Assembly: GCA_024178355.1 (NCBI GenBank)
Contig: JAMZNZ010000006.1
Location: forward strand, 124,001 to 188,000
From: Maricaulaceae bacterium EIL42A08
GTDB taxonomy: Bacteria; Pseudomonadota; Alphaproteobacteria; Caulobacterales; Maricaulaceae
Direction: 5' to 3'
Length of the DNA: 64,000 nt
Shown: in pieces, positions 1 through 64,000 of the stretch
Position numbering within the stretch: position 1 is the first letter of the stretch
How the letters are laid out: the number at the start of each line of letters is the position of its first letter
Notes under the pieces: model-generated
The model's input: only the letters and a program-made list of their open reading frames with translations
What the model was told of the DNA's origin: nothing
Databases searched by the model: none
Translations under genes and position numbers: made by a program

Positions 1-690
1 GCCAAAGCCGGGGCGCGGCAGGTGGGGCATGTCGAACACCAGAATTCCGCCGGTATTGTGCCGGGCAATATTGGCGTAGACGTCGGCATTGCGAGAATTC
101 TCGATCTCGATCCCGGCCACATTGTATTCAGCGATATTGTTCCGCACGATGATGGTGTCGGACTGGCCCACATAAATGCCGGCATCCGACGCGCCGATGG
201 CGATGGAGTTTTCGATCAGGATGTTTTCGCTCTGCACCGGATAGATGGCGTAAGCCCCGTTTTCGGTGGAGGGGCCATTGGTCCACTCCACGCGCACACC
301 GCGGATCACGATATTGGTGCCGTCAGTGATTTTCAGCGCGTCACCAATTGTGTCTTCAATGGCGAGGTTTTCGATGGTGAAGTCATCAGAGCCCGAGACC
401 AGAAGGCCTTCAGCCCCCTGACGCTGTTCGGCAAAGGACAGGATGGTCACATCCGCGCCGGCACCCCGAATTGTGACGCCGTCTACGCCCGACAGGGACA
501 ATCCGCGCTCGATGATGAACTCACCGGCTGGAATCTCGATCACCGTGCCGGGCTGAGCATCCAGCAATTGTTCCATCAAGGTCTGCTGATAGTCCCGATC
601 AAAGCCGGACACGTCCCGCGTCTGCTCGCCGCCGCAGCCTGCCAGTAGCGCTGCCGCAAGAATACATATCGAGATGCGCAGACCTGCCAT
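1..690 (-). CDS. Parallel beta-helix repeat lipoprotein (partial, runs off the left edge)
   Basis: The frame is open from the ATG at 688-690 to base 1, giving 230 codons without a stop. A GGGGGAGGA ribosome site precedes the start. The N-terminus is a lipoprotein signal (hydrophobic run ending LLAGC, lipid on Cys), so the protein is exported and probably anchored in a membrane. From about residue 45 it shows repeating short hydrophobic strands spaced about 22 residues apart with Asn/Asp/Gly turns (for example GLLVSGSDDFTIENL, NILIENSIAIG, NNIAEYNVAGIEIENS), typical of a right-handed parallel beta-helix of the NosD/CASH type. A family known from Hyphomonas and relatives (TIGR03805) has this build and is usually followed by a paired cytochrome-like gene, which here would lie left of the window. 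Function unknown; substrate-binding or carbohydrate-related is only a guess. Confidence 0.82.
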   Translation of the reverse strand, partial: MAGLRISICILAAALLAGCGGEQTRDVSGFDRDYQQTLMEQLLDAQPGTVIEIPAGEFIIERGLSLSGVDGVTIRGAGADVTILSFAEQRQGAEGLLVSGSDDFTIENLAIEDTIGDALKITDGTNIVIRGVRVEWTNGPSTENGAYAIYPVQSENILIENSIAIGASDAGIYVGQSDTIIVRNNIAEYNVAGIEIENSRNADVYANIARHNTGGILVFDMPHLPRPGFG

Positions 691-795
691 CACCTATCCT
701 CCCCCTCGTCGCGCAACGTCCCCACGGCGTGCGCGCGTTGAAGATCAGGATAGGCGCAGCTGAATGACCCTGTCGAGCGCTCAGGATTGCGACAC

Positions 796-1461
796 TTACT
801 CCGCCGCCAGGCTCATCATGATGAAGAAGACGACCGGTACGCCAATCATGGCCGGCACGACGAGCGCTTCAAACCCGAACACCATTGCGATCAGGGCGAA
901 GACCAGCACGGTGTTCAGGCCAATGATCGGCGCGGCGCGGTCCGGGTTGGCGGCCGCTTCTCGCCACAGCGTCCCGACGATTGGCAGCCGGGTGGCCACC
1001 GTGCCCAGCGCATAAATACCCCGGCGCACAAGCTTGCCCGGGGCCGCCATCACGGCGGCGCTGCGGCGCGGGCGGCGCGCCACGGCCATCACGGCACTCA
1101 TGAACAGGCCAGCCGCGGTAACAGTGGCAACCGCCCAGACCGGTTCACCTTGGGTAAAGAGCCAGACCGAAGCGGCAAGGGCGAGCACGGCACTGAACGG
1201 GGCGAGCGCGCGCTGGGTCCAGCGGGCCGGACCCCATACGGGCAATTCCTCACCGGCGCGGCCCGCCATGGAGTTGGCGATATAACCCAGCGCCGCGATG
1301 TAATGGAACAGCACCAGCGGGACAGAGGTTGCCAGAAGCGCAAAGGTTAGCGGCGCGTCGGTGATGCCCGGCTTGGGACCTGGAAAAGCCATCCAAAGAC
1401 CGGCCCAGATGAAGAAGGGCAGCAGCATGAACGCGCCGATGGCGTAGGGAATGTAACGCAT
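796..1461 (-). CDS. Unknown multi-pass membrane protein
   Basis: This 221-residue protein has about six hydrophobic segments: residues 5-25, 38-62, 85-104, 108-126, 180-198 and 200-218. A basic cytoplasmic loop around residue 130 (ARRPRRS) lies in the middle. There is no recognisable catalytic motif or family signature. It lies upstream of acs on the far side of a 110-base gap and reads leftward like its neighbours, so it may be transcribed after acs. A weak ribosome site (AAGAAGG) precedes the ATG. I do not recognise the family; a transporter or membrane-associated accessory role cannot be distinguished. Confidence 0.7.
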   Translation of the reverse strand: MRYIPYAIGAFMLLPFFIWAGLWMAFPGPKPGITDAPLTFALLATSVPLVLFHYIAALGYIANSMAGRAGEELPVWGPARWTQRALAPFSAVLALAASVWLFTQGEPVWAVATVTAAGLFMSAVMAVARRPRRSAAVMAAPGKLVRRGIYALGTVATRLPIVGTLWREAAANPDRAAPIIGLNTVLVFALIAMVFGFEALVVPAMIGVPVVFFIMMSLAAE

Positions 1462-1571
1462 GGGGAGAGCCCTTCTTGAAGAGGATTTTGCGCTCTCCTA
1501 CCCGGACCTTTTCGCACCCGCAACAAAAATCGGTGCGGGAAATTCCCTTATATGATTGGGGATTTTGCCTC

Positions 1572-3518
1572 TCACCCCTCCTTCTTGCGCCCTTCAATCA
1601 GCTCTTCCACCACGCCGGGGTTGGCCAGGGTTGAGGTGTCGCCCAGCTTGTCGAACTCGTTTTCCGCGATCTTGCGCAGGATGCGGCGCATGATCTTGCC
1701 GGAGCGGGTCTTGGGCAGGCCGGGGGCGAACTGGATCACGTCGGGCGTAGCGACAGGGCCGATTTCCTCGCGCACATGGGCTTTCAGGGCCTTGGCAGCA
1801 TCGTCGCCGGGCTCAGCGCCAGCGATCAGCGTGACGTAGCAGTAAATGCCCTGACCCTTTATGTCGTGGGGATAGCCGACGACGGCGGCCTCCGCGACGC
1901 TGTCATGGGCTACGAGCGCGCTTTCAATCTCAGCCGTGCCGAGCCGGTGGCCGGAAACGTTGAGCACATCGTCCACCCTACCGGTAATCCACCAGTATCC
2001 GTCCTTGTCCCGGCGCGCGCCATCGCCAGTGAAATACATCCCCTCATAGGCGGAGAAATAGGTATCCACGAAGCGCTGGTGGTCGCCATAGACGGTGCGC
2101 ATCTGCCCCGGCCAGCTGCCCAGCAGCACCAGATTGCCTTCGGCTTCGCCCTCGTCGGGCAGGCGGTTGCCCTCTGCGTCCACCAGGGCGGGCTGAATGC
2201 CAAACATGGGAAAGCTCGCGGATCCCGGCTTCAGCTTGTGCGCGCCGGGAAGCGGTGTGATCAGGTGGCCGCCGGTTTCGGTCTGCCACCAGGTGTCCAC
2301 GATGGGGCAGCGCTTCTCGCCTACTACGTCATGATACCAGCGCCAGGCTTCGGGATTGATGGGCTCACCCACCGAGCCCAGAAGGCGCAGCGAGGAGCGG
2401 TCATGCTTCTTCACCGGCTCATCGCCTTCACGCATCAGGGCGCGGATGGCCGTGGGCGCGGTATAGAGCGTCGTGACTTTATGTTTCGCGACAACCCGCC
2501 AGAAGCGGTCGGGGCCTGGATAATTGGGCACGCCTTCAAACATCAGCGTGGTCGCACCATTGGCCAGCGGGCCGTAGACGATATAGCTGTGCCCGGTGAC
2601 CCAGCCGACATCGGCGGTGCACCAGAAGATATCGCGCTCTTTTAAGTCGAACGTGTAATCGCACGTCATTGCCGCCCAGACCAGATAGCCACCGGTGGTG
2701 TGCAGCACGCCCTTGGGCTTACCCGTGGAGCCTGAGGTGTAGAGGATGAAGAGCGGGTCTTCGGCCTTCATCGGTTCAGGTTCGCACACCGCATCGACTT
2801 TAAGCGCCAGCTCATGGTGCCAGTGGTCCCGGCCTTCAACCCAGCCGACTTCTGCGCCTGTGTGACGGACGCAGAGCACGCCCTTCACGACATCGCCCGC
2901 AATCTCGATGGCCTTGTTGACATTGGCCTTTAACGCGATGCCCTTGCCGCCGCGCACGCCCTGGTCCGCAGTGATAACCCACTCGCTGTCACAGTCGGTA
3001 ATGCGGCCGGCCAGCGCTTCTGGCGAAAAGCCGCCAAACACGACCGAGTGCACTGCGCCAATGCGAGCACAGGCCAGCATGGCGTAGGCCGCTTCCAGGA
3101 TCATGGGCATGTAAAGCGTGACGCGGTCGCCTTTCTTTACGCCCATGGCTTTGAGCTCATTGGCGAAACGGCAGACATGGTTGTGCAGCTGTGCGTAGGT
3201 GATGGCGTGGTGATAGGCCGGGTTATCGCCCTCCCACAGGATTGCAACCTTGTTGGCGCGTTCAGGAAGATGGCGGTCGATACAGTTGGCGCTGACGTTC
3301 AGAACACCGTCCTCAAACCAGCGGATATGCAGGTCATCCTTGGCAAAGGAGACATCGGAGATTTTCGTGGGTTCCTTGATCCAGTCGATGCGTTTCAGCT
3401 CGGCCCGCCAGAAGGCGTCCGGGTCGTTGATCGACTGCTTGTACAGGGTCGCATAGCGATCCGCGTTGATCTCGGCGTTCTCAAACCGCTTTGGAATCTC
3501 GATGATTTCCTGACCCAT
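1572..3518 (-). CDS. acsA: Acetyl-CoA synthetase (AMP-forming)
   Basis: Activates acetate to acetyl-CoA through acetyl-AMP, feeding the TCA and related cycles in the cytoplasm. At 648 residues it has the family's usual length. The ATP/AMP signature [11 protein letters not shown] is near residue 268, the aromatic motif WWQTETGG near 418, the hinge/[13 protein letters not shown] motif near 520, and the C-terminal [11 protein letters not shown] motif contains Lys608, equivalent to the Salmonella Acs lysine that is reversibly acetylated by Pat-type acetyltransferases (established for that family). All motifs are intact, so it should be active. It is monocistronic or followed by the unknown membrane gene. 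No acs regulator is adjacent. Confidence 0.97.
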
Positions 3519-3643
3519 CGCGTCCTCCCTTGAGTGCTTTGCTCGCGAGCATGGCGCCGGAGGTGACCTTGGGGCAAGTCAATTGGACTTATGCATTGAA
3601 GCAGAAGGTCAATCTGGCCATACTCGTTAGAGGGGAGATTGAT

Positions 3644-4171
3644 ATGGCCATTCTACTTGCAATCCTCGGCGCTGTTGGCGGCGCGATTTTCTGGCTCTGG
3701 CGAATCCAGCAGGCGGCTCATGTGGCGCGCGATCTGGCCGATACGGCGGAGGGTTTGGCCAACCTGCCGCGCAAGATGCGCTTCCGGCATAAGGCCGGGA
3801 AACAGGGCATCGACCATATCGATGATCCTCGCGAAGCCGCGGCGGCGCTGATCTACGGTGCTGCCAAATGCGCCGGTGAAGTCTCCTCAGAGCAGAAAGC
3901 GGCCATTGAGGCGGACATGATGGCGCTGTTTGAAATCGATGAAGAGTTTGCCGCCGAATTGCTGGCGCGTGCGGCCTGGCATGTCTCCACGCTGATCGAC
4001 CCGCTCAATGCGGTCAACAAGTTGACCGACAAGCTGGCTAATCAGGTCGACCGGGCCGCGATGACAGACCTTGCCGGCTTGATCGAAAAGGCGGTGGACC
4101 GTAGCGGTTCGCCTTTGCCGGATCAGGTTCAATATATGTCAAAGTTCAAGCGGCGGGCCGGACTGGTTTAA
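3644..4171 (+). CDS. TerB-like / DjlA-N-like domain protein with N-terminal membrane anchor
   Basis: 175 residues. I chose the ATG at 3644 because AGGGGAGA lies 6-13 bases before it and because it begins directly with a transmembrane segment (MAILLAILGAVGGAIFWLW); the frame extends upstream to 3530 but without a ribosome site or sensible protein. A short coiled linker (residues 20-55) leads to an all-helical domain, residues 60-160, with the DPREAAAALIYG.A..AGEVSSEQKAAIEADM pattern seen in TerB/DjlA-N domains, which often bind metal or mediate contacts. The protein is thus probably held at the inner membrane with the helical domain in the cytoplasm. Function unknown; tellurite resistance should not be assumed from the domain name. 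Confidence 0.72.
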   Translation: MAILLAILGAVGGAIFWLWRIQQAAHVARDLADTAEGLANLPRKMRFRHKAGKQGIDHIDDPREAAAALIYGAAKCAGEVSSEQKAAIEADMMALFEIDEEFAAELLARAAWHVSTLIDPLNAVNKLTDKLANQVDRAAMTDLAGLIEKAVDRSGSPLPDQVQYMSKFKRRAGLV

Positions 4172-4241
4172 CCCAAGGCCTTGCCATCGTTGTCACTTTG
4201 CTATCGAGTGTCGCCTGCCGTTTCGGCAGCGGAGGCCCCTC

Positions 4242-4979
4242 ATGCAACTCCACACCGCGTCCTGGCCCGAAGTTGAGGCCTATTTGAAGACCTCGACGGG
4301 GATCATTATTCCCATCGGATCAACCGAGCAGCACGGGCCCAACGGGCTTGTCGGTACTGACGCCATCTGCCCTGAAGTCATCGCCCGAGAGGCTGGTGAG
4401 GCCAGCGGCATGCTGGTGGGGCCCACCTTCAATGTCGGCGTGGCTCAGCATCACATGGCGTTTGCCGGATCGATGACGCTGCGACCCTCCACCATGATTG
4501 CTGCGATCAATGACTGGATCGACTCGCTGGTTCGCCATGGCTTCACCCGGATCTATTTCCTCAATGGCCATGGCGGAAACATTGCAACCATTCAGGCAGC
4601 CTTCGCCGAAAGCTATGCGAATTGGTCCCTGGACGCTGACCCCTGCCCCTATCAGCTGAAGCTGAACAACTGGTGGGAAATGCCTGGCGTCATGGATGTG
4701 TGCCGGTCAATCTTTCCGGTGGCCGATGGCAACCACGCCACAGCATCGGAAGTCTCGGTGACCTATTACGCTTATCCAGATGCGGTCAAAGACGTCGAGA
4801 TGACGCCGAAGGTCGCGCCGGTGGGCGGCTTTGCCGACGCGGCCGACTATCGAAACCGCTTTCCTGACGGGCGCATAGGCTCCGACCCCTCCCAGGCGTC
4901 GGCGGAAAAGGGTGCGAAAATCGTTGCCGCCGCGCGCGACGCGCTGGTGCGTGAGGCTGGAAACTTCTTCAAGCGCTAA
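4242..4979 (+). CDS. Creatininase-family amidohydrolase
   Basis: A 245-residue cytoplasmic metalloenzyme of the creatininase superfamily, whose members hydrolyse cyclic or linear amide bonds (creatinine, formamidopyrimidines, mycofactocin precursor peptide). The family metal motifs are all visible: STEQHGPNG near residue 27 (Glu and His ligands), GTDA near 38 (Asp ligand) and LNGHGGN near 107 (His ligand), with a Glu in the later NHATASEVS stretch near 168. Length is typical. Neighbours give no pathway clue, so the substrate cannot be named. No radical-SAM or mycofactocin genes are nearby, which argues against the MftE role. Confidence 0.88.
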   Translation: MQLHTASWPEVEAYLKTSTGIIIPIGSTEQHGPNGLVGTDAICPEVIAREAGEASGMLVGPTFNVGVAQHHMAFAGSMTLRPSTMIAAINDWIDSLVRHGFTRIYFLNGHGGNIATIQAAFAESYANWSLDADPCPYQLKLNNWWEMPGVMDVCRSIFPVADGNHATASEVSVTYYAYPDAVKDVEMTPKVAPVGGFADAADYRNRFPDGRIGSDPSQASAEKGAKIVAAARDALVREAGNFFKR

Positions 4980-5100
4980 ACGAGGGGTGACCCTGTCGTT
5001 CCGTGATTTTTCCGTGACAATGGGCGATCAGCTCTTTTCGTTTCGTGCGCTTGGGGCTAGAGGCGATGCCAGCAGCCTGACATAGCCCAAAGGGTGTCCC

Positions 5101-5601
5101 ATGACTGATCTTCGTTTCCTGTCTGCCTCCGCGCTGATTCTGGCGCTTGCGGCCTGTGCTCCTGAAGCCGAGCCAGTTGAGGCTCCTGAGGAGGGCGCGC
5201 CTGCCGCTGAGACCACGGACGCCGGCCCGGGCGATGAAGCGCTGGGTGTTCTGGAGATCGCGGCCCGTGATGTCTGCGCTGCGGGCGATGACGGGTTTGC
5301 CGCGCTGCTGCCGGACGGGACCGGGTTTGCTTCGCGTGGGCCGGATGCCCGTGTTCATGCGGCGTGGAATCTCGATGGCGAGACGGGTGAGGCGATTATC
5401 GCAACGCCCGATCTGGAAATGGAGGAGCGCACGGTCTTTGACTTCGCCGTGGCTGATTTCCTGCGTCACAATATGGTGGCGGGCTTTGACCGTACCGGCC
5501 TGACCGGTGCCTTCCGCTATCGCGACGGTCGCTTCTGCGTGGTCCAGGCCGAGCGTGAGGTCATTGAAGCCCTACGCGACGCAGTTCAGGCCGCTCAGTA
5601 A
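5101..5601 (+). CDS. Small acidic lipoprotein of unknown function
   Basis: 166 residues. The signal peptide ends in the lipobox LAAC (Cys19), followed by a flexible Pro/Glu/Ala-rich linker to about residue 50 and then a compact domain with two Cys (DVCAAGDD near 58 and RFCVVQ near 148) that could form a disulphide in the periplasm. The domain ends in a helical tail. No family recognised. It converges on the Rieske gene with only four bases between stop codons and no visible terminator. Confidence 0.75.
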   Translation: MTDLRFLSASALILALAACAPEAEPVEAPEEGAPAAETTDAGPGDEALGVLEIAARDVCAAGDDGFAALLPDGTGFASRGPDARVHAAWNLDGETGEAIIATPDLEMEERTVFDFAVADFLRHNMVAGFDRTGLTGAFRYRDGRFCVVQAEREVIEALRDAVQAAQ

Positions 5602-5605
5602 GCGA

Positions 5606-5938
5606 TCAGGCTGCGACGACCGTCCCGTCGACCACCTCAATCGCCACAGGTTTCAGGCTGGATTTGCCAGCCGGGCCGCCCGCACATGCGCCGCTTTCAA
5701 TGTCAAAGCTCGCGCCATGGAACGGGCAGACGACAAAACGCTCTTCGCTGACCAGCGTCTTTCCCGACGGCAGGCTTAAGGGTCGGCCCTGATGCGGGCA
5801 GACATTCACGTAGGCCTTCACTGTCTCGCCTGAGCGCAGGATGATAATCGGTAGCGCGTCATAGTCTGCCGGACTGCCGCCCGGATTGGGGATGTCGTCG
5901 AGGGACTTGAGGACAGTGCCGGGCGCGGGCGCGCTCAC
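5606..5938 (-). CDS. Rieske-type [2Fe-2S] ferredoxin-like protein
   Basis: About 110 residues. Cluster ligands are clear: Cys47 and His49 in VCPHQG and Cys71 and His74 in CPFHGASFD (numbering from the GTG start). This is a single Rieske domain with no membrane anchor or oxygenase domain, so it resembles the small soluble Rieske ferredoxins that hand electrons to oxygenases, or the NirD-like class. I place the start at GTG (5936-5938), which overlaps the TGA of the upstream YciI-like gene in a GTGA arrangement that implies translational coupling; an ATG 30 bases further upstream is also possible. Partner enzyme not visible locally. Confidence 0.88.
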   Translation of the reverse strand: MSAPAPGTVLKSLDDIPNPGGSPADYDALPIIILRSGETVKAYVNVCPHQGRPLSLPSGKTLVSEERFVVCPFHGASFDIESGACAGGPAGKSSLKPVAIEVVDGTVVAA

Positions 5939-6228
5939 GCCAGCCCCTCCGGCGCTTTCACCGTCCATTTGAAGGGAATGGTGAAGACCTCGTCAAACAA
6001 TTCAGCCTTGGCGTAAGGGTCCTGCTTCATGATTTCGTGCAGGTGCTCGGCATCGTCTGCCTCCACCACCAGCAGCGAACCAACCGGGTCGCCATTGGGG
6101 CCAATCAGGGGGCCGGCCATCTTCACCGGGCTGTCTTCAGCCTCGGCCCATTCCAGATGGGCGGCACGGTTTTCAAGGCGCACGTTTAGAGCACCAAGGC
6201 GGTCGGTGCAGGTCACAGCAAAGAGCAT
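5935..6228 (-). CDS. YciI-like protein
   Basis: 97 residues, a ferredoxin-like alpha/beta fold of the YciI family (PF03795): starts MLFAVTCTDR, has the central PVKMAGPL....G.PVGSLLVVEADD pattern and the conserved DPY(A/V)KAELF...TI motif near residue 70. The family includes small proteins with a His/Asp pair proposed to be catalytic, but most members have no known role. It is the first gene of a two-gene unit with the Rieske protein, suggesting an oxidative or catabolic step carried out together. Confidence 0.88.
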   Translation of the reverse strand: MLFAVTCTDRLGALNVRLENRAAHLEWAEAEDSPVKMAGPLIGPNGDPVGSLLVVEADDAEHLHEIMKQDPYAKAELFDEVFTIPFKWTVKAPEGLA

Positions 6229-6390
6229 GATTGTCCCCTCACGGATTGAATTTGCGTCTACTTAGGCCAATGAGGGGTTTGAGGAAAGGAAGAGCTCGCA
6301 TGTTTGTGGCGTTTTGACTGGCGGAAACGGCCATGTCGATTGCCATGGGGCCGAAACCTTCCCGCGTCATACCCGCAAAGATATTGTATT

Positions 6391-7164
6391 TTACCGCCGC
6401 CGCTTGCCCTTCGCGGGCTTGTTCGGTGCTGGCTCAAACGGCTGCACGTGGATTTTTGTCTTGTGATCAGACGGTCCCTTGGAGCCATCGGGCATCAGGC
6501 CTCGATAATAGGTTTTTTGCCATTTTTCTTCGACCGCATCCGGGTCGTTCTGCTTAAGGCGGCCAGCAAAATCAGAGCGGCTTTCGCGCCAGATTTCCAT
6601 CTGCTGGTAAGCTTTTGGATCTGTGTGCAGGCTTTTGATCTCAGGGGTAAAGCGTTCAAACAGGTCGCGGCGCACCGGGAAGACATGGGCCACGGCCTCA
6701 CCAGCTTCAAAGCGCACCTCGCCTGGGCGGGTGAAGCGCCAGTTCATGGTAAAGCTATAGGGACTCCAGTCAGTTTCGATGACGCCCGATAGCGCGCAAA
6801 TCCCGTCCTTCGGCTGGTTGACCGGACCGGACACCCAGATATTCCAGCCCGGTGGCGTGCGCATCAAAAAGCCCATTTCGAACGTCAGGATGCCGGAGCC
6901 GAAATTGGCCATGGCTGAGCCGGGCGTATTCATCGCCAGCGGCTGATCGAGCTCCACCTCGACATCCTCAACCCGGTCGCCGCCATTCCAGCGCGCGGTG
7001 ACGCCAGTGGGGGTAAACACCTCCCACCCATGCTGATTGGCCACCGCCAGCGGCAGACAGCGATAGGCAAAGCTCTCCGGCGTGTCGTCCATCCACTTGC
7101 GCCGGGACTCGGCCGGGCGAATGGGCGGCTGCTGGTCTGACAGGGGGTAAAGCGTGAGTTTCAT
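6391..7164 (-). CDS. DUF6065-family protein
   Basis: 257 residues. It begins MKLTLYPL and contains the blocks FAYRCLPLAVANQHGWEV near residue 32, ILTFEMGFLMRTPPGWNIWVSGP near 92 and a Trp-rich WSPYSFTMNWRFTRPGE near 133, which I recognise as the pattern of the DUF6065 family, small proteins often seen near prolyl-hydroxylase-like or peptide-modifying genes. The C-terminus is a basic tail (NKPAKGKRRR) that is likely disordered. No signal peptide. Biochemical function unknown; the aromatic core suggests a beta-sandwich that binds a hydrophobic ligand, but that is inference. Confidence 0.72.
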   Translation of the reverse strand: MKLTLYPLSDQQPPIRPAESRRKWMDDTPESFAYRCLPLAVANQHGWEVFTPTGVTARWNGGDRVEDVEVELDQPLAMNTPGSAMANFGSGILTFEMGFLMRTPPGWNIWVSGPVNQPKDGICALSGVIETDWSPYSFTMNWRFTRPGEVRFEAGEAVAHVFPVRRDLFERFTPEIKSLHTDPKAYQQMEIWRESRSDFAGRLKQNDPDAVEEKWQKTYYRGLMPDGSKGPSDHKTKIHVQPFEPAPNKPAKGKRRR

Positions 7165-7217
7165 GGGAAAGAGAAAAGCGTGAGCCGGGGTGTGAGGGCA
7201 AGTGTCTCCTCACCGCT

Positions 7218-7293
7218 CGTCATCCCAAACCTGATTTGGGACCCAGCTGGCACGAGTGAGCGGACTGGATCCTGACTTCCGTCAGGATGACGG
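7218..7293. repeat. REP-like palindromic repeat, class A copy 1
   Basis: Lies in the 200-base gap between the DUF6065 gene and rlmN. It opens with CGTCATCCCAAAC and its complement-like TTTGGGAC (stem CCCAAA/TTTGGG) and ends ATCCTGACTTCCGTCAGGATGACGG, itself an imperfect hairpin (ATCCTGAC/GTCAGGAT). The element begins with CGTCATCC and ends with GGATGACG, so its ends are inverted. The same motif set recurs at 8571 and 53064. Confidence 0.78.
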
Positions 7294-7365
7294 AAGAGAT
7301 GTTGAAACGCCCCACTCACCCCACCCCCTCGCACTTCTTTCACTTTTCCACTATATGCAGCGCCC

Positions 7366-8541
7366 ATGAACGCGCCCGTGAAAAGCCTCGACCTGTCTTT
7401 TGATAACCGCCTCGAAACCGGCGGCCCCATTCAGCTTGCCGGACTGACGCGGGTGCAACTGCGCGACGCGCTCATTGAGCATGCCGGGGTGGATGCCAAA
7501 AAAGCCAAGATGCGCGCTGAGCAGCTGTGGCGCTGGATCTATCACTATGGCGTGCAGTCTTTTGACGAGATGACCAATGTCTCCAAGGACTTGCGCAAGG
7601 TTCTGGTGGAAAAATTCACCCTGGCCCGCGCTGAGGTCGTGGAGCGTCTGGTCAGTGTCGACGGCACGCGTAAATACCTGATCCGATTTGCGCCCGGCGT
7701 GGAAGCGGAAACCGTTTTCATCCCCGATGTGGGCAAATCTGGCGCGTTGTGTGTGTCGAGCCAGGTGGGCTGCACGCTAAACTGCACCTTCTGCCATACC
7801 GGCACGCAAAAGCTGGTGCGCAACCTGACCGCCGCTGAAATTGCCCAGCAGGTGATGATTGCCCGCGACGATCTGGGGGAGTGGCCGACCTCCAACGAGG
7901 ATCGCAAGATCACCAATATCGTCTTCATGGGCATGGGTGAGCCGCTCTATAATCTCGACCATGTCTCTGACGCCATTGACGTGATTTCCGACGGTGATGG
8001 CATCGCGATTGGCCGCCGACGCATCACGGTGTCTACCTCTGGCGTGGTGCCGAAGATGACCGAGCTGGGCGAGCGCACGCGCGCCATGCTGGCGATTTCG
8101 CTGCATGCCACCAACGATCCGCTCCGTGACGAGCTGGTACCGCTCAACAAGAAGTACAATATCGAAACGCTGATGGACGCGATCCGCGCCTATCCGGACC
8201 TGTCCAATGCGCGCCGTGTGACGTTTGAATACGTGATGCTGAAGGGCGTGAACGATAGCCCGGCGGAAGCCCGCGCACTGGTGCAGCTGCTTAAAGGCGT
8301 CCCGTCGAAGATCAATCTGATCCCGTTCAATCCCTGGCCGGACAGCCGTTATGAGTGCTCCGACTGGGACACGATCGAAACCTTCGCCGACATCGTCAAT
8401 CGCGCCGGCTATGCTAGCCCCATCCGCACCCCGCGCGGCCGCGATATTTTCGCCGCCTGCGGCCAGCTGAAGTCTGAGAGCGTGAAGATGCGCGCGTCCG
8501 AGAAGCGCAAGCTGGAGCGTGGTGAGGCGTCACCGAGCTAG
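7366..8541 (+). CDS. rlmN: Dual-specificity 23S rRNA A2503 / tRNA A37 C2-methyltransferase RlmN
   Basis: Radical-SAM enzyme that methylates adenine C2 in 23S rRNA and certain tRNAs using two SAM molecules. The CX3CX2C cluster motif is present (CTLNCTFC near residue 139), followed by VFMGMGEPL near 186, the [12 protein letters not shown] block near 224, and the C-terminal AACGQL motif carrying the second catalytic cysteine. At 391 residues it is close to the family norm, with a slightly extended N-terminus. It reads alone, between two repeat-containing gaps. Confidence 0.97.
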
Positions 8542-8570
8542 ACGCCTGCAGCTTGCTTCTTTTTTGTAAT

Positions 8571-8639
8571 GCCGGACTTGATACGGGGCCTGGCGGCACC
8601 GGGTCCTAATTTGGGTCCAAACTCAAGTTGAAGATGACG
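8571..8639. repeat. REP-like palindromic repeat, class A copy 2 (diverged)
   Basis: In the 155-base gap between rlmN and rsmB. Contains GCCGGACTTGATACGGGGCC at the left, GGGTCCTAATTTGGGTCC in the middle and ends AAACTCAAGTTGAAGATGACG. The right part matches the right part of the copy at 53064 (GGGTCCT...AAACTCAA..GATGACG), the ending GATGACG is shared with all class A copies. Confidence 0.65.
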
Positions 8640-8696
8640 CATGCGGATCTGTTTCAGCGCTTTCCATCTCGCGCGCTTGTCCCTAAACCCCACTCC

Positions 8697-10001
8697 ATGA
8701 CCTCACCGACCCCCCTCACGCCCCGTATCGCCGCGCTAAACGCGGTCATTGCGGTTTTTACCAAGGCCACAGCCCTTGATGGCGCTCTGGCGCAGGACCG
8801 CAGCCTTCAAGCGCTGGAGCCACGCGACCGGGCGTTTGCGCGGGCGATTGCGTCGGCGGCTGTGCGTCGGGTTGGAGCGTTACAGGCGGCGCTGGATGCG
8901 TTGATTGATCGGCCCCTGCCGGACAAAGCGACCCGAGCGCGCCTGGCCCTGCTGTGCGGAGCGGCCGAGCGTCTGGTGCTGGATGGTGCGGCCCATGCGG
9001 CAGTGGATAGCTGGGTGTCCATTATGGACTCCCACAAGGATACCCAGCGCTACAAAAATCTTGCCAACGCCGTCCTGCGCCGGGTCAGCTCCGGCAAGGC
9101 GCTGGCGGCGTTTGAAGCGGCTGATCCCCGTGCGGACCTGCCGGACTGGCTTAGCGCGCGCTGGACCACCGCTTATGGTGAAGATACCGCGCGCGCCATG
9201 GCCGCGGCACGTGCTGTGCCGCCAACGCTTGATCTCACGCTGAAACCTCAAACCGATACGATAGCCTTGGCCGACGCCATCGGTGCTGAAGTCCTGCCGC
9301 TGCGCACGGTGCGTCGACGCGATCCGGGCGCGGTTGAGGGCCTTCCCGGTTTTGAGGCTGGCGACTGGTGGGTGCAGGACTATGCCGCCGCCCTGCCTGC
9401 GCGACTTCTCGGTGTCAAAGCCGGTGAGCGCGTAGCCGATCTGTGCGCAGCCCCCGGCGGCAAGACACTTCAGCTCGCCGCTATGGGCGCTGAGGTGGTT
9501 GCCGTCGAAGCCTCGCCCAAGCGCATGAAGAAGGTCGCCGCCAATCTTGAGCGGACAGGCCTGAGCGCAGAGCTTGTAACTGCGGATCTCGGCCAGTGGC
9601 AGCCGGATGCCCCCTTTGATGCGATCCTTCTGGATGCGCCGTGTACGGCGACCGGGACGCTGCGTCGGCGCCCTGATGCGGCCTGGGCCAAGCAGGATGG
9701 TGACGTGGCCAATCTTGCCGCGCTACAGGCACGCCTGCTGGATGCCGCCTTTGAAATGCTGAAACCGGGCGGACGCCTCGTTTACTGCACCTGCTCGTTG
9801 GAGCCGGAGGAGGGCGAGGCCCAGCTGTCGTCGTTTCTGGAGCGAACACCCGAAGCGACTGTCAGCGCCATCGCCGCTGATGAGTTGCCAAAACTTGCGG
9901 ACGCCCTGACGCCAGAGGGCAGCGTGCGTACCCGGCCCGACTTGTGGGCGCAGCGCGGTGGCATGGATGGTTTCTTTATGGCCCGGCTGGTGAAGGCCTA
10001 A
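8697..10001 (+). CDS. rsmB: RsmB-family RNA (cytosine-5) methyltransferase
   Basis: 434 residues from the ATG at 8697, the start that directly precedes the conserved NusB-like domain (TPRIAALNAVIAV); the frame stays open to 8628 but that extension covers part of a repeat and looks non-coding. Residues 8-130 form a NusB-like RNA-binding domain and 180-434 a SAM-dependent methyltransferase: VADLCAAPGGKTLQLA (SAM site), LLDAPCTATGTLRRRPD (PC motif cysteine) and VYCTCSLEPEE (catalytic TC cysteine). It is the Sun/Fmu type that makes m5C967 in 16S rRNA. Followed by rpe after an interrupting antisense gene. Confidence 0.93.
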   Translation: MTSPTPLTPRIAALNAVIAVFTKATALDGALAQDRSLQALEPRDRAFARAIASAAVRRVGALQAALDALIDRPLPDKATRARLALLCGAAERLVLDGAAHAAVDSWVSIMDSHKDTQRYKNLANAVLRRVSSGKALAAFEAADPRADLPDWLSARWTTAYGEDTARAMAAARAVPPTLDLTLKPQTDTIALADAIGAEVLPLRTVRRRDPGAVEGLPGFEAGDWWVQDYAAALPARLLGVKAGERVADLCAAPGGKTLQLAAMGAEVVAVEASPKRMKKVAANLERTGLSAELVTADLGQWQPDAPFDAILLDAPCTATGTLRRRPDAAWAKQDGDVANLAALQARLLDAAFEMLKPGGRLVYCTCSLEPEEGEAQLSSFLERTPEATVSAIAADELPKLADALTPEGSVRTRPDLWAQRGGMDGFFMARLVKA

Positions 10002-10561
10002 ACAAGGCCTGCACGTTTCGCCAAATTGGCAAAATGCTTGCGCAGCTGGGTGTTAAGCCGCCGGATTTCGCCGGTAAAGCGGCGCACGCGCTCTGCATCA
10101 TCGACGCCATCGTCCTGCGCGGCTGCGATCAGCTGGACATCGGCAGTGTCAAAGGGTGCGGTCGTCAGCGTCAGCATGACCTGAACGAGGTGCAGGTTCG
10201 GTTCTTCTGTGAGACTGAGAAGCGCCTGGTCGTCGAATGCCTTGCTGGTGACCCGGGCATAGGCGTGACGGCTGCGGGTGACGGCGGTCGCCATGGCATC
10301 GCCCACGATGAGGGGTTTGGCGCCTTCGGGCTCCTCACCTGTGAGCTTACGGGCTTCATACTCGACCAGCATGGCGTGCTTGATCAGTGCCAGCGTGCTC
10401 GAATTGCCATAGGTTAGACTGTTGAGCGCCTGGGAAAATCCCAGATGCAGTCGCTTGTACTCAACCCACAGCTCGATTTGCTGGCGAAGTCTTGCCTGCT
10501 TTCGCGCAGCAATCTGCTCAGCATCAGACTTCGTTTTCGCAAAGTTGAAATTATTGAGCAA
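9998..10561 (-). CDS. Unrecognised helical protein, antisense between rsmB and rpe
   Basis: 187 residues, mostly charged and alpha-helical (for example AARKQARLRQQIELWVEYKRL near residue 18), no membrane segment, no signal and no cysteine. Its stop overlaps the rsmB stop by three bases. The longest frame starts at TTG (10559-10561) with no clear ribosome site, so the true start is uncertain; no in-frame ATG exists near the N-terminus. The gene interrupts what is otherwise a same-strand rsmB-rpe run. No family recognised; codon use is somewhat less GC-rich at third positions than in rsmB. Confidence 0.55.
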   Translation of the reverse strand: MLNNFNFAKTKSDAEQIAARKQARLRQQIELWVEYKRLHLGFSQALNSLTYGNSSTLALIKHAMLVEYEARKLTGEEPEGAKPLIVGDAMATAVTRSRHAYARVTSKAFDDQALLSLTEEPNLHLVQVMLTLTTAPFDTADVQLIAAAQDDGVDDAERVRRFTGEIRRLNTQLRKHFANLAKRAGLV

Positions 10562-10706
10562 AAGTTGACACCCGGTCGGCGGCTAAAACGCTGTCGTCTT
10601 ATCCTTTGAGGATTGTCTTCACAGTGTGTTAGCCGATGCTGCGGAAGCTGTCGGCCATAGTCTGGGCATCCTTGCCCGCAGTCGGGGCCACTGGTACGGA
10701 TACAAT

Positions 10707-11366
10707 ATGTCTGGCGTCATAATTTCACCCTCTATCCTGTCTGCCGACTTCGCCCGTCTGGGTGAGGAGGTGAAGGCGATCGACGCGGCAGGGGCCGACT
10801 GGATCCATGTCGATGTAATGGATGGCCATTTCGTACCCAATCTGACAATTGGCCCGTCGGTGATCAAAGCGCTGAGGCCCTGGTCGAAGAAGCCATTTGA
10901 TGTCCATCTGATGATATCGCCGGTCGACCAGTATATTGCCGATTTTGTGGATGCTGGCGCTGATATCATCACAGCACACCCTGAGGCCGGTCCGCATTTC
11001 CATCGCACCGTGCAGACCATCAAATCCCATGGCGTAAAGGCGGGCGCGGCGCTCAACCCTTCAACGCCGCTTCAGGTGATCGACTATGTTCTTGAAGAGC
11101 TGGATGTGGTTCTGATCATGAGCGTCAATCCCGGTTTCGGCGGGCAGAGCTTCATCGACAACCAGCTGCGCAAGATTGAAATGCTCCGTAACAAGATCGA
11201 TAGCCGCGGCCTGGAAACCAGGATCGAGGTCGACGGTGGCGTGAAGCCGGGAACGGCCCGGGCCTGTAAAGACGCCGGTGCCACTGCGCTGGTTGCGGGA
11301 TCTGCGGTGTTCAAGGGCGGACCGGACGTATACGCCAAAAATATCTCTGCACTGCGCGAGGATTAG
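10707..11366 (+). CDS. rpe: Ribulose-phosphate 3-epimerase
   Basis: Interconverts ribulose 5-phosphate and xylulose 5-phosphate in the pentose phosphate and Calvin pathways. 219 residues from ATG 10707 (the open frame upstream to 10626 lacks the fold). TIM-barrel landmarks are intact: [26 protein letters not shown] (metal and catalytic Asp), [15 protein letters not shown] and VDGGV....A....A....VAGSAVF. The heparinase-like gene starts three bases after its stop, so the two are probably cotranscribed. Confidence 0.97.
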
Positions 11367-11369
11367 GCG

Positions 11370-13127
11370 ATGACGGCCGCGCACGGCTCGGCGAAAGATC
11401 TGGTTGGCGCAGCGGCTCGACGCTTGCGGCGCGAAAGCTCTGATCTTGCCAACTCTCTTGCGGTCTATCGAATGCCGGCTTTGGCTGGGCGCGCGCCGGA
11501 AAGCCTGTCTGCTGTACCAAAACCCATTCGCAAGGGGGACAAGGCGCGCGGTGCGGCGATCCTTGGTGGACGCTTTGCGCTGGCTGGCGACACACTTGAT
11601 GTGCCAACCGGCGAAAGCGTCTGGGATTTAACTGCACCATCGCGAAGGTTCGCCGCTGCACTCCATCGATGCGAGTGGATACATGATGTCCTCGCAGTTG
11701 ATGATGCTGAAGCGCGTCAGGCTGTGGGGGTGTTTGTGGATGACTGGATTGACCGGTTTGGCCAATGGAACTGGTTCAGTTGGTCTCCAGCTGTCCTGGA
11801 GGGACGCGTTCGTGCCTGGCTTTTTGCCCATGAGAACCTCCTGGAGGGGCCTGACGGCACAGCGCGGCTCAAAACACTGAGCCGCCAGGCGCGCCGCCTG
11901 ATCCGGGCCTTGCCGGTTATTGAGGATAGCCGAACCCGGCTGGATGCAACGATTTCACTTGCGCTGGCGACGCTGGCTCTCGATCTGGGCGGTGCAAAGG
12001 CGGCCCAGGTCGGCCGCGCTCTGGAGCTGGCCCTGAAATCCCAAATCCTGCCGGATGGTGGACATGTCAGTCGTAACCCGGAGGCTGCAGCCGATATCCT
12101 GATCAGCCTGGTGGAGCTTGACCAGGCTGCAGAGGGCGTTGCCCCCCTTCCAGATGAAGTGCGACGGGCGATGGATCGCGCCGCAGGCTTTGTGCGCTTC
12201 TGTCGAATGCCGTCTGGCGCGCTGGCGGGCTTCCATGGTGGCGGAGAGGGCGATGGTCGAGCCATCGACCTGGCGCTGCGCCATGTGTCAGGCGGAAAGA
12301 AATTGCCGACGCGACCGGCTTTTAATGTTGCGCCACATACCGGCTATCATCGGGCTGAGGCTGGCGACGCAGTCATTATGTTTGATGCAGCCGGACCGGC
12401 TTCGGGGCTTCAGGGGGGGGACGCACACGCCAGTGCTCTGGCGTTTGAATTCGCCGCATCCGGGACGCGTCTTGTGGTCAATTGCGGGTGGTCGCCGGAT
12501 CAGCCCACCGCCTGGCGTGATGCGGTGCGCGCCACCGCAGCCCACTCGGCGCTAACGCTGGAAGAAACCAGTTCGGCGCGCTTGATCGAGGCGGGTTGGC
12601 GGCGCGACCTTCTGGGGCATTGCATGGCTGAGGGGCCAGAACCGGTAAAACCGCGACGCAATGAAGAGGATCTCGGGGTTTGGCTGGAGGCGACCCATGA
12701 CGGCTACCGCAAACGCTTTGGAATGTCCGTGCGTCGTCGCCTTTTTCTGGCAGTCGACGGCGGCGATTTGCGCGGAGAGGACGGCCTTTTCAGACCCGTA
12801 GAAGATGGTGCACCGGATGACCCCGAAGCCAGGCTGCGTTTTGCTATCCGGTTTCATCTGCACCCGGATGTGCGTGCGTCTCTTTCCCGTGATTCCATGA
12901 GCGCGCTATTGGTCGCACCGAATGGCGATGGGTGGCGGTTCCGAACCGACGGCGGGCCTGTCAGGCTTGAGAAATCCGTTTATTTGGGAGCGGGCGCGCC
13001 CCCGCGTCGATCGACACAGTTGGTGATTTCAGGTGAAGCTGAAACTTTTGGTGGTGGGGAAAGGCCGCCTAATCGTGTAAGGTGGGCGTTTCAAAGGCTT
13101 GGCCGCGTGGGTGGAGCGGCTGGCTGA
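11370..13127 (+). CDS. Heparinase II/III-like protein
   Basis: 585 residues. The N-terminal 300 residues are an alpha/alpha-toroid with features of the family (WDLTAPSRRFAAALHRCEWI, WNWFSWSPAVLEGRVRAW, GGHVSRNPEAAADIL); residues 340-580 form the beta-sandwich with HASALAFEFAASGTRLVVNCG and ATAAHSALTLEETSSA. In known heparinases the first block supplies the catalytic Tyr/His and the GD.HAS block a substrate contact. There is no signal peptide, so unlike secreted lyases it would act in the cytoplasm; homologues sit between rpe and purH in many alphaproteobacteria, where the substrate has not been established. Possible cell-envelope polysaccharide function (inference). Confidence 0.88.
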   Translation: MTAAHGSAKDLVGAAARRLRRESSDLANSLAVYRMPALAGRAPESLSAVPKPIRKGDKARGAAILGGRFALAGDTLDVPTGESVWDLTAPSRRFAAALHRCEWIHDVLAVDDAEARQAVGVFVDDWIDRFGQWNWFSWSPAVLEGRVRAWLFAHENLLEGPDGTARLKTLSRQARRLIRALPVIEDSRTRLDATISLALATLALDLGGAKAAQVGRALELALKSQILPDGGHVSRNPEAAADILISLVELDQAAEGVAPLPDEVRRAMDRAAGFVRFCRMPSGALAGFHGGGEGDGRAIDLALRHVSGGKKLPTRPAFNVAPHTGYHRAEAGDAVIMFDAAGPASGLQGGDAHASALAFEFAASGTRLVVNCGWSPDQPTAWRDAVRATAAHSALTLEETSSARLIEAGWRRDLLGHCMAEGPEPVKPRRNEEDLGVWLEATHDGYRKRFGMSVRRRLFLAVDGGDLRGEDGLFRPVEDGAPDDPEARLRFAIRFHLHPDVRASLSRDSMSALLVAPNGDGWRFRTDGGPVRLEKSVYLGAGAPPRRSTQLVISGEAETFGGGERPPNRVRWAFQRLGRVGGAAG

Positions 13128-13143
13128 GGGGGCACTTGGTGCA

Positions 13144-15069
13144 ATGAAGTCTGATAATAACAACCGTCCGCCGGGGCAATTGAGCTCGCTGACGCCTTTC
13201 GCAATTCTGGCTTACGATACGTTTGCCGCTGGGATTGCAATGTTAGGTGCAATTGTTTTGCGTTATCGCTTCAGTGAGTTTGGCGCGCCGCCCGGCAATG
13301 TCGAGTTCATTGCCCCAGCCATCTTTGCGGTGTCATGCGCAGCGACTTTCTATGTTGCTGGCGTAAACCGGAATTTGTGGCGCCATACCTCTCTGCGTGA
13401 TGCGGCCCGCGTGCTGCAGGCCATTGTCCTGGCTCACCTTATATTCCTCGTTTTATTATTCGCATTCACGCGTCTGGATGATTTGCCACGTACCAGCCTG
13501 GTCATTTCCGGGCCCATCCTTGCGGCCTTGATGCTTGGGCCGAGAGCGTTTGCGGTCAGCTTGCGGTCCGGTGATTTGCGGACCTTGTTCCGCAATGAGA
13601 GTCCGGGTGCGCCGATCGCGGTGCTGGTCGGTAGCCGCGAGCGCCTCGCGCAGGTGTTGTTGACACAGATGCGTCGTCCTGGTGGTCCGGCCTTCAGGTT
13701 CCGGGCTCTTATTGAAACCAGTGGTGCGGATGGCGGGCGCGCCCTGCACGGCGTTCCCATGGAAGGCGGTATGGATCAGCTTGAGGCGGTTGTCTCCGGT
13801 CTGCGCCGCGAAAGTAAAGGTGAGCGCGTTCGCATCGTATTGGCTGATCGACAGCCCGCTCCGTCCCTGGTCAACGCCGCTGCGCGTGTCTGCGGTCAAA
13901 CCGGTGCCAGCCTGACCCGGGCGCGCCAGGCTGAAGGTGCGGCCGCCTTCACGGCGGTTGAGGCAGGTGACCTTCTTGCGAGAGCCCCGCGGGCCATGTC
14001 CAATGCCGGGGCTCGCAGCCTTATCAGCGGCAAGCGCGTTGTTGTTACAGGCGCTGGCGGAACAATCGGGTCTGAGCTTGTGCGTCAGGCGGTTGCACTT
14101 AACCCGGCCCGCCTCGTGCTGTTTGATAGCTCTGAAAGCAGTCTTTACGAGATCGACCAGTCTCTGAAACGACTTGAAACAGCTCCAAGCTGGCGGCCGG
14201 TTCTGGGTGATATCCGGGACCGCGCAGCGCTTGATGTTCTGTTCAAGGAGGAAGAGCCCGACGTTGTCCTTCACGCGGCCGCGCTGAAGCATGTGCCCTT
14301 GATGGAGGTCAATGCGCCGGAGACGGCGCTGACCAACGTTGCGGGCACCCGAAATCTGGCTGAGGCTGCCGGAGAAGCGGGAGTTGGGTCGGTGGTTCTT
14401 ATTTCCACTGACAAGGCCGTTGATCCAACTTCGGTCATGGGGGCAACCAAGCGCGTTGCCGAGCTGGTGATCCTTGAGGCCAGCCAGCGTTGGCCCAATA
14501 CTGCATTTTCTTCGGTTCGGTTTGGCAATGTGCTGGCATCGGTCGGCTCGGTGGTGCCGCTGTTTGAGGCTCAGATCGCAGCGGGTGGACCTGTCACCGT
14601 GACTGATCCTGAAACCACCCGCTATTTCATGACGGTCCAGGAGGCCGCCGGACTGGTTCTTGAGGCGGGCGCACAAGCCCAGCGCGGCGGCGATGCGGGC
14701 GCTCTCTTCCTTCTGGATATGGGAGAGCCAGTGCTGATTTCGCGACTGGCCAGGCAGCTCATCCGTCTTAGGGGCCTGGCACCGGATGACGATATCGAAA
14801 TTCAGTTCACGGGCCTTCGAGCGGGTGAGAAGCTCCACGAGCAACTTCTTTATGTGTTTGAAAGCTGTGAACAGACCGATGTTGACGGTGTTCTACGCAT
14901 CCAGACCCCCCGCCTCGCCCTTGAAGCGCTTGAGCCTGCCTTGAAGCGATTACTCGATGCTGCTGCGCGCCGGGACGAGGCAGGCGTGCGTGCCGCGCTG
15001 GATGCTCTGATGCCAATTGGCTGGCCTGATGGTGTACATGCGATGGCTCCGCGTCTATCGGTAAGCTAA
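13144..15069 (+). CDS. Membrane-anchored nucleotide-sugar 4,6-dehydratase (WbpM/PglF/CapD type)
   Basis: 641 residues from the ATG at 13144, which has a GAGGGGG site 11 bases upstream and removes an unlikely TTG-initiated extension that would overlap the heparinase gene. Four hydrophobic segments lie within residues 15-135, then a CoA-binding-like Rossmann domain to about 270 and the SDR dehydratase domain from 300: GAGGTIGSEL (NAD site), DIRD, HAAALKHVPLME, STDKAVDPTSVMGATKR. The catalytic Tyr of ordinary SDRs is replaced by Met in the M...K pair, as is known for PglF/WbpM. The product would be a UDP-4-keto-6-deoxy sugar at the membrane, used for surface polysaccharide or glycan synthesis. 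No glycosyltransferases are adjacent. Confidence 0.9.
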   Translation: MKSDNNNRPPGQLSSLTPFAILAYDTFAAGIAMLGAIVLRYRFSEFGAPPGNVEFIAPAIFAVSCAATFYVAGVNRNLWRHTSLRDAARVLQAIVLAHLIFLVLLFAFTRLDDLPRTSLVISGPILAALMLGPRAFAVSLRSGDLRTLFRNESPGAPIAVLVGSRERLAQVLLTQMRRPGGPAFRFRALIETSGADGGRALHGVPMEGGMDQLEAVVSGLRRESKGERVRIVLADRQPAPSLVNAAARVCGQTGASLTRARQAEGAAAFTAVEAGDLLARAPRAMSNAGARSLISGKRVVVTGAGGTIGSELVRQAVALNPARLVLFDSSESSLYEIDQSLKRLETAPSWRPVLGDIRDRAALDVLFKEEEPDVVLHAAALKHVPLMEVNAPETALTNVAGTRNLAEAAGEAGVGSVVLISTDKAVDPTSVMGATKRVAELVILEASQRWPNTAFSSVRFGNVLASVGSVVPLFEAQIAAGGPVTVTDPETTRYFMTVQEAAGLVLEAGAQAQRGGDAGALFLLDMGEPVLISRLARQLIRLRGLAPDDDIEIQFTGLRAGEKLHEQLLYVFESCEQTDVDGVLRIQTPRLALEALEPALKRLLDAAARRDEAGVRAALDALMPIGWPDGVHAMAPRLSVS

Positions 15070-15120
15070 TGACCGTGATACGCGGCGGGCTGGCGAAGCA
15101 ATTCGGCCCGCCCCCCATGT

Positions 15121-16728
15121 ATGAGACAAGCCATGACTGCGAGCACCCTCACCCCTATCGCCCGTGCACTGATTTCAGTTTCGGATAAGGAGGGCCTGGC
15201 CGAGCGCGCCAGGAAGCTCGCCGAATCCGGAGTTGAGCTGGTCTCCACCGGTGGAACCCTGCAGGCCCTGCGCGATGCGGGCCTTGAGGCGCGCGATGTG
15301 TCAGACGTGACCGGCTATCCTGAAATGATGGATGGACGGGTCAAAACGCTGCATCCGCGCATTCATGGCGGTTTGCTGGCCCGCCGGGAGCGTGAGGACG
15401 ACCTGGCCTCCATGAAAGAGCACGGCATCCCCCAGATCGATCTTCTGGTGGTCAATCTCTATCCGTTCGAGGAAACCGCCGCTTCCGGAGCTGAGATCGA
15501 TGCCTGCATCGAAAAAATCGATGTCGGTGGGCCTGCAATGATTCGCGCGGCCGCTAAGAATCACGCCCATGTCGCTGTGTGTGTCGATATGCGCGATCTC
15601 GACAAGGTGCTTGAGGCGATGGCCGAGAATGACGGTGCCACAACGCTGGAGCTGCGCCGCCATCTGGCAGCCAAGGCTTTCGGGCGCACCGCTGCCTACG
15701 ATGCCGCGATCAATGCGCGCCTGCTGGCCGATGTGGAGCGCCCTGCGCGCAGCTATTTTGCTCAAGGTGGCCCGCGTCTGCAGGATTTGCGCTACGGCGA
15801 GAACCCGCATCAGGAAGCGGCGCTATACGCGTCGCCGGAAAGCGGTCCCGGAGTGGCGTCGGCTCGTCAGGCGCAAGGCAAGGCGCTGTCCTTCAATAAT
15901 ATCGCCGATGCCGATGCTGCGTTTGAGCTGGTCAGCGAGTTCAACCCCGATGACCAGGCCGCCTGCGCCATCATCAAGCACGCCAATCCATGTGGCGTTG
16001 CTGTCGCGAGTGACCTGTCGCGCGCTTATGAGCGTGCTTTCGACGCGGATCCAGTGTCCGCGTTCGGTGGCATTGCGGCGGTCAACCGTCCGCTGGATGC
16101 CAAGACAGCGGATGCCATCACCAAGATTTTCACCGAGGTCGTGATTGCGCCGGAAGCTGACCCAGCTGCGCTGGACATCCTGTCTGCGAAGAAGAATGTT
16201 CGCGTCCTGCTGACGGGCGGTCTCGCTGATCCTGCTCGAAAGGGCTGGTCGCTAAAGACCGTGGCCGGCGGTCTGTTGGTGCAGGAGCGGGACTTTGGCC
16301 ATGTGACCGAGGGCGATCTGAAGGTTGTCACCAAGCGTCAGCCCGATGAAGACGAGCTCGCCGATCTGATGTTTGCCTGGCGTGTGGTCAAGCACGTGAA
16401 GTCAAACGCCATTGTCTTCGCTCGCAAGGGTGCGACCGCTGGCGTCGGCATGGGCCAGACTAGCCGGGTCGAGGCTGTCCGCCTTGCCGCTCGCAAGGCC
16501 GTTGATGCAGCAAAGGAAAACGGCTGGGATGGCCCGCGCACCGAAGGGTCTGCGCTGGCGTCCGATGCCTTCTTCCCGTTTGCTGATGGCCTGATGGAAG
16601 CGGTGGAAGCCGGTGCGCGCTGCGTCATTCAGCCGGGCGGTTCCATGCGCGATGAAGAAGTGATCGCAGCGGCCGATGAGGCGGGTATCGCCATGGTCTT
16701 CACCGGCACGCGCCACTTCCGACACTAG
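15121..16728 (+). CDS. purH: Bifunctional AICAR formyltransferase / IMP cyclohydrolase
   Basis: Catalyses the last two steps of de novo purine synthesis. Residues 1-200 are the MGS-like IMP cyclohydrolase ([29 protein letters not shown]), residues 200-535 the formyltransferase ([31 protein letters not shown] with catalytic Lys-His, [16 protein letters not shown]). 535 residues from 15121; a second ATG at 15133 would give 531 and is about equally plausible because neither has a strong ribosome site. Immediately followed by the broken hydrolase gene with no spacer. Confidence 0.96.
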
Positions 16729-17538
16729 GTGATGGTGGGCCGCCTCTTTCTCTCTTTGGGCGTGGGGCTGGTTCTCCTCCTCGCGGTCGTGCTGGCCTTT
16801 GCTGCGCGCGGTGAGGCGACGCCGCCGGACCTGACCGGGCATATCGATATCCGCATGCCGGAGGCGGTCGACGGTCCGGTGCCTGCGGTGATCCTGATGT
16901 CGGGCTGCGGCGGGCTGCGCCAGATCCAGGATGACTACGCCGCCATTGCGGTTGATCAGGGCTGGGCGGCGGTGATCGTGGACAGCTTCGGGGCTCGCGG
17001 TATCGGTCGGCGCGGCGCGCTTAATACGGTCTGCACCGCGCTGCGCATGCGTGGTCAGGACCGCGCCCAGGACATTTTCTCAACGATCGAAATCCTGCGC
17101 GAGGACCCGCGCATCAATGCTGATACCCTGGCCATGATTGGCTGGAGCCATGGCAGCTGGGCGATCCTTGATGCCATGGCAATCGCTCAATTTGAGGACA
17201 CACCCGAGGGCGTGCTTGATGGCATGCAGGGCGCGTTTGCCATCTATCCCTATTGCGGTTTCCTGAGTGTGGTTGACAGCCATCCTCTGGGTGATGATAT
17301 CGCGCTGACCATTTTGAATGTGGGACGGGACCGGGTTGTGAACACCCAGGCCTGCCGCGATCTGGCCGAGGCGCGCGCCGCTGAAGGCACACCCATCACC
17401 GTGATTGAATAGCCTGATCTCACCCACGCCTTCGATGAAGAGCTCGACCGGTGGGATCCGCGCATGGAGCACGACCCTGAAGGCATGGCGCGCACCCACG
17501 CCCGCTTTGCCGCGTTTTTAAACGGGATTGAGGGTTGA
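16729..17538 (+). pseudogene. Dienelactone-hydrolase-like alpha/beta hydrolase, interrupted by an in-frame TAG
   Basis: Starts GTG (16729) or ATG (16732) directly after the purH stop. An N-terminal signal anchor (residues 4-27) leads to an alpha/beta hydrolase: MSGCGG near the oxyanion hole and the nucleophile elbow GWSHGSW. At 17410-17412 a TAG ends the frame after ...TPITVIE. The same frame then continues for 41 codons as PDLTHAFDEELD... to a TGA at 17536-17538; that segment holds the family's catalytic His (THAFD, compare THGFDE in the next gene) and has the same high third-position GC. One base change (for example TAC or TAT to TAG, Tyr being common there) would explain it. Either a recent nonsense mutation, a sequencing error or stop readthrough. 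Confidence 0.85.
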
Positions 17539-17590
17539 ATGCATCTCAGGCTCACGGCCTTATGGAGCCAGACCTGTTGCATGAGCCGCG

Positions 17591-18466
17591 ATGACCTCCG
17601 CCCTCTATATCGCCCTTGTCCTGTTTGGAATGCTTGGCCTGCTTGGTGTGGCCATCGCGCGGCATCTGTGGCGACGCCTGACCGGCCAGCATCTGCAGCG
17701 CGATGCCTTAAAGCGCCATCGCGCACTGATCGAGCCGCATCTGCAGACCCGGTATCCGCCGGGCGAGGGGCCATTTCCTGTTGTGCTGCTCTTCCATGGC
17801 TGTGGTGGCGTGCGCCAGATCATGGACGATTACGCCAGGGCCGCGGTGAAGGCGGGTGTCGCGGCGGTGATTGTTGACAGTCACACGCCGCGGGGCATCG
17901 CCTACGAGGCGGCGCTGGCGCAGGTGTGTACGGGCCGCATCCTGTGGGGGCGGGAGCGAGCGGCGGATGTGCATGCAGCGTTGGCCGTGGTGCGTGATGA
18001 CCCCCGCCTTGATGCGTCGCGAGTGGTGCTTGCAGGCTGGAGCCATGGGGGCTGGACTCTCATGGATGCCTTTACACTTCAAACCCATGGACAAAGCCCT
18101 GATGGATTGAGCAGCGTGCCCCAACCTGCTTTTGCCGGCGTGAAGGGCGTGTTCCTGATCTATCCCTATGTGAGTGGACCGGCGCTTGCGCGGCGGCGGG
18201 AGACACGGCTTCCGGCTCCCACCGAGGTGGTGCTTGTGGCGGATGACAGCATGGCCAGCGAGCATGAGGCGGCTGACGTCTTCAAGCGTATGAAGGAGGC
18301 TGGGGCCTCGGTCACCTGGTCTACGCTGGGTGGTGTGACGCATGGTTTTGACGAGCCAGACCATCACCCGACCTCCCAGCTGCGCTACGATGAAGATGCC
18401 ACACGCCAGACCCGAGGGGCGTTCGTTGAGTTCTTAAAGCGCCAGCTTGATCCCAAACCCCTTTAA
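17591..18466 (+). CDS. Dienelactone-hydrolase-family alpha/beta hydrolase
   Basis: 291 residues, an intact tandem paralogue of the preceding broken gene. Residues 5-24 form an N-terminal membrane anchor or uncleaved signal, so the enzyme domain probably faces the periplasm. LLFHGCGGVRQIMDDYA is the oxyanion-hole region, AGWSHGGW the nucleophile elbow with Ser, and GVTHGFDE the catalytic His; an acid lies in between (VADDSMASE). The natural ester substrate cannot be told. The Cys before GG in HGCGG is shared with the paralogue (SGCGG). Confidence 0.88.
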   Translation: MTSALYIALVLFGMLGLLGVAIARHLWRRLTGQHLQRDALKRHRALIEPHLQTRYPPGEGPFPVVLLFHGCGGVRQIMDDYARAAVKAGVAAVIVDSHTPRGIAYEAALAQVCTGRILWGRERAADVHAALAVVRDDPRLDASRVVLAGWSHGGWTLMDAFTLQTHGQSPDGLSSVPQPAFAGVKGVFLIYPYVSGPALARRRETRLPAPTEVVLVADDSMASEHEAADVFKRMKEAGASVTWSTLGGVTHGFDEPDHHPTSQLRYDEDATRQTRGAFVEFLKRQLDPKPL

Positions 18467-18478
18467 CCGGAGCCGACC

Positions 18479-19015
18479 ATGTTTCGTATGATCCTGACCT
18501 TGATGGCCTTCATCCTGACTGCGTGCAGTCCGCCGTCGATCGAGGCTGGTGAGGGGCCGGTCCTGGTGACGGTCTTTTCGCCGGGTGGAGAGGCATCGCC
18601 CCCGCGCGAGGGCCTGTTTGCCAGCTATGGCGTCGGGATTGGGCAAGGAGCGCATTTGCTTGATGGCGAAGCGCTGGCGGGCCTGCCCCATCATGAGGTT
18701 AGCGCCGACTTCCCGGTTGATGCCCCTCCTCGCGTATTTTCAGGGCCCAGACTGTCCGACCTGATGTCGGCCGTTGGGTCAAGCGGCGCTGGCGCGCGCC
18801 TGACCGCTTTTGATGGCTATCAGGTTGAAGTTCCCGCTGAAATGATAGCTCGCCATCAGCCGATCATTGCCACCCATGTTGACGGTGAAGCTTTGGCGGT
18901 CGGCGGGCTTGGACCGGTGATCCTTGTCTGGCCGCGCCAGAGCGATGACCGGCTTGAGGACATGAATGATGACCTCTGGCCCTGGGGTGTCTTTGCAATT
19001 GAGACGCTTGAGTAA
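18479..19015 (+). CDS. Lipoprotein with truncated oxidoreductase molybdopterin-binding fold
   Basis: 178 residues. Signal peptide with lipobox LTAC (Cys16). Residues 60-170 resemble the sulphite-oxidase-type molybdopterin-binding domain (PF00174): FSGPRLSDLMSAVGSSGAGARLTAFDGYQVEVPAEMIARHQPIIAT followed by a GLGPVILVWPR block. The cysteine that ligands molybdenum in true sulphite oxidases is not seen, so this is more likely the non-catalytic small version found as periplasmic lipoproteins, sometimes next to sensor proteins. It starts 13 bases after the hydrolase stop and is probably cotranscribed with it. Confidence 0.62.
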   Translation: MFRMILTLMAFILTACSPPSIEAGEGPVLVTVFSPGGEASPPREGLFASYGVGIGQGAHLLDGEALAGLPHHEVSADFPVDAPPRVFSGPRLSDLMSAVGSSGAGARLTAFDGYQVEVPAEMIARHQPIIATHVDGEALAVGGLGPVILVWPRQSDDRLEDMNDDLWPWGVFAIETLE

Positions 19016-19086
19016 CACCTCAGCCCCTTTGCATTTGCGCCGAGACGTTTAATCTCCTCACCCAAACATCGCGGGGAGCGGGATTT

Positions 19087-20748
19087 ATGGAAGCCTTCTA
19101 CGACTTGGTTGACGACGTCAGTGGATTCATCTGGGGCGGCCCGATGATTATCCTACTGCTGGGTACAGGCCTGTACTTCATGATCGGCATGCGGTTCCGC
19201 CCGATCCGGCGCCTGTTCCCGGCCTTCGGTGAACTCTGGGCCGGTCGCAAGGGCGGCGGCGAGGGCGACATCACGCCCTGGCAGGCCTTGTCCACAGCTC
19301 TGTCGGGGCAGGTGGGTACCGGTAACCTAGCTGGTGTGGCCACCGCCATCACGCTGGGTGGCCCCGGTGCCGTCTTCTGGATGTGGATCACCGCCATGAT
19401 CGGCATGGCTGCAGCCTATTCAGAATCCAGCCTTGCTGTGCGGTATCGTGAAACCCACAAGGATGGCCGGGTCCATGGTGGCCCGATGTATTACATTAAG
19501 AACGGCCTTGGAAAGTGGTGGATCTGGCTGGCGGTAATCTTCGCGATCGGCACGCTGTTCTCCGCGCTGGTGACCGGCAACATGACCCAGGCGAACTCCA
19601 TCGCCATCTCGGTGACGTCGGCTACCGGCGGCCTGATCCCGGTCTGGGGCGCAGGCCTGATCATCGCGGGTCTTGCCTTTATCGTGATCATCGGCGGCAT
19701 CAAGTCGATCGGTTCGGTGGCTGGCAAGGTCGTTCCGATCATGGCGTTGGCCTATATCCTGGTGGCCATGATCACGTTGATCATCAACGTGAACTCGCTG
19801 CCGAACGCCATCATGGTGATCTTCCAGAGTGCCTTTACCGGCCATGCGGCCGTGGGTGGCTTTATCGGCGGTGCCTTCATCGCGGCGACGCGTTATGGCG
19901 TTGAGCGCGGCCTGTTCTCCAACGAGGCGGGTCAGGGTTCCACCGCCATCGCGCACGCAGCCTCGCAAACCGATAGCCCGGTCCGCCAGGGTGAGATCGC
20001 CATGGTCGGTACCTTTATCGACACCATGGTCATCTGCACCATGACCGCGCTGGTGATCCTGAGTGTTCAGGGCAATTTCTATCATAACCCGGCTCTGACG
20101 ACGCTGAAGATCTGTGAAGCTCAGGGTGTTGAGGGCGTGAACCGCTCGCTGATCGGTGAAATGCCAAGGGCCATGATGGCGTCGGCTGATGACCGTGCCG
20201 CAGCGCGTGACGCTACGTCGGAGCGTGCCCTTGCCGCCATCAGTGCCTGTGAGGCCGCGGTGGCTGACGGCAGCGTGACGATCGATGCTGAACTTCTGGC
20301 AGATGCCCGTGAGGCTGCTGTTGTGGATGTTCGGGCTCCGGTGGAGCGTGCGTGGATGTCTGATGCTGAAGCATCAGCTGTGACGACCGCGGTGTACGAG
20401 GAAAGCCGCATCCCGCTGGGTGGCATTCTGATCGCGGGCTGTCTGACGCTATTCGCCTTCACCACGATTCTGGGCTGGGCTTACTACGCCGAACAGGCAT
20501 TGACCTTCCTGGTGGGTGACTGGGCAACCATGCCTTTCCGGATCATCTGGGTGGGGGCTGTCTTCCTGGGGTCAATCCAGCAAGTCGACTTCATATGGCG
20601 ATTAGGCGGGATTGCGAACGCAGCCATGGCGGCACCCAACCTGATCGCCATCCTGTTGCTGTCCGGTGTGGTCTTTGCCTACACCAAGAAGGCGGACGAG
20701 GAAGGCCAGGGCTCCAACCCGGCCATGTTCGACCCGGACAAAAAGTAA
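19087..20748 (+). CDS. Alanine/glycine:cation symporter (AGCS family) with a large inserted loop
   Basis: 553-residue inner-membrane carrier importing alanine or glycine with Na+ or H+. Family landmarks: ALSTALSGQVGTGNLAGVATAITLGGPGAVFWMW near residue 75, SSLAVRYRE, HGGPMYYIKNGLG, NEAGQGSTAIAHAAS near 280 and LFAFTTILGWAYY near 455. Between about residues 332 and 438, where other members have a short loop, there is an insertion of about 100 residues rich in Ala, Asp and Glu with two Cys (KICEAQ and ISACEAA). Followed by a strong terminator, so it is monocistronic. Confidence 0.95.
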   Translation: MEAFYDLVDDVSGFIWGGPMIILLLGTGLYFMIGMRFRPIRRLFPAFGELWAGRKGGGEGDITPWQALSTALSGQVGTGNLAGVATAITLGGPGAVFWMWITAMIGMAAAYSESSLAVRYRETHKDGRVHGGPMYYIKNGLGKWWIWLAVIFAIGTLFSALVTGNMTQANSIAISVTSATGGLIPVWGAGLIIAGLAFIVIIGGIKSIGSVAGKVVPIMALAYILVAMITLIINVNSLPNAIMVIFQSAFTGHAAVGGFIGGAFIAATRYGVERGLFSNEAGQGSTAIAHAASQTDSPVRQGEIAMVGTFIDTMVICTMTALVILSVQGNFYHNPALTTLKICEAQGVEGVNRSLIGEMPRAMMASADDRAAARDATSERALAAISACEAAVADGSVTIDAELLADAREAAVVDVRAPVERAWMSDAEASAVTTAVYEESRIPLGGILIAGCLTLFAFTTILGWAYYAEQALTFLVGDWATMPFRIIWVGAVFLGSIQQVDFIWRLGGIANAAMAAPNLIAILLLSGVVFAYTKKADEEGQGSNPAMFDPDKK

Positions 20749-20771
20749 GCTGAGCGATCGGCTTTAATCGG

Positions 20772-20801
20772 AAAGGGCGCAGCGAGAGCTGCGCCCTTTT
20801 T
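20772..20801 (+). terminator. Rho-independent terminator after the AGCS gene
   Basis: Stem AAAGGGCGCAGC (20772-20783), loop GAGA, complementary GCTGCGCCCTTTT with a T run to 20801. Lies 24 bases after the symporter stop. Confidence 0.93.
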
Positions 20802-20840
20802 GTTTGGGGCGGTACGCCAGTTAGAAACGCATCCTTTTTT

Positions 20841-20961
20841 CCTGTCCCGGCCAAGCCCGGATTTAATCCGGGGGCAGAGCCGGGATCGACTGAATGGATC
20901 TCTGTCAATTGAGTCTGGAGCTTACCGGTGATCCCGGATCGCCTTTGGCGTCCGGGACAGG
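20841..20961. repeat. REP-like palindromic repeat, class B copy 1
   Basis: Fills the rest of the gap before the N-demethylase-like gene. The ends CCTGTCCCGG (20841-20850) and CCGGGACAGG (20952-20961) are perfect inverted repeats; inside are the smaller hairpin CCCGGATTTAATCCGGG and AGCCGGGATC. The same end sequences recur at 53165. Confidence 0.8.
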
Positions 20962-20971
20962 TGAGGGGTGT

Positions 20972-21772
20972 TTAAACGCCCCAAATCCCAAACAGATCTT
21001 CGACAAGCCTGTCCATCGCATCCCAGCGTTTGTATGCCCGCCCATCGCCCTGCAGGGACCGCCAGGCGGCGGCCAGTCGTGGCCGGTCTTCCGGTGGCAG
21101 ATGGGTCAGCGGATCAAGGCACACGCGGATGGTGAAAAGCACCGCACCGGTCTCTGGCAGCTTGCGGATCGTCTGGCGTTCGACGCGCAGATGCAGGATG
21201 TCTTCCGCGTCTTCAAGTTGGACTGTTGCGGCGCGGGCCCGCAGCGGAGCGCCATCCGGTGTATGGCGATCGGGACCACATTGCAGGGTCCAGTTGAACC
21301 GCTCTAGCACGGTATCCGGTTGGAGCCCGTCAAAGACCCGACCAATGCGCTGCGCCAGCTTCGACCCGTCCGGAACCGGGTCATGCAACGCGCTTAAATC
21401 CCGATCAAACGCCTCATCGATGGAAAAGAAGGTGGGCGCGGTCAGCGTCAGGCTTGTGCAGCGCCACGCTCCTTTCAGCCTCTCCATGACGACCAGATCG
21501 TCGCTGACCCGCGCGGAAGCCTTGAGCAGGTCTTCTGTCGCTCCATCGCTAACAAGCTGGGCGGTTTCACGGCTCGCCGCCTCGCGACCTTGCGTTTGAC
21601 GCAGGACGCTCTCAGGCTCGCTAAGCAGAGTTTGCTTCCAGCTCAGCACATGGGCTTCGGTATCCGGCGTCAACCAGCGGTCCAGTGCGATGGGACGCAT
21701 GCTGGGGGTGAAGGTCGGCGCGCCGGAAAGATAGGGCGCGTGGGGTGGGCTCCGTCTGGGCGTCTGGATCAC
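20972..21772 (-). CDS. Heme-dependent oxidative N-demethylase-like protein (DUF3445)
   Basis: 266 residues. Family pattern (PF11927): PYLSGAPTFTPSMRPIALDRWL at the N-terminus, the KQTLLSEPESVLRQT helix, LVVMERLKGAWRCTSLTLTAPTFFS (residues 92-116) and FNWTLQCGPDRHTP, then the arginine-rich LHLRVERQTIRKLPETGAVLFTIRVCLDPL block. Characterised members use heme with a PAS-like fold to oxidise dimethylamine; substrate here unknown. The start is GTG (21770-21772), four bases after the stop of the upstream VanZ-like gene, so the two form an operon. No dimethylamine or trimethylamine genes are adjacent. Confidence 0.85.
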   Translation of the reverse strand: MIQTPRRSPPHAPYLSGAPTFTPSMRPIALDRWLTPDTEAHVLSWKQTLLSEPESVLRQTQGREAASRETAQLVSDGATEDLLKASARVSDDLVVMERLKGAWRCTSLTLTAPTFFSIDEAFDRDLSALHDPVPDGSKLAQRIGRVFDGLQPDTVLERFNWTLQCGPDRHTPDGAPLRARAATVQLEDAEDILHLRVERQTIRKLPETGAVLFTIRVCLDPLTHLPPEDRPRLAAAWRSLQGDGRAYKRWDAMDRLVEDLFGIWGV

Positions 21773-21775
21773 CGG

Positions 21776-22228
21776 CTAGCCCCGCCGCGGCAGCCAGCTC
21801 ATGGTCCGCGCCAGCCGCGCTAGCCAGAACGCGAGCGCAAGACCCAGCACAATCCCGACACCGTTGGCCGCAAGGTCGGAAAACGATGCCGTGCGACCGA
21901 CAAAGTCAGTGCTTTGGCCAAGCTCAATCGCGATGCCATAGCCAAACAGGGCAACGGCCGTGGGCGCGCGCCGCGCCATGGGCCATCCGGCGCGGGCCAA
22001 AAGCGCCAGCGCGGCAAAGCTGGTGACATGATCCAGCTTGTCCCAGCCAATCAGCGTGGGCCGGCCTTCTGTGCCGGGAATAAGCGCCAGAATGGTGATC
22101 AGGATAAGCGCTGCAAGTAGCGCCAGGCGCGCCTCTCGCCGGGATAGCAGGGTGCGCTGGCGCGGTTGCGAGCCGTTAGCGGCCTGCCTACTGTGCGCGC
22201 TCTGCTTGTTTGAGGATTTTTGACCCAT
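21776..22228 (-). CDS. VanZ-like membrane protein
   Basis: 150 residues from ATG 22226-22228. After a polar 35-residue N-terminus come four hydrophobic segments (residues 37-52, 68-82, 90-104 and 124-143). The pattern [28 protein letters not shown] and [14 protein letters not shown] matches VanZ-like proteins (PF04892), whose conserved D-H and E-x-x-Q residues are present; VanZ itself gives low-level teicoplanin resistance, but most members have no assigned role. Starts only seven bases from the divergent bioB start. Confidence 0.85.
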
Positions 22229-22235
22229 AACTGCG

Positions 22236-23240
22236 TTGCTTGCTGACCCGTTATCGCTTGCCAAAGCCCGTTTTGACTGGACGCGTGAAGAGGTCGAAGC
22301 CATCCATAACGCGCCATTTAATGACCTGATCTTTGCGGCCCAATCGCTGCACCGCCAGGTTCATAATCCCAACAAAGTGCAGAAATCGCGGCTTTTGTCG
22401 ATCAAGACAGGCGGTTGTGCCGAAGACTGCGGCTATTGCAATCAGTCGGCTCATTTCGACACCGGCCTCAAAGCCTCCAAGCTGATGAGTGCCGACGAGG
22501 TTGAAACCAAGGCTAAGGAAGCCAGGGACGGAGGTGCGACGCGCTTTTGCATGGGTGCCGCCTGGCGCGAGCTGAAGGAGCGCGATGAGCCGGCCATCGT
22601 GGAGATGATCACTCGGGTGAAGGCGCTGGGCATGGAAACCTGCATGACGCTCGGCATGCTCGCCGAGGGTCAGGCCGAGCGTCTCGCAGAGGCCGGGCTC
22701 GATTTTTACAATCACAACCTGGACACCTCGCCGGAATATTATTCAAAGATCATCACCACCCGCACCTGGCAGGATCGCATCGACACGCTCAATCGTGTGC
22801 GCGGGGCCGGCATTCAAATCTGCTGTGGCGGCATTATCGGCATGGGCGAGGATGAAGCAGATCGCATCGGTCTGCTGACCGAGCTCGCCACCCTCATGCC
22901 GCATCCAGAAAGCGTGCCGATCAACCATCTGGTCGCCGTCGACAACACGCCTCTGTCCGGGTCAAAGCCGCTCGATGGCATCGACTTTGTGCGCGCCATC
23001 GCGACCGCACGCCTGATCATGCCGCAAAGCGTGGTGCGCCTGTCGGCGGGCCGTGAGACCATGAGCAAGGAGCTGCAGGCGCTCTGCTTCCTGGCTGGGG
23101 CGGGCTCGATCTTTGTGGGCGATGAATTGCTGACGACGCCGAATCCGGAGCTTGCCAGCGACAACGCGCTGTTCGACACGCTCGGCCTTGAAGGCGATGA
23201 GGCCGAGGTCGCGAAGCGGGCTCAGATGGAAACTCTTTGA
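22236..23240 (+). CDS. bioB: Biotin synthase
   Basis: Radical-SAM enzyme inserting sulphur into dethiobiotin. 334 residues. CX3CX2C is CAEDCGYC near residue 60; the [2Fe-2S] ligands are also present ([28 protein letters not shown], and Arg in VVRLSAGRE). Only a TTG (22236) can begin the frame, because a TGA lies five codons upstream and no ATG or GTG precedes the conserved region; a GAGGA at 22212 is 19 bases away, so initiation is atypical. Other bio genes are not in the window. Confidence 0.95.
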
Positions 23241-23265
23241 TCCAAAACAAATATTTACGGTAATG

Positions 23266-23853
23266 CTATGTTCCAGAAAGAAGCTGCAGCACAGCAGCGA
23301 TAGATCCTGCGACTGTTGTTAGGTACAAAACTACCTGAAGGATCTTGCCAAGAATCGAAGCTTGAAAGGGGCCGGTATCAAGTCCGAATTCGCCAAGCAC
23401 CTTAAATGGTACCCGGACAAGTGCCGATAGAGTGCTATTAGCCCACCAAAATGGGTTCAATGTTCGAATTAGAGCAGGTGTCTGATCAAATTCGTAGTTT
23501 CCTAACGCGCGTTCCAAAAGGTCGTCTATGAATTCGCGCCCCATTTGAAAGTCGTGAAGCTGAAAAATGTTGTCGATAATGTCGACTACATGTCGTCGCC
23601 CGCCGGCAATTGGAGCATCTTGATAGTCGACAGCAGTCGAAACGCCTGCTTCCTCAACATAGGTTTTAATTTCAGACATACGCCTATTGATCAAAGCCCT
23701 CGCTTCCTTGGCATCATCGCTTTCGGTTGTCGCGTGCATGCCAATGTTTAGGCCGGTGAAGTAGGCGTCTATGTTTGAATGGAAGGCCTTGATGGCGGTT
23801 TGCCGGTGCCTGTTGGCAAAGTAAGTTAAATTTTGAAGCCTGCGCATCCTCAC
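23266..23853 (-). CDS. Unknown protein translationally coupled to divL
   Basis: 195 residues starting GTG (23851-23853), which overlaps the TGA of the divL gene (GTGA); an ATG two codons in is the alternative. Residues 1-130 look helical and soluble (ANRHRQTAIKAFHSNID, then EARALINRRMSEIKTYVEEAG), and the C-terminus has one clear transmembrane segment near 170-190 (ILGKILQVVLYLTTVAGSIAAVL). Base composition is lower in GC than in neighbouring genes (many ATT, AAA and TTT codons), which suggests later acquisition. I do not recognise a family. Its position suggests coexpression with DivL. Confidence 0.68.
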   Translation of the reverse strand: MRMRRLQNLTYFANRHRQTAIKAFHSNIDAYFTGLNIGMHATTESDDAKEARALINRRMSEIKTYVEEAGVSTAVDYQDAPIAGGRRHVVDIIDNIFQLHDFQMGREFIDDLLERALGNYEFDQTPALIRTLNPFWWANSTLSALVRVPFKVLGEFGLDTGPFQASILGKILQVVLYLTTVAGSIAAVLQLLSGT

Positions 23854-26324
23854 TCCGCCACACCGGAGCGCTCTGGCAGCATCAGTTCAGGCGCTGTCGC
23901 TTCACTGGCGGCGCTCACAGGCAGGTGGGCGGTAACCCGCGTGCCTTCACCGGGTGCACTTTCAAGCGCGACCCAGCCGCCGTGAAGGCGAACGATGTCG
24001 TTGACCAGCGCCAGACCCAGACCCGCGCCTCCGCCCTCACCGCGCTCAAACCGTTCAAAGATTGTGGCCTGGCGATCCGGGGCGATGCCCTCGCCATCGT
24101 CGGCAACCCACAGGCGGGCTTCGCCGTCTTCGACCTCAGCGCCGATTTCGATCACACCGCCGGAGCTGACATGGTCCAGCGCGTTGGTCAGCAGATTGTA
24201 CAACACCTGTTTTAAGCGCGTGCCGTCGGCGCGAATGAGATCGGCGGCACCCTCAGTATTCCGGTTGATCGTAACGCCGCCATGCTCGGCGCGGTTGGCG
24301 ATGAGCTGTGATGCGGCCTCAGCGACTTCCACCAGCTTCACATCGCCCAGATCCAGTTCCAGCTGGCCAGCATCAATGGCGGCCACATCGAGAATGTCGT
24401 CGATCAGCTTGCCCAGCTGTTCAGACGCCGACTGGATTGCGCCCATATACTCAGCCTGGCGCTCGCTCAGCTCACCGGCAAAGCCACCACCGATCAGGTC
24501 GGCATAGCCGTGAATGGTAGTGAGCGGCGTACGCAGCTGATAGCTCACATGCTCTACAAATTCGCTCTTGATGCGCTCAGAGGCTTCCAGAGCTTCAGCG
24601 CGATCGCGCAGAGCAGCCTCAATGCGGCGGGAGTCGGTAATGTCATCCCAGGCAATCAGCGTTGCGCCATCGGGCAGCGGGCGGGTCAGGAAAGTCAGAA
24701 CCGAGCCATCCTTGCGGCGCACTTCCCCCGTCACTGGCTTACGCGCTTCCGGCGAGGGATCGGTAACACGGGCTTTCAGCTCGGCCCAGGCTTCCGGATC
24801 AGGCAAAAGCGCCTGACACTGCTCGGCAATCTCATCAAACGACGCGTTGTCCAGCGTCTCGGCATCGAGCGACCACATGCCTTCAAAAGCGGCGTTTCGC
24901 AGCGTCAGCTTGCCGTCGGTGCCAAACACCGTGACCGCCTCGTGTAGCTTGTCCAGCGTGGCCCGCTGCACCTTGATCAATGTGTTGTAGCGGGCCTGCA
25001 GAGACAGCTGGTCGGTCATGTCTTCAAAGATCAGGAGGACACCGCCCAGAGGATGGCGTTGCCGGGCAACGCGCAGCGTACGACCGTCCGGCAGTGACCA
25101 CAGCTCATCGGGCTGGTCCTGTCCGGGGGCGGCTTCGTAGTGGGCCAGCTCATTGGCTTTCCACTCACTGAAATCAGCCTGTTCTGGCAGGCGACGCTTT
25201 TCGCGCAGGCGATCAAGAAGCGCACCATGGGCCGGGCGCTCATTCAGGAAAGCCTCCTCAAGGCCGAACAGGGTGGCGAAGGCGCGATTGTAAAAAACCA
25301 GCCGCTTGGCCCGGTCAAAGATCGCCACCGCCTCGGCCATGTGATTGAGGGTTTCATCATGGGCCTGACGGAAGCGTTTGAGAGCCGCTTTGGCCTCTTC
25401 GCCTTCGGTGACATCAACCGCAAAACCTGCGGCTCCACCACTGACCGGGTAGACATAAAAGCGCATGACCCGGCGCTCACCGGCGATGACGGCACCACGC
25501 ACACTCGTCTGGGCCTGGCCGGTGTTCAGCGCTTCGCGCACCAACTCAGTCAGGCTCGGCTCCAGCATGACCTGCTGGTCTAGCGCGTCAGAGGCTGCTT
25601 TGACCTCCACCGCCTCAGCATAGGCCGGGTTTACCCAGACCAGCTTGCCCGCGGCATTCATCCGCCAGGCTGGCGACGGGGCGCGGCCATAGGCTTCCAC
25701 AAGCGCAACTGAATCCTCGCCGCTTTGAGCGGGCATGGCGTCGACCTGCCCGGCACCGCTTCGCGCTTCGAGGCCGCGGATCGCCGGATCAGTGAACCAT
25801 AGCACAAGGCGTCGACCAGCCGGGCGTCCATCGGCTTCAATGCGACGCCCGGATGGGCCGGAAATGGACAGCGAGAAAGGCTGGCCGGTTTCCACAAGAG
25901 TGCCCATGCGAACCCGAAGGGTCGACAAGTCACCATCAGGGGTGCGCGCGTCAAAATCGGCCAGGGCATCGAGGATCTGGCTGGCAGCATCGCCACTGGC
26001 GACCGCGCCCGCACCCAGCTCAGCAAAGCTGACCATCGAAGCAAGGGCCGCTGGACTGCCATGGATCGCGGCCGTGTCCCAGCCGCTGCCGCCGCCCTTG
26101 GGCGGGGTGTCCCAGACCAGCACCAGGCCGGGGTGCGCGGCAAACACGCTCTCCGACCGGATCGCCCGATCTTCGGCGCTGATCAGTCGGCTGCGCCATT
26201 GCACCCGGGCCTTGCGCGCTCCGGCGGTCAGCCGATAGGCCCAGACAGCGGCAGATAGAGCGAAGGCCACAGCTCCGCCGGTCACAATCAGGGTTGCAAG
26301 TTGCATGGGTTCAGCGGCAGTCAT
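23850..26324 (-). CDS. divL: DivL-like atypical sensor kinase with Tyr in place of the phospho-acceptor His
   Basis: 824 residues. One N-terminal transmembrane segment (8-28), then PAS-like regions at about 215-300, 330-440 and 455-560, a DHp helix and a HATPase domain (RLKQVLYNLLTNALDHV, VADDGEGIAP, FERFERG, GAGLGLALV). The H-box reads VEHVSYQLRTPLT: Tyr595 replaces the usual His, as Tyr550 does in Caulobacter DivL. There DivL, bound by DivK, works through CckA to control CtrA activity and asymmetric division (established in Caulobacter). The ATP site motifs look intact. A ribosome site GAGAAGG precedes the ATG; a TTACC/GGTAA palindrome is 81 bases upstream. Confidence 0.88.
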   Translation of the reverse strand: MTAAEPMQLATLIVTGGAVAFALSAAVWAYRLTAGARKARVQWRSRLISAEDRAIRSESVFAAHPGLVLVWDTPPKGGGSGWDTAAIHGSPAALASMVSFAELGAGAVASGDAASQILDALADFDARTPDGDLSTLRVRMGTLVETGQPFSLSISGPSGRRIEADGRPAGRRLVLWFTDPAIRGLEARSGAGQVDAMPAQSGEDSVALVEAYGRAPSPAWRMNAAGKLVWVNPAYAEAVEVKAASDALDQQVMLEPSLTELVREALNTGQAQTSVRGAVIAGERRVMRFYVYPVSGGAAGFAVDVTEGEEAKAALKRFRQAHDETLNHMAEAVAIFDRAKRLVFYNRAFATLFGLEEAFLNERPAHGALLDRLREKRRLPEQADFSEWKANELAHYEAAPGQDQPDELWSLPDGRTLRVARQRHPLGGVLLIFEDMTDQLSLQARYNTLIKVQRATLDKLHEAVTVFGTDGKLTLRNAAFEGMWSLDAETLDNASFDEIAEQCQALLPDPEAWAELKARVTDPSPEARKPVTGEVRRKDGSVLTFLTRPLPDGATLIAWDDITDSRRIEAALRDRAEALEASERIKSEFVEHVSYQLRTPLTTIHGYADLIGGGFAGELSERQAEYMGAIQSASEQLGKLIDDILDVAAIDAGQLELDLGDVKLVEVAEAASQLIANRAEHGGVTINRNTEGAADLIRADGTRLKQVLYNLLTNALDHVSSGGVIEIGAEVEDGEARLWVADDGEGIAPDRQATIFERFERGEGGGAGLGLALVNDIVRLHGGWVALESAPGEGTRVTAHLPVSAASEATAPELMLPERSGVAE

Positions 26325-26404
26325 GGCGCGACCTTCTCACCGGGGCTGGCGCGCGTCCAAACCAGCTTGGCACGCGGCATAAATTTGCGCAGACGAATCA
26401 CACC

Positions 26405-26418
26405 TTACCGGAAGGTAA
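26405..26418. promoter_or_regulatory. Palindrome upstream of divL
   Basis: TTACCGGAAGGTAA, perfect arms TTACC/GGTAA with a 4-base centre, between the lipoprotein gene and divL, 81 bases before the divL start. Possible operator; the factor is unknown. Confidence 0.35.
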
Positions 26419-26462
26419 ATCGTCGCGCGACCAAAGTGTGCGCTGAGCCAGCGGGTAGCTGC

Positions 26463-26885
26463 CTAAAAGTCGTCGTCGTAGGGATGGTCGAGCTGGAAAA
26501 CCAGAAGATCTTCGCAGCGTGTCAGCCCGTCTGAATGGTCGTCGGGCAGGACGTAGCGTCGGTCAGCCAGGTGATCGCGTGCCGATTGGCGCAAGTGGCG
26601 ATTGTGGGATATTGGCACACCGCTGGCCCGCTCAAACTCGGCATTCTTGACCCGCCCTGCCGCATTGATGTCGAAAACCACGGGCAGTTCGGCGCGGTAG
26701 TCGTGGCTGCCATGGAAGGCAAGCCGCCACAGGGCCCCTGGCATCATGGGGCTGTCGACATCATCGGTTCGAGCCAGCGACTGAATATCGAGCCCGGTGC
26801 AGCTACCGGTTCGATTGACCTCAACCGGCGTTGGTGTTGCACAGCCAACAAGCACAAGACACCCCAGAACGGTATGCGGTTTCAT
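26463..26885 (-). CDS. Small lipoprotein with TonB-C-like fold (1 of 3)
   Basis: 140 residues from ATG 26883-26885, which has GAAGGGGG just upstream. Lipobox LVGC (Cys15). Residues 65-140 follow the TonB C-terminal pattern: YRAELPVVFDINAAGRVKNAEFERASGVP, a helix (RHLRQSARDHLADRRYV) and a final strand. It has two Cys in the mature part (SCTG, TRCED). No N-terminal TonB transmembrane helix or proline-rich spacer exists, so it is not a classical energy transducer. Lies immediately upstream of divL on the same strand. Confidence 0.72.
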   Translation of the reverse strand: MKPHTVLGCLVLVGCATPTPVEVNRTGSCTGLDIQSLARTDDVDSPMMPGALWRLAFHGSHDYRAELPVVFDINAAGRVKNAEFERASGVPISHNRHLRQSARDHLADRRYVLPDDHSDGLTRCEDLLVFQLDHPYDDDF

Positions 26886-26951
26886 GATGGCCCCCTTCAT
26901 CAGACACGGTGAACTATGGTCAGAAGAAACACGCTCGCCAAGCCCCAGAGG

Positions 26952-27386
26952 TCAACGAATACGAACAAGGCCTTGCGTGAACTCAATCAGGACCACACAG
27001 CCTGTCAGGCCGCTTTCGGACGTTTCAAAAATCCATCTGTCCACACCGCGTCGGGCTTCTCGGTCAAAGCTTCCGCCGGGCACCCCGCGCGCGACGCGCA
27101 CATCGGTGGTTTCGCCGCTGGGGGCGACATCAAACTGAACGATGGACCAGCCCTGGAGCCCGCGTGACCAACCCCGCGCCGGGTAGTCTGGCAGCTCAGC
27201 TGATACCGCACCAACCGGGTCGCCGACACAGCCGGCTGAATCGGCAGCCCGCTCGACATTGGGGGGGATCGGCATATCGCTGGTGGCGATAAAGGGCCGC
27301 TCGCGCGGATCGGCAATGGGGTTTAGCTCTACAGCCAATGTGCAGGCAGACAGGGCAAAGGCCGGGACAAGGGCGAGCATACGCAT
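26952..27386 (-). CDS. Small lipoprotein with TonB-C-like domain (2 of 3)
   Basis: 144 residues. I start at ATG 27384-27386 (MRMLALVPAFALSAC), which gives a proper lipoprotein signal with lipobox LSAC; the frame extends upstream but lacks one. Residues 60-144 are the clearest TonB-C match of the three: LPDYPARGWSRGLQGWSIVQFDVAPSGETTDVRVARG...FDREARRGVDRWIF. The Y-P before the domain and the W-(x)-F after the helix are family hallmarks. It could bind a TonB-dependent receptor box or peptidoglycan-associated partner (inference). Confidence 0.78.
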   Translation of the reverse strand: MRMLALVPAFALSACTLAVELNPIADPRERPFIATSDMPIPPNVERAADSAGCVGDPVGAVSAELPDYPARGWSRGLQGWSIVQFDVAPSGETTDVRVARGVPGGSFDREARRGVDRWIFETSESGLTGCVVLIEFTQGLVRIR

Positions 27387-27478
27387 AAGCGCAAGGTGCG
27401 CGAAGCAGCAGCGCACGGCAAGTCCTTGATCAGGATGTCGGGCATTTGCTAGATGTGATCTACCAGAGGGGGAATTTA

Positions 27479-27928
27479 ATGAAACGCATACCAGCAGAGG
27501 TAACACTTTGCCTTGGCCTGATTGCCGGAGCTTGCGCCTCGGAGCGGATTGATTTTGGTGGTGTGATGTCGCCGATTGATCGCCCGTCGGCCACGACCGC
27601 CTGTGACCAGTCCGGGTGGCAAATCGACGAAACTGTTCGGCCGGAATATCCGCGGGCCTTGATCAGTTTTCTCTATCTTAATCAGACCCGAAACGATGTT
27701 CGTGAGTTGGTCTATAGCTTTGATATTAATGAGGACGGAGAGCCGAAGAATATCCGCTTCGTTGATCCGCTTGAATATATGGACCATCGCGCCTTGCAGA
27801 GCGCCGTCCTAGCTGGGGGTGAAGCCCTTGATCAGTGGACCTTCAAATCGGTCCATCCAGACGGGCCTGTTTATGCAGTAGGCTGCCGCCAGCAATTCAA
27901 CTTCGGACTTCATCTGTCCCAGAATTGA
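27479..27928 (+). CDS. Small lipoprotein with TonB-C-like domain (3 of 3)
   Basis: 149 residues from ATG 27479, with GAGGGGGAA nine bases before it. Lipobox IAGAC. The domain reads RPEYPRALISFLYLNQTRNDVRELVYSFDINEDGEPKNIRFVDP, then a helix and DQWTFKS. It reads divergently from the other two copies. AT-richer codon use than its neighbours. A shared bidirectional terminator separates it from ahcY. Confidence 0.75.
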   Translation: MKRIPAEVTLCLGLIAGACASERIDFGGVMSPIDRPSATTACDQSGWQIDETVRPEYPRALISFLYLNQTRNDVRELVYSFDINEDGEPKNIRFVDPLEYMDHRALQSAVLAGGEALDQWTFKSVHPDGPVYAVGCRQQFNFGLHLSQN

Positions 27929-27943
27929 GGTCAAACTCAATCG

Positions 27944-27989
27944 CCACAAAAAACCCCGCCGAGGCGACCCGGCGGGGTTTGCTTTGTGG
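27944..27989. terminator. Bidirectional rho-independent terminator between a lipoprotein gene and ahcY
   Basis: Stem AAACCCCGCCG (27951-27961) and CGGCGGGGTTT (27970-27980) with an outer extension CCACAAA/TTTGTGG (27944 and 27983). A/T runs flank both sides, so it can act on the + strand lipoprotein gene and on minus-strand ahcY. Confidence 0.92.
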
Positions 27990-28003
27990 GTCTGGCGCTG
28001 TGC

Positions 28004-29422
28004 CTAGTAGCGGTAGTGCTCGGCCTTGAACGGACCTTTGACTTCCACGCCGATATAGTCGGCTTGCTCATTGGACAGCTCGGTCAGGTTGGCACCCAGC
28101 TTGGGCAGGTGCAGAGCCGCGACCTTCTCGTCGAGATGCTTGGGCAGGATGTAGACCTGATTGTCATACTGATCGCCGCGCTGCCACAGCTCGATCTGGG
28201 CCAGAACCTGGTTGGTGAAGCTGGCCGACATCACGAAGCTCGGGTGGCCATTGGCGTTGCCCAGGTTCACCAGGCGGCCTTCCGACAGCATGATGATCTT
28301 GTGGCCTTCAGGAAACTCAACCATGTCGACCTGCGGCTTCACATTGGTCCACTGGAAGTTCCGAAGAGCTTCAACCTGAATCTCGTTGTCGAAGTGGCCG
28401 ATATTGCAGACGACAGCCATGTGCTTCATGGCGCGCATGTGGTCGACGGTGACAACGTCCTTGTTGCCGGTGGCGGTCACAACGATGTCCGTCTCGCCAA
28501 TGACATCTTCCAGGCGCACAACCGCAAAGCCGTCCATGGAGGCCTGAAGCGCGCAGATCGGGTCAACTTCGGTCACTGACACGCGGGCACCAGCGTTGCG
28601 CAGGGATTCAGCTGAACCCTTGCCCACGTCGCCATAGCCACAGACCACAGCGGTTTTGCCTGCCATCATCAGGTCGGTCCCGCGACGGATCGCGTCCACA
28701 AGGCTTTCACGGCAGCCATAGCGGTTGTCGAATTTCGACTTGGTCACGCTGTCGTTCACGTTAATCGCTGGGAAGGCCAGCTCGCCGCGCTTGGCCAGCT
28801 GATACAGGCGCATCACACCGGTGGTGGTCTCTTCTGATACACCCTTGATGGCGGCCTTGGCCTTGGCAAACCAGCCCGGGCTCATCTCGATGCGGCGGCG
28901 GATGGCCTTGAAGAGGTACTCTTCTTCTTCCGACTTTGGCTCGCCCAGCGTGGACGGATCGGCTTCAGCCGCTTCGCCCAGCTGCAGATACATGGTCGCG
29001 TCGCCACCATCGTCGAGGATCATGTTGGCGGTTTCGCCGTTCGGCCAATGGAAGATGGCGTCGGCGTACTCCCAATACTCTTCCAGCGTTTCACCTTTGT
29101 AGGCAAAAACCGGAATGCCCTGATCGGCGATCGCGGCGGCTGCGTGGTCCTGGGTTGAGAAGATGTTGCACGACGCCCAGCGCACTTCAGCGCCCAGCTC
29201 GACCAGCGTCTCGATCAGAACTGCGGTCTGGATGGTCATGTGCAGAGAACCGGCAATGCGCGCGCCAGCCAGCGGCCTCTTGCCCTTATACTCTTCACGG
29301 AGAGCCATCAGGCCTGGCATCTCGATTTCGGCCATCTCAATCTCGAGACGACCCCAGCCTGCCAGGCTAATGTCTTTGACGTACTGATCTTTTTCAGCAC
29401 CGGCTGCGGTGAGAAGGGTCAT
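28004..29422 (-). CDS. ahcY: Adenosylhomocysteinase (SAH hydrolase)
   Basis: Cleaves S-adenosylhomocysteine to adenosine and homocysteine, relieving product inhibition of methyltransferases. 472 residues from the ATG at 29420-29422, which aligns with the family N-terminus ([19 protein letters not shown]); the open frame upstream to 29518 is leader. Landmarks: [42 protein letters not shown] (catalytic Lys/Asp), [10 protein letters not shown] (NAD site) and the C-terminal KAEHYRY. The insertion around residue 150 is the type found in long bacterial forms. Confidence 0.97.
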
Positions 29423-29560
29423 GAAATCTGCCTTACCTGTCTTGGTTATTGTGCGCCATTCAATGGCGCGCGAAGCGAGTGTTCGCGGCGATATAACGCC
29501 GCATGGGCGTTCTGGCAAACCTTACAAAGGCAAACAAAGGCTTGAGTCAGGTTTAAGAAG
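29423..29560 (-). promoter_or_regulatory. Structured leader region of ahcY
   Basis: The stretch upstream of ahcY holds three inverted repeats: GCGCCATT-C-AATGGCGC (29453-29469), GCGGCG-ATATAA-CGCCGC (29485-29502) and AACGCC-GCATG-GGCGTT (29495-29511). The last two share bases and exclude one another, as in a switch or attenuator. ahcY genes in proteobacteria are often under SAH- or SAM-sensing RNA control (known), but I cannot match a specific riboswitch consensus here. Confidence 0.4.
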
Positions 29561-29575
29561 CGGCAAGCATCTTGT

Positions 29576-29590
29576 ATAACCTTTTGTTAA
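29576..29590. promoter_or_regulatory. CtrA-like box between ahcY and the 581-residue protein
   Basis: ATAACCTTTTGTTAA, one mismatch from the CtrA consensus TTAA-N7-TTAA, 103 bases upstream of the + strand start. Plausible in a lineage with DivL, but a 15-base near-match can arise by chance. Confidence 0.3.
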
Positions 29591-29692
29591 GGACTTCCGA
29601 GCGGCTCAAAATGGGTCAGCTTGGCACACACATTGGGTGTTCAAGGCCGATGGACCGGGGGGATCAACGGCCGCTGAGGGGAAGACATCGCC

Positions 29693-31438
29693 ATGGCAAA
29701 TCTGCCAACAGCCTATGCAAGCCAGCGCTTTGGTCGCAAAACGCTCGACTTCTACGCCGTGGAAGGCGAAGTGGTTGGGGCCGACCCGCGCGCTCGATCA
29801 GACGAGCGCCGCCTTGAGGATATCGATGGTGCCCGTCACGCGGTGCGCCTCATGGAAAAGGGCTTCGAGCTTGAACCGGGCCAAGCTGCCACGGTATTGC
29901 GCATGCAGCCTGGGCCAGCGCGTCGCTCGCGCCCCGTTGCGGTGGTCAATCACACGGCTAGCAGCTGGTGCCGGACTCATCCTGGTGCAGAAGGCCTTCT
30001 GGCCCGGGCCGGTGTGTCCCGAACGCTGAACTGGACGCTGACCATGATGCTGTTTGCATTGGCAGCTATCGCTCTGGTCTGGCCTTTTCTGCGCGCTTTC
30101 CTGGTTGAAGTGGACGCAGGCCTGTTTGGTGCTTCACCGGATTTCAACCTTGCTGATCTGGCGGTGGCCGCGCTGCCCGCGCTTTCCGGTTGGAACTTCT
30201 CTGAAGCTGTCGCACCGGTCACCGCACCGCTGGTGGCCGCTGCACCTGCATTTGCCAGCTTCGCTGACATGCTGGTTTTCGGTGCAGGCGTGATCCTTGC
30301 CACGATTGGTGTTTATACGCTTCGCTCGTGGCGCTTGCTTTGGGCCCCCTTCTTTGTGGGCGCGCTCGGTGCAGTTTCGCTCGGCTATGGCGGTGTTGCC
30401 GGAATGGTGGAGCCTGCGTTGTCAGGGCTTGGCATGGCGGCAGCGGTTTTTCTTCTGGGCGGCCTGATCAACCGTATCCGTGATGGTGCTCGCCTCGAGG
30501 CGCGAATTGCGGTCCTGTGTGATCATCTCCTGCGCCAGGGGCCGCAGGATGCCGTGGTGCCAGCCTTGACCGACGAGCCCGTTGAGCAGGTCGAGCCCGA
30601 GGCCGACGTTGAGGACGCTATTCCCGCTGTCGCAGCAACTGCTGCTGCCGCCAGCTTGCGGGAATCGGATGCTGGGGATGTTGATGCTCAGGCCGTCCCT
30701 GTCGAGGCTGATGATCTGGAAGCCGTTGTTGAGGAAGCAGCCGCCGCTGAACGCAGTGTGCTGGAAGATATCGAAGCGATTGAAGTGGAGACTGTCGACG
30801 CTGAGGATGCTCAAGACGAGGCTGGCGATAGTGCGGATGCCCTTGTTGAAGAAGGATCGGTTCAAGAGGTTGAGGCACCTACCGATACGTCATCCGCTCC
30901 AGCGGCTGAAACGCCAGCCCACGCGCAAAGTGAGACCGGGCCTGAAGTCGAAGCTGTGACCCAGGCGCAGGATGATGCTGTAGTGGAGACCGAGATCGAG
31001 ACCGAGGTAGAGGTTGAGGGCTCTGGTCCTGCAGCTGAGGCTGAGTCGGGACCGACAGCGGCAACAGACGTGACTGAGACTGAAATCGACGGCGAGGCCC
31101 GCGATCAGATTGAGACCCGCGAGCCCGAACCGGCGGATCTGAGCGCCGACACGACACCGGCTGGCCTTGATCCTGAGGAAGCTGAGCGACTTCGGAACGA
31201 TCCGCGCTATGCGTCGCGGGCGATTGTCCTACCTCCACCACCGCCAATGCCGGCTCCGGCCAGTGCGCTGGGTGAAGGCAGCGGGGAAGCGATTGATCGA
31301 GGCGAAACGACGACGCTGAAACCATCCGCGCCACTGGTTGATAACGTCATCCCGATTTTTGCGGCACCGTCTTCCCCTCAAGTGGAGACGGACACTGAAG
31401 CCACCAAACAGGATGATGAAACCAACGAGCCGGCCTAG
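29693..31438 (+). CDS. Unknown membrane protein with long acidic C-terminal tail
   Basis: 581 residues, GGGGAAG ribosome site ten bases before the ATG. An N-terminal soluble part (1-105) is followed by four hydrophobic segments near 112-132, 195-214, 220-240 and 247-265. Residues 285-500 are extremely rich in Glu, Asp, Ala and Val without Lys (for example VEVETVDAED-type repeats), surely disordered, then a proline run (LPPPPPMPAPA) near 515. The domain order soluble-membrane-acidic tail is not one I can assign. It lies between ahcY and the PTS genes, convergent on HPr with a three-base gap. The tail is likely cytoplasmic or periplasmic depending on topology, which I cannot settle. Confidence 0.8.
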   Translation: MANLPTAYASQRFGRKTLDFYAVEGEVVGADPRARSDERRLEDIDGARHAVRLMEKGFELEPGQAATVLRMQPGPARRSRPVAVVNHTASSWCRTHPGAEGLLARAGVSRTLNWTLTMMLFALAAIALVWPFLRAFLVEVDAGLFGASPDFNLADLAVAALPALSGWNFSEAVAPVTAPLVAAAPAFASFADMLVFGAGVILATIGVYTLRSWRLLWAPFFVGALGAVSLGYGGVAGMVEPALSGLGMAAAVFLLGGLINRIRDGARLEARIAVLCDHLLRQGPQDAVVPALTDEPVEQVEPEADVEDAIPAVAATAAAASLRESDAGDVDAQAVPVEADDLEAVVEEAAAAERSVLEDIEAIEVETVDAEDAQDEAGDSADALVEEGSVQEVEAPTDTSSAPAAETPAHAQSETGPEVEAVTQAQDDAVVETEIETEVEVEGSGPAAEAESGPTAATDVTETEIDGEARDQIETREPEPADLSADTTPAGLDPEEAERLRNDPRYASRAIVLPPPPPMPAPASALGEGSGEAIDRGETTTLKPSAPLVDNVIPIFAAPSSPQVETDTEATKQDDETNEPA

Positions 31439-31441
31439 CGT

Positions 31442-31708
31442 TTACTCGTCAAACCCGCGCTCAACCAGATCAGCCAGGGCCTCGACAGCTGCATCGGCGT
31501 CGGGGCCAGCGGCACCGATCGTGATTTGTGAGCCAATCCCGGCGGCCAGCATCATAAGATCCAGCGCTGAGTCAGCGGTGACAGTTTCCGCATTGCGGGT
31601 CACGCTGACATCCGCGTCAAAGCGGTCGGCTTCAGCTACGAACTTTGCCGAGGCACGCGCGTGTAGTCCACGCTCATTGCAAATGGTCACAGTGCGTTGT
31701 GGGGTCAC
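31442..31708 (-). CDS. ptsH: Phosphocarrier protein HPr
   Basis: 88 residues. His16 in RGLHARAS is the site phosphorylated by enzyme I; Ser47 in ADSALDLMMLA is at the position of the regulatory Ser46. In alphaproteobacteria without sugar permeases HPr acts in a regulatory PTS with EIIA-Man and enzyme I-Ntr (established for Rhizobium, Caulobacter and relatives). Its ATG overlaps the EIIA-Man stop by four bases (ATGA), so it is translationally coupled. Confidence 0.94.
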   Translation of the reverse strand: MTPQRTVTICNERGLHARASAKFVAEADRFDADVSVTRNAETVTADSALDLMMLAAGIGSQITIGAAGPDADAAVEALADLVERGFDE

Positions 31709-32106
31709 GATGCGTCCAGAATTTCTGAGGCGATGGCGATATAGCGTTTGCCGGCCTCGGTCGCACTTTTGGCCAGCTCATCAACAGTGAGGCGCGTGCG
31801 CGCTTCAGCCAGCTTGATCAGCATCGGAAGGTTCGCGCCTGCGATCACCTCTACCTTGCCCTTGTCCAGAAGCGATATCGACAGGTTAGACGGTGTGCCA
31901 CCGAACATGTCTGTCAGGATAATAACGCCGGAACCGGTATCGGTTTCCTCGACCGCCTTGCGGATATCATCGCGCCGACGTTCCATGTCGTCGTCGGGGC
32001 CAATACAAATGGACGTACACGCGTCCATCTGGCCCACCACATGCTCAGTGGCAGCAACAAGCTCGTCCGCGAGACGACCATGGGTGACGACAACAATGCC
32101 AATCAT
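31705..32106 (-). CDS. PTS IIA component, mannose/EIIA-Man type
   Basis: 133 residues from ATG 32104-32106. Active-site His9 in VVTHGRLA and the TDMFGGTPSN block near residue 67 identify the EIIA-Man fold. No IIB, IIC or IID permease subunits are adjacent, so it is the regulatory form (called ManX in alphaproteobacteria) that receives phosphate from HPr. Overlaps ptsH by four bases. The gap upstream to chvG is only 92 bases. Confidence 0.93.
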   Translation of the reverse strand: MIGIVVVTHGRLADELVAATEHVVGQMDACTSICIGPDDDMERRRDDIRKAVEETDTGSGVIILTDMFGGTPSNLSISLLDKGKVEVIAGANLPMLIKLAEARTRLTVDELAKSATEAGKRYIAIASEILDAS

Positions 32107-32198
32107 GTGAGCGATATTGCCCTGAAACAAACTTACACGCGAGTTATGTAAGCCTTCTTTTGCAGATGCGAAAAGACCCTATCGGCATAAGGCCGCAG

Positions 32199-33860
32199 TC
32201 AGTCGGTTAGTGTAACGGCTGGCAGGTCGACGGTAAAACGTGCTCCGGTTCGGTCCGATCGGTTGGAGGCATGGATGTGGCCGCCATGGGCCGTTACAAT
32301 CTGACGCGCGATTGCCAGACCCAGACCGGAGTGCGATCCGAACGCTGCCCCGCTGGGGCGTTGGGTGTAAAAGCGCTCGAAAATGGTCTCGAGATTTTCC
32401 GTCGGAATACCAGGGCCTTCGTCGAGAACTTCAACCCTTATCCATCCATGGTGCTGACCGCGTCGACGGAGGGTCACTTGCACCAGACCGCCCTCCGGCG
32501 AAAAGGTAATGGCGTTTTCGACCAGATTGATGAAGACGCGACTGAGCGGCCCCTCATGGCCGCGGATATGCAGATCCAGATCCCTCGCCAATAGTTTGAC
32601 CTTAACGCCTGGCTTGCTTTCGGAGCGGGAAGATCCATCCGGATTCATATAGATGGAGACAATCCCGGCCAGCAGGCGATCCATGTCGATGACAGCCAGG
32701 TCCTCTCGCGCAAGTTCGGCATCAAGCCGTGAGGCGTTGGAGATGTCCGTAATCAACCGGTCAAGACGCTTCACATCGTGCTGAATGACGCCAATCAGTT
32801 TTGCGCGTTTCTCGTCATCCTTGGCCAGCGGCAGAATTTCGGTGGCCGACCGGATTGAGGTCAACGGGTTCTTGATCTCGTGGCTAACATCTGCCGCGAA
32901 GCTCTCGATGGCATCCAGTCGGTCGTAGAGCGCGTCCGTCATCGCGTTGAAGGCCCGGCCCATATCCCCGATTTCATCGCGCCGCTTGCTCATGTCTGGC
33001 AAAGGGACGCGTCGCCCACCGGCCAGGCGGACCGCGCGGGCGGCATCTGCGAGCCGTCTGACCGGGCGGGCGATGGAGCCCGTCAGCCAGAGGGCACCGG
33101 TCATGATCGCCACAAAGGCTGTGATCGCAAACGGAAGGATCGCCCGACGTTCCGCGGCGATGAGTTGATCAAAATCGTAGGATTCATAGGTGACCGTGCC
33201 CACCACTGCTTCAATCAGCTTGATCGGGATGGTCACTGAAACAATGCGCTCACCATCAGGCCCCCGCCTTAGACCGGTTTGCGGTTCGCCTGTTTCAAAG
33301 GCTTCCTTGACTTCCTCGATGAGGTCGCGGTCCAGTCGCGCCCGGGTTTCCCGGTTCAAAAACAGGCTTCCCAACCAGTCCTCAAAGCGTCGAAGATGGC
33401 TTCGATCCGCTCGCTCCGGGGTGCCAAGCGGGGCAAGGATGCTTTCTTCCACCTCGCCGAGGATAAGGTCGCTGTCGGCGATGCGCCGTGGTCCTGGCTC
33501 ATAAAGCAGGGCGCGCGTTTCATCGGGCACGTAGAGCTTTGACAGGCGGCGCAGGACTTCGCGTGCACCTTCTGCGTCCATGCGCGGGCCCGGCGTCACG
33601 CCGGTAACCGAGGTCTCGGTGATGACGTTCGCGATGATTTCTGCCTGAGCGGTCAACGAGTCGACCTTGGCGTCGACCAGACCGCGACGATTCTCGGTAA
33701 TCGCCACCATCCCGCCGAGCAGAACGAGCAATGACGCCAGATTGACGCCAATAATGGTCCACGCCAGCCTCGAGGTGAACGATCGGCGCAGCCAGGCTGT
33801 GGAGCGAAGCAGGGAGACCCGTGCGCGCCTAAGCCTCTTTGTATCGGTATCCGACGCCAT
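32199..33860 (-). CDS. chvG: Sensor histidine kinase ChvG (ExoS/BvrS type)
   Basis: 553 residues. The start at ATG 33858-33860 overlaps the end of chvI by 32 bases; translating further upstream gives no homology. Two transmembrane segments (about 34-54 and 245-265) flank a periplasmic sensor domain; HAMP, then [14 protein letters not shown] with His327, [18 protein letters not shown] and GLGLAIARQ. It signals acid, osmotic or envelope stress to ChvI and controls envelope and metabolic genes (established for Agrobacterium ChvG, Sinorhizobium ExoS and Brucella BvrS). Cotranscribed with chvI. Confidence 0.95.
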
Positions 33861-34527
33861 AAAGAGTCTCGATCCCGTCAAAGCTGGTATCAACCTGGCG
33901 GAACTTCTTGCGGATGCGCTTGATGTGGCTGTCGATAGTGCGGTCGTCGACATAGACCTGATCGTCGTAGGCGGCATCCATCAGATTGTCGCGGCTTTTC
34001 ACAAAGCCTGGGCGATGGGCGAGCGACTGCAGGATAAGGAACTCCGTCACGGTAAGCCGGACGGGTCGGCCCTCCCACAGGCACGCATGACGATTCGGGT
34101 CCATGGTGAGCTTGCCGCGCTGAATGGCCTTCTGGTCGCTGCTATCACCGTCCAGCTCTGGATCCGATTGAGAGCGCCTCAGCACAGCCTTGATGCGGCG
34201 CGCCAGAAGCTGCTGGGAGAAAGGCTTGGCGATATAATCATCGGCCCCAAGATCCAGCCCCAGTGCCTCATCGAACTCCTCGTCCTTGGAGGTCAGGAAG
34301 ATCACTGGCAGATTCGAGCTCTGGCGCACCCGGCGCAGAAGTTCCAGCCCATCCATACGCGGCATTTTGATATCAAAGATGGCCAGATCCGGCGGGTTGT
34401 CGATCAGTTGGGGTAAGGCTGTCGCGCCATCATTGAAGGCATGCACGTTATAACCCTCATTCTCCAGGAACATGGAGACGGAGGTCACGATATTTTCGTC
34501 GTCATCAACCAGCGCGATGGTGGCCAT
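33829..34527 (-). CDS. chvI: Response regulator ChvI (OmpR family)
   Basis: 232 residues from ATG 34525-34527. Receiver domain with DDDEN acidic pocket, phospho-acceptor Asp52 in [20 protein letters not shown] and KPFS; C-terminal winged helix with [22 protein letters not shown] and [18 protein letters not shown]. Three tandem 10-bp repeats lie 82-111 bases upstream, a spacing typical of OmpR-type binding, so autoregulation is likely. Forms the operon chvI-chvG. Confidence 0.97.
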
Positions 34528-34608
34528 GGGCTTTCTTTCCTTGCCGTCTGAAGCCTGCAAAGCAGACGGAACTGGCCCAGCTTATCGGTCACGTCCGCTG
34601 TGGCAAGC

Positions 34609-34638
34609 CACGGTTACGCACGGTTAAGCACGTTCAGT
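34609..34638. promoter_or_regulatory. Three tandem 10-bp direct repeats in the chvI upstream region
   Basis: CACGGTTACG, CACGGTTAAG and CACGTTCAGT follow one another without gap, beginning at 34609, 34619 and 34629. A 10-bp period puts each copy on the same face of the helix, as for OmpR/PhoB-family sites. They sit between chvI and the divergent 567-residue protein gene and could serve both. Confidence 0.5.
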
Positions 34639-34661
34639 GCAGGTTATCAGGCTCAAGACCT

Positions 34662-36365
34662 ATGACAGGCGGGCAGCAGGCTATGGCGGGCAAAGATACC
34701 CATCACGAAGTCTTTGTGAAAAAACACAAAAAGGCCTCATGGACCCTGGTTGAAGCGATTGTGGATCGCAATGATGCCATGGCGCTGGGGCAAAAGTTGA
34801 AGAATGCCCATCCGCAAGGGTCGGTGCGTGTCGTCAAGGAAGTCTGGCAGCCGTCTGAAGGTGAATTTCTTGGCACCACCATTTTCGAATCGGGCAATGA
34901 GCCGTTTTCAGACCCTGAAGAGAAGACGGCTGAGGCGTCGATTCCCTGCCTGACACCGTCTGATCTGGCCGGTCCAGCTGCGCGCGATACAATGCGCCGC
35001 GTACTCTCGGGCTGGTTGGAGCGTAACCAGGCCGTCCCGATGGAGCTCTTGCACCGGGCTGATCTGATTGAGGATCTCGACGGCTCCGACACCGATCTTC
35101 AGCATGCCATCCAGAAAGTCGCTTTGGCCCGCGCCAGCCAGTCCGATGCTTCGGTTCACGCCTATGTGCGCCTGATCACAGAGCTGGTGGAAAAGGGCGT
35201 GACCCAGGCGCGCAAGGAAGCCAAGGCCGCAAAAAAATCACCGAAGGGCAATTCCTTTGCTGAAATTGTCAGCAAAATCCATTCAGAGGGCGCACCGGAG
35301 AAGCGACTGCGAAAGGCCATCGCCGAGCAGCTGAGTGATGCCAGAGACTTTGGAGAGAAGGCCGAGCTGATCCTGCAGATGCACAAGGACCTGCCCGATG
35401 ATCCCGAAGCACGCGCGTTTGCAGCACGCGAGACGGACAACTTCCTGGCTGAAATCCTCAGTTTTGATGGTGGCCTGCGCGGTGTGATCGGCAATGCGCC
35501 TGAGCTGGGTGATCAGATCACACGGATGACTGCGCTCTATGAAGGTAAACCGGATAGCGAGGACCTGGCCGAGGCTCCCAAATCATCCCGTGAGCTTGCA
35601 GCGAGCTTTGCTGAAAAGGCTTTTCCCACCAGCCATATTGAGATCGCCAAGCGTATTCTTGATGCTTTGCGCGCACCCAAACGCTTTCGTCCGGACAGCG
35701 TAATGGATGAGATCACGCTGGCGCGAAAGCTGGCTCAGCGCCTGATCGTGGCGGCAGGACCGAACCTGCATCCGGACTCGCTGGTGGATGCCTTCACCCA
35801 TCGCTCGGCCAAATTCCTGGCTCCTGAGGTCATTGATGAAATCCTGGAGTCGGCCAATGGCATCGAGGAGCAGATCGAGCGCCTCTACCAGGTTGAAGAC
35901 AATATCGTGGGTGACCAGAACAAGAAGAAGCTCGCCTCTTACCTTCGCGCCCGGATCGGTAGCCCGCAGGCGGAAAGCCATTTTGTGCGCGGTGAAGGTC
36001 AGCCTTTGGAGCGCCTCGCCCGCCTGACCAGTCTTCAAAGGCGGGCCTTGAAGAGCAGCTTTCCCAAGGACGCCAAGGCGGAGCTTGCGGCGGCCTTTGA
36101 TGCGCTGGGCCTCAAAGTCCTTGATGAAACCAAGATATTCACCCGGCTTGCCAACGCTGATCGTCCACCGCTTGAAAGTGCGCGGGCTCTGTTAAAGTTG
36201 GCCGCATCGGGCGTCCTGCCGACGGGGCAATGTTGCGAGGACGCCAAGGCGCGCGCCCTTCGCCTGCTAACCAGCGACCGGGGCAAGGCGGCATCTGGCG
36301 AGGCCGAGAACCGCCCGGTGCTCACTGAGATCCAATGCCTGATGGGCCAGATCGCGGCGGCTTAG
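34662..36365 (+). CDS. Unknown 567-residue protein divergent from chvI
   Basis: Starts at ATG 34662; an alternative ATG at 34683 (MAGKDTHHEVF) would remove seven residues. No signal or membrane segment. Residues 1-90 are a compact alpha/beta part (HEVFVKKHKKASWTLVEAIVDRNDAMALGQKLK, then SVRVVKEVW); from 110 to 567 it is almost all helix with charged repeats, including a highly charged stretch RKEAKAAKKSPKG near residue 188. The order is reminiscent of conserved cytoplasmic proteins of Caulobacterales and Rhodospirillales with no known function; I cannot name a family. Divergent transcription from the tandem repeats suggests ChvI control. Ends before a strong terminator. Confidence 0.82.
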   Translation: MTGGQQAMAGKDTHHEVFVKKHKKASWTLVEAIVDRNDAMALGQKLKNAHPQGSVRVVKEVWQPSEGEFLGTTIFESGNEPFSDPEEKTAEASIPCLTPSDLAGPAARDTMRRVLSGWLERNQAVPMELLHRADLIEDLDGSDTDLQHAIQKVALARASQSDASVHAYVRLITELVEKGVTQARKEAKAAKKSPKGNSFAEIVSKIHSEGAPEKRLRKAIAEQLSDARDFGEKAELILQMHKDLPDDPEARAFAARETDNFLAEILSFDGGLRGVIGNAPELGDQITRMTALYEGKPDSEDLAEAPKSSRELAASFAEKAFPTSHIEIAKRILDALRAPKRFRPDSVMDEITLARKLAQRLIVAAGPNLHPDSLVDAFTHRSAKFLAPEVIDEILESANGIEEQIERLYQVEDNIVGDQNKKKLASYLRARIGSPQAESHFVRGEGQPLERLARLTSLQRRALKSSFPKDAKAELAAAFDALGLKVLDETKIFTRLANADRPPLESARALLKLAASGVLPTGQCCEDAKARALRLLTSDRGKAASGEAENRPVLTEIQCLMGQIAAA

Positions 36366-36391
36366 GGCTTCTGAAGTGGCAAAGAACAAAG

Positions 36392-36420
36392 AACCCCGGC
36401 GTATCGCTCCGCCGGGGTTT
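36392..36420 (+). terminator. Rho-independent terminator after the 567-residue protein
   Basis: AACCCCGGCG (36392-36401), loop TATCGCTC, CGCCGGGGTT followed by T, preceded by an A run (AAAGAACAAAG); 27 bases after the stop. Confidence 0.9.
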
Positions 36421-36430
36421 GAAGTCTTGT

Positions 36431-36523
36431 CTTGGCCCGGTTGATCCGGGCCATCCATGCTGGAACGCTGGAATATTCTGTAACGGTACAGAATGGGTCC
36501 CCCGGACAAGCCGGGGGATGACC
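36431..36523. repeat. Composite palindromic repeat between the 567-residue gene and acnA
   Basis: Three hairpins in series: GGCCCGG-TTGAT-CCGGGCC, ATTCTGTAACGGTACAGAAT and CCCCCGGACAAGCCGGGGG. The outer hairpins recall the class A/B repeats (a 5-base loop between GC-rich arms), the middle one is AT-richer. Confidence 0.6.
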
Positions 36524-36540
36524 CTATGAGGTGTTACGGC

Positions 36541-39219
<2,679 letters not shown>

Positions 39220-39464
39220 GGTCTGTCCTCATGCTTGGGGGCCGGTCGCTTGCATCAGGCACGCACGCAATCGATCGGCGCAAATCCCTGTGAAAGCCAC
39301 AGGGCGGAAGGGGTTTCGCGCGCGTTTTAACGCCGTCATTTGTGCTCTGCAATGCGGCGAAGGGACTAGGCCTGCAGTAAATCTCTGAGAATAGGTCGCA
39401 AATGAGGGTGCGCAGGCGGTTTGGGGTTTGGACACAGCGCCAAAACCGGCCTAATTCTGCGGCC

Positions 39465-40109
39465 ATGAGCTTGCCTTTTCCCACCGCGTCTGACCGCGCC
39501 ACCGTGCGCGCGAGCAGCGTGACCCTGTCGCGGGGTGGACGCACGCTGGTGCGCGATCTGAATTTTGAGGCTGGACCGGGTGACGCGCTTGTCATTACCG
39601 GCCCCAACGGTGCGGGCAAAACGACGCTGCTGCGTGCGATTGCTGGCTTTATCCATCCCGATGGCGGCGACATCCATATTGAGCCTGCTGTCACGGGTCG
39701 CATCGCTTTTCTTGGTCATGCCGATGGCCTGAAGCCGGGCGAAGCCGTTCGCGATGCGCTGAGCTTCTGGTCGCTGCTTCAGGGTGTCGACAGTGCTGTG
39801 GTGGAGCCTGTCATGCGGCGCATGGCGGTGGCGCATCTGGAGAACCGGGCGTGTGGAACGCTGTCGGCGGGCCAGCGTCGGCGGACCGCGATTGCCCGTT
39901 TGGCGCTGTCCAATGCCTCTATCTGGATTCTGGATGAACCGACTGCGCCGCTTGATGCCAAAAGCCGGGCGCGGCTGGCTGACCTCATCGCAGACTTCCG
40001 CGCCTCGGGCGGGCTGGTAATCGCCACGACCCACGCTGCGCTTGACTGGCCGGACCAGACGCAGCTGGATCTCACCGAAGCTGCGACGGCTGCAAGGGTG
40101 AGCGCATGA
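39465..40109 (+). CDS. ccmA: Cytochrome c maturation ATP-binding protein CcmA
   Basis: 214-residue ABC ATPase; start ATG 39465 precedes the first strand. Walker A GPNGAGKTT, signature LSAGQRRR, Walker B IWILDEPTAPLD and the H-loop ATTHAAL are intact. With CcmB and CcmC it powers release of heme-bound CcmE (system I). The stop overlaps the ccmB start (ATGA). Confidence 0.96.
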   Translation: MSLPFPTASDRATVRASSVTLSRGGRTLVRDLNFEAGPGDALVITGPNGAGKTTLLRAIAGFIHPDGGDIHIEPAVTGRIAFLGHADGLKPGEAVRDALSFWSLLQGVDSAVVEPVMRRMAVAHLENRACGTLSAGQRRRTAIARLALSNASIWILDEPTAPLDAKSRARLADLIADFRASGGLVIATTHAALDWPDQTQLDLTEAATAARVSA

Positions 40110-40771
40110 GCGCGATGGCTCTCTTTGCTCGCGAAGTCCGGCTCGCCTGGGCGGGCGGTGGCGGTCCGGCAGGCCCGGCAGCGTTTAATCTCGCCGCCTT
40201 GGCGCTGGCGCCGCTGGCCATTGGCCCGGACGCAGAAACGCTCGCTGCAGCAGGTCCAGGCATCATCACCTTCGCCGCTTTGCTGGCGACGCTGCAGCCA
40301 GCGGAGCGCATTTTCGGTGAAGACGTCGCCGACGGCACGCTGGAGCTTTATGCGCTGTCTGGCGTCGGCCTCGCGATTGCCAGCCTGATGAAGGCACTTG
40401 CCTTTACGTTGGCCGTCTTCTGGCCGCTGCCGGCTCTGGCGTTTCTGGGCGGGCTTGCCTACGGGCTGGAGCCTGTTTCGGCACTTGTCCTGTCGGCGGG
40501 TCTGCTTCTGGCGGCTCCGGGTCTTGCGCTGGTTGCGGCTTTTGCCGGCGCGCTGGCGGCGGGCTTGAAGCGCGCCGGGCTGCTGATCGCGCTCATCGCA
40601 GCGCCTTTACAGGTGCCGCTTCTGGTCTTCGCCGCAGGTGCAGGGCGTGCAGCCATGGACGGCACGCCGACCGTGCTGCCCAACCTGATGATGGCCGCGG
40701 CCTTCACCCTCGCCGCGCTGGTTCTGGCACCGCTGGGGGCGGCGGCGGCGCTGCGCGCGAGGCTGGAGTGA
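40106..40771 (+). CDS. ccmB: Heme exporter subunit CcmB
   Basis: 221 residues with six hydrophobic segments and the FAREVRLAW N-terminus and LQPAERIFGEDVADGTLELYALSG block typical of CcmB. Membrane partner of CcmA. Followed by ccmC after 69 bases with no terminator. Confidence 0.95.
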   Translation: MSAMALFAREVRLAWAGGGGPAGPAAFNLAALALAPLAIGPDAETLAAAGPGIITFAALLATLQPAERIFGEDVADGTLELYALSGVGLAIASLMKALAFTLAVFWPLPALAFLGGLAYGLEPVSALVLSAGLLLAAPGLALVAAFAGALAAGLKRAGLLIALIAAPLQVPLLVFAAGAGRAAMDGTPTVLPNLMMAAAFTLAALVLAPLGAAAALRARLE

Positions 40772-40840
40772 CGATCACAGCCGCGTCAGGCGGTCGCTCA
40801 CCTCTTGCTCAGCCCAACACAGGACGCTAACTGACGCCTC

Positions 40841-41584
40841 ATGTGGTCTTATTTCGCCAATCCTGAACGCTTTGATCGCCTCGCCGCAGCCATGCTGCCC
40901 TGGACTTGGGGTCTGACGGTTTTGCTGTTTGCGATTGGCCTGCCCTGGGCGCTGGTGTTTTCGCCGGCCGACTACCAGCAGTCTGAAACCGTGCGCATCA
41001 TGTATGTCCACGTGCCAGCCGCCTGGCTGGCCATGGCGGCCTATGCCGGGCTTGGGGTGTCTAGCTTCGTCTACTTTATCTGGCGTCATAACCTGGCCGA
41101 CCTTGCCGCCCGGGCGCTGGCTCCGGCCGGAGCGGTCTTCGCCTTCCTCTGCTTGGTGACGGGAGCCCTGTGGGGCCGTCCCATGTGGGGCGCATGGTGG
41201 GTTTGGGATGCGCGCCTGACCTCCATGCTGGTGCTGTTCCTTCTGTATCTTGGGTACATGGCGCTGCGCGGGGCCATCGAGGATGAGAAGCTGAGGGCGC
41301 GTGCCGGATCGATCCTGGCCATGGCGGGCCTCATCAACCTGCCCATCATCAAATTCTCTGTGGACTGGTGGAATACGCTACACCAGCCTGCCAGCGTCAT
41401 CCGTTTTGATGGTCCGACCATTCACGCGTCAAAGCTCTGGCCGCTGTCCATTATGGCGCTGGCCTTTACCGTGCTGCTCACTGCTCTGGTGCTGACCACC
41501 ATGCGCACGATGATTGTGGAGCGGCGACTGGAGCGCCTCGAGCGCCAGCGCGAAAGCCGTCTGGAAGCAGAGGCTGCCCTATGA
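40841..41584 (+). CDS. ccmC: Heme-handling protein CcmC
   Basis: 247 residues, six membrane segments. The tryptophan-rich periplasmic motif WGRPMWGAWWVWDARLTS (about residues 111-128) and the two heme-ligand histidines, in MYVHVPAAW near 54 and WWNTLHQP near 180, are present. Delivers heme to CcmE. The stop overlaps ccmD (ATGA). Confidence 0.97.
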   Translation: MWSYFANPERFDRLAAAMLPWTWGLTVLLFAIGLPWALVFSPADYQQSETVRIMYVHVPAAWLAMAAYAGLGVSSFVYFIWRHNLADLAARALAPAGAVFAFLCLVTGALWGRPMWGAWWVWDARLTSMLVLFLLYLGYMALRGAIEDEKLRARAGSILAMAGLINLPIIKFSVDWWNTLHQPASVIRFDGPTIHASKLWPLSIMALAFTVLLTALVLTTMRTMIVERRLERLERQRESRLEAEAAL

Positions 41585-41742
41585 CTGAGTGGCTGGGCAT
41601 GGATGGATACGCGGCCTTTGTCTGGCCCGCCTATCTTCTAACGCTGGTATGTGTGGGCGGGCTCGTGCTGCACGCGGTTTTGCGACGTCGTGCCACCGCG
41701 AAGCGTCTGGCTGAGCTGGAACAGGTCGAGGGCGAGGCATGA
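41581..41742 (+). CDS. ccmD: Small heme-export accessory protein CcmD
   Basis: 53 residues, too short for most gene finders. MTEWLGMDGYAAFVWPAYLLTLVCVGG... has one transmembrane helix and the conserved GGYAAFVWPAY-like N-terminus, followed by a charged cytoplasmic tail (RRRATAKRLAELEQVE). It overlaps both ccmC and ccmG by four bases. CcmD stabilises CcmABC and helps release heme-CcmE (established in E. coli). Confidence 0.93.
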   Translation: MTEWLGMDGYAAFVWPAYLLTLVCVGGLVLHAVLRRRATAKRLAELEQVEGEA

Positions 41743-42314
41743 ACCGCATCCTGATGGCCGCGCCGCTGATGACCATCGCGCTGATCCTTGGCGTCATGGG
41801 TTATGCGCTGTTCAACAATAAAGGGGGCATCGACCCCCAGGTGGGTCAGCCGGTCCCGGCTTTGCCGCTAAGAGATTTTCCCGGCGGTGAAGGCGACTTT
41901 GATCCTGCCATGGTTGAGGGGCCGTACCTGTTGAATTTCTGGGCCAGCTGGTGCCCGCCCTGTGTGGTGGAGCACCCCCTGCTTCAAGAGCTTCATGACC
42001 AGGGCGTTCCGATCATGGGGGTCGTCTATAAGGATGAGCCCGCGGATGCGAACCGCTTCCTCAATCGCCTGGGTGATCCCTTTGCAGCCCTGGCTGCGGA
42101 CGAGGAAGGCCGGGTCGGCTTTGAGCTGGGCGTGACCGGCCCGCCGGAGACCTTCCTGGTGGACGCAGACGGGATTGTGCGCGCGCGCTGGCGCGGTGCG
42201 GTGACCGACCAGGTCTGGGTCAGCGTGTTTGAAGACGAATGGAACGCGGCTGGCGGAGCGCCCGTTGATGTGCGTCAACTGCCCAGCCTCGGGGCCCCGG
42301 CCTCGGCGTCCTAG
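41739..42314 (+). CDS. ccmG: Thiol:disulphide interchange protein CcmG/DsbE
   Basis: 191 residues. N-terminal anchor (residues 6-24) then a periplasmic thioredoxin fold with the active site FWASWCPPC near residue 70 and the conserved GVTGPPETFLVD near 145. It reduces apocytochrome c cysteines for heme attachment. Last gene of ccmABCDG here; ccmE, ccmF and ccmH must lie elsewhere. Its last four bases overlap the convergent MarR gene. Confidence 0.95.
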   Translation: MNRILMAAPLMTIALILGVMGYALFNNKGGIDPQVGQPVPALPLRDFPGGEGDFDPAMVEGPYLLNFWASWCPPCVVEHPLLQELHDQGVPIMGVVYKDEPADANRFLNRLGDPFAALAADEEGRVGFELGVTGPPETFLVDADGIVRARWRGAVTDQVWVSVFEDEWNAAGGAPVDVRQLPSLGAPASAS

Positions 42315-42880
42315 TCTTCCGCCTTCTTCTTCTTCGCTTTTTTCTTTTTCTTCTTGGCTTTTTCGGCGGCCTTGGCCTTGGCTTTCGCCTTCTTGGCCTT
42401 GACCTTGGCTTTTTTAGCTTCGGCCTTGGCCGCCTCAGCCCCCAGATCTACGGCGCGGGAAATCCGGCTCAGGGCTTCGGCAAAGCTGGCGCGCTTGTTT
42501 TTAGGCAAGGCCGCGAGGATAGCAGCATCGGCCGCCTTGGCACCTTCAATCGCGGAGTTGAAAAGCGTGCGTCCGGCTTCGGTGAAGCGGATGGAGTTGG
42601 CGCGGGCGTCGCCGGGAGCTTTCTGGCGCTCCAGATAGCCCTTCTTGGCCATACGCGAGACCAGCTCTGCCAGCGTAGAACGGTCGATACCGGTGGACTT
42701 GACCAGTTCGGTCTGGGTCAGGCCTTCCTTGGCGTTGACCGCACACAAAACCGCAAACTGGCGCTGTGTGATCTCGACACCGCCGGACGCTTCGGCAAAC
42801 TGGTCAGAGGCAAACTGCTGGGCGCGATGGAGGAGGTGACCTGGCGATGTAGCAAGGTCGTAATCGACATCTTCAGCCAT
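42311..42880 (-). CDS. MarR-family regulator with a lysine/alanine-rich H1-like tail
   Basis: 189 residues from ATG 42878-42880. Residues 5-140 are a MarR winged helix: TQRQFAVLCAV, GLTQTELVKSTGIDRSTLAELVSRMAKKGYLERQ (recognition helix), DARANSIRFTEAG. From about 145 to 187 the protein is almost pure Lys and Ala (AKKAKVKAKKAKAKAKAAEKAKKKKKK), a tail like that of histone H1 or bacterial AlgP/HctB. The tail would add nonspecific DNA binding. Convergent with ccmG and divergent from a Nudix gene. Confidence 0.92.
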   Translation of the reverse strand: MAEDVDYDLATSPGHLLHRAQQFASDQFAEASGGVEITQRQFAVLCAVNAKEGLTQTELVKSTGIDRSTLAELVSRMAKKGYLERQKAPGDARANSIRFTEAGRTLFNSAIEGAKAADAAILAALPKNKRASFAEALSRISRAVDLGAEAAKAEAKKAKVKAKKAKAKAKAAEKAKKKKKKAKKKKAED

Positions 42881-42949
42881 AAATCCCACCCTCTGGCGAC
42901 CGAACGCGTTGAAGATTACCAGCAATTCGCGACGGTTCCATTACACAAA

Positions 42950-42961
42950 CGTCTTGAGACG
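42950..42961. promoter_or_regulatory. Short palindrome in the marR-nudix intergenic region
   Basis: CGTCT-TG-AGACG, 12 bases, 39 bases before the Nudix start and 70 before the MarR start. A candidate operator only. Confidence 0.25.
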
Positions 42962-42999
42962 GAATTTCTTTTTAACGGGTATCCCACAGGGAGATCGCC

Positions 43000-43539
43000 A
43001 TGGCAGACCTCAACCCCGCGTTTTCCAACCGTATTCCCAGTGACGATGATCGCGTGCGCCAGATCTGTGATCATTGTGGCTTCATCGATTATGTGAACCC
43101 GAAAATCGTGGCTGGAGCCGTGGTCGAGGCTGAGGACGGACGCATCCTGATGTGCAAGCGCGCGATTGAACCCAGAAGCGGCTTTTGGACCTTGCCTGCC
43201 GGCTATATGGAAAATGGCGAGAGCGTCTCGGATGGGGCCGCGCGAGAAGCCCGGGAGGAGGCCTGCGCCGAGATCGAGATCATCGACATGCTGGGGATGT
43301 ACTCCATCCCGCGCATTTCACAGGTGCAGATCTTCTTTCGTGCGCGCCTTGCCAATCCGCATATCGCAGCGGGCCCTGAAAGCCAGGAGGTGGCGCTTTA
43401 TCAATGGGAGGAGATTCCCATGAATGAGCTGGCCTTCCCGTCGGTCCGCTGGGCGCTGGAAGACTGGCGCGCGCGTAAAGGCACGACCGGCCAGCCGCCA
43501 GCTCTGCGCACTCAAGGTGTTGATTTAAAGCCTTACTAG
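43000..43539 (+). CDS. Nudix hydrolase with N-terminal zinc-ribbon-like motif
   Basis: 179 residues, ribosome site GGGAGA before the ATG. A CDHCG motif near residue 26 may be half of a metal site. The Nudix box G-x5-E-x7-REUxEE is GYMENGESVSDGAAREAREEACAEIEI at residues 67-93. The overall build (N-terminal Cys pair, then Nudix) is that of the ADP-ribose/NADH pyrophosphatase-like cluster, but the substrate cannot be decided from sequence. Confidence 0.9.
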   Translation: MADLNPAFSNRIPSDDDRVRQICDHCGFIDYVNPKIVAGAVVEAEDGRILMCKRAIEPRSGFWTLPAGYMENGESVSDGAAREAREEACAEIEIIDMLGMYSIPRISQVQIFFRARLANPHIAAGPESQEVALYQWEEIPMNELAFPSVRWALEDWRARKGTTGQPPALRTQGVDLKPY

Positions 43540-43546
43540 TCGGCTG

Positions 43547-43750
43547 CTAGCCTCGACCGCCGGTGGGGTCGATGGGATCGTCAACGGGGCCAGGACCACC
43601 GGGATCAGCCGGTGCGCAATAGGGCCAGCCAGGAGTGTTGGGGCCACCATCAGTGCAGGTGGATTCGCCAGCTGGAATGATCGAACAGGCACCAAGGCCC
43701 AGCACAGCGATCAGAAGCACGCCTGCGCGTGCGAACGACTTGGTGTCCAT
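43547..43750 (-). CDS. Very small lipoprotein
   Basis: 67 residues, ATG 43748-43750 with a GAGGGGGAGA site. Lipobox LGAC (Cys22). The mature part has Pro, Gly and Asp and three Cys; no family recognised. It converges on the Nudix gene with a seven-base gap. Confidence 0.7.
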   Translation of the reverse strand: MDTKSFARAGVLLIAVLGLGACSIIPAGESTCTDGGPNTPGWPYCAPADPGGPGPVDDPIDPTGGRG

Positions 43751-43919
43751 GATCTCCCCCTCATGGCAGTGCGCAGACCAGCCTGCGACACGGCCCAGCC
43801 ATGATTGCGCCCTATCGCTGAGGGAGCAAGGCTCCGGTCCATTAAAGTTCACGCGGCCTTAACGCCGTTCGGGTTTGGTTAAGGCTTGATTGATGCCCGC
43901 TACCTGTTCGGAAGCCGCC

Positions 43920-45896
43920 ATGCCTGCCCGTCGCAACCGTCGTCGCTCTGCTGGTCCCAAACCCCGCCCGATCCTTCGGATGGTGGTCTCGGTCTGCATT
44001 GTGGTCAGCCTGGCGGTCGGGGCCTGGGTCATCCATCTCGCCCGCACCCTGCCTGACCTTGATGGCCTTGAAGCTGCGCCGCGCTCAGGCGAAGTGGTTC
44101 TGGTTGACCGCAACGGTCGCACGATCGCGCGCCGCGGCACCGTCTCTGAGGACGCCATTCAGGCGGATGACCTTCCTGAAGCCCTGGTGGATGCCGTGCT
44201 GGCTGTGGAGGACCGGCGTTTCTATGGTCATTTCGGCGTTGATATCATCGGCACCGGCCGCGCTGCGCTTGCGAATCTTCAAGCGGGCCGCGTAGTGCAG
44301 GGTGGCTCGACGATCACCCAGCAGCTGGCCAAAAATCTCTTCCTGACGTCTGATCGAACCATCACCCGCAAAATGCAGGAGATGATGCTGGCGCTCTGGC
44401 TGGAGCGCCGCTTCACCAAGGATGAAATTCTCGCGCTTTACCTGAACCGGGTCTATTTCGGTGCCGGAGCCTGGGGCGCTGAAGCGGCGTCGCGGCGCTA
44501 TTTCGGCAAACCGGCTGACGACCTTGCCATTGGTGAAGCGGCCCTGCTAGCCGGTTTGCTCAAAGCGCCGTCGCGTTATGCGCCCACCAATGACGCCACG
44601 CGGGCCAGCGTGCGCGCCACCGTCGTGCTCGACCTGATGCTTGCGTCCGGGCGTATAACCGAGGCTGAGCGCATTGCCGCCGCCCAGGTGCCCATCCGGG
44701 TGTCGCGTGGAGCGTCGAGCCCGGGTGCCGGCTGGTTTGCCGACTGGATCATTCCTCAGGTGCGTGAGCTGTCTGAAGGCTATACTGGCGATCTGATCGT
44801 GCGTACGACACTCGACGTAAATGCTCAGCGCGCCGCAGAGGCGGCGCTGCGCCTTGGGCTTTCAACGCCAGAGTGGGCTCGCGGGGCGAGCGAAGGCGCG
44901 CTGATTGCGCTGGATGGCGCTGGCGGTGTGGCCGCGATGGTTGGCGGGTCGGATTACCGGGAGGCTCCGTTCAATCGCTCGGTGAATGCCCTTCGCCAAC
45001 CCGGTTCAGCCTTCAAGCCATTTGTTTACCTGACGGCGTTTGAGGCCGGTTACGGCCCCGATGATATCTTTGAAGATGCGCCGGTTCGATATGGCGATTG
45101 GGCCCCTGAAAACTACAACGGTCGCTACGAAGGCGAGATGACGCTGGAGCGCGCCTTTGCTAGATCCTCAAACTCTATCGCGGTGCAGGTATCAGAGGCG
45201 GCGGGTCGCGGCTGGGTGGTCAGGGCCGCACGCCGCATGGGCATCGACAGCCCGATCCAGAATACTCACTCGCTCGCGCTGGGCTCCTATGAGGTCACCC
45301 CGATTGAGCTGGCTGCCGCGTATCTGCCCTTCATGAATGGCGGGCGTGCAGTCGATCCCCATGCGATCCTGACGATTGAAACGGCGGACGGGACACTGCT
45401 CTTTCAGCATCAGCGGGTTCAGGGTGACCTGGTATTGGCTGGACGGGTGCTGGGCCAGATGGAACAGATATTCTCTGCCACAGTGGACTATGGCACGGGC
45501 CGCGGTGCCCAGGTGGCCGGGCGAACAGTTCGCGGCAAGACCGGAACCACCAACGACTCCCGCGACGCCTGGTTTGCAGGCTGGTCCGAAGGCCTGACCG
45601 CGGTAGTCTGGATGGGCAATGACGACTTCTCGGCGACAAAGAACGCCGTTGGCGGCGCTGGTCCGGCTCGGGTATTCGCCCGCTTTATCGAGGCCACTCC
45701 GGTTTACCCGGCATCGCTGGACAGTCTTCTCGCCGACCGGAGTTTTGATCCGGTGGCCTCATTGCTTCAGGGCGATGCCGAGATGCCTGCGCCTGCTGGC
45801 GATGAGCAATTGGACGATGCTGAGGGTGGTGAAGACGGCGAGACGGATCCGCTGGCGGATCTTCTGACCCGGCTCGATACCGGCAATCGTCCCTGA
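43920..45896 (+). CDS. Bifunctional penicillin-binding protein 1 (transglycosylase/transpeptidase)
   Basis: 658 residues. I start at ATG 43920, which follows GGAAG and gives a basic cytoplasmic N-terminus (MPARRNRRRSAGPKPR) before the transmembrane helix (about 20-42). Glycosyltransferase-51 motifs EDRRFYGHFGVD, GGSTITQQLAKNLFL and RKMQEMMLALWLERR; transpeptidase motifs GSAFKPF (Ser), SSN and KTGTT. The tail after residue 600 is acidic. It polymerises and crosslinks peptidoglycan. A 1C-like or 1A-like assignment cannot be decided. Confidence 0.95.
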   Translation: MPARRNRRRSAGPKPRPILRMVVSVCIVVSLAVGAWVIHLARTLPDLDGLEAAPRSGEVVLVDRNGRTIARRGTVSEDAIQADDLPEALVDAVLAVEDRRFYGHFGVDIIGTGRAALANLQAGRVVQGGSTITQQLAKNLFLTSDRTITRKMQEMMLALWLERRFTKDEILALYLNRVYFGAGAWGAEAASRRYFGKPADDLAIGEAALLAGLLKAPSRYAPTNDATRASVRATVVLDLMLASGRITEAERIAAAQVPIRVSRGASSPGAGWFADWIIPQVRELSEGYTGDLIVRTTLDVNAQRAAEAALRLGLSTPEWARGASEGALIALDGAGGVAAMVGGSDYREAPFNRSVNALRQPGSAFKPFVYLTAFEAGYGPDDIFEDAPVRYGDWAPENYNGRYEGEMTLERAFARSSNSIAVQVSEAAGRGWVVRAARRMGIDSPIQNTHSLALGSYEVTPIELAAAYLPFMNGGRAVDPHAILTIETADGTLLFQHQRVQGDLVLAGRVLGQMEQIFSATVDYGTGRGAQVAGRTVRGKTGTTNDSRDAWFAGWSEGLTAVVWMGNDDFSATKNAVGGAGPARVFARFIEATPVYPASLDSLLADRSFDPVASLLQGDAEMPAPAGDEQLDDAEGGEDGETDPLADLLTRLDTGNRP

Positions 45897-45898
45897 TA

Positions 45899-46360
45899 TC
45901 AGCGCGGGTGGATCACGACCGTATCAAGCACGATCTGCGCGCGCCCTTCACCCAGAAGCCGGTCTGTATCCTGCTGCAGCATGTCTGCAATAAGCTCCGC
46001 ATCGGGCAGATAGCCCCACTGATACATGCGACCGCCATAGATGAGCAGGGATTCTGCGTAAGCGTCCTGTAGCCAGACCTCGCGCTCTTCAATCAGTCGC
46101 CGCGTGCTTCGCGCTGGAGCATCCAGCGCAACCCGGACCTGAAGCATGCCACGTGTGCGCCGACCGTCCTGAACCGAGGTCTGCAAGGCTGGCATGCGCA
46201 CATAGCTCGCCGCGGCTGACAGCGCGCGGCCATCATCGTCTGAAGAGGGCTCTTCAGCCGGAGGGGCTGGCGCAAAGGCCATCGCACCCGGACCTGCCGT
46301 CATCGTCAGGGCCAGGGCGGCACCAAACGCGCCAAGCGAGGATTTGAACTCGAATGCCAT
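45899..46360 (-). CDS. FliL-like periplasmic protein
   Basis: 153 residues. Signal peptide or anchor (residues 10-28), then a low-complexity linker, then residues 70-153 with the pattern of the FliL/stomatin-like fold: MLQVRVALDAP, a long helix with RRLIEEREVWLQDAY, then ELIADMLQQDTDRLLGEGRAQIVLDTVVI. No flagellar genes are nearby. The fold call is inference from pattern only. Convergent with the PBP gene. Confidence 0.5.
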   Translation of the reverse strand: MAFEFKSSLGAFGAALALTMTAGPGAMAFAPAPPAEEPSSDDDGRALSAAASYVRMPALQTSVQDGRRTRGMLQVRVALDAPARSTRRLIEEREVWLQDAYAESLLIYGGRMYQWGYLPDAELIADMLQQDTDRLLGEGRAQIVLDTVVIHPR

Positions 46361-46579
46361 GGGGTGACCCTGCCATATCGAGGTAAAAATTCCGTTCGCC
46401 TGCCTTCGCGCCGAGCAAATGGGGGTCTCACCGGGGTGAATAGCAAAGACTTAAGGCCAATCTGCGAGAACCCCCGCCCAGAAAGGCGGAGTGTTCAGCC
46501 GCTGAAATTGTCCTTGCCGTCTTGCTTGTGCCCCTGATGCGCCCTAGCTCAAGCTTCACATTGAAACGGAGCCCTGCCG

Positions 46580-47398
46580 ATGTCCCGCCTTGCCCTGAAC
46601 CTGTCTGCTGCCGCCAGCCTTCTTGCTCTTGGTGCAGCGCCCGCCTTCGGCCAGCTTGCCGGTGGTGCAGCAGAGGTCGACCGGTCGCTGAATTTCGTTT
46701 CAGCTGGGGCAGCCTACCTGCCCGATTATACAGGGTCTGATGACTACCGCGTTATTCCATTTGGTGCGGTGCGTTGGCAGATTGGGGATATTGTAACACG
46801 GTCAGATGGCCCTGGGCTCGCGGTTGACTTGTATCGCAATGGTAGCGTGACGGCAGGTGTATTTGGCCGATGGGCTGCCGGTCGCAATGATGTCGATGAC
46901 GCAGTTGTTTCCCTGCTGCCAGAGATTGATAACTCGATCATTGCTGGCGGCTTCGTGGACGTGATGCTTGCGGAAAATTTCCTGACAGGTTTTGACCGCT
47001 TCGCCGTTAACCTACGGATTGGTGCGGACATTTTAGGGCGTTTTGAAGGCGCTGCTTGGACAGGTTCTGCCACCTATACAACTGCCCTTTCGCGCACCAG
47101 CCTTTTCGTGCTGTCAGCTTCGGTATCCGGATTTTCTGACAACTACGCCGATACGCTGTTCTCCATTGATGCAGCAGGCGCAACCGCGTCCGGCCTGCAG
47201 GCCTTTCAGGCCGAAGGCGGTGTGCAGGACATCGGCCTGACGTCCATCCTCACCGTCGGCGTCGGCGGAGAGTGGAATGTCAGCGGCATCCTGGGTGTGT
47301 CCCAGCTGCAGGGTGATTTCGCCGACAGCCCCATCGTAGCGGTGCGTGGCAGCGAGACACAGGTCTTTACCGGCGTCGCGCTTGGTCGTCGCTTCTAG
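46580..47398 (+). CDS. MipA/OmpV-family outer membrane protein
   Basis: 272 residues. Cleavable signal peptide (AFG), then alternating amphipathic strands through GAAYLPDYTGSDDYRVIPFGAVRW, GVFGRWAAGRNDVDDA, and a C-terminal Phe (LGRRF) as needed for outer-membrane insertion. MipA-like proteins scaffold murein enzymes or form small porins. A GGAG site precedes the start. Confidence 0.85.
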   Translation: MSRLALNLSAAASLLALGAAPAFGQLAGGAAEVDRSLNFVSAGAAYLPDYTGSDDYRVIPFGAVRWQIGDIVTRSDGPGLAVDLYRNGSVTAGVFGRWAAGRNDVDDAVVSLLPEIDNSIIAGGFVDVMLAENFLTGFDRFAVNLRIGADILGRFEGAAWTGSATYTTALSRTSLFVLSASVSGFSDNYADTLFSIDAAGATASGLQAFQAEGGVQDIGLTSILTVGVGGEWNVSGILGVSQLQGDFADSPIVAVRGSETQVFTGVALGRRF

Positions 47399-47421
47399 GC
47401 ATTCAGAGTCAGGGCTGGGGC

Positions 47422-49407
47422 TTAGCCAGCCCAGCCGGACCGGCACACCACAAAGCTGAGCGCTGGCACCTCCACCGCATAGCTGCCCGGTGCAGATGCG
47501 GTCGGCGAGCACGTGCCCGAGCGGCTGGTCCAGGCCAGCGAGCGGCCGTCCACCACGACATTGGCGCTGCGGCTGACCTCATTGGCGTTGAACGCCACCA
47601 CGACCTCGGTGCCGCTTTCCTCATCAATGCGAGAAATCACGAACAGTCCGCCATGGGTGGAGACCGCCTCGCTTTCGTCCTCGGCAACATCAGCTGAGTT
47701 GGCAAACATGCCTTGTGACCCTGCGTCCTGAGGGCTGTCAAAATGGCGGACCAGCTGGCTGCCCCGACGAAGGGCGCGCTCTGAGGTGCGGATCCGGGCC
47801 ATCTCGGCAATCGCCTGGTAGAGCGGGTGAGACGGATCAAAGTTATTGTCAGCAGGCGTCGCATCGGTACCGATCTGGTCGTTGTCGATATAGATTGGGG
47901 TCACAGACGGGAACATGGTCTCGCGCGCGCCCTGGTCGTTGTAGTCCGACACAAAGCCCTGCTCATCGCCGTAATAGATTGTTGGCACGCCGCGCGTGAA
48001 CATCATCAGGGCGTGAGCAAGCTCCATGCGGGCCAGGGCTTCAGCGTCCAACATGTCCGGGTCGGCCTGGCGTAAAAACATGGAAAAGCGGCCCATGTCG
48101 TGATTGCCCAGGAAGGTCGGATTGATCCGCGCGGTTTCAAATCCGTCGGCATAGGCTGGATCAAACTCGTAAAGCCGCGACAGGACCGAGGTGGGCTGAC
48201 CGCCCGCGATCACCGCCTGCGCCGCGCCCTGAAAGGCAAAGTCGAGCGTTGATGGCAGGTGGCTTTCGACCGTGTGCGCGCCAAGGCGACCTGGATCAAA
48301 CTCATAGATCTCGCCGAACACATGGAAATGATCGATCCCCAGGCTGGCGGCGTGATCGACCATGGCCGGATTGAACTCAGCCCAGAATTCAGGGCGCACA
48401 TGCTTGACCGTATCGATACGGAAGCCATCCACGTTGAAATCGCTGATCCACTGCCGGTAGACATCGATCATGCCATTGACCACGGTCGGGTGCTCGGTGT
48501 TGAGGTCATCCAGGCCCGCAAAGTCGCCATAAAGCGCACTTTCACCGAACCAGAAGCTTTCACCGCGATTGTGGTAGAGCGTCAAATCGTTGAGCCAGGC
48601 GGGATTGCGAACGTTCTCGTCTTCTGGATCGATAGCTACTGTGTAGGCCCAGTTGGGGTTGGTCAGGTTGGCGTAGTTTTCCGCGGTGAGATTATGCGGA
48701 TCGTCGCCCAGGAAGCCCTCATTGATCGTTTCGCCATCGGGCCCGCCGATCGTGGTCCAGGGGTAGTCGGCTTTTGAGCGGTAGGGGCAGCCGCCCTGAG
48801 GGTCGATAAAGCCTTCAAACTCCGGATCATGGCATTCGCGCATATAGGCAACGTCGGCGGTATGGTTTGTGATGATGTCCATATAGACGCGCAGACCGCG
48901 GGCCTGGGCGGCATCTACAAATTCGGCAAAAGCTTCGCGTCCGCCCAGATGCTGGTCCACGCCCAGAAAATCGGTGATCCAGTAGCCGTGATATCCCGCG
49001 CTTTCCTGACCCGGCCCGCCCTGAACTGCACGGTTCTGGAAGATTGGGGTCAGCCAGATCGCGGTGACACCCAGGCCCTCTATATAATCAAGGCGCTGGG
49101 TCAGGCCCTGGAGGTCGCCGCCCTGGTAGAAGCCCTGGTGGGTGGGATCAAAGCCATGGTCGAGCCGCCCGCCTTCGATGCCGCCGGTATCGTTGGATGG
49201 GTCACCGTTCTCAAACCGGTCCGGCATGACGAAGTAGATAATCTCGTCTTCCGGGCGGCGGTCGGGTTGCGAGGCAAGCCGTTCAGCATTGGTCGGTCCG
49301 GTCATGCCCGGCGCGTCGCCTGATGGCAGGGCACAGGCTGGAGCGGCCAGAAGACTGGCCCCGGCAACGCCGCATAGCAGGGCTTGCGCCAATTTGCGCT
49401 CTATCAT
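47422..49407 (-). CDS. Secreted GH13 alpha-amylase
   Basis: 661 residues with a signal peptide (residues 1-26). Catalytic TIM-barrel motifs: DIITNHT near residue 175, DGFRIDTVKH with the nucleophile Asp near 328, FGEIYEF with the acid Glu near 363 and FLGNHDMGR with the transition-state Asp near 432. Two Cys pairs (ECHDP...GGCPY; GTCSP...FVVC) may be disulphides. A C-terminal all-beta domain closes the protein. Hydrolyses alpha-1,4-glucans outside the cell or in the periplasm. Divergent from the GH97 gene across a shared control region. Confidence 0.95.
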   Translation of the reverse strand: MIERKLAQALLCGVAGASLLAAPACALPSGDAPGMTGPTNAERLASQPDRRPEDEIIYFVMPDRFENGDPSNDTGGIEGGRLDHGFDPTHQGFYQGGDLQGLTQRLDYIEGLGVTAIWLTPIFQNRAVQGGPGQESAGYHGYWITDFLGVDQHLGGREAFAEFVDAAQARGLRVYMDIITNHTADVAYMRECHDPEFEGFIDPQGGCPYRSKADYPWTTIGGPDGETINEGFLGDDPHNLTAENYANLTNPNWAYTVAIDPEDENVRNPAWLNDLTLYHNRGESFWFGESALYGDFAGLDDLNTEHPTVVNGMIDVYRQWISDFNVDGFRIDTVKHVRPEFWAEFNPAMVDHAASLGIDHFHVFGEIYEFDPGRLGAHTVESHLPSTLDFAFQGAAQAVIAGGQPTSVLSRLYEFDPAYADGFETARINPTFLGNHDMGRFSMFLRQADPDMLDAEALARMELAHALMMFTRGVPTIYYGDEQGFVSDYNDQGARETMFPSVTPIYIDNDQIGTDATPADNNFDPSHPLYQAIAEMARIRTSERALRRGSQLVRHFDSPQDAGSQGMFANSADVAEDESEAVSTHGGLFVISRIDEESGTEVVVAFNANEVSRSANVVVDGRSLAWTSRSGTCSPTASAPGSYAVEVPALSFVVCRSGWAG

Positions 49408-49578
49408 GGTGAACCTCCCGAGGCTTTATTTGCGGGTCAGTCTACCGATTGGTGCGGCGAAGTCACGCAAAAGCGGACAAGTTATTGCGTAAATTTGCAA
49501 CATGTGTGCACCCTGTCGGTCAATGAGAGGCGGTAGCGCACCTTGCACAGCCGCAACAAAAACAACGGGAGACATGGC
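49408..49578. promoter_or_regulatory. Divergent control region of the starch cluster
   Basis: 171 bases between the amylase and GH97 starts. The half-sites TTGC (49485) and GCAA (49497) flank eight bases and form an imperfect 16-base palindrome (TTGCGTAAATTTGCAA), a possible operator for a LacI-type regulator of maltodextrin genes. No regulator gene is in the window. Confidence 0.35.
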
Positions 49579-51765
49579 ATGGCCACTCAGCTTGGCGGGC
49601 CCATCATATCAACAGCTCAGCTCAAAAATCTGCTATTTGCAGGTTTTTGCGTCAGCTTGCTAGCCGCATGCGGCTCACCTCAGTCCTCGGAGAATTCTGA
49701 TGCCGGTACTCCCCGGGCTGCAAGGGGCGAGGTAAGCGGTCCACTGGCAAACGCAGCGCCTGAGCCGCTGGATGTGGGGCCCGTCATCACCGATCCGGTA
49801 AGCGTCGCTTCGCCGGATGGGCGGACCGTCGTGCGGGTCTGGAGCGAGGCGGGTGAGCCCCACTACACGGTGGAGCGCGATGGCGTGTCGGTGCTGGCAA
49901 ATTCCCAGATGGGGTTTCGCTTTGCTGAAGGGCCGAACCTGGAAGCAGGTCTGGTCCTGACCGACGCGCTGACAAACTCCCATGATGAAAGCTGGGAGCA
50001 GCCGTGGGGCGAGCGCCGGATCGTGCGCGATCACCATAATGAGCTGGCGGCCACCTTCACCTCGACCGAGTTCGAGGGCGGTCAATTCACCGTGCGCTTC
50101 CGGGTCTTTGATGCCGGCATTGGTTTCCGCTTCGAGGTCGAGCGCGGTGCGGATGGAGAGGCGCCGGTGGAGATCACCGACGAGTTGACCGAGTTCCATC
50201 TGGCCAGCACTGGCGAAGCCTGGTGGACCCCCGCTCACGAGTTCAATCGCTATGAATATATTTATTCAAATGGGGCAGTGGAAGACGCGGCCAACGCACA
50301 CACGCCGTTCACTGTGCGTCTGGAAGGCGGGCAATATCTGGCGATCCACGAGGCGGCGCTGGTGGACTACTCGGCCATGTCGCTGGACCAGCGGCGCGAC
50401 CGGGTGTTTGAGGCAGAGCTGCGCAGCTGGAGCGATGGCGGCAAGGTGCGTACCACCGCTCACTTCACCACACCGTGGCGTACGATCCAAATTGCTGATG
50501 ATGCGCCCGGCCTGATCAATGGCACCGACATCACGCTAAATCTGAATGAGCCGAACGTACTGGGCGATGTCAGCTGGCTGGAGCCCGGCAATTATGTCGG
50601 CATCTGGTGGGGCATGCACCTGAATGAATATACGTGGGGGTCGGGCCCGAACCACGGTGCCACCACCGAGCGGACCCGCGATTATATCGACTTTGCCGCC
50701 GAAAATGGCTTTGTCGGTGTGCTGGTCGAGGGCTGGAATATCGGCTGGGACGGCGACTGGTTCAATAATGGTGAGATCATCGATTTTACAACGCCCTACC
50801 CCGATTTCGATCTGGAAGGCCTGTCTGCCTATGCCGAAGAACGCGGTGTCCGCCTGATCGGCCACCACGAGACGTCGGCGGCCATCACCAACTATGAAAA
50901 CCAGATGGAAGACGCCTTCGCGCTCTATGAGCGCATGGGGATCCGCGCAGTGAAAACCGGCTATGTGGACGATGCTGGTGAGGTCTTGCGCCGGGATGAA
51001 GCCGGCCATGCCCGCTATGAGTGGCACGACAGCCAATTTATGGTCGGCCATCATGCCCGGGTTGCCGAGGTCGCAGCGCGTCATCGTGTGGCGATCAATG
51101 CCCACGAGCCGATCAAGGATACGGGCCTGCGCCGGACCTACCCCAATCTGATGACGCGAGAAGGTGTGCGCGGGCAGGAATTTAACGCCTGGGGCGATCC
51201 GCCCAACGGCCCCTCCCACACGCCGACGATTGCTTATACGCGCATGCTGGCCGGCCCCGCCGACTTCACGCCGGGCATCTTTGATCTGACCTTTGAGCGT
51301 AGTGATGGACGCCGCGGCGTGCAGACCACACTTTCCAAGCAGCTGGCGCTTTATGTGGTGCTCTACAGCCCGCTTCAGATGGCGGCTGACCTGATCGAAA
51401 ATTACGACGACCATCCGGAAATGTTCCAGTTTATCCGGGATGTTCCGGCCGACTGGGAAGAGTCCATCGCGCTCCAGGGCGAGGTCGGTGAGTATGTGGT
51501 TCAGGTGCGTCAGGACCGGGCCAGCGCCGACTGGTATCTGGGGGCGATCACCGATGAAACCCCGCGGGGCCTGTCGGTTCCGCTCGACTTCCTGGAAGAC
51601 GGTATCACATACACCGCCCAGATCTATCGCGACCGGGCTGATGCCCACTGGCTGACCAACCCTTACGCCTATGTGGTGGAGGAGCGTGAGGTCACTTCGG
51701 CGGACGTTATGGAGCTGCCGCTGGCGGCCAGCGGGGGTGCCGCAATCCGCTTTGTAGCCCCATGA
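49579..51765 (+). CDS. GH97 alpha-glucosidase lipoprotein
   Basis: 728 residues from ATG 49579 with a GGGAGA site; the frame is open to 49543 but lacks a signal there. Lipobox LLAAC near residue 31. Family blocks: RFAEGPNLEAGL, WEQPWGERRIVRDHHNEL, FRFEVERG, YVGIWWGMH, and the catalytic region GYVDDAGE, INAHEPIKDTGLRRTYPN and REGVRGQEFNAW. Glu in HEP and Glu in GQEF match the two Glu of inverting GH97 enzymes such as SusB (E508, E532), pointing to an inverting alpha-glucosidase. Overlaps the downstream esterase by four bases (ATGA). Confidence 0.93.
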   Translation: MATQLGGPIISTAQLKNLLFAGFCVSLLAACGSPQSSENSDAGTPRAARGEVSGPLANAAPEPLDVGPVITDPVSVASPDGRTVVRVWSEAGEPHYTVERDGVSVLANSQMGFRFAEGPNLEAGLVLTDALTNSHDESWEQPWGERRIVRDHHNELAATFTSTEFEGGQFTVRFRVFDAGIGFRFEVERGADGEAPVEITDELTEFHLASTGEAWWTPAHEFNRYEYIYSNGAVEDAANAHTPFTVRLEGGQYLAIHEAALVDYSAMSLDQRRDRVFEAELRSWSDGGKVRTTAHFTTPWRTIQIADDAPGLINGTDITLNLNEPNVLGDVSWLEPGNYVGIWWGMHLNEYTWGSGPNHGATTERTRDYIDFAAENGFVGVLVEGWNIGWDGDWFNNGEIIDFTTPYPDFDLEGLSAYAEERGVRLIGHHETSAAITNYENQMEDAFALYERMGIRAVKTGYVDDAGEVLRRDEAGHARYEWHDSQFMVGHHARVAEVAARHRVAINAHEPIKDTGLRRTYPNLMTREGVRGQEFNAWGDPPNGPSHTPTIAYTRMLAGPADFTPGIFDLTFERSDGRRGVQTTLSKQLALYVVLYSPLQMAADLIENYDDHPEMFQFIRDVPADWEESIALQGEVGEYVVQVRQDRASADWYLGAITDETPRGLSVPLDFLEDGITYTAQIYRDRADAHWLTNPYAYVVEEREVTSADVMELPLAASGGAAIRFVAP

Positions 51766-53024
51766 GGGGTCTGGCGAGCGCCCTGATTGCAGCGGCGCTT
51801 GCCGCCTGCGGGCCGGAAGCCGAGCGGGTCGCTGTGCCGCCGGTTGAGGCGGAGGACGGGCTGGTTGCGGTGACTATCAACGCAACGGTGCCCGACGACG
51901 CAGGCGAGATTTATCTGGCTGCAAACATTGATGCTTTGGGCCTCTGGCGCGCCGATGGTCAGCTGATGACCGGCGAGGGGCGGTACCGCACCACGACGCT
52001 GGCGCTGCGGGACGGGTTTGCGCTGGAGTTCAAGCTCACCGGCGGCAGCTGGGACACCGAAGGTACCGGTCCATCCGGCACCGTTTTGCCAAACTTCTCC
52101 CACACGGTGGAGGCGGGTGGCGACAATGTCGTTGAAGTCGAGATTGTTGATTTCAAGTGGCCAGCTGACGCCTATATCGCCGATGTTGAAGGCTCTGGCG
52201 TGCTGGGCGCGCTGATCTACTGGACTGATGTTGAAAGCCAATTCTTCGACGTCACCCGTCATGTTTCGGTCTGGCTGCCGCCGGGCTATGACGCGGACCC
52301 AGAGCGCAATTACCCGGTCATCTACATGCATGACGGGCAGAATCTGTTCGACCCCCGCATCGCCAATACCGGCACCGACTGGGGCGTCGATGAAGCGATG
52401 ATGCGCAATGTGGAGGCGGGTCTGCACGATCCGGCCATCGTGGTTGGCATCTGGAGCACGAATATTCGCGGCTTCGAGCTGTCGCCCTGGCATGGCGGGC
52501 CGCGCTATGCGGCCATGATCATTGAAGAAATCATGCCGCGTGTGAATGCTCAGTTTCGCACCCTCACTGGTTCAGAGCACACTTTCACCATGGGCTCGTC
52601 CATGGGTGGCCTGATCAGCCAGTATCTGGTGCGCTCTCACTCAGAGGTGTTCAATGCGTGTGGCTGTGTGTCGACCCACGTGCCCTTTAGCCCGGCTCAG
52701 GCGGAGGAATTCCTGGGTCTTGATCCGGGCGATTATGCCGATCCGGAGCGGCCCTATCTGTTAGTCGCTGCGGACCAGGATACCCCGATCCCTGACCAGA
52801 TTCGGCTGTACTTTGACTATGGCGATATTACGCTCGATGAGACCTACCCGCCCATCCATGACGCTCTGCGTCCGTGGCTGGAATCTCAGGGCCTGGTCGA
52901 GGGCGAGCGCTACGCCATGCGCCGCTTCGAAGGCGCCCCCCACAACGAGGCCGCCTGGCGCGAACGGGTGCATCTCCAGCTCGCGTGGCTGCTCGGCGGG
53001 CATGACCCGAACGGGCTGGAGTGA
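51762..53024 (+). CDS. CBM20-like plus esterase-D-type alpha/beta hydrolase lipoprotein
   Basis: 420 residues. Lipobox LAAC (Cys16). Residues 35-135 look like a starch-binding (CBM20-like) beta sandwich: VAVTINATVP, GEIYLAANIDALGLW, ALEFKLTGGSWDTEG. Residues 150-415 are an esterase of the IroE/enterochelin-esterase-like class: VSVWLPPGYD, VIYMHDGQNLFD, nucleophile in TMGSSMGG, and His in GAPHNEAAW. It is translationally coupled to GH97, so probably acts on the same glucan, perhaps removing acyl groups (inference). Confidence 0.87.
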   Translation: MRGLASALIAAALAACGPEAERVAVPPVEAEDGLVAVTINATVPDDAGEIYLAANIDALGLWRADGQLMTGEGRYRTTTLALRDGFALEFKLTGGSWDTEGTGPSGTVLPNFSHTVEAGGDNVVEVEIVDFKWPADAYIADVEGSGVLGALIYWTDVESQFFDVTRHVSVWLPPGYDADPERNYPVIYMHDGQNLFDPRIANTGTDWGVDEAMMRNVEAGLHDPAIVVGIWSTNIRGFELSPWHGGPRYAAMIIEEIMPRVNAQFRTLTGSEHTFTMGSSMGGLISQYLVRSHSEVFNACGCVSTHVPFSPAQAEEFLGLDPGDYADPERPYLLVAADQDTPIPDQIRLYFDYGDITLDETYPPIHDALRPWLESQGLVEGERYAMRRFEGAPHNEAAWRERVHLQLAWLLGGHDPNGLE

Positions 53025-53063
53025 GGGGGGCGTAGTGTTGGCAAAGGAGGCGTAAATCACCTC

Positions 53064-53139
53064 CGTTATCCCAAACTTGATTTGGGACCCAGTGGTTCTG
53101 TCGGAGCGGCTGGGTCCTGAATTAAACTCAAAGATGACG
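53064..53139. repeat. REP-like palindromic repeat, class A copy 3
   Basis: CGTTATCCCAAAC-TTGATTTGGGACCCAG at the left matches copy 1 almost base for base; the right end GGGTCCT...AAACTCAAAGATGACG matches copy 2. First half of the 311-base gene-free stretch 53025-53335. Confidence 0.78.
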
Positions 53140-53164
53140 CTGAGAGAGTAACGCGCGCGTCTAC

Positions 53165-53289
53165 ACCTGTCCCGGCCGACCAGCGGGAGCGCCGGGATCT
53201 GCGGGTGGCGTCCCTGTGATGGCGCTCAGCCGCCTGCGATAGACCCCGGCTCTGCCCCCGGATCGGGTCCGGGGTTGGCCGGGGCAGGT
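53165..53289. repeat. REP-like palindromic repeat, class B copy 2
   Basis: Ends ACCTGTCCCGGCC (53165-53177) and GGCCGGGGCAGGT (53277-53289) are inverted, with inner hairpin CCCCCGGATCGGGTCCGGGG. Same ends as the copy at 20841. With the class A copy it accounts for almost all of the gap before asd; no gene or promoter seen in it. Confidence 0.78.
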
Positions 53290-53335
53290 ATTCTGATAGC
53301 TGGTTCGGTCTCTGATCCAGGTGAGGGACGAACCC

Positions 53336-54361
53336 CTACCGCCGTAGCCACCCGGCATTCACGCACCCTTCTGCGATCTGAACCGCGTTAAGCGCGGCAC
53401 CTTTGCGCAGGTTGTCGGACACGATCCACAGGGCGAGACCGTTGTCGACGGTGGGGTCGTTGCGCACGCGGCTGACGAAGGTGGCGAACTCACCGACGCT
53501 TTCAACCGGCGTAACATAGGCAGGATCGTCTTCATCGGCGCGGTCGATCAGCATCAGGCCTGGGGCCTCGCGTAAGAGGTTTTTCGCGTCCTCTGCGGAC
53601 AGCTCTTCATTGAGCTCCAGGTGGGCGGCGACGCAGTGGCCGACAAAGACCGGAACCCGGGCGCAGGTGGCAAACAGCTTCACCTTCGGATCCAGAATTT
53701 TCTTCGTCTCCACCGTCATCTTCCACTCTTCCTTTGTGGAGCCGTCCTCCATGAAGCTGTCGATTTTCGGGATGACGTTAAAGGCGATCTGCTTGTCGAA
53801 GGCCTGGGGCTCGATGGGGTCGTTCACATAGATGGCGCGGGTCTGGTGCCACAGCTCGTCCATCGCCTCCTTGCCGCCGCCGGAGGTCGACTGATAGGTC
53901 GCCACGCTGGCGCGCTTGATGCCAGCCCGGTCGTGAATGGGCTTTAGCGCCACCACCGTCTGGATGGTCGAGCAGTTCGGATTGGCGATGATATTCTTCT
54001 TCGGGCGGGCCGACAGCGCTTCAGGGTTCACCTCCGGCACCACCAGGGGCACTTCCGGGTCCATGCGCCAGGCCGAGGAGTTGTCGATGACAAGGGCACC
54101 GGCCTTGGCGATTTTCGGAGCCATCTCTTTGGACAGCTCCCCGCCCGCGCTCATCAAGACCAGGTCAACCTGAGAGAAGTCGAACGTGTCGGCGTCCTTG
54201 ATCTTCAGCGTCTTGTCACCATAGCTCACCTCACGGCCCACCGACTTGCGGCTGGCCAGCGCATAGACAGTGTCGGCCGGGAAGAGGCGCTCTTCCAGAA
54301 TGGTCAGCATTTCAGCGCCAACCGCACCGGTCGCACCAAGAACAGCAATATTGAGAGCCAT
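53336..54361 (-). CDS. asd: Aspartate-semialdehyde dehydrogenase
   Basis: 341 residues, homotetrameric enzyme of the aspartate pathway (lysine, threonine, methionine and diaminopimelate). GATGAVGAEM NADP site at the N-terminus, catalytic Cys in ANPNCSTIQ, and the GGGKEAMDEL and HCVAAHLEL (catalytic His) motifs. Length as expected. The stop lies at the edge of the repeat region. Confidence 0.97.
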   Translation of the reverse strand: MALNIAVLGATGAVGAEMLTILEERLFPADTVYALASRKSVGREVSYGDKTLKIKDADTFDFSQVDLVLMSAGGELSKEMAPKIAKAGALVIDNSSAWRMDPEVPLVVPEVNPEALSARPKKNIIANPNCSTIQTVVALKPIHDRAGIKRASVATYQSTSGGGKEAMDELWHQTRAIYVNDPIEPQAFDKQIAFNVIPKIDSFMEDGSTKEEWKMTVETKKILDPKVKLFATCARVPVFVGHCVAAHLELNEELSAEDAKNLLREAPGLMLIDRADEDDPAYVTPVESVGEFATFVSRVRNDPTVDNGLALWIVSDNLRKGAALNAVQIAEGCVNAGWLRR

Positions 54362-54487
54362 GACATCGGTCCTGTTTTGCGCCCATCTTCAAAGGCGGGA
54401 TCGCGAAGGAGAAACACCGCAGATACTACGGCGCACCCGAGGTAAGCAATTTCAGCGTCTGATCAAGCGCGATGCTGTAATCGTGGG

Positions 54488-55785
54488 CTAAATGGCGGGG
54501 GCTTCAAGTGGCAGATCGATATGAAAAGCCGCTCCGTTGCGGACGTCCGGATCGAGAGAAAGCGTGCCTCCGGACAGCTCGATGATGTCGCGGGCAATGG
54601 TCAGGCCGAGGCCCGATCCGGCATTGCCCCGATTGCGGCTGTCCTCACCCTGACCGAAGCGTTCGAACACCAGTTCGTGTAGTCTTCAGGGATGCCCGGC
54701 CCGGTGTCCTGAACGGTGATACGAATGGAACCGGCGTCTGTTTCACGCGCCTTCAGGGTGGCACCACCCTCCTCGGTGAACTTCACGGCATTGCCAAGAA
54801 GATTGATCAGGACCTGGCGCAGGCGGCTGCGATCATGGTGACAGGTCAGGGCCCGGGTTTGGGGATCGGCCTCCACTGTCAGCGAAAGGCGCTTTGTTTG
54901 CGCCGCGCCTGTGGTTGCCGCGATCGCGTCATCCAGGCAGGGGCCAAGTTCAAAGGAGGAGAGGGCCAGTTCCATCCGACCGGCCTCAATCCGCGACAGG
55001 TCAAGGACGTCCTGGATCAGATCCTGCAGCGCCTCACCCGACTTCAGGATGATGGACAGGCGGTGTCGTTGATCATCGCTCAGCTCGGTATCGCGCATCA
55101 CCTGAGCCATCCCCAGTACGCCATTAAGCGGTGTGCGCAGCTCATGGCTCATATTGGAAAGAAACTTGGTCTTGGCCGCGTTGGCACGGTCAGCCTCTGC
55201 GCGGGCATCGGTCAGATGGCTGATAAGGCGCTGCGAGTCCCCGGCAAAGACACCAACAGCCACCGCGATAATGGCTGTCGCAGCAATAAGAAGCACGGCC
55301 GCGGCAGTGCTCGTGACATCGGCCGGGTAGGGTGTGTCGCTGACCCAGCCCATTCTAGCGCTAAACACCTGTGCAGCGAGCGTTAGAGCCACAGCGCCGC
55401 AAGCGACAAGAGCTGCGCGCGCACCAAGGAATATCGCGGCACAGGCCGGAGCTGTCAGGATCAACGGGGTCAGATAGCCTTCTACCCCGCCATTGGTCAG
55501 GCTTGCGCCAAAGACACCCAGGGTCAGCAAGCCCACAATGGTGATCGCCCCCAGTGAATAGCCCCACGGCTGCACCGCAATCCAGGCAATTGCGAGAAGA
55601 ATCAGGACGGATATACCGCCCACAATCTTGGCCGGGGTCAGACCGGGCAGCAGAATGGCTACAGCGACCAGATAAATCGACAGGATAGCCGCGACGCAGA
55701 TGGCGACCTGCCGTAGCAATTCTGGCCGGTTGATCGCAGCGCTCGGTACCGGGGGTGATGGCGATTGCTTGTTCAGCTTTGACAA
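54488..55785 (-). pseudogene. Histidine kinase interrupted by a one-base frameshift
   Basis: Start is TTG (55783-55785) with GGAG eight bases before it. Six or so membrane segments lie in residues 25-185 (no periplasmic sensor loop), then DHp with SHELRTPLNG and the ATPase motifs NLLGNAVKFT and DTGPGIPED. At 54677-54678 (complement reads TAC-AC-GAA) the frame slips: the next codon in the original frame gives non-homologous WCSNASV... and a stop at 54601, while the shifted frame reads ELVFERFGQGEDSRN, then GSGLGLTIARD and ends at 54488. A single missing base restores one continuous 430-residue kinase. No receiver or response regulator is adjacent. Confidence 0.88.
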
Positions 55786-55895
55786 TATCCTAACTCCCGC
55801 TTCTCAGCCTGAACTGATGCGGAATCAATGTCTTGCATAAAGGCATTCAAGCGAGAGCGGATCAAACCGCTCGTGGAATACGCCCCGGCTGACGA

Positions 55896-56330
55896 TCAGC
55901 CCTCTATGACCGGATCGCGGGAATGAGGCGCGTCCGCTCCCGAGCTTGGGTTCACTAACACCCGTGCCACCATCAGACCCCCAAGGGTCACCCCCGGAAA
56001 GAGTGCGCGGGGCATGACAACCTCCAGCGGGACGCCATAGCTGGGGTTCAGGAAGGCCGCCCAGTAGACCCAGAAGCCTGCGGCAGCGAGTGCCAGAGGC
56101 AAAACAGCTGCAGTGACAAGCTTGCCGACCTTGCCGGGCACTATGCGTGTGGCAAAGCACGTGATGGCGACCTGGATCAGGGCGGTCAGCGCGACAAGCA
56201 GCACAACCGAGATGACATAGGTCAGGTTAAAGCTGGCCGGGGCGGCGGCGAGATACTTCTGACCTGAGTAAAAGATCAGGAAGCCAACGATCAGAATCGA
56301 AACAACGAGATTGGGGAGATTGCGGATCAT
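55896..56330 (-). CDS. Unknown four-helix membrane protein
   Basis: 144 residues from ATG 56328-56330. Hydrophobic segments near 8-25, 38-58, 75-95 and 104-124. The arrangement VSILIVGFLIFYSGQKYLAAAP and AAGFWVYWAAF is not one I can assign. A palindrome CCATAC-GATGG-GTATGG (56350-56366) lies 20 bases upstream and may be an operator. Followed by the terminated mdh gene on the same strand. Confidence 0.7.
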   Translation of the reverse strand: MIRNLPNLVVSILIVGFLIFYSGQKYLAAAPASFNLTYVISVVLLVALTALIQVAITCFATRIVPGKVGKLVTAAVLPLALAAAGFWVYWAAFLNPSYGVPLEVVMPRALFPGVTLGGLMVARVLVNPSSGADAPHSRDPVIEG

Positions 56331-56349
56331 TTGTGACGCCTTCTTATTT

Positions 56350-56366
56350 CCATACGATGGGTATGG
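56350..56366. promoter_or_regulatory. Palindrome upstream of the membrane protein
   Basis: CCATAC/GTATGG arms with a 5-base centre, 20 bases before the start codon. Candidate operator. Confidence 0.3.
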
Positions 56367-56452
56367 ATTAGAGGCGCGTGGCGAGAATGACGAGTGAAAC
56401 TGCCGCAAGGTTGATCGCGTTCACGTGAAAAGTCTGACCATGCGGCAATAAA

Positions 56453-56482
56453 AAGCCCCCGAGCGTCGCCGCTCGGGGGCTT
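56453..56482 (-). terminator. Rho-independent terminator after mdh
   Basis: AAGCCCCCGAGC (56453) and GCTCGGGGGCTT (56471-56482); read on the minus strand it ends in TTTTTATT. It lies 24 bases beyond the mdh stop. Confidence 0.92.
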
Positions 56483-56505
56483 CTGTAACGTCTATGGCGA
56501 GGCGC

Positions 56506-57546
<1,041 letters not shown>

Positions 57547-57614
57547 CTAACCCTGATACACAGTGTGCGCAATGAAACCGCTGTAGCACCTTGACCGGTT
57601 ATCCCTAAGGTTGC

Positions 57615-57626
57615 AGATTTAAATCT
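57615..57626. promoter_or_regulatory. Palindrome upstream of the dehydrogenase-like gene
   Basis: AGATTTAAATCT, a perfect 12-base palindrome ending 17 bases before the ATG. Next to it CTCAGAAAATGAG is a weak hairpin. Possibly an operator or ribosome-site occluder. Confidence 0.3.
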
Positions 57627-57643
57627 CAGAAAATGAGGTTCTC

Positions 57644-59410
57644 ATGGCCAACGCTACATCAAGACATCCAGACGTTTCCGCTGAAACAGTTGCAATGGTT
57701 AACGAGATCCCTGAACGCGTCATTCCCTTGATGGAGGGTGAGGGGGCTGACCGCATATTCCTGCTGACAACAAAGCGACGGGGTGATCAGGCCTACGCGG
57801 CCACATCCGTACATGGCCCGATGATGCGCGCCTCTGGCGGCGCAGCGCTTGTTCAGGCGCGTAAGGAAATGAACGTGAACGACATCTGCCTGTGCCTCCA
57901 GCGGGTCACGCGCGACCGCGTCCAGCAGGCCACCAGGGGCTTCAGGAATCGCTTTCAGGTCATGGCAGAGTTGAATTCTGCGCTTGATTATTTTGGGGAG
58001 TTCTACGTCGCTTACTGCGTGATCCACGCCAATTATGGCCCGAGCAAGGATATGACAATTTTTGTCGGGGGTGATTGCCATCGCGACTTCCAGTCCCTCG
58101 GCAGCATATTGGGCCGGGTGAAGAACCTCTCCGTTGCAATGTTGCGCAAGGCGGTAACGGTCTTTCCTGAAATCGGGACGCTCCACGGTGGAAAGAAGGG
58201 CGAGTGGGCGGTCGTCACCCGCGAAGGGCGCCCGGTTATCGGGCTGTCGGATGAAGCCACCGTCGCGCTTGGGTCGCTCATAATTGCTGAGGGAATGCGC
58301 TTTCTCAATCGCTTGCGGCTTGAGCACGCGGTTGTGGACGGCGTGCTTGGCGCTATTAGCGATTTCGAAGACCGCAACTACGCACGGTCCGATACAGCGT
58401 CACCCGACATGCTGTCTGGCAAATACTGGAAGCCGCTGATTGATGCGTGGCATGCGCGCGGTCATCCTCTGGAAATGGTGACCTGCCTTCCATCGGACCA
58501 TCCACACCACGGTCCCAAAGAAGAATCCAATGGACCAACAGCGCGAGGTGCTGTCATTACCCTGATTGAATTGATTGAGCGACGTTGGGGTAAGGGTGTT
58601 GACCGCAAGCATGTGCATATCCTGATCGAGGGCCTTGGCGGGGTCAGTGGTGTCGCGCTCGATCTGCTGGAAAAGTCCGGTTTCAACATGGCAAATATCT
58701 ACGGCTTTGATGTGAAGCCGGAGACAGTTGCAAGTGTTCAAAGTCGCTATCCCGAAGCGCGCTTTACAACAATGAGCGGTAACGACTTCTATGAGGCTTC
58801 AAACCTCTCCGAGCTTGCAAATGCCGCTAAAGGCAAACCGCTCGTCTGGTTCAACAACGGACCGGGAGACAAGGCGAAACCTGGCCATGTAGAGGCTCTG
58901 CTTGACGCGGGCGTCGAGATTTTTTCCGGGGCTGCAAACAATCTCCTTCAGGTCGCAACACAGGATGCATCGCTTGAGGCCATCTATAAGGCGGGTGCGT
59001 GGTACTGGCCGGATGAGGTCACGAGTGGTGGAGGATGGACCCTGGCCGTTGTGGATGTCGTAAACCGCAGCCGAGGCCAGACCAGCGACAACGACGAGAC
59101 GTCTAGTCTGATCAATGAGGTGATTGCCACGGCAAACCTCAACATCATCGACGAGACATTCGAGCGTGTTGGCTCCAAACCTGATGCCGATGGCCGCTAT
59201 GTTGTCGATAGCGCTGAGCTTCATTCACAGGTCAAGCAACTGATTGATGCGCGGGTTCAGACAGCTCACGATATGGAAGACGACGAGCTGGATGGTAAAG
59301 TCATCGCCGCCAATGCGGACACGGGGCGTTGGAATCTCGTGTCCAGTCCCCGCCCCGCGATCAAGGACCAGGTCAAAAAAGCGCTCGCGCAGTTCTCCGG
59401 CCAGAGCTAG
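57644..59410 (+). CDS. Divergent Glu/Leu/Phe/Val dehydrogenase-like protein of unknown function
   Basis: 588 residues, no signal or membrane segment. The C-terminal half reads as an amino-acid dehydrogenase NAD domain: SNGPTARGAVITLIELIE, then GLGGVSGVALDLLEKSGFNMANIYGFD (dinucleotide fold), then FSGAANNLL and GAWYWPDEVTSGGGWTLAV, which correspond to the AGAANNQL and YAPDYVVNAGG motifs of leucine/phenylalanine dehydrogenases. The first 230 residues do not show the GGGK catalytic lysine motif or the EDVG aspartate of that family, so catalysis is uncertain. About 200 residues longer than LeuDH. Flanked by divergent mdh and convergent zapE; no operon. Confidence 0.8.
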   Translation: MANATSRHPDVSAETVAMVNEIPERVIPLMEGEGADRIFLLTTKRRGDQAYAATSVHGPMMRASGGAALVQARKEMNVNDICLCLQRVTRDRVQQATRGFRNRFQVMAELNSALDYFGEFYVAYCVIHANYGPSKDMTIFVGGDCHRDFQSLGSILGRVKNLSVAMLRKAVTVFPEIGTLHGGKKGEWAVVTREGRPVIGLSDEATVALGSLIIAEGMRFLNRLRLEHAVVDGVLGAISDFEDRNYARSDTASPDMLSGKYWKPLIDAWHARGHPLEMVTCLPSDHPHHGPKEESNGPTARGAVITLIELIERRWGKGVDRKHVHILIEGLGGVSGVALDLLEKSGFNMANIYGFDVKPETVASVQSRYPEARFTTMSGNDFYEASNLSELANAAKGKPLVWFNNGPGDKAKPGHVEALLDAGVEIFSGAANNLLQVATQDASLEAIYKAGAWYWPDEVTSGGGWTLAVVDVVNRSRGQTSDNDETSSLINEVIATANLNIIDETFERVGSKPDADGRYVVDSAELHSQVKQLIDARVQTAHDMEDDELDGKVIAANADTGRWNLVSSPRPAIKDQVKKALAQFSGQS

Positions 59411-60534
59411 AGCGGGCGATCGGCGCTAGACATCTGGGCGGGCGAGGACGCAATCGCATCTTTGCGCTCGGCCGCGAGATAATCATGGCTGCGCATTTCC
59501 ATCAGACGACTGGCGGTGCGCTGGAATTCAAAGGCGTAGTCGCCGTCGGTGTAGAGGCTGTCGGGCTCCGCCGCGGCGCTCATCACCAGCTTGGTCTTCA
59601 CCTCGTATAGCGCATCAATCAAGGTGCCGAAGCGCTTGGCCTGATCGCGCTTGTCGGGGGTGAGCAGCGGCGTGTGATCGATCAGGATCGTGTGGAAGCG
59701 TTCAGCCAGCGCCAAGTAATCGGCTGGCCCCAGCGGGCGAGCGCACAACTCCTCAAACTCGAAGCGGGCCACACCAGCGGCCTCACGGGTCACGTCCAGC
59801 ACCCGCCCTTTTACCGTGATGGATGTCGTGCGAGCCTTGGCCCCCATGGTCAGGCGTTCAAAGGCGGCGTTCATGGCCGCATCGGCGTCCGCGCCCAGCG
59901 GGGTGTAGTAGACCGGACCTGCTTCCAGCCGCTCCAACCGGTAATCGCGCCCGCTATCAAGCTCATATAGCGACATGCGCGCCTTGATCATATCAATGAA
60001 GGGCTCAAAAAGCTGCCGGTTGAGGCCGTTCTTGTAGAGCTCGTCCGGGTGGCGATTGGATGTGGCGACCATCACAACCCCCTCGGCGAACAGGCCTTCA
60101 AACAGGCGGCCGAGGATCATCGCATCGCCTACATCGGTGACCTGAAGCTCGTCAAAGCATAGCAGGCGGGCCTCCCTCGCGATGGCCTGTGCCACCCGCG
60201 GCAGCGGATCACGATCCTTCTTTGCGCGCTCCTCGGTGATGCGGGTCTGCACTTCCTGAAGGAATTGATGGAAGTGGACCCGGCGCTTGTGCTCCACCGG
60301 CGCGGTCTCAAAAAAGAGATCCATCATCAGCGACTTTCCGGTGCCCACCCCGCCATAGAGATAGACCCCCACTGGCGACCGCTCACGGCGACCGAACAGG
60401 CCGCGCTTGCCGCCCTTCCATTGCTCCAGATTCTTCCAAAGATGGGTGAGCAGGTCAGCAGCCCGCGCCTGAGCGGCATCGGGCTGGAGCCGACCTTCAT
60501 CAATGCCACCCTGCAGCGCCTCGTTCGGCGTCAT
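59407..60534 (-). CDS. zapE: Cell-division ATPase ZapE (AFG1-like)
   Basis: 375 residues from ATG 60532-60534; a GTG four codons further out is possible. AAA-like P-loop GGVGTGKSLMMDLFF, Walker B RLLCFDELQVTD, sensor VMVATSNRHP. ZapE/AFG1 proteins associate with the Z-ring and with membrane protein turnover (established in E. coli and yeast). The stop overlaps the dehydrogenase-like gene stop by four bases. Confidence 0.94.
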   Translation of the reverse strand: MTPNEALQGGIDEGRLQPDAAQARAADLLTHLWKNLEQWKGGKRGLFGRRERSPVGVYLYGGVGTGKSLMMDLFFETAPVEHKRRVHFHQFLQEVQTRITEERAKKDRDPLPRVAQAIAREARLLCFDELQVTDVGDAMILGRLFEGLFAEGVVMVATSNRHPDELYKNGLNRQLFEPFIDMIKARMSLYELDSGRDYRLERLEAGPVYYTPLGADADAAMNAAFERLTMGAKARTTSITVKGRVLDVTREAAGVARFEFEELCARPLGPADYLALAERFHTILIDHTPLLTPDKRDQAKRFGTLIDALYEVKTKLVMSAAAEPDSLYTDGDYAFEFQRTASRLMEMRSHDYLAAERKDAIASSPAQMSSADRPL

Positions 60535-60626
60535 CAAAGCCCCCACACCAACACCGCTGCGCCCAGAAGCCCGAAGGCGAGCACAGCAGCAATAATCAGG
60601 GACACAGGGCGTTCAATCCGTCGCAT
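60534..60626 (-). CDS. 30-residue single-pass membrane peptide upstream of zapE
   Basis: MRRIERPVSLIIAAVLAFG... : two Arg-rich residues then one continuous hydrophobic helix, ending LVWGL. Its TGA overlaps the zapE ATG (TGATG), so it is coupled. No strong ribosome site. Small membrane proteins are common next to division genes; there is no known name for this one. Coding status is inference. Confidence 0.5.
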   Translation of the reverse strand: MRRIERPVSLIIAAVLAFGLLGAAVLVWGL

Positions 60627-60773
60627 GAAAGGTGTTTAGCGTGAGCCGGGGTGAGGGGGGAAGGGTTTGGCGATCAAGTAAACAGCCTCCACACACGCAT
60701 ATCTTTGGTTGTTGTCGCTTATGAAATCGTCATTAATGTTGAGCGTACTGGTTTTCAGTTTCCTTGAAATTTG

Positions 60774-61436
60774 ATGGCAAAATTATATCGCTTCCAGCAC
60801 CAGTCGTTCCGACTGAATCTTCGTGCATACCAACGGCCCCTTAAACCCGTGCGGCGGCTTGGTGGGCGCCCGGTCACATCGCCGGTTCAGTCACCCTATC
60901 AACCGATACTCGAAGAGCTTGTTGCTGCAGGTTTATCACCTGATCAGGCTGTCCGCACATTGTGGCTCGCGCTAAACGACTCGATTCCTGACTATTCAAG
61001 AAAAATGATTCCTGACCGAGTTCGGATGATCATGCGTGTTCTCGGGTGGACGTGGCGTGTTCCGGTTCTCGTGACAATCGCGGTTCTGGCCCTGCGCGGC
61101 TTCGAGCCGCATTTGCTCTTTGGAGGCCTAGCGTCAGCCAGTTTGTGGTTGGCAGTTTTTGCGGGCATCAATCTGGCTGGAACCTATTTCTACATGCACT
61201 CATGCCACCTGGAATTTGGCTCAGTCTGGCTTGTAGCCAAGGCCGGTTTCGTGAGACGCCGGCGCACTCCGATCAATTGGCGTGGGGCGATGAAGTGGGT
61301 AGGTCGACAGCCAGACCCGTGGCGGGTGGCTGCCTACCTTCAGCTTGGACCACTGCTTCTGCAGTGTGCTTTCGGGAGCGTTGCGTTTGCCGGTCTGGCT
61401 CTTTGGTCACTCGTGAGGTTTGTCTCAGCGCTATGA
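60774..61436 (+). CDS. Unknown membrane protein
   Basis: 220 residues from ATG 60774. A basic N-terminus (LRAYQRPLKPVRRLGGRP) precedes a helical linker and about four hydrophobic segments (residues 95-110, 118-140, 180-196 and 197-215). The N-terminal 90 residues use more AT-rich codons than the region average. A 17-codon frame (60721-60774) ends in TGATG over its start. Ends four bases from the convergent mmsA stop. Family not recognised. Confidence 0.65.
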   Translation: MAKLYRFQHQSFRLNLRAYQRPLKPVRRLGGRPVTSPVQSPYQPILEELVAAGLSPDQAVRTLWLALNDSIPDYSRKMIPDRVRMIMRVLGWTWRVPVLVTIAVLALRGFEPHLLFGGLASASLWLAVFAGINLAGTYFYMHSCHLEFGSVWLVAKAGFVRRRRTPINWRGAMKWVGRQPDPWRVAAYLQLGPLLLQCAFGSVAFAGLALWSLVRFVSAL

Positions 61437-61439
61437 GCC

Positions 61440-62945
61440 CTACTGCATCGTCGGAATGATAAACGCCTGATCGGCCACCTCGCCGGACGGCCAGCGGCTG
61501 GTGACGGTCTTGATCTTGGTGAAGAAGCGCACGCCTTCAAAGCCGTGCTGGTTGCTGTCACCAAAGGCCGAGCGCTTCCAGCCACCGAAGGTGTGGTAGG
61601 CCACCGGCACCGGGATCGGCACGTTCACGCCGACCATGCCCACATTGACCTTTGACGCAAACTCGCGGGCGGCGAGGCCATTTCGGGTGAAGATCGCAAC
61701 GCCATTGCCATACTGGTGGTTGGAGGCGAGCGCGGCGGCCTCTTCCAGCTCGTTGGCGCGCACGATCTGCAGTACCGGGCCGAAGATCTCCTCGCGATAG
61801 CTCTGCATGTCGGCGGTGACATTGTCGAACAGGGACGGGCCGATGAAGTAGCCGTTCTCCAGACCCTGAAGCTTCAGGCCGCGGCCATCCTTGATCAGGG
61901 TTGCGCCTTCGTCGACGCCCATCTGGATATAGCTTTCCACCTTCTCCTTGTGGGCCTGGCTGACCACCGGGCCATAGATAGCGTCGGGGTCGTGGGAGTG
62001 GCCGGGCACCAGATTTTCAATCTCCGGCAGCAGCTTTTCGATCAGGCGTTCAGCGGTGCCTTCGCCCACCGGAACCGCCACGGGCAGTGCCATGCAGCGT
62101 TCGCCGGCCGAGCCATAGGCGGACCCGACCAGATCCTTCACGACTTGATCCATGTCGGCGTCTGGCATGATCACGCCGTGGTTTTTCGCTCCGCCCATGG
62201 CTTGCACGCGCTTGGCGTTCGCCGTGCCGCGTGAGTAGACATAGTGGGCAATGTCGGACGACCCGACGAAGCTGACAGCCTTGATGTCGTCATTGTCCAG
62301 TATGGCGTCGACAGCTTCCTTGTCGCCGTGGACGACATTCAGAACGCCTTCAGGCAGACCGGCTTCCAGCATCAGCTCAGCCAGGCGCACCGGCACGCTC
62401 GGGTCCTTCTCGGACGGCTTCAGGATGACCGCATTGCCGCAGGCCAGCGCCACGCCGAACATCCACATCGGGATCATGGCCGGGAAGTTGAACGGGGTGA
62501 TGGCGGCCACAACGCCGAGCGGCTGGCGCATGGAGTAGACGTCAATGCCCGGGCCGGCCCCTTCCGTGAACTCACCCTTGAGCAGGTGCGGGATGCCACA
62601 GGCAAACTCGATCACTTCCATGCCGCGCTGGATGTCGCCTTTGGCGTCAGCGACGACCTTGCCGTGCTCGATGGAGAGCAGGCGGGCCAGCTCGTCCATG
62701 TTTTCCTCAAGCAGCTGCTTGAACTTGAACATGACGCGGGCGCGGCGTTGAGGGTTCACCTGGGCCCAGGCGACCTGCGCATTTTTGGCGATTTCAATCG
62801 CCTGATCCATCTCTGACTTGCTGGCCAGCGATACCTTGGCCTGAACCTCACCGGTGTTGGGGTCGTAGATGTCACCGAAGCGACCAGACGTGCCAGGAGC
62901 GGCCTTGCCATTGATAAAGTGGTGGACGTCACGCTGTGCGGTCAT
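61440..62945 (-). CDS. mmsA: Methylmalonate-semialdehyde dehydrogenase (CoA-acylating)
   Basis: 501 residues from ATG 62943-62945 with GGAGGA just before it; a longer frame to 63023 lacks homology. FNFPAMIPMWMF, KPSEKDPS and GSAGERCMALPVAV with the catalytic Cys; PFNFP and GGAKNHGVI are diagnostic of MmsA. Converts methylmalonate semialdehyde to propionyl-CoA in valine and inositol catabolism. The usual partner mmsB (3-hydroxyisobutyrate dehydrogenase) is not adjacent. Confidence 0.96.
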   Translation of the reverse strand: MTAQRDVHHFINGKAAPGTSGRFGDIYDPNTGEVQAKVSLASKSEMDQAIEIAKNAQVAWAQVNPQRRARVMFKFKQLLEENMDELARLLSIEHGKVVADAKGDIQRGMEVIEFACGIPHLLKGEFTEGAGPGIDVYSMRQPLGVVAAITPFNFPAMIPMWMFGVALACGNAVILKPSEKDPSVPVRLAELMLEAGLPEGVLNVVHGDKEAVDAILDNDDIKAVSFVGSSDIAHYVYSRGTANAKRVQAMGGAKNHGVIMPDADMDQVVKDLVGSAYGSAGERCMALPVAVPVGEGTAERLIEKLLPEIENLVPGHSHDPDAIYGPVVSQAHKEKVESYIQMGVDEGATLIKDGRGLKLQGLENGYFIGPSLFDNVTADMQSYREEIFGPVLQIVRANELEEAAALASNHQYGNGVAIFTRNGLAAREFASKVNVGMVGVNVPIPVPVAYHTFGGWKRSAFGDSNQHGFEGVRFFTKIKTVTSRWPSGEVADQAFIIPTMQ

Positions 62946-63063
62946 GGGGATCCTCCGCAAGAACTTATAGGGCGCACCAACGGCGCGTTTTTCATTTGTC
63001 GAGGGGTGTAGCGGGCTGGACACTCAGTGTCGAGATGCCCGGCCTGTGCCGCTCAGTCGACGC

Positions 63064-63405
63064 TCAGTTCCGGGTCAGCTGGACGACGTCCCCACCGGGC
63101 GTCTGGCCCTGCCAGACACGATCTTCGAGCGTTGCGGTGACAAGCGTCTCGCCAGCGCCATCAACCAGCGTCAGCGTTTGTGTCTCATACGCAAAGTTCC
63201 ACAAGGCCAGGGCGTCCAGGCCCGCCGGGCAGCCCGGGCTTGCGAACGCAAAGCCGGACACCGCATCGCCCTCGACATTGGCTTCAGGAAGGCTGGGCAG
63301 GCTGTCCTGCAGGCGGACCGTGCAGCTGGAGACCCCCTCAATCTGATAGCGGCCAGCCGGATCAGCGTCCTGAACAAGGATGAGGGCGGCAAGAAGGCTG
63401 ATCAT
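63064..63405 (-). CDS. AprI/Inh-like protease inhibitor domain protein
   Basis: 113 residues with a short signal (MISLLAALILVQDA). AGRYQIEGVSSCTVRL, ASPGCPAGLDALALWNF and LVDGAGETLVTATL follow the alkaline-protease-inhibitor / Omp19 pattern (PF02974): an eight-stranded barrel with one disulphide (Cys28-Cys59). Such periplasmic proteins inhibit serralysin-type proteases; no protease is adjacent. Confidence 0.68.
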   Translation of the reverse strand: MISLLAALILVQDADPAGRYQIEGVSSCTVRLQDSLPSLPEANVEGDAVSGFAFASPGCPAGLDALALWNFAYETQTLTLVDGAGETLVTATLEDRVWQGQTPGGDVVQLTRN

Positions 63406-63472
63406 TGAAGCGGCTCCAAGTGAGACCCTTCCTGCCTAGGCGGTCTGTTACCGCTTGTCGAGGCGCGCGGGC

Positions 63473-64000
63473 TTAAAAGCCGTACGCGATCTGGGCGTAG
63501 CCGAACAGCGTCGTGCCATCAGATGGCGCGTCGGGCACGTCGCGGGCAAAGCCATCCATGAACAGGGCCGACGCGCCGAATTCAAATTCCAACCCGTCAG
63601 GGCCAGGCCGCCAGCGCAGGCGTCCGTCAATCATGGTGCCAAGGAACTGACCCGACTGGCCGCTCGGATCCCGCCGCCGGGCGATGACCCAGCTATCGGT
63701 TGCGCTGGCCAGGCTGGGGGCCGACAGCTTCAGCCAGAAATCTGTGTTCGCGGTTGGCTCGCCGGAAAAGCGAACACCGGGGACCGACAGGTTGGCGGGC
63801 GTCAGTGGCCCGTGCAGGCTGGTATTGTTCAGGTCTGTACGCCGACCGCCAAAAAGGCGCTCATACTGATCAAAGCGGCCATCATTGGGGTCTTCATCAC
63901 CGCTTGCATAGTAGTATTCAGCCCCGACGCGCAGCCGCCAGGGCGTGTCGAACGTATAGCCCAGCTTTGCGAGCAGCATGCCGGCGGCAACATCCAGATC
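63473..64000 (-). CDS. Alginate-export-type porin (partial, runs off the right edge)
   Basis: Frame open from the stop at 63473 to base 64000, at least 175 residues. Strand pairs KLGYTFDTPWRLRVGAEYYYASGDEDPNDGRFDQYERLFGGRR, then FWLKLSAPSLASATDSW and a final Phe (YAQIAYGF), typical of the AlgE/alginate_exp outer-membrane barrel (PF13372). The ASGD.(N/D)PND motif is characteristic. The N-terminus lies right of the window. Confidence 0.82.
   Translation of the reverse strand, partial: DLDVAAGMLLAKLGYTFDTPWRLRVGAEYYYASGDEDPNDGRFDQYERLFGGRRTDLNNTSLHGPLTPANLSVPGVRFSGEPTANTDFWLKLSAPSLASATDSWVIARRRDPSGQSGQFLGTMIDGRLRWRPGPDGLEFEFGASALFMDGFARDVPDAPSDGTTLFGYAQIAYGF

Follow-up and report, generated by a model that had tools for sequence, protein, structure and literature searches.

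Amino-acid dehydrogenases are central to nitrogen metabolism and to the synthesis of chiral amines. The roles of their active-site residues are set out for leucine dehydrogenase (LeuDH) in PMC8766677: K68 recognizes the substrate carboxylate, K80 and D115 are catalytic, N262 contacts the carboxyl group, and M65, V291 and V294 line the pocket. The same paper describes amine dehydrogenases that were engineered from LeuDH through changes at K68 and N261. Here we describe a divergent protein of the Glu/Leu/Phe/Val dehydrogenase (ELFV) fold, predicted to be NAD+-dependent, from the window, that is, the whole 64,000-nucleotide stretch of Maricaulaceae bacterium EIL42A08 that was analysed. The protein most likely represents a new subfamily of this fold, rare and very divergent, for which no named relative was found. 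On the basis of sequence comparison and structure prediction, we consider it to be probably a working, catalytically competent NAD+-dependent L-alpha-amino-acid dehydrogenase, with a probability of about 70%.

The protein is encoded by an open reading frame (ORF) that begins with ATG.

57644..59410, + strand: dehydrogenase gene, 588 amino acids, recognized by its ORF, predicted fold and seven homologues
57635..57638, + strand: GAGG in the sequence, a probable ribosome-binding site 5 nt 5' of the ATG

An earlier note on this DNA had read the ORF in the same way. The ORF has a codon score of 0.112 per codon; the other two forward frames of the interval give -0.382 and -0.453, and the three on the reverse strand give 0.015, -0.275 and -0.484. 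Coding is therefore supported, yet codon use is atypical, since eight other ORFs of the window all score higher (0.195-0.413); GC3 is 0.633 in the 588-residue ORF versus 0.678-0.806 in those eight. The note had also described the protein as far longer than Leu/Phe dehydrogenases, which is borne out by the 364 residues of LeuDH 1leh, and the motifs that it quoted are present at residues 330-336, 428-435 and 453-464.

Taken alone, the window protein appears to be nearly an orphan at the level of sequence. A profile search against Pfam, which the note had proposed, was answered in part: PF00208 matches residues 416-505 (E 2.3e-4, 21.4 bits) below its cut-off of 23.4, one unrelated family matches at E 0.3, and PF02812, the N-terminal ELFV domain, is unlisted at E <= 10. 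The dehydrogenase marks that the note called clear are thus real motifs, though the word was slightly strong for a protein that falls below the PF00208 cut-off when searched alone. No NCBIfam model is listed for it at E <= 10, and the best phmmer match in the PDB has E 0.17. When its own genome was searched with PF00208 (E <= 0.001), three other places were listed and not this gene; the control for this search was positive in 14 of 14 known genomes. The picture is similar for the eight-member family described below. PF00208 matches seven members at E <= 1 (best 7.5e-8), while neither PF02812 nor the large NAD-glutamate dehydrogenase family PF05088 is among the 11 Pfam families listed for them at that threshold; NCBIfam, also at E <= 1, returns three irrelevant models (best E 0.076). 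The family profile matches mostly glutamate dehydrogenases (GDHs) in the PDB, the better ones at E 0.001-0.07 with 8owm best at 0.001. Failure at the PF00208 cut-off is a matter of detection threshold, not of chemistry, and standard family models can miss deeply divergent branches. A full-text literature search, judged by titles and the starts of abstracts and with most subscription journals outside its coverage, found no paper on such a family. The statement in the note that no characterized protein of this build was known agrees with these searches, in which no relevant NCBIfam, close PDB or described-family match was found.

The apparent orphan was turned into an eight-member family by a degenerate DNA pattern for [GA]-N-N-x21-W-P-D-x5-G-G, in which two motifs stand a fixed distance apart. 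In genome_contigs, this pattern matched 13 stretches, of which seven are relatives by tblastn and six are not; because the spacing must be exact, members with other spacing are missed. The relatives come from an uncultured bacterium (L044), an Acidobacteriota MAG (L045, cut at the contig start), a Deltaproteobacteria MAG (L049), bacterium Bpl_4 (L051), Candidatus Uabimicrobium amorphum (L052), a Planctomycetota MAG (L054, complete in L085) and a Chloroflexi MAG (L055). Their genomes are of Planctomycetota, Acidobacteriota type and Chloroflexi. They share 35-41% identity with the window protein over 446-584 columns (tblastn E 5e-82 to 8e-110 in a small database), and pairwise identity among the eight homologues is 36-74%. 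The Chloroflexi copy carries a lone in-frame TAG (L055:4069-4071, - strand) in an otherwise conserved frame, either a sequencing error or recent decay; only the part downstream of this stop was used in the alignment.

Given such E values, a search with the window protein alone would reveal family members. At E <= 0.001, this search found the gene in its own genome only, both among 41 genomes (its own and 40 relatives) and among 385 genomes of the class including its own, and gave no match in the 136 others of 137 genomes of the family. Across 398 genomes of the phylum, there were two further weak partial matches (E 1.3e-4 and 5.4e-4); these, L005 and L006, were excluded from the members. The four genome sets overlap. 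In the phyla of the relatives, the family profile found a true member in 2 of 246 genomes for the phylum of G889 and, at E <= 1e-30, where weaker matches are invisible, in 1/169 (phylum of G885), 1/199 (G886), 1/199 (G887) and 3/199 (G888). Every member genome was already known from the motif pattern. We infer that G885, G886 and G887 belong to one phylum (Acidobacteriota type) and G888 and G889 to another (Planctomycetota), because the same drawn genomes are listed within each set; the name Deltaproteobacteria on the L049 record does not fit this inference. The Planctomycetota sample also gave 19 partial matches (E 3e-10 to 1e-3) that cover only profile positions 231-444 and were not counted as members; 16 of them sit in open frames of 355-460 residues.

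Viral and plasmid sequences were searched in several ways. Back-translated 8-mers, which demand exact short peptides, matched 14 stretches of genome_contigs and two of viral_contigs when taken from the single protein, seven of viral_contigs when taken from its C-terminal fragment, and 50 of viral_contigs when taken from the family alignment; none is a relative. Nor is any of the nine matches of the motif pattern in viral_contigs, as judged by tblastn. The window protein had no tblastn match in plasmids or phages, and L049 likewise none in plasmids. The best PHROGs match has E 0.3, and the one BFVD match below E 0.001 is a Pandoravirus glutamate dehydrogenase. None of these searches, within its own sensitivity, pointed to a home in viruses or plasmids. 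The subfamily is rare and patchily distributed.

For comparison with ordinary members of the fold, 22 ELFV ORFs were extracted, of which seven or nine were used in hhalign and eight in a tree; L005, L066-L072, L078-L080 (wrong strand), near copies and the degenerate L074 were left out. In this midpoint-rooted tree, a single group of the eight family members is supported at 100/100, and the stem leading to it measures 6.13 changes per column. Within the group, the window protein splits off first, and the other seven cluster together (83/77).

An alignment of all eight (A1) shows where the active site lies. Invariant in A1 are, among others, M166, K169, F174, P175, L180-H-G-G-K-K-G-E-W188, D250, S253-P-D255, W262, C281 and P283, and in the C-terminal part T299, G302, F355-D356, W402, N404-N405-G406, A431-N432-N433, W455-P-D457, G463-G-W-T466 and A468-V469. 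The sites that follow are named after LeuDH, with its residue roles as given in the paper cited above.

58067..58072, + strand: G142-G143, equivalent of LeuDH G41-G42 by alignment
58139..58150, + strand: M166-L-R-K169, matching M65 and the carboxylate-recognizing K68 of LeuDH, with M166 and K169 invariant in 8/8
58187..58207, + strand: G182-G-K-K-G-E-W188, the GGxK catalytic-lysine motif, invariant in 8/8
58391..58408, + strand: D250-T-A-S-P-D255, candidate equivalents of LeuDH D115, both Asp invariant
58538..58549, + strand: T299-A-R-G302, a T-[AG]-x-G motif where the nucleotide domain begins, with T299 and G302 invariant
58631..58651, + strand: G330-LGGVS-G336, dinucleotide-binding glycine loop, from alignment and model
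58709..58711, + strand: D356, invariant acid at a strand end of the nucleotide domain, from alignment and model
58937..58942, + strand: N432-N433, matching the Asn pair N261-N262 of LeuDH and invariant
59006..59038, + strand: W455-P-D-E-V-T-S-G-G-G-W465, the PDxxxxxGG motif, from alignment and LeuDH sites

Whole-profile hhalign of A1 against ELFV proteins of the same genome and of Planctomycetota gave probabilities of 98-99%, with a single aligned column in one of the four runs. The N-terminal slice alone gave 6-72%, so that the register there leans on the common fold and on conservation. Ten runs (four whole-profile and six of the nine with the N-terminal slice) were checked residue by residue, and seven of these cover the lysine region. 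In all seven, LeuDH M65 falls on M166 and K68 on K169. K80 falls on K185 in five and on K184 in two, and D115 on D255 in three and on G233 in two, being unaligned in the remaining two. The Asn pair falls on N432-N433 in all three whole-profile runs that align. A seeded MAFFT alignment gives K169, K184 and D250. LeuDH numbers can be read from the LeuDH-like protein of the same genome, L002, because it aligns without gaps to 1leh and 3vpx from the N-terminus past D115. A hand alignment that put the catalytic lysine on GPSK (132-135), with the E of PEIGT in the place of D115, was ruled out; K135 is not conserved, and the family alignment shows AMLRKAV and GGKKGEW as the conserved motifs.

The earlier note had argued from the absence of GGGK and EDVG that the catalytic lysines were missing. 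The literal strings are indeed absent, but GGKKGEW aligns to GGGK80 of L002 and K169 to K68, and the lysines are thus present at shifted positions (K169, K184/K185), an outcome that the note itself had named as one that would refute its reading. The window protein departs from the other members at 29 of the 133 columns that are invariant in them, including V141, S249 and Y454 near the motifs; the departures spare K169, K184, K185, D250, D255, N432 and N433. One of them, G to A300, changes PTGYG to PTARG, near the TARG of ordinary ELFV proteins. Among the readings that the note had offered is a pseudoenzyme or NAD(P)-sensing regulator, in which the fold is kept and the chemistry lost. This now seems unlikely: the very long stem branch, a reshaped pocket (W465, A468), the lack of a PF02812 match and an accessory gene that stands alone would all suit it, but a dead enzyme would not need lysine sites, an Asn pair and two candidate Asp residues that are invariant across eight homologues. 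The kept lysines point instead to a probably working enzyme. A contrast is provided by L074 (genome G942), a 354-residue LeuDH-like ORF that by eye has really lost these sites, with Ser in place of K68 (TYSAA), K80 (GGGS) and D115 (SGESG); from its sequence, it would be a better pseudoenzyme candidate than the 588-residue protein.

Structure prediction likewise indicates a two-domain ELFV fold. With A1 as input, AlphaFold2 gave a best model of the window protein with pLDDT 81.6 and pTM 0.84 (five models from 81.6 to 60.9), in which confidence is low at the Asp candidates (65 in block 241-250, 51 in 251-260) and in residues 131-150 (68 and 60). Led by L049, the best model reached pLDDT 85.4 and pTM 0.84 (five models, 83.6-85.4). 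Foldseek against the PDB ranked phenylalanine dehydrogenase (PheDH) 1c1d_B first at E 1e-9, followed by other Phe, Trp, Leu and Glu dehydrogenases. By VIA-align, the window model superposes on PheDH 1bxg_A over 342 of 349 residues (Z 24.6, rmsd 3.1), and the best match of the L049 model covers 349 of 349 (Z 27.7, rmsd 3.3). Phe/Leu/Trp dehydrogenases score above GDHs with both models, at Z 21.7-24.6 versus 17.9-19.7 for the window protein and 24.4-27.7 versus 19.4-21.0 for L049. The structural comparison suggested in the note found the fold, in predicted models; the lysine equivalents, which the note had expected to be missing, come from the sequence alignments above.

The points at which these structural alignments start, on the two models, suggest an N-terminal extension of likely about 66 residues in the window protein and about 50 in L049.

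57644..57841, + strand: residues 1-66, a likely extra N-terminal stretch as compared with LeuDH, from model alignment starts

On the window model, seven of eight LeuDH entries start at 67-69, LeuDH 8gxd at 14 and PheDH entries at 7-15; on the L049 model, all Phe/Leu/Trp dehydrogenase rows start at 50-53.

As substrate, a neutral or hydrophobic amino acid seems more likely than glutamate. In the ungapped register of the PDxxxxxGG motif, LeuDH V291 becomes W465 and V294 becomes A468, both invariant in the family. In GDH, the residues that bind the glutamate side chain are K89 and S380, the latter at the position of LeuDH V294. The note's other suggestion, an enzyme acting on a different substrate, may hold, given W465 and the lack of evident counterparts of these GDH residues. 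A GDH variant, with the same chemistry on glutamate and 2-oxoglutarate, would account for the PDB profile matches and for the PTGYG of most relatives, which resembles TGYG in the GDH-like L001 of the same genome. It is nonetheless improbable. The position of the glutamate-binding lysine, LeuDH position 40, falls on K135 in three of the seven hhalign runs, but on V141 in three others and in MAFFT (it is unaligned in one); the V141 position is Ile in the six A1 relatives that cover it and Val in the upstream fragment of L055, and K135 is not conserved in the relatives. S380 (present in L001) is replaced by A468, fold scores favor Phe/Leu/Trp dehydrogenases in both models, and the genome already encodes L001. 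Glutamate is disfavored on the grounds of A468, the fold scores and L001, with K135 leaving a small opening. A further reading, that the same machinery acts on something other than an alpha-amino acid, such as an opine-, amine- or imine-type substrate, would be in keeping with the rare, patchy distribution and with a pocket reshaped by an enlarged domain I and W465. We regard it as very doubtful given that the equivalents of K68, N261 and N262, which hold the alpha-carboxylate, are kept; it was K68 and N261 that were changed in making amine dehydrogenases from LeuDH (PMC8766677).

As an L-alpha-amino-acid dehydrogenase, the protein may work as follows. K169 and N432/N433 would hold the substrate carboxylate, a Lys of G-G-K-K would polarize the 2-oxo or imino group, and an invariant Asp, D250 or D255, would shuttle protons. 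Hydride would pass to NAD+ bound by the C-terminal Rossmann domain, and the products would be a 2-oxo acid, ammonium and NADH, unless the reaction runs in the opposite direction; D356 suggests NAD+ rather than NADP+. The N-terminal extension and enlarged domain I would probably remodel subunit contacts or the pocket.

The genomic setting is variable. The gene, on the + strand, is flanked by mdh and zapE on the opposite strand (NCBIfam MalateDH_bact, ZapE), and its stop overlaps that of zapE (59407-60546, - strand) by 4 bp. zapE was found in 15 of 15 genomes of the genus, including this one, and the flanks were compared in 13 of 14 congeners. In 7 of these 13, mdh and zapE are no more than about 6 kb apart, and the gaps between them (146-3371 bp) contain other cargo; where the window has its gap (57475-59406), congeners carry an O-methyltransferase (L022), a peroxidase (L025), small unnamed ORFs or nothing. 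No match to the 588-residue gene better than E 4.7 was present in the 13 congener flanks. Because the cargo varies and congeners have no match, the gene is an accessory insertion at a variable spot. Elsewhere in the window (47425-53021), an alpha-amylase-family enzyme is clustered with a GH97 glycosidase and an esterase.

Neighbors differ among the relatives, as seen in a scan of ten immediate-neighbor proteins that left out a 924-residue ORF downstream of the L051 gene. In L089 (genome of L055), an M20-type peptidase follows the family gene at a distance of 77 bp. In two of the seven relatives, leuS is the next gene downstream on the same strand, after 67 bp in L086 (genome of L044; 982-3438, TIGR00396 960 bits) and after 57 bp in L087 (genome of L045; 1510-4140, 1100 bits). 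The L044 and L045 family proteins share 53% identity, and we infer that both genomes belong to one phylum; the linkage is a weak hint. A separate open frame of at least 1135 residues (L081:880-3435, L090:4370-7774; genome G956, drawn in the phylum of G889) has an ordinary ELFV dehydrogenase part (PF02812, PF00208; ScyB model 219 bits, below the cut-off of 600) joined to a valyl-tRNA-synthetase-like region (217 bits, below the cut-off of 704) whose HIGH motif reads QIGS by eye. It runs off the contig and is possibly an assembly chimera. The two leuS neighbors and this fused frame are what suggest a connection with aminoacyl-tRNA synthesis. That the enzyme oxidizes leucine, or norvaline or another non-cognate amino acid resembling leucine, beside leucyl-tRNA synthetase is a conjecture with little probability; if true, a dehydrogenase linked to this synthetase would tune leucine supply or clear substrates of mischarging.

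A divergent branch that keeps its lysine sites while domain I and the pocket are rebuilt would be a new scaffold, perhaps one that accepts a new range of substrates. Among known systems, PheDH (1bxg, 1c1d, 1bw9, 1c1x) is the best structural match to the window protein in both domains, but identity over the structural alignment is 19-20%, the window protein is about 240 residues longer, and pocket residues are changed. LeuDH (1leh, 3vpx, 6acf) and tryptophan dehydrogenase (5b37) share the fold at Z 21.7-23.2, and K68, K80, M65, the Asn pair and the PDxxxxxGG motif of LeuDH all have equivalents; the differences from LeuDH are the likely N-terminal extension, about four extra residues between the lysine sites, and the change of V291 to W. 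From the named families of Leu, Phe, Val and Trp dehydrogenases, the subfamily is set apart by having no relevant NCBIfam match. GDHs (8owm, 7f77, 1v9l and others) match the family profile and have the same fold, whereas their structural scores are lower than those of Phe/Leu dehydrogenases and their glutamate side-chain residues are not evident in the window protein. L002 (353 residues) and L001 (441 residues) of the same genome, which served as alignment partners, belong to the same fold superfamily, but both fall outside the 100/100 group formed by the new family.
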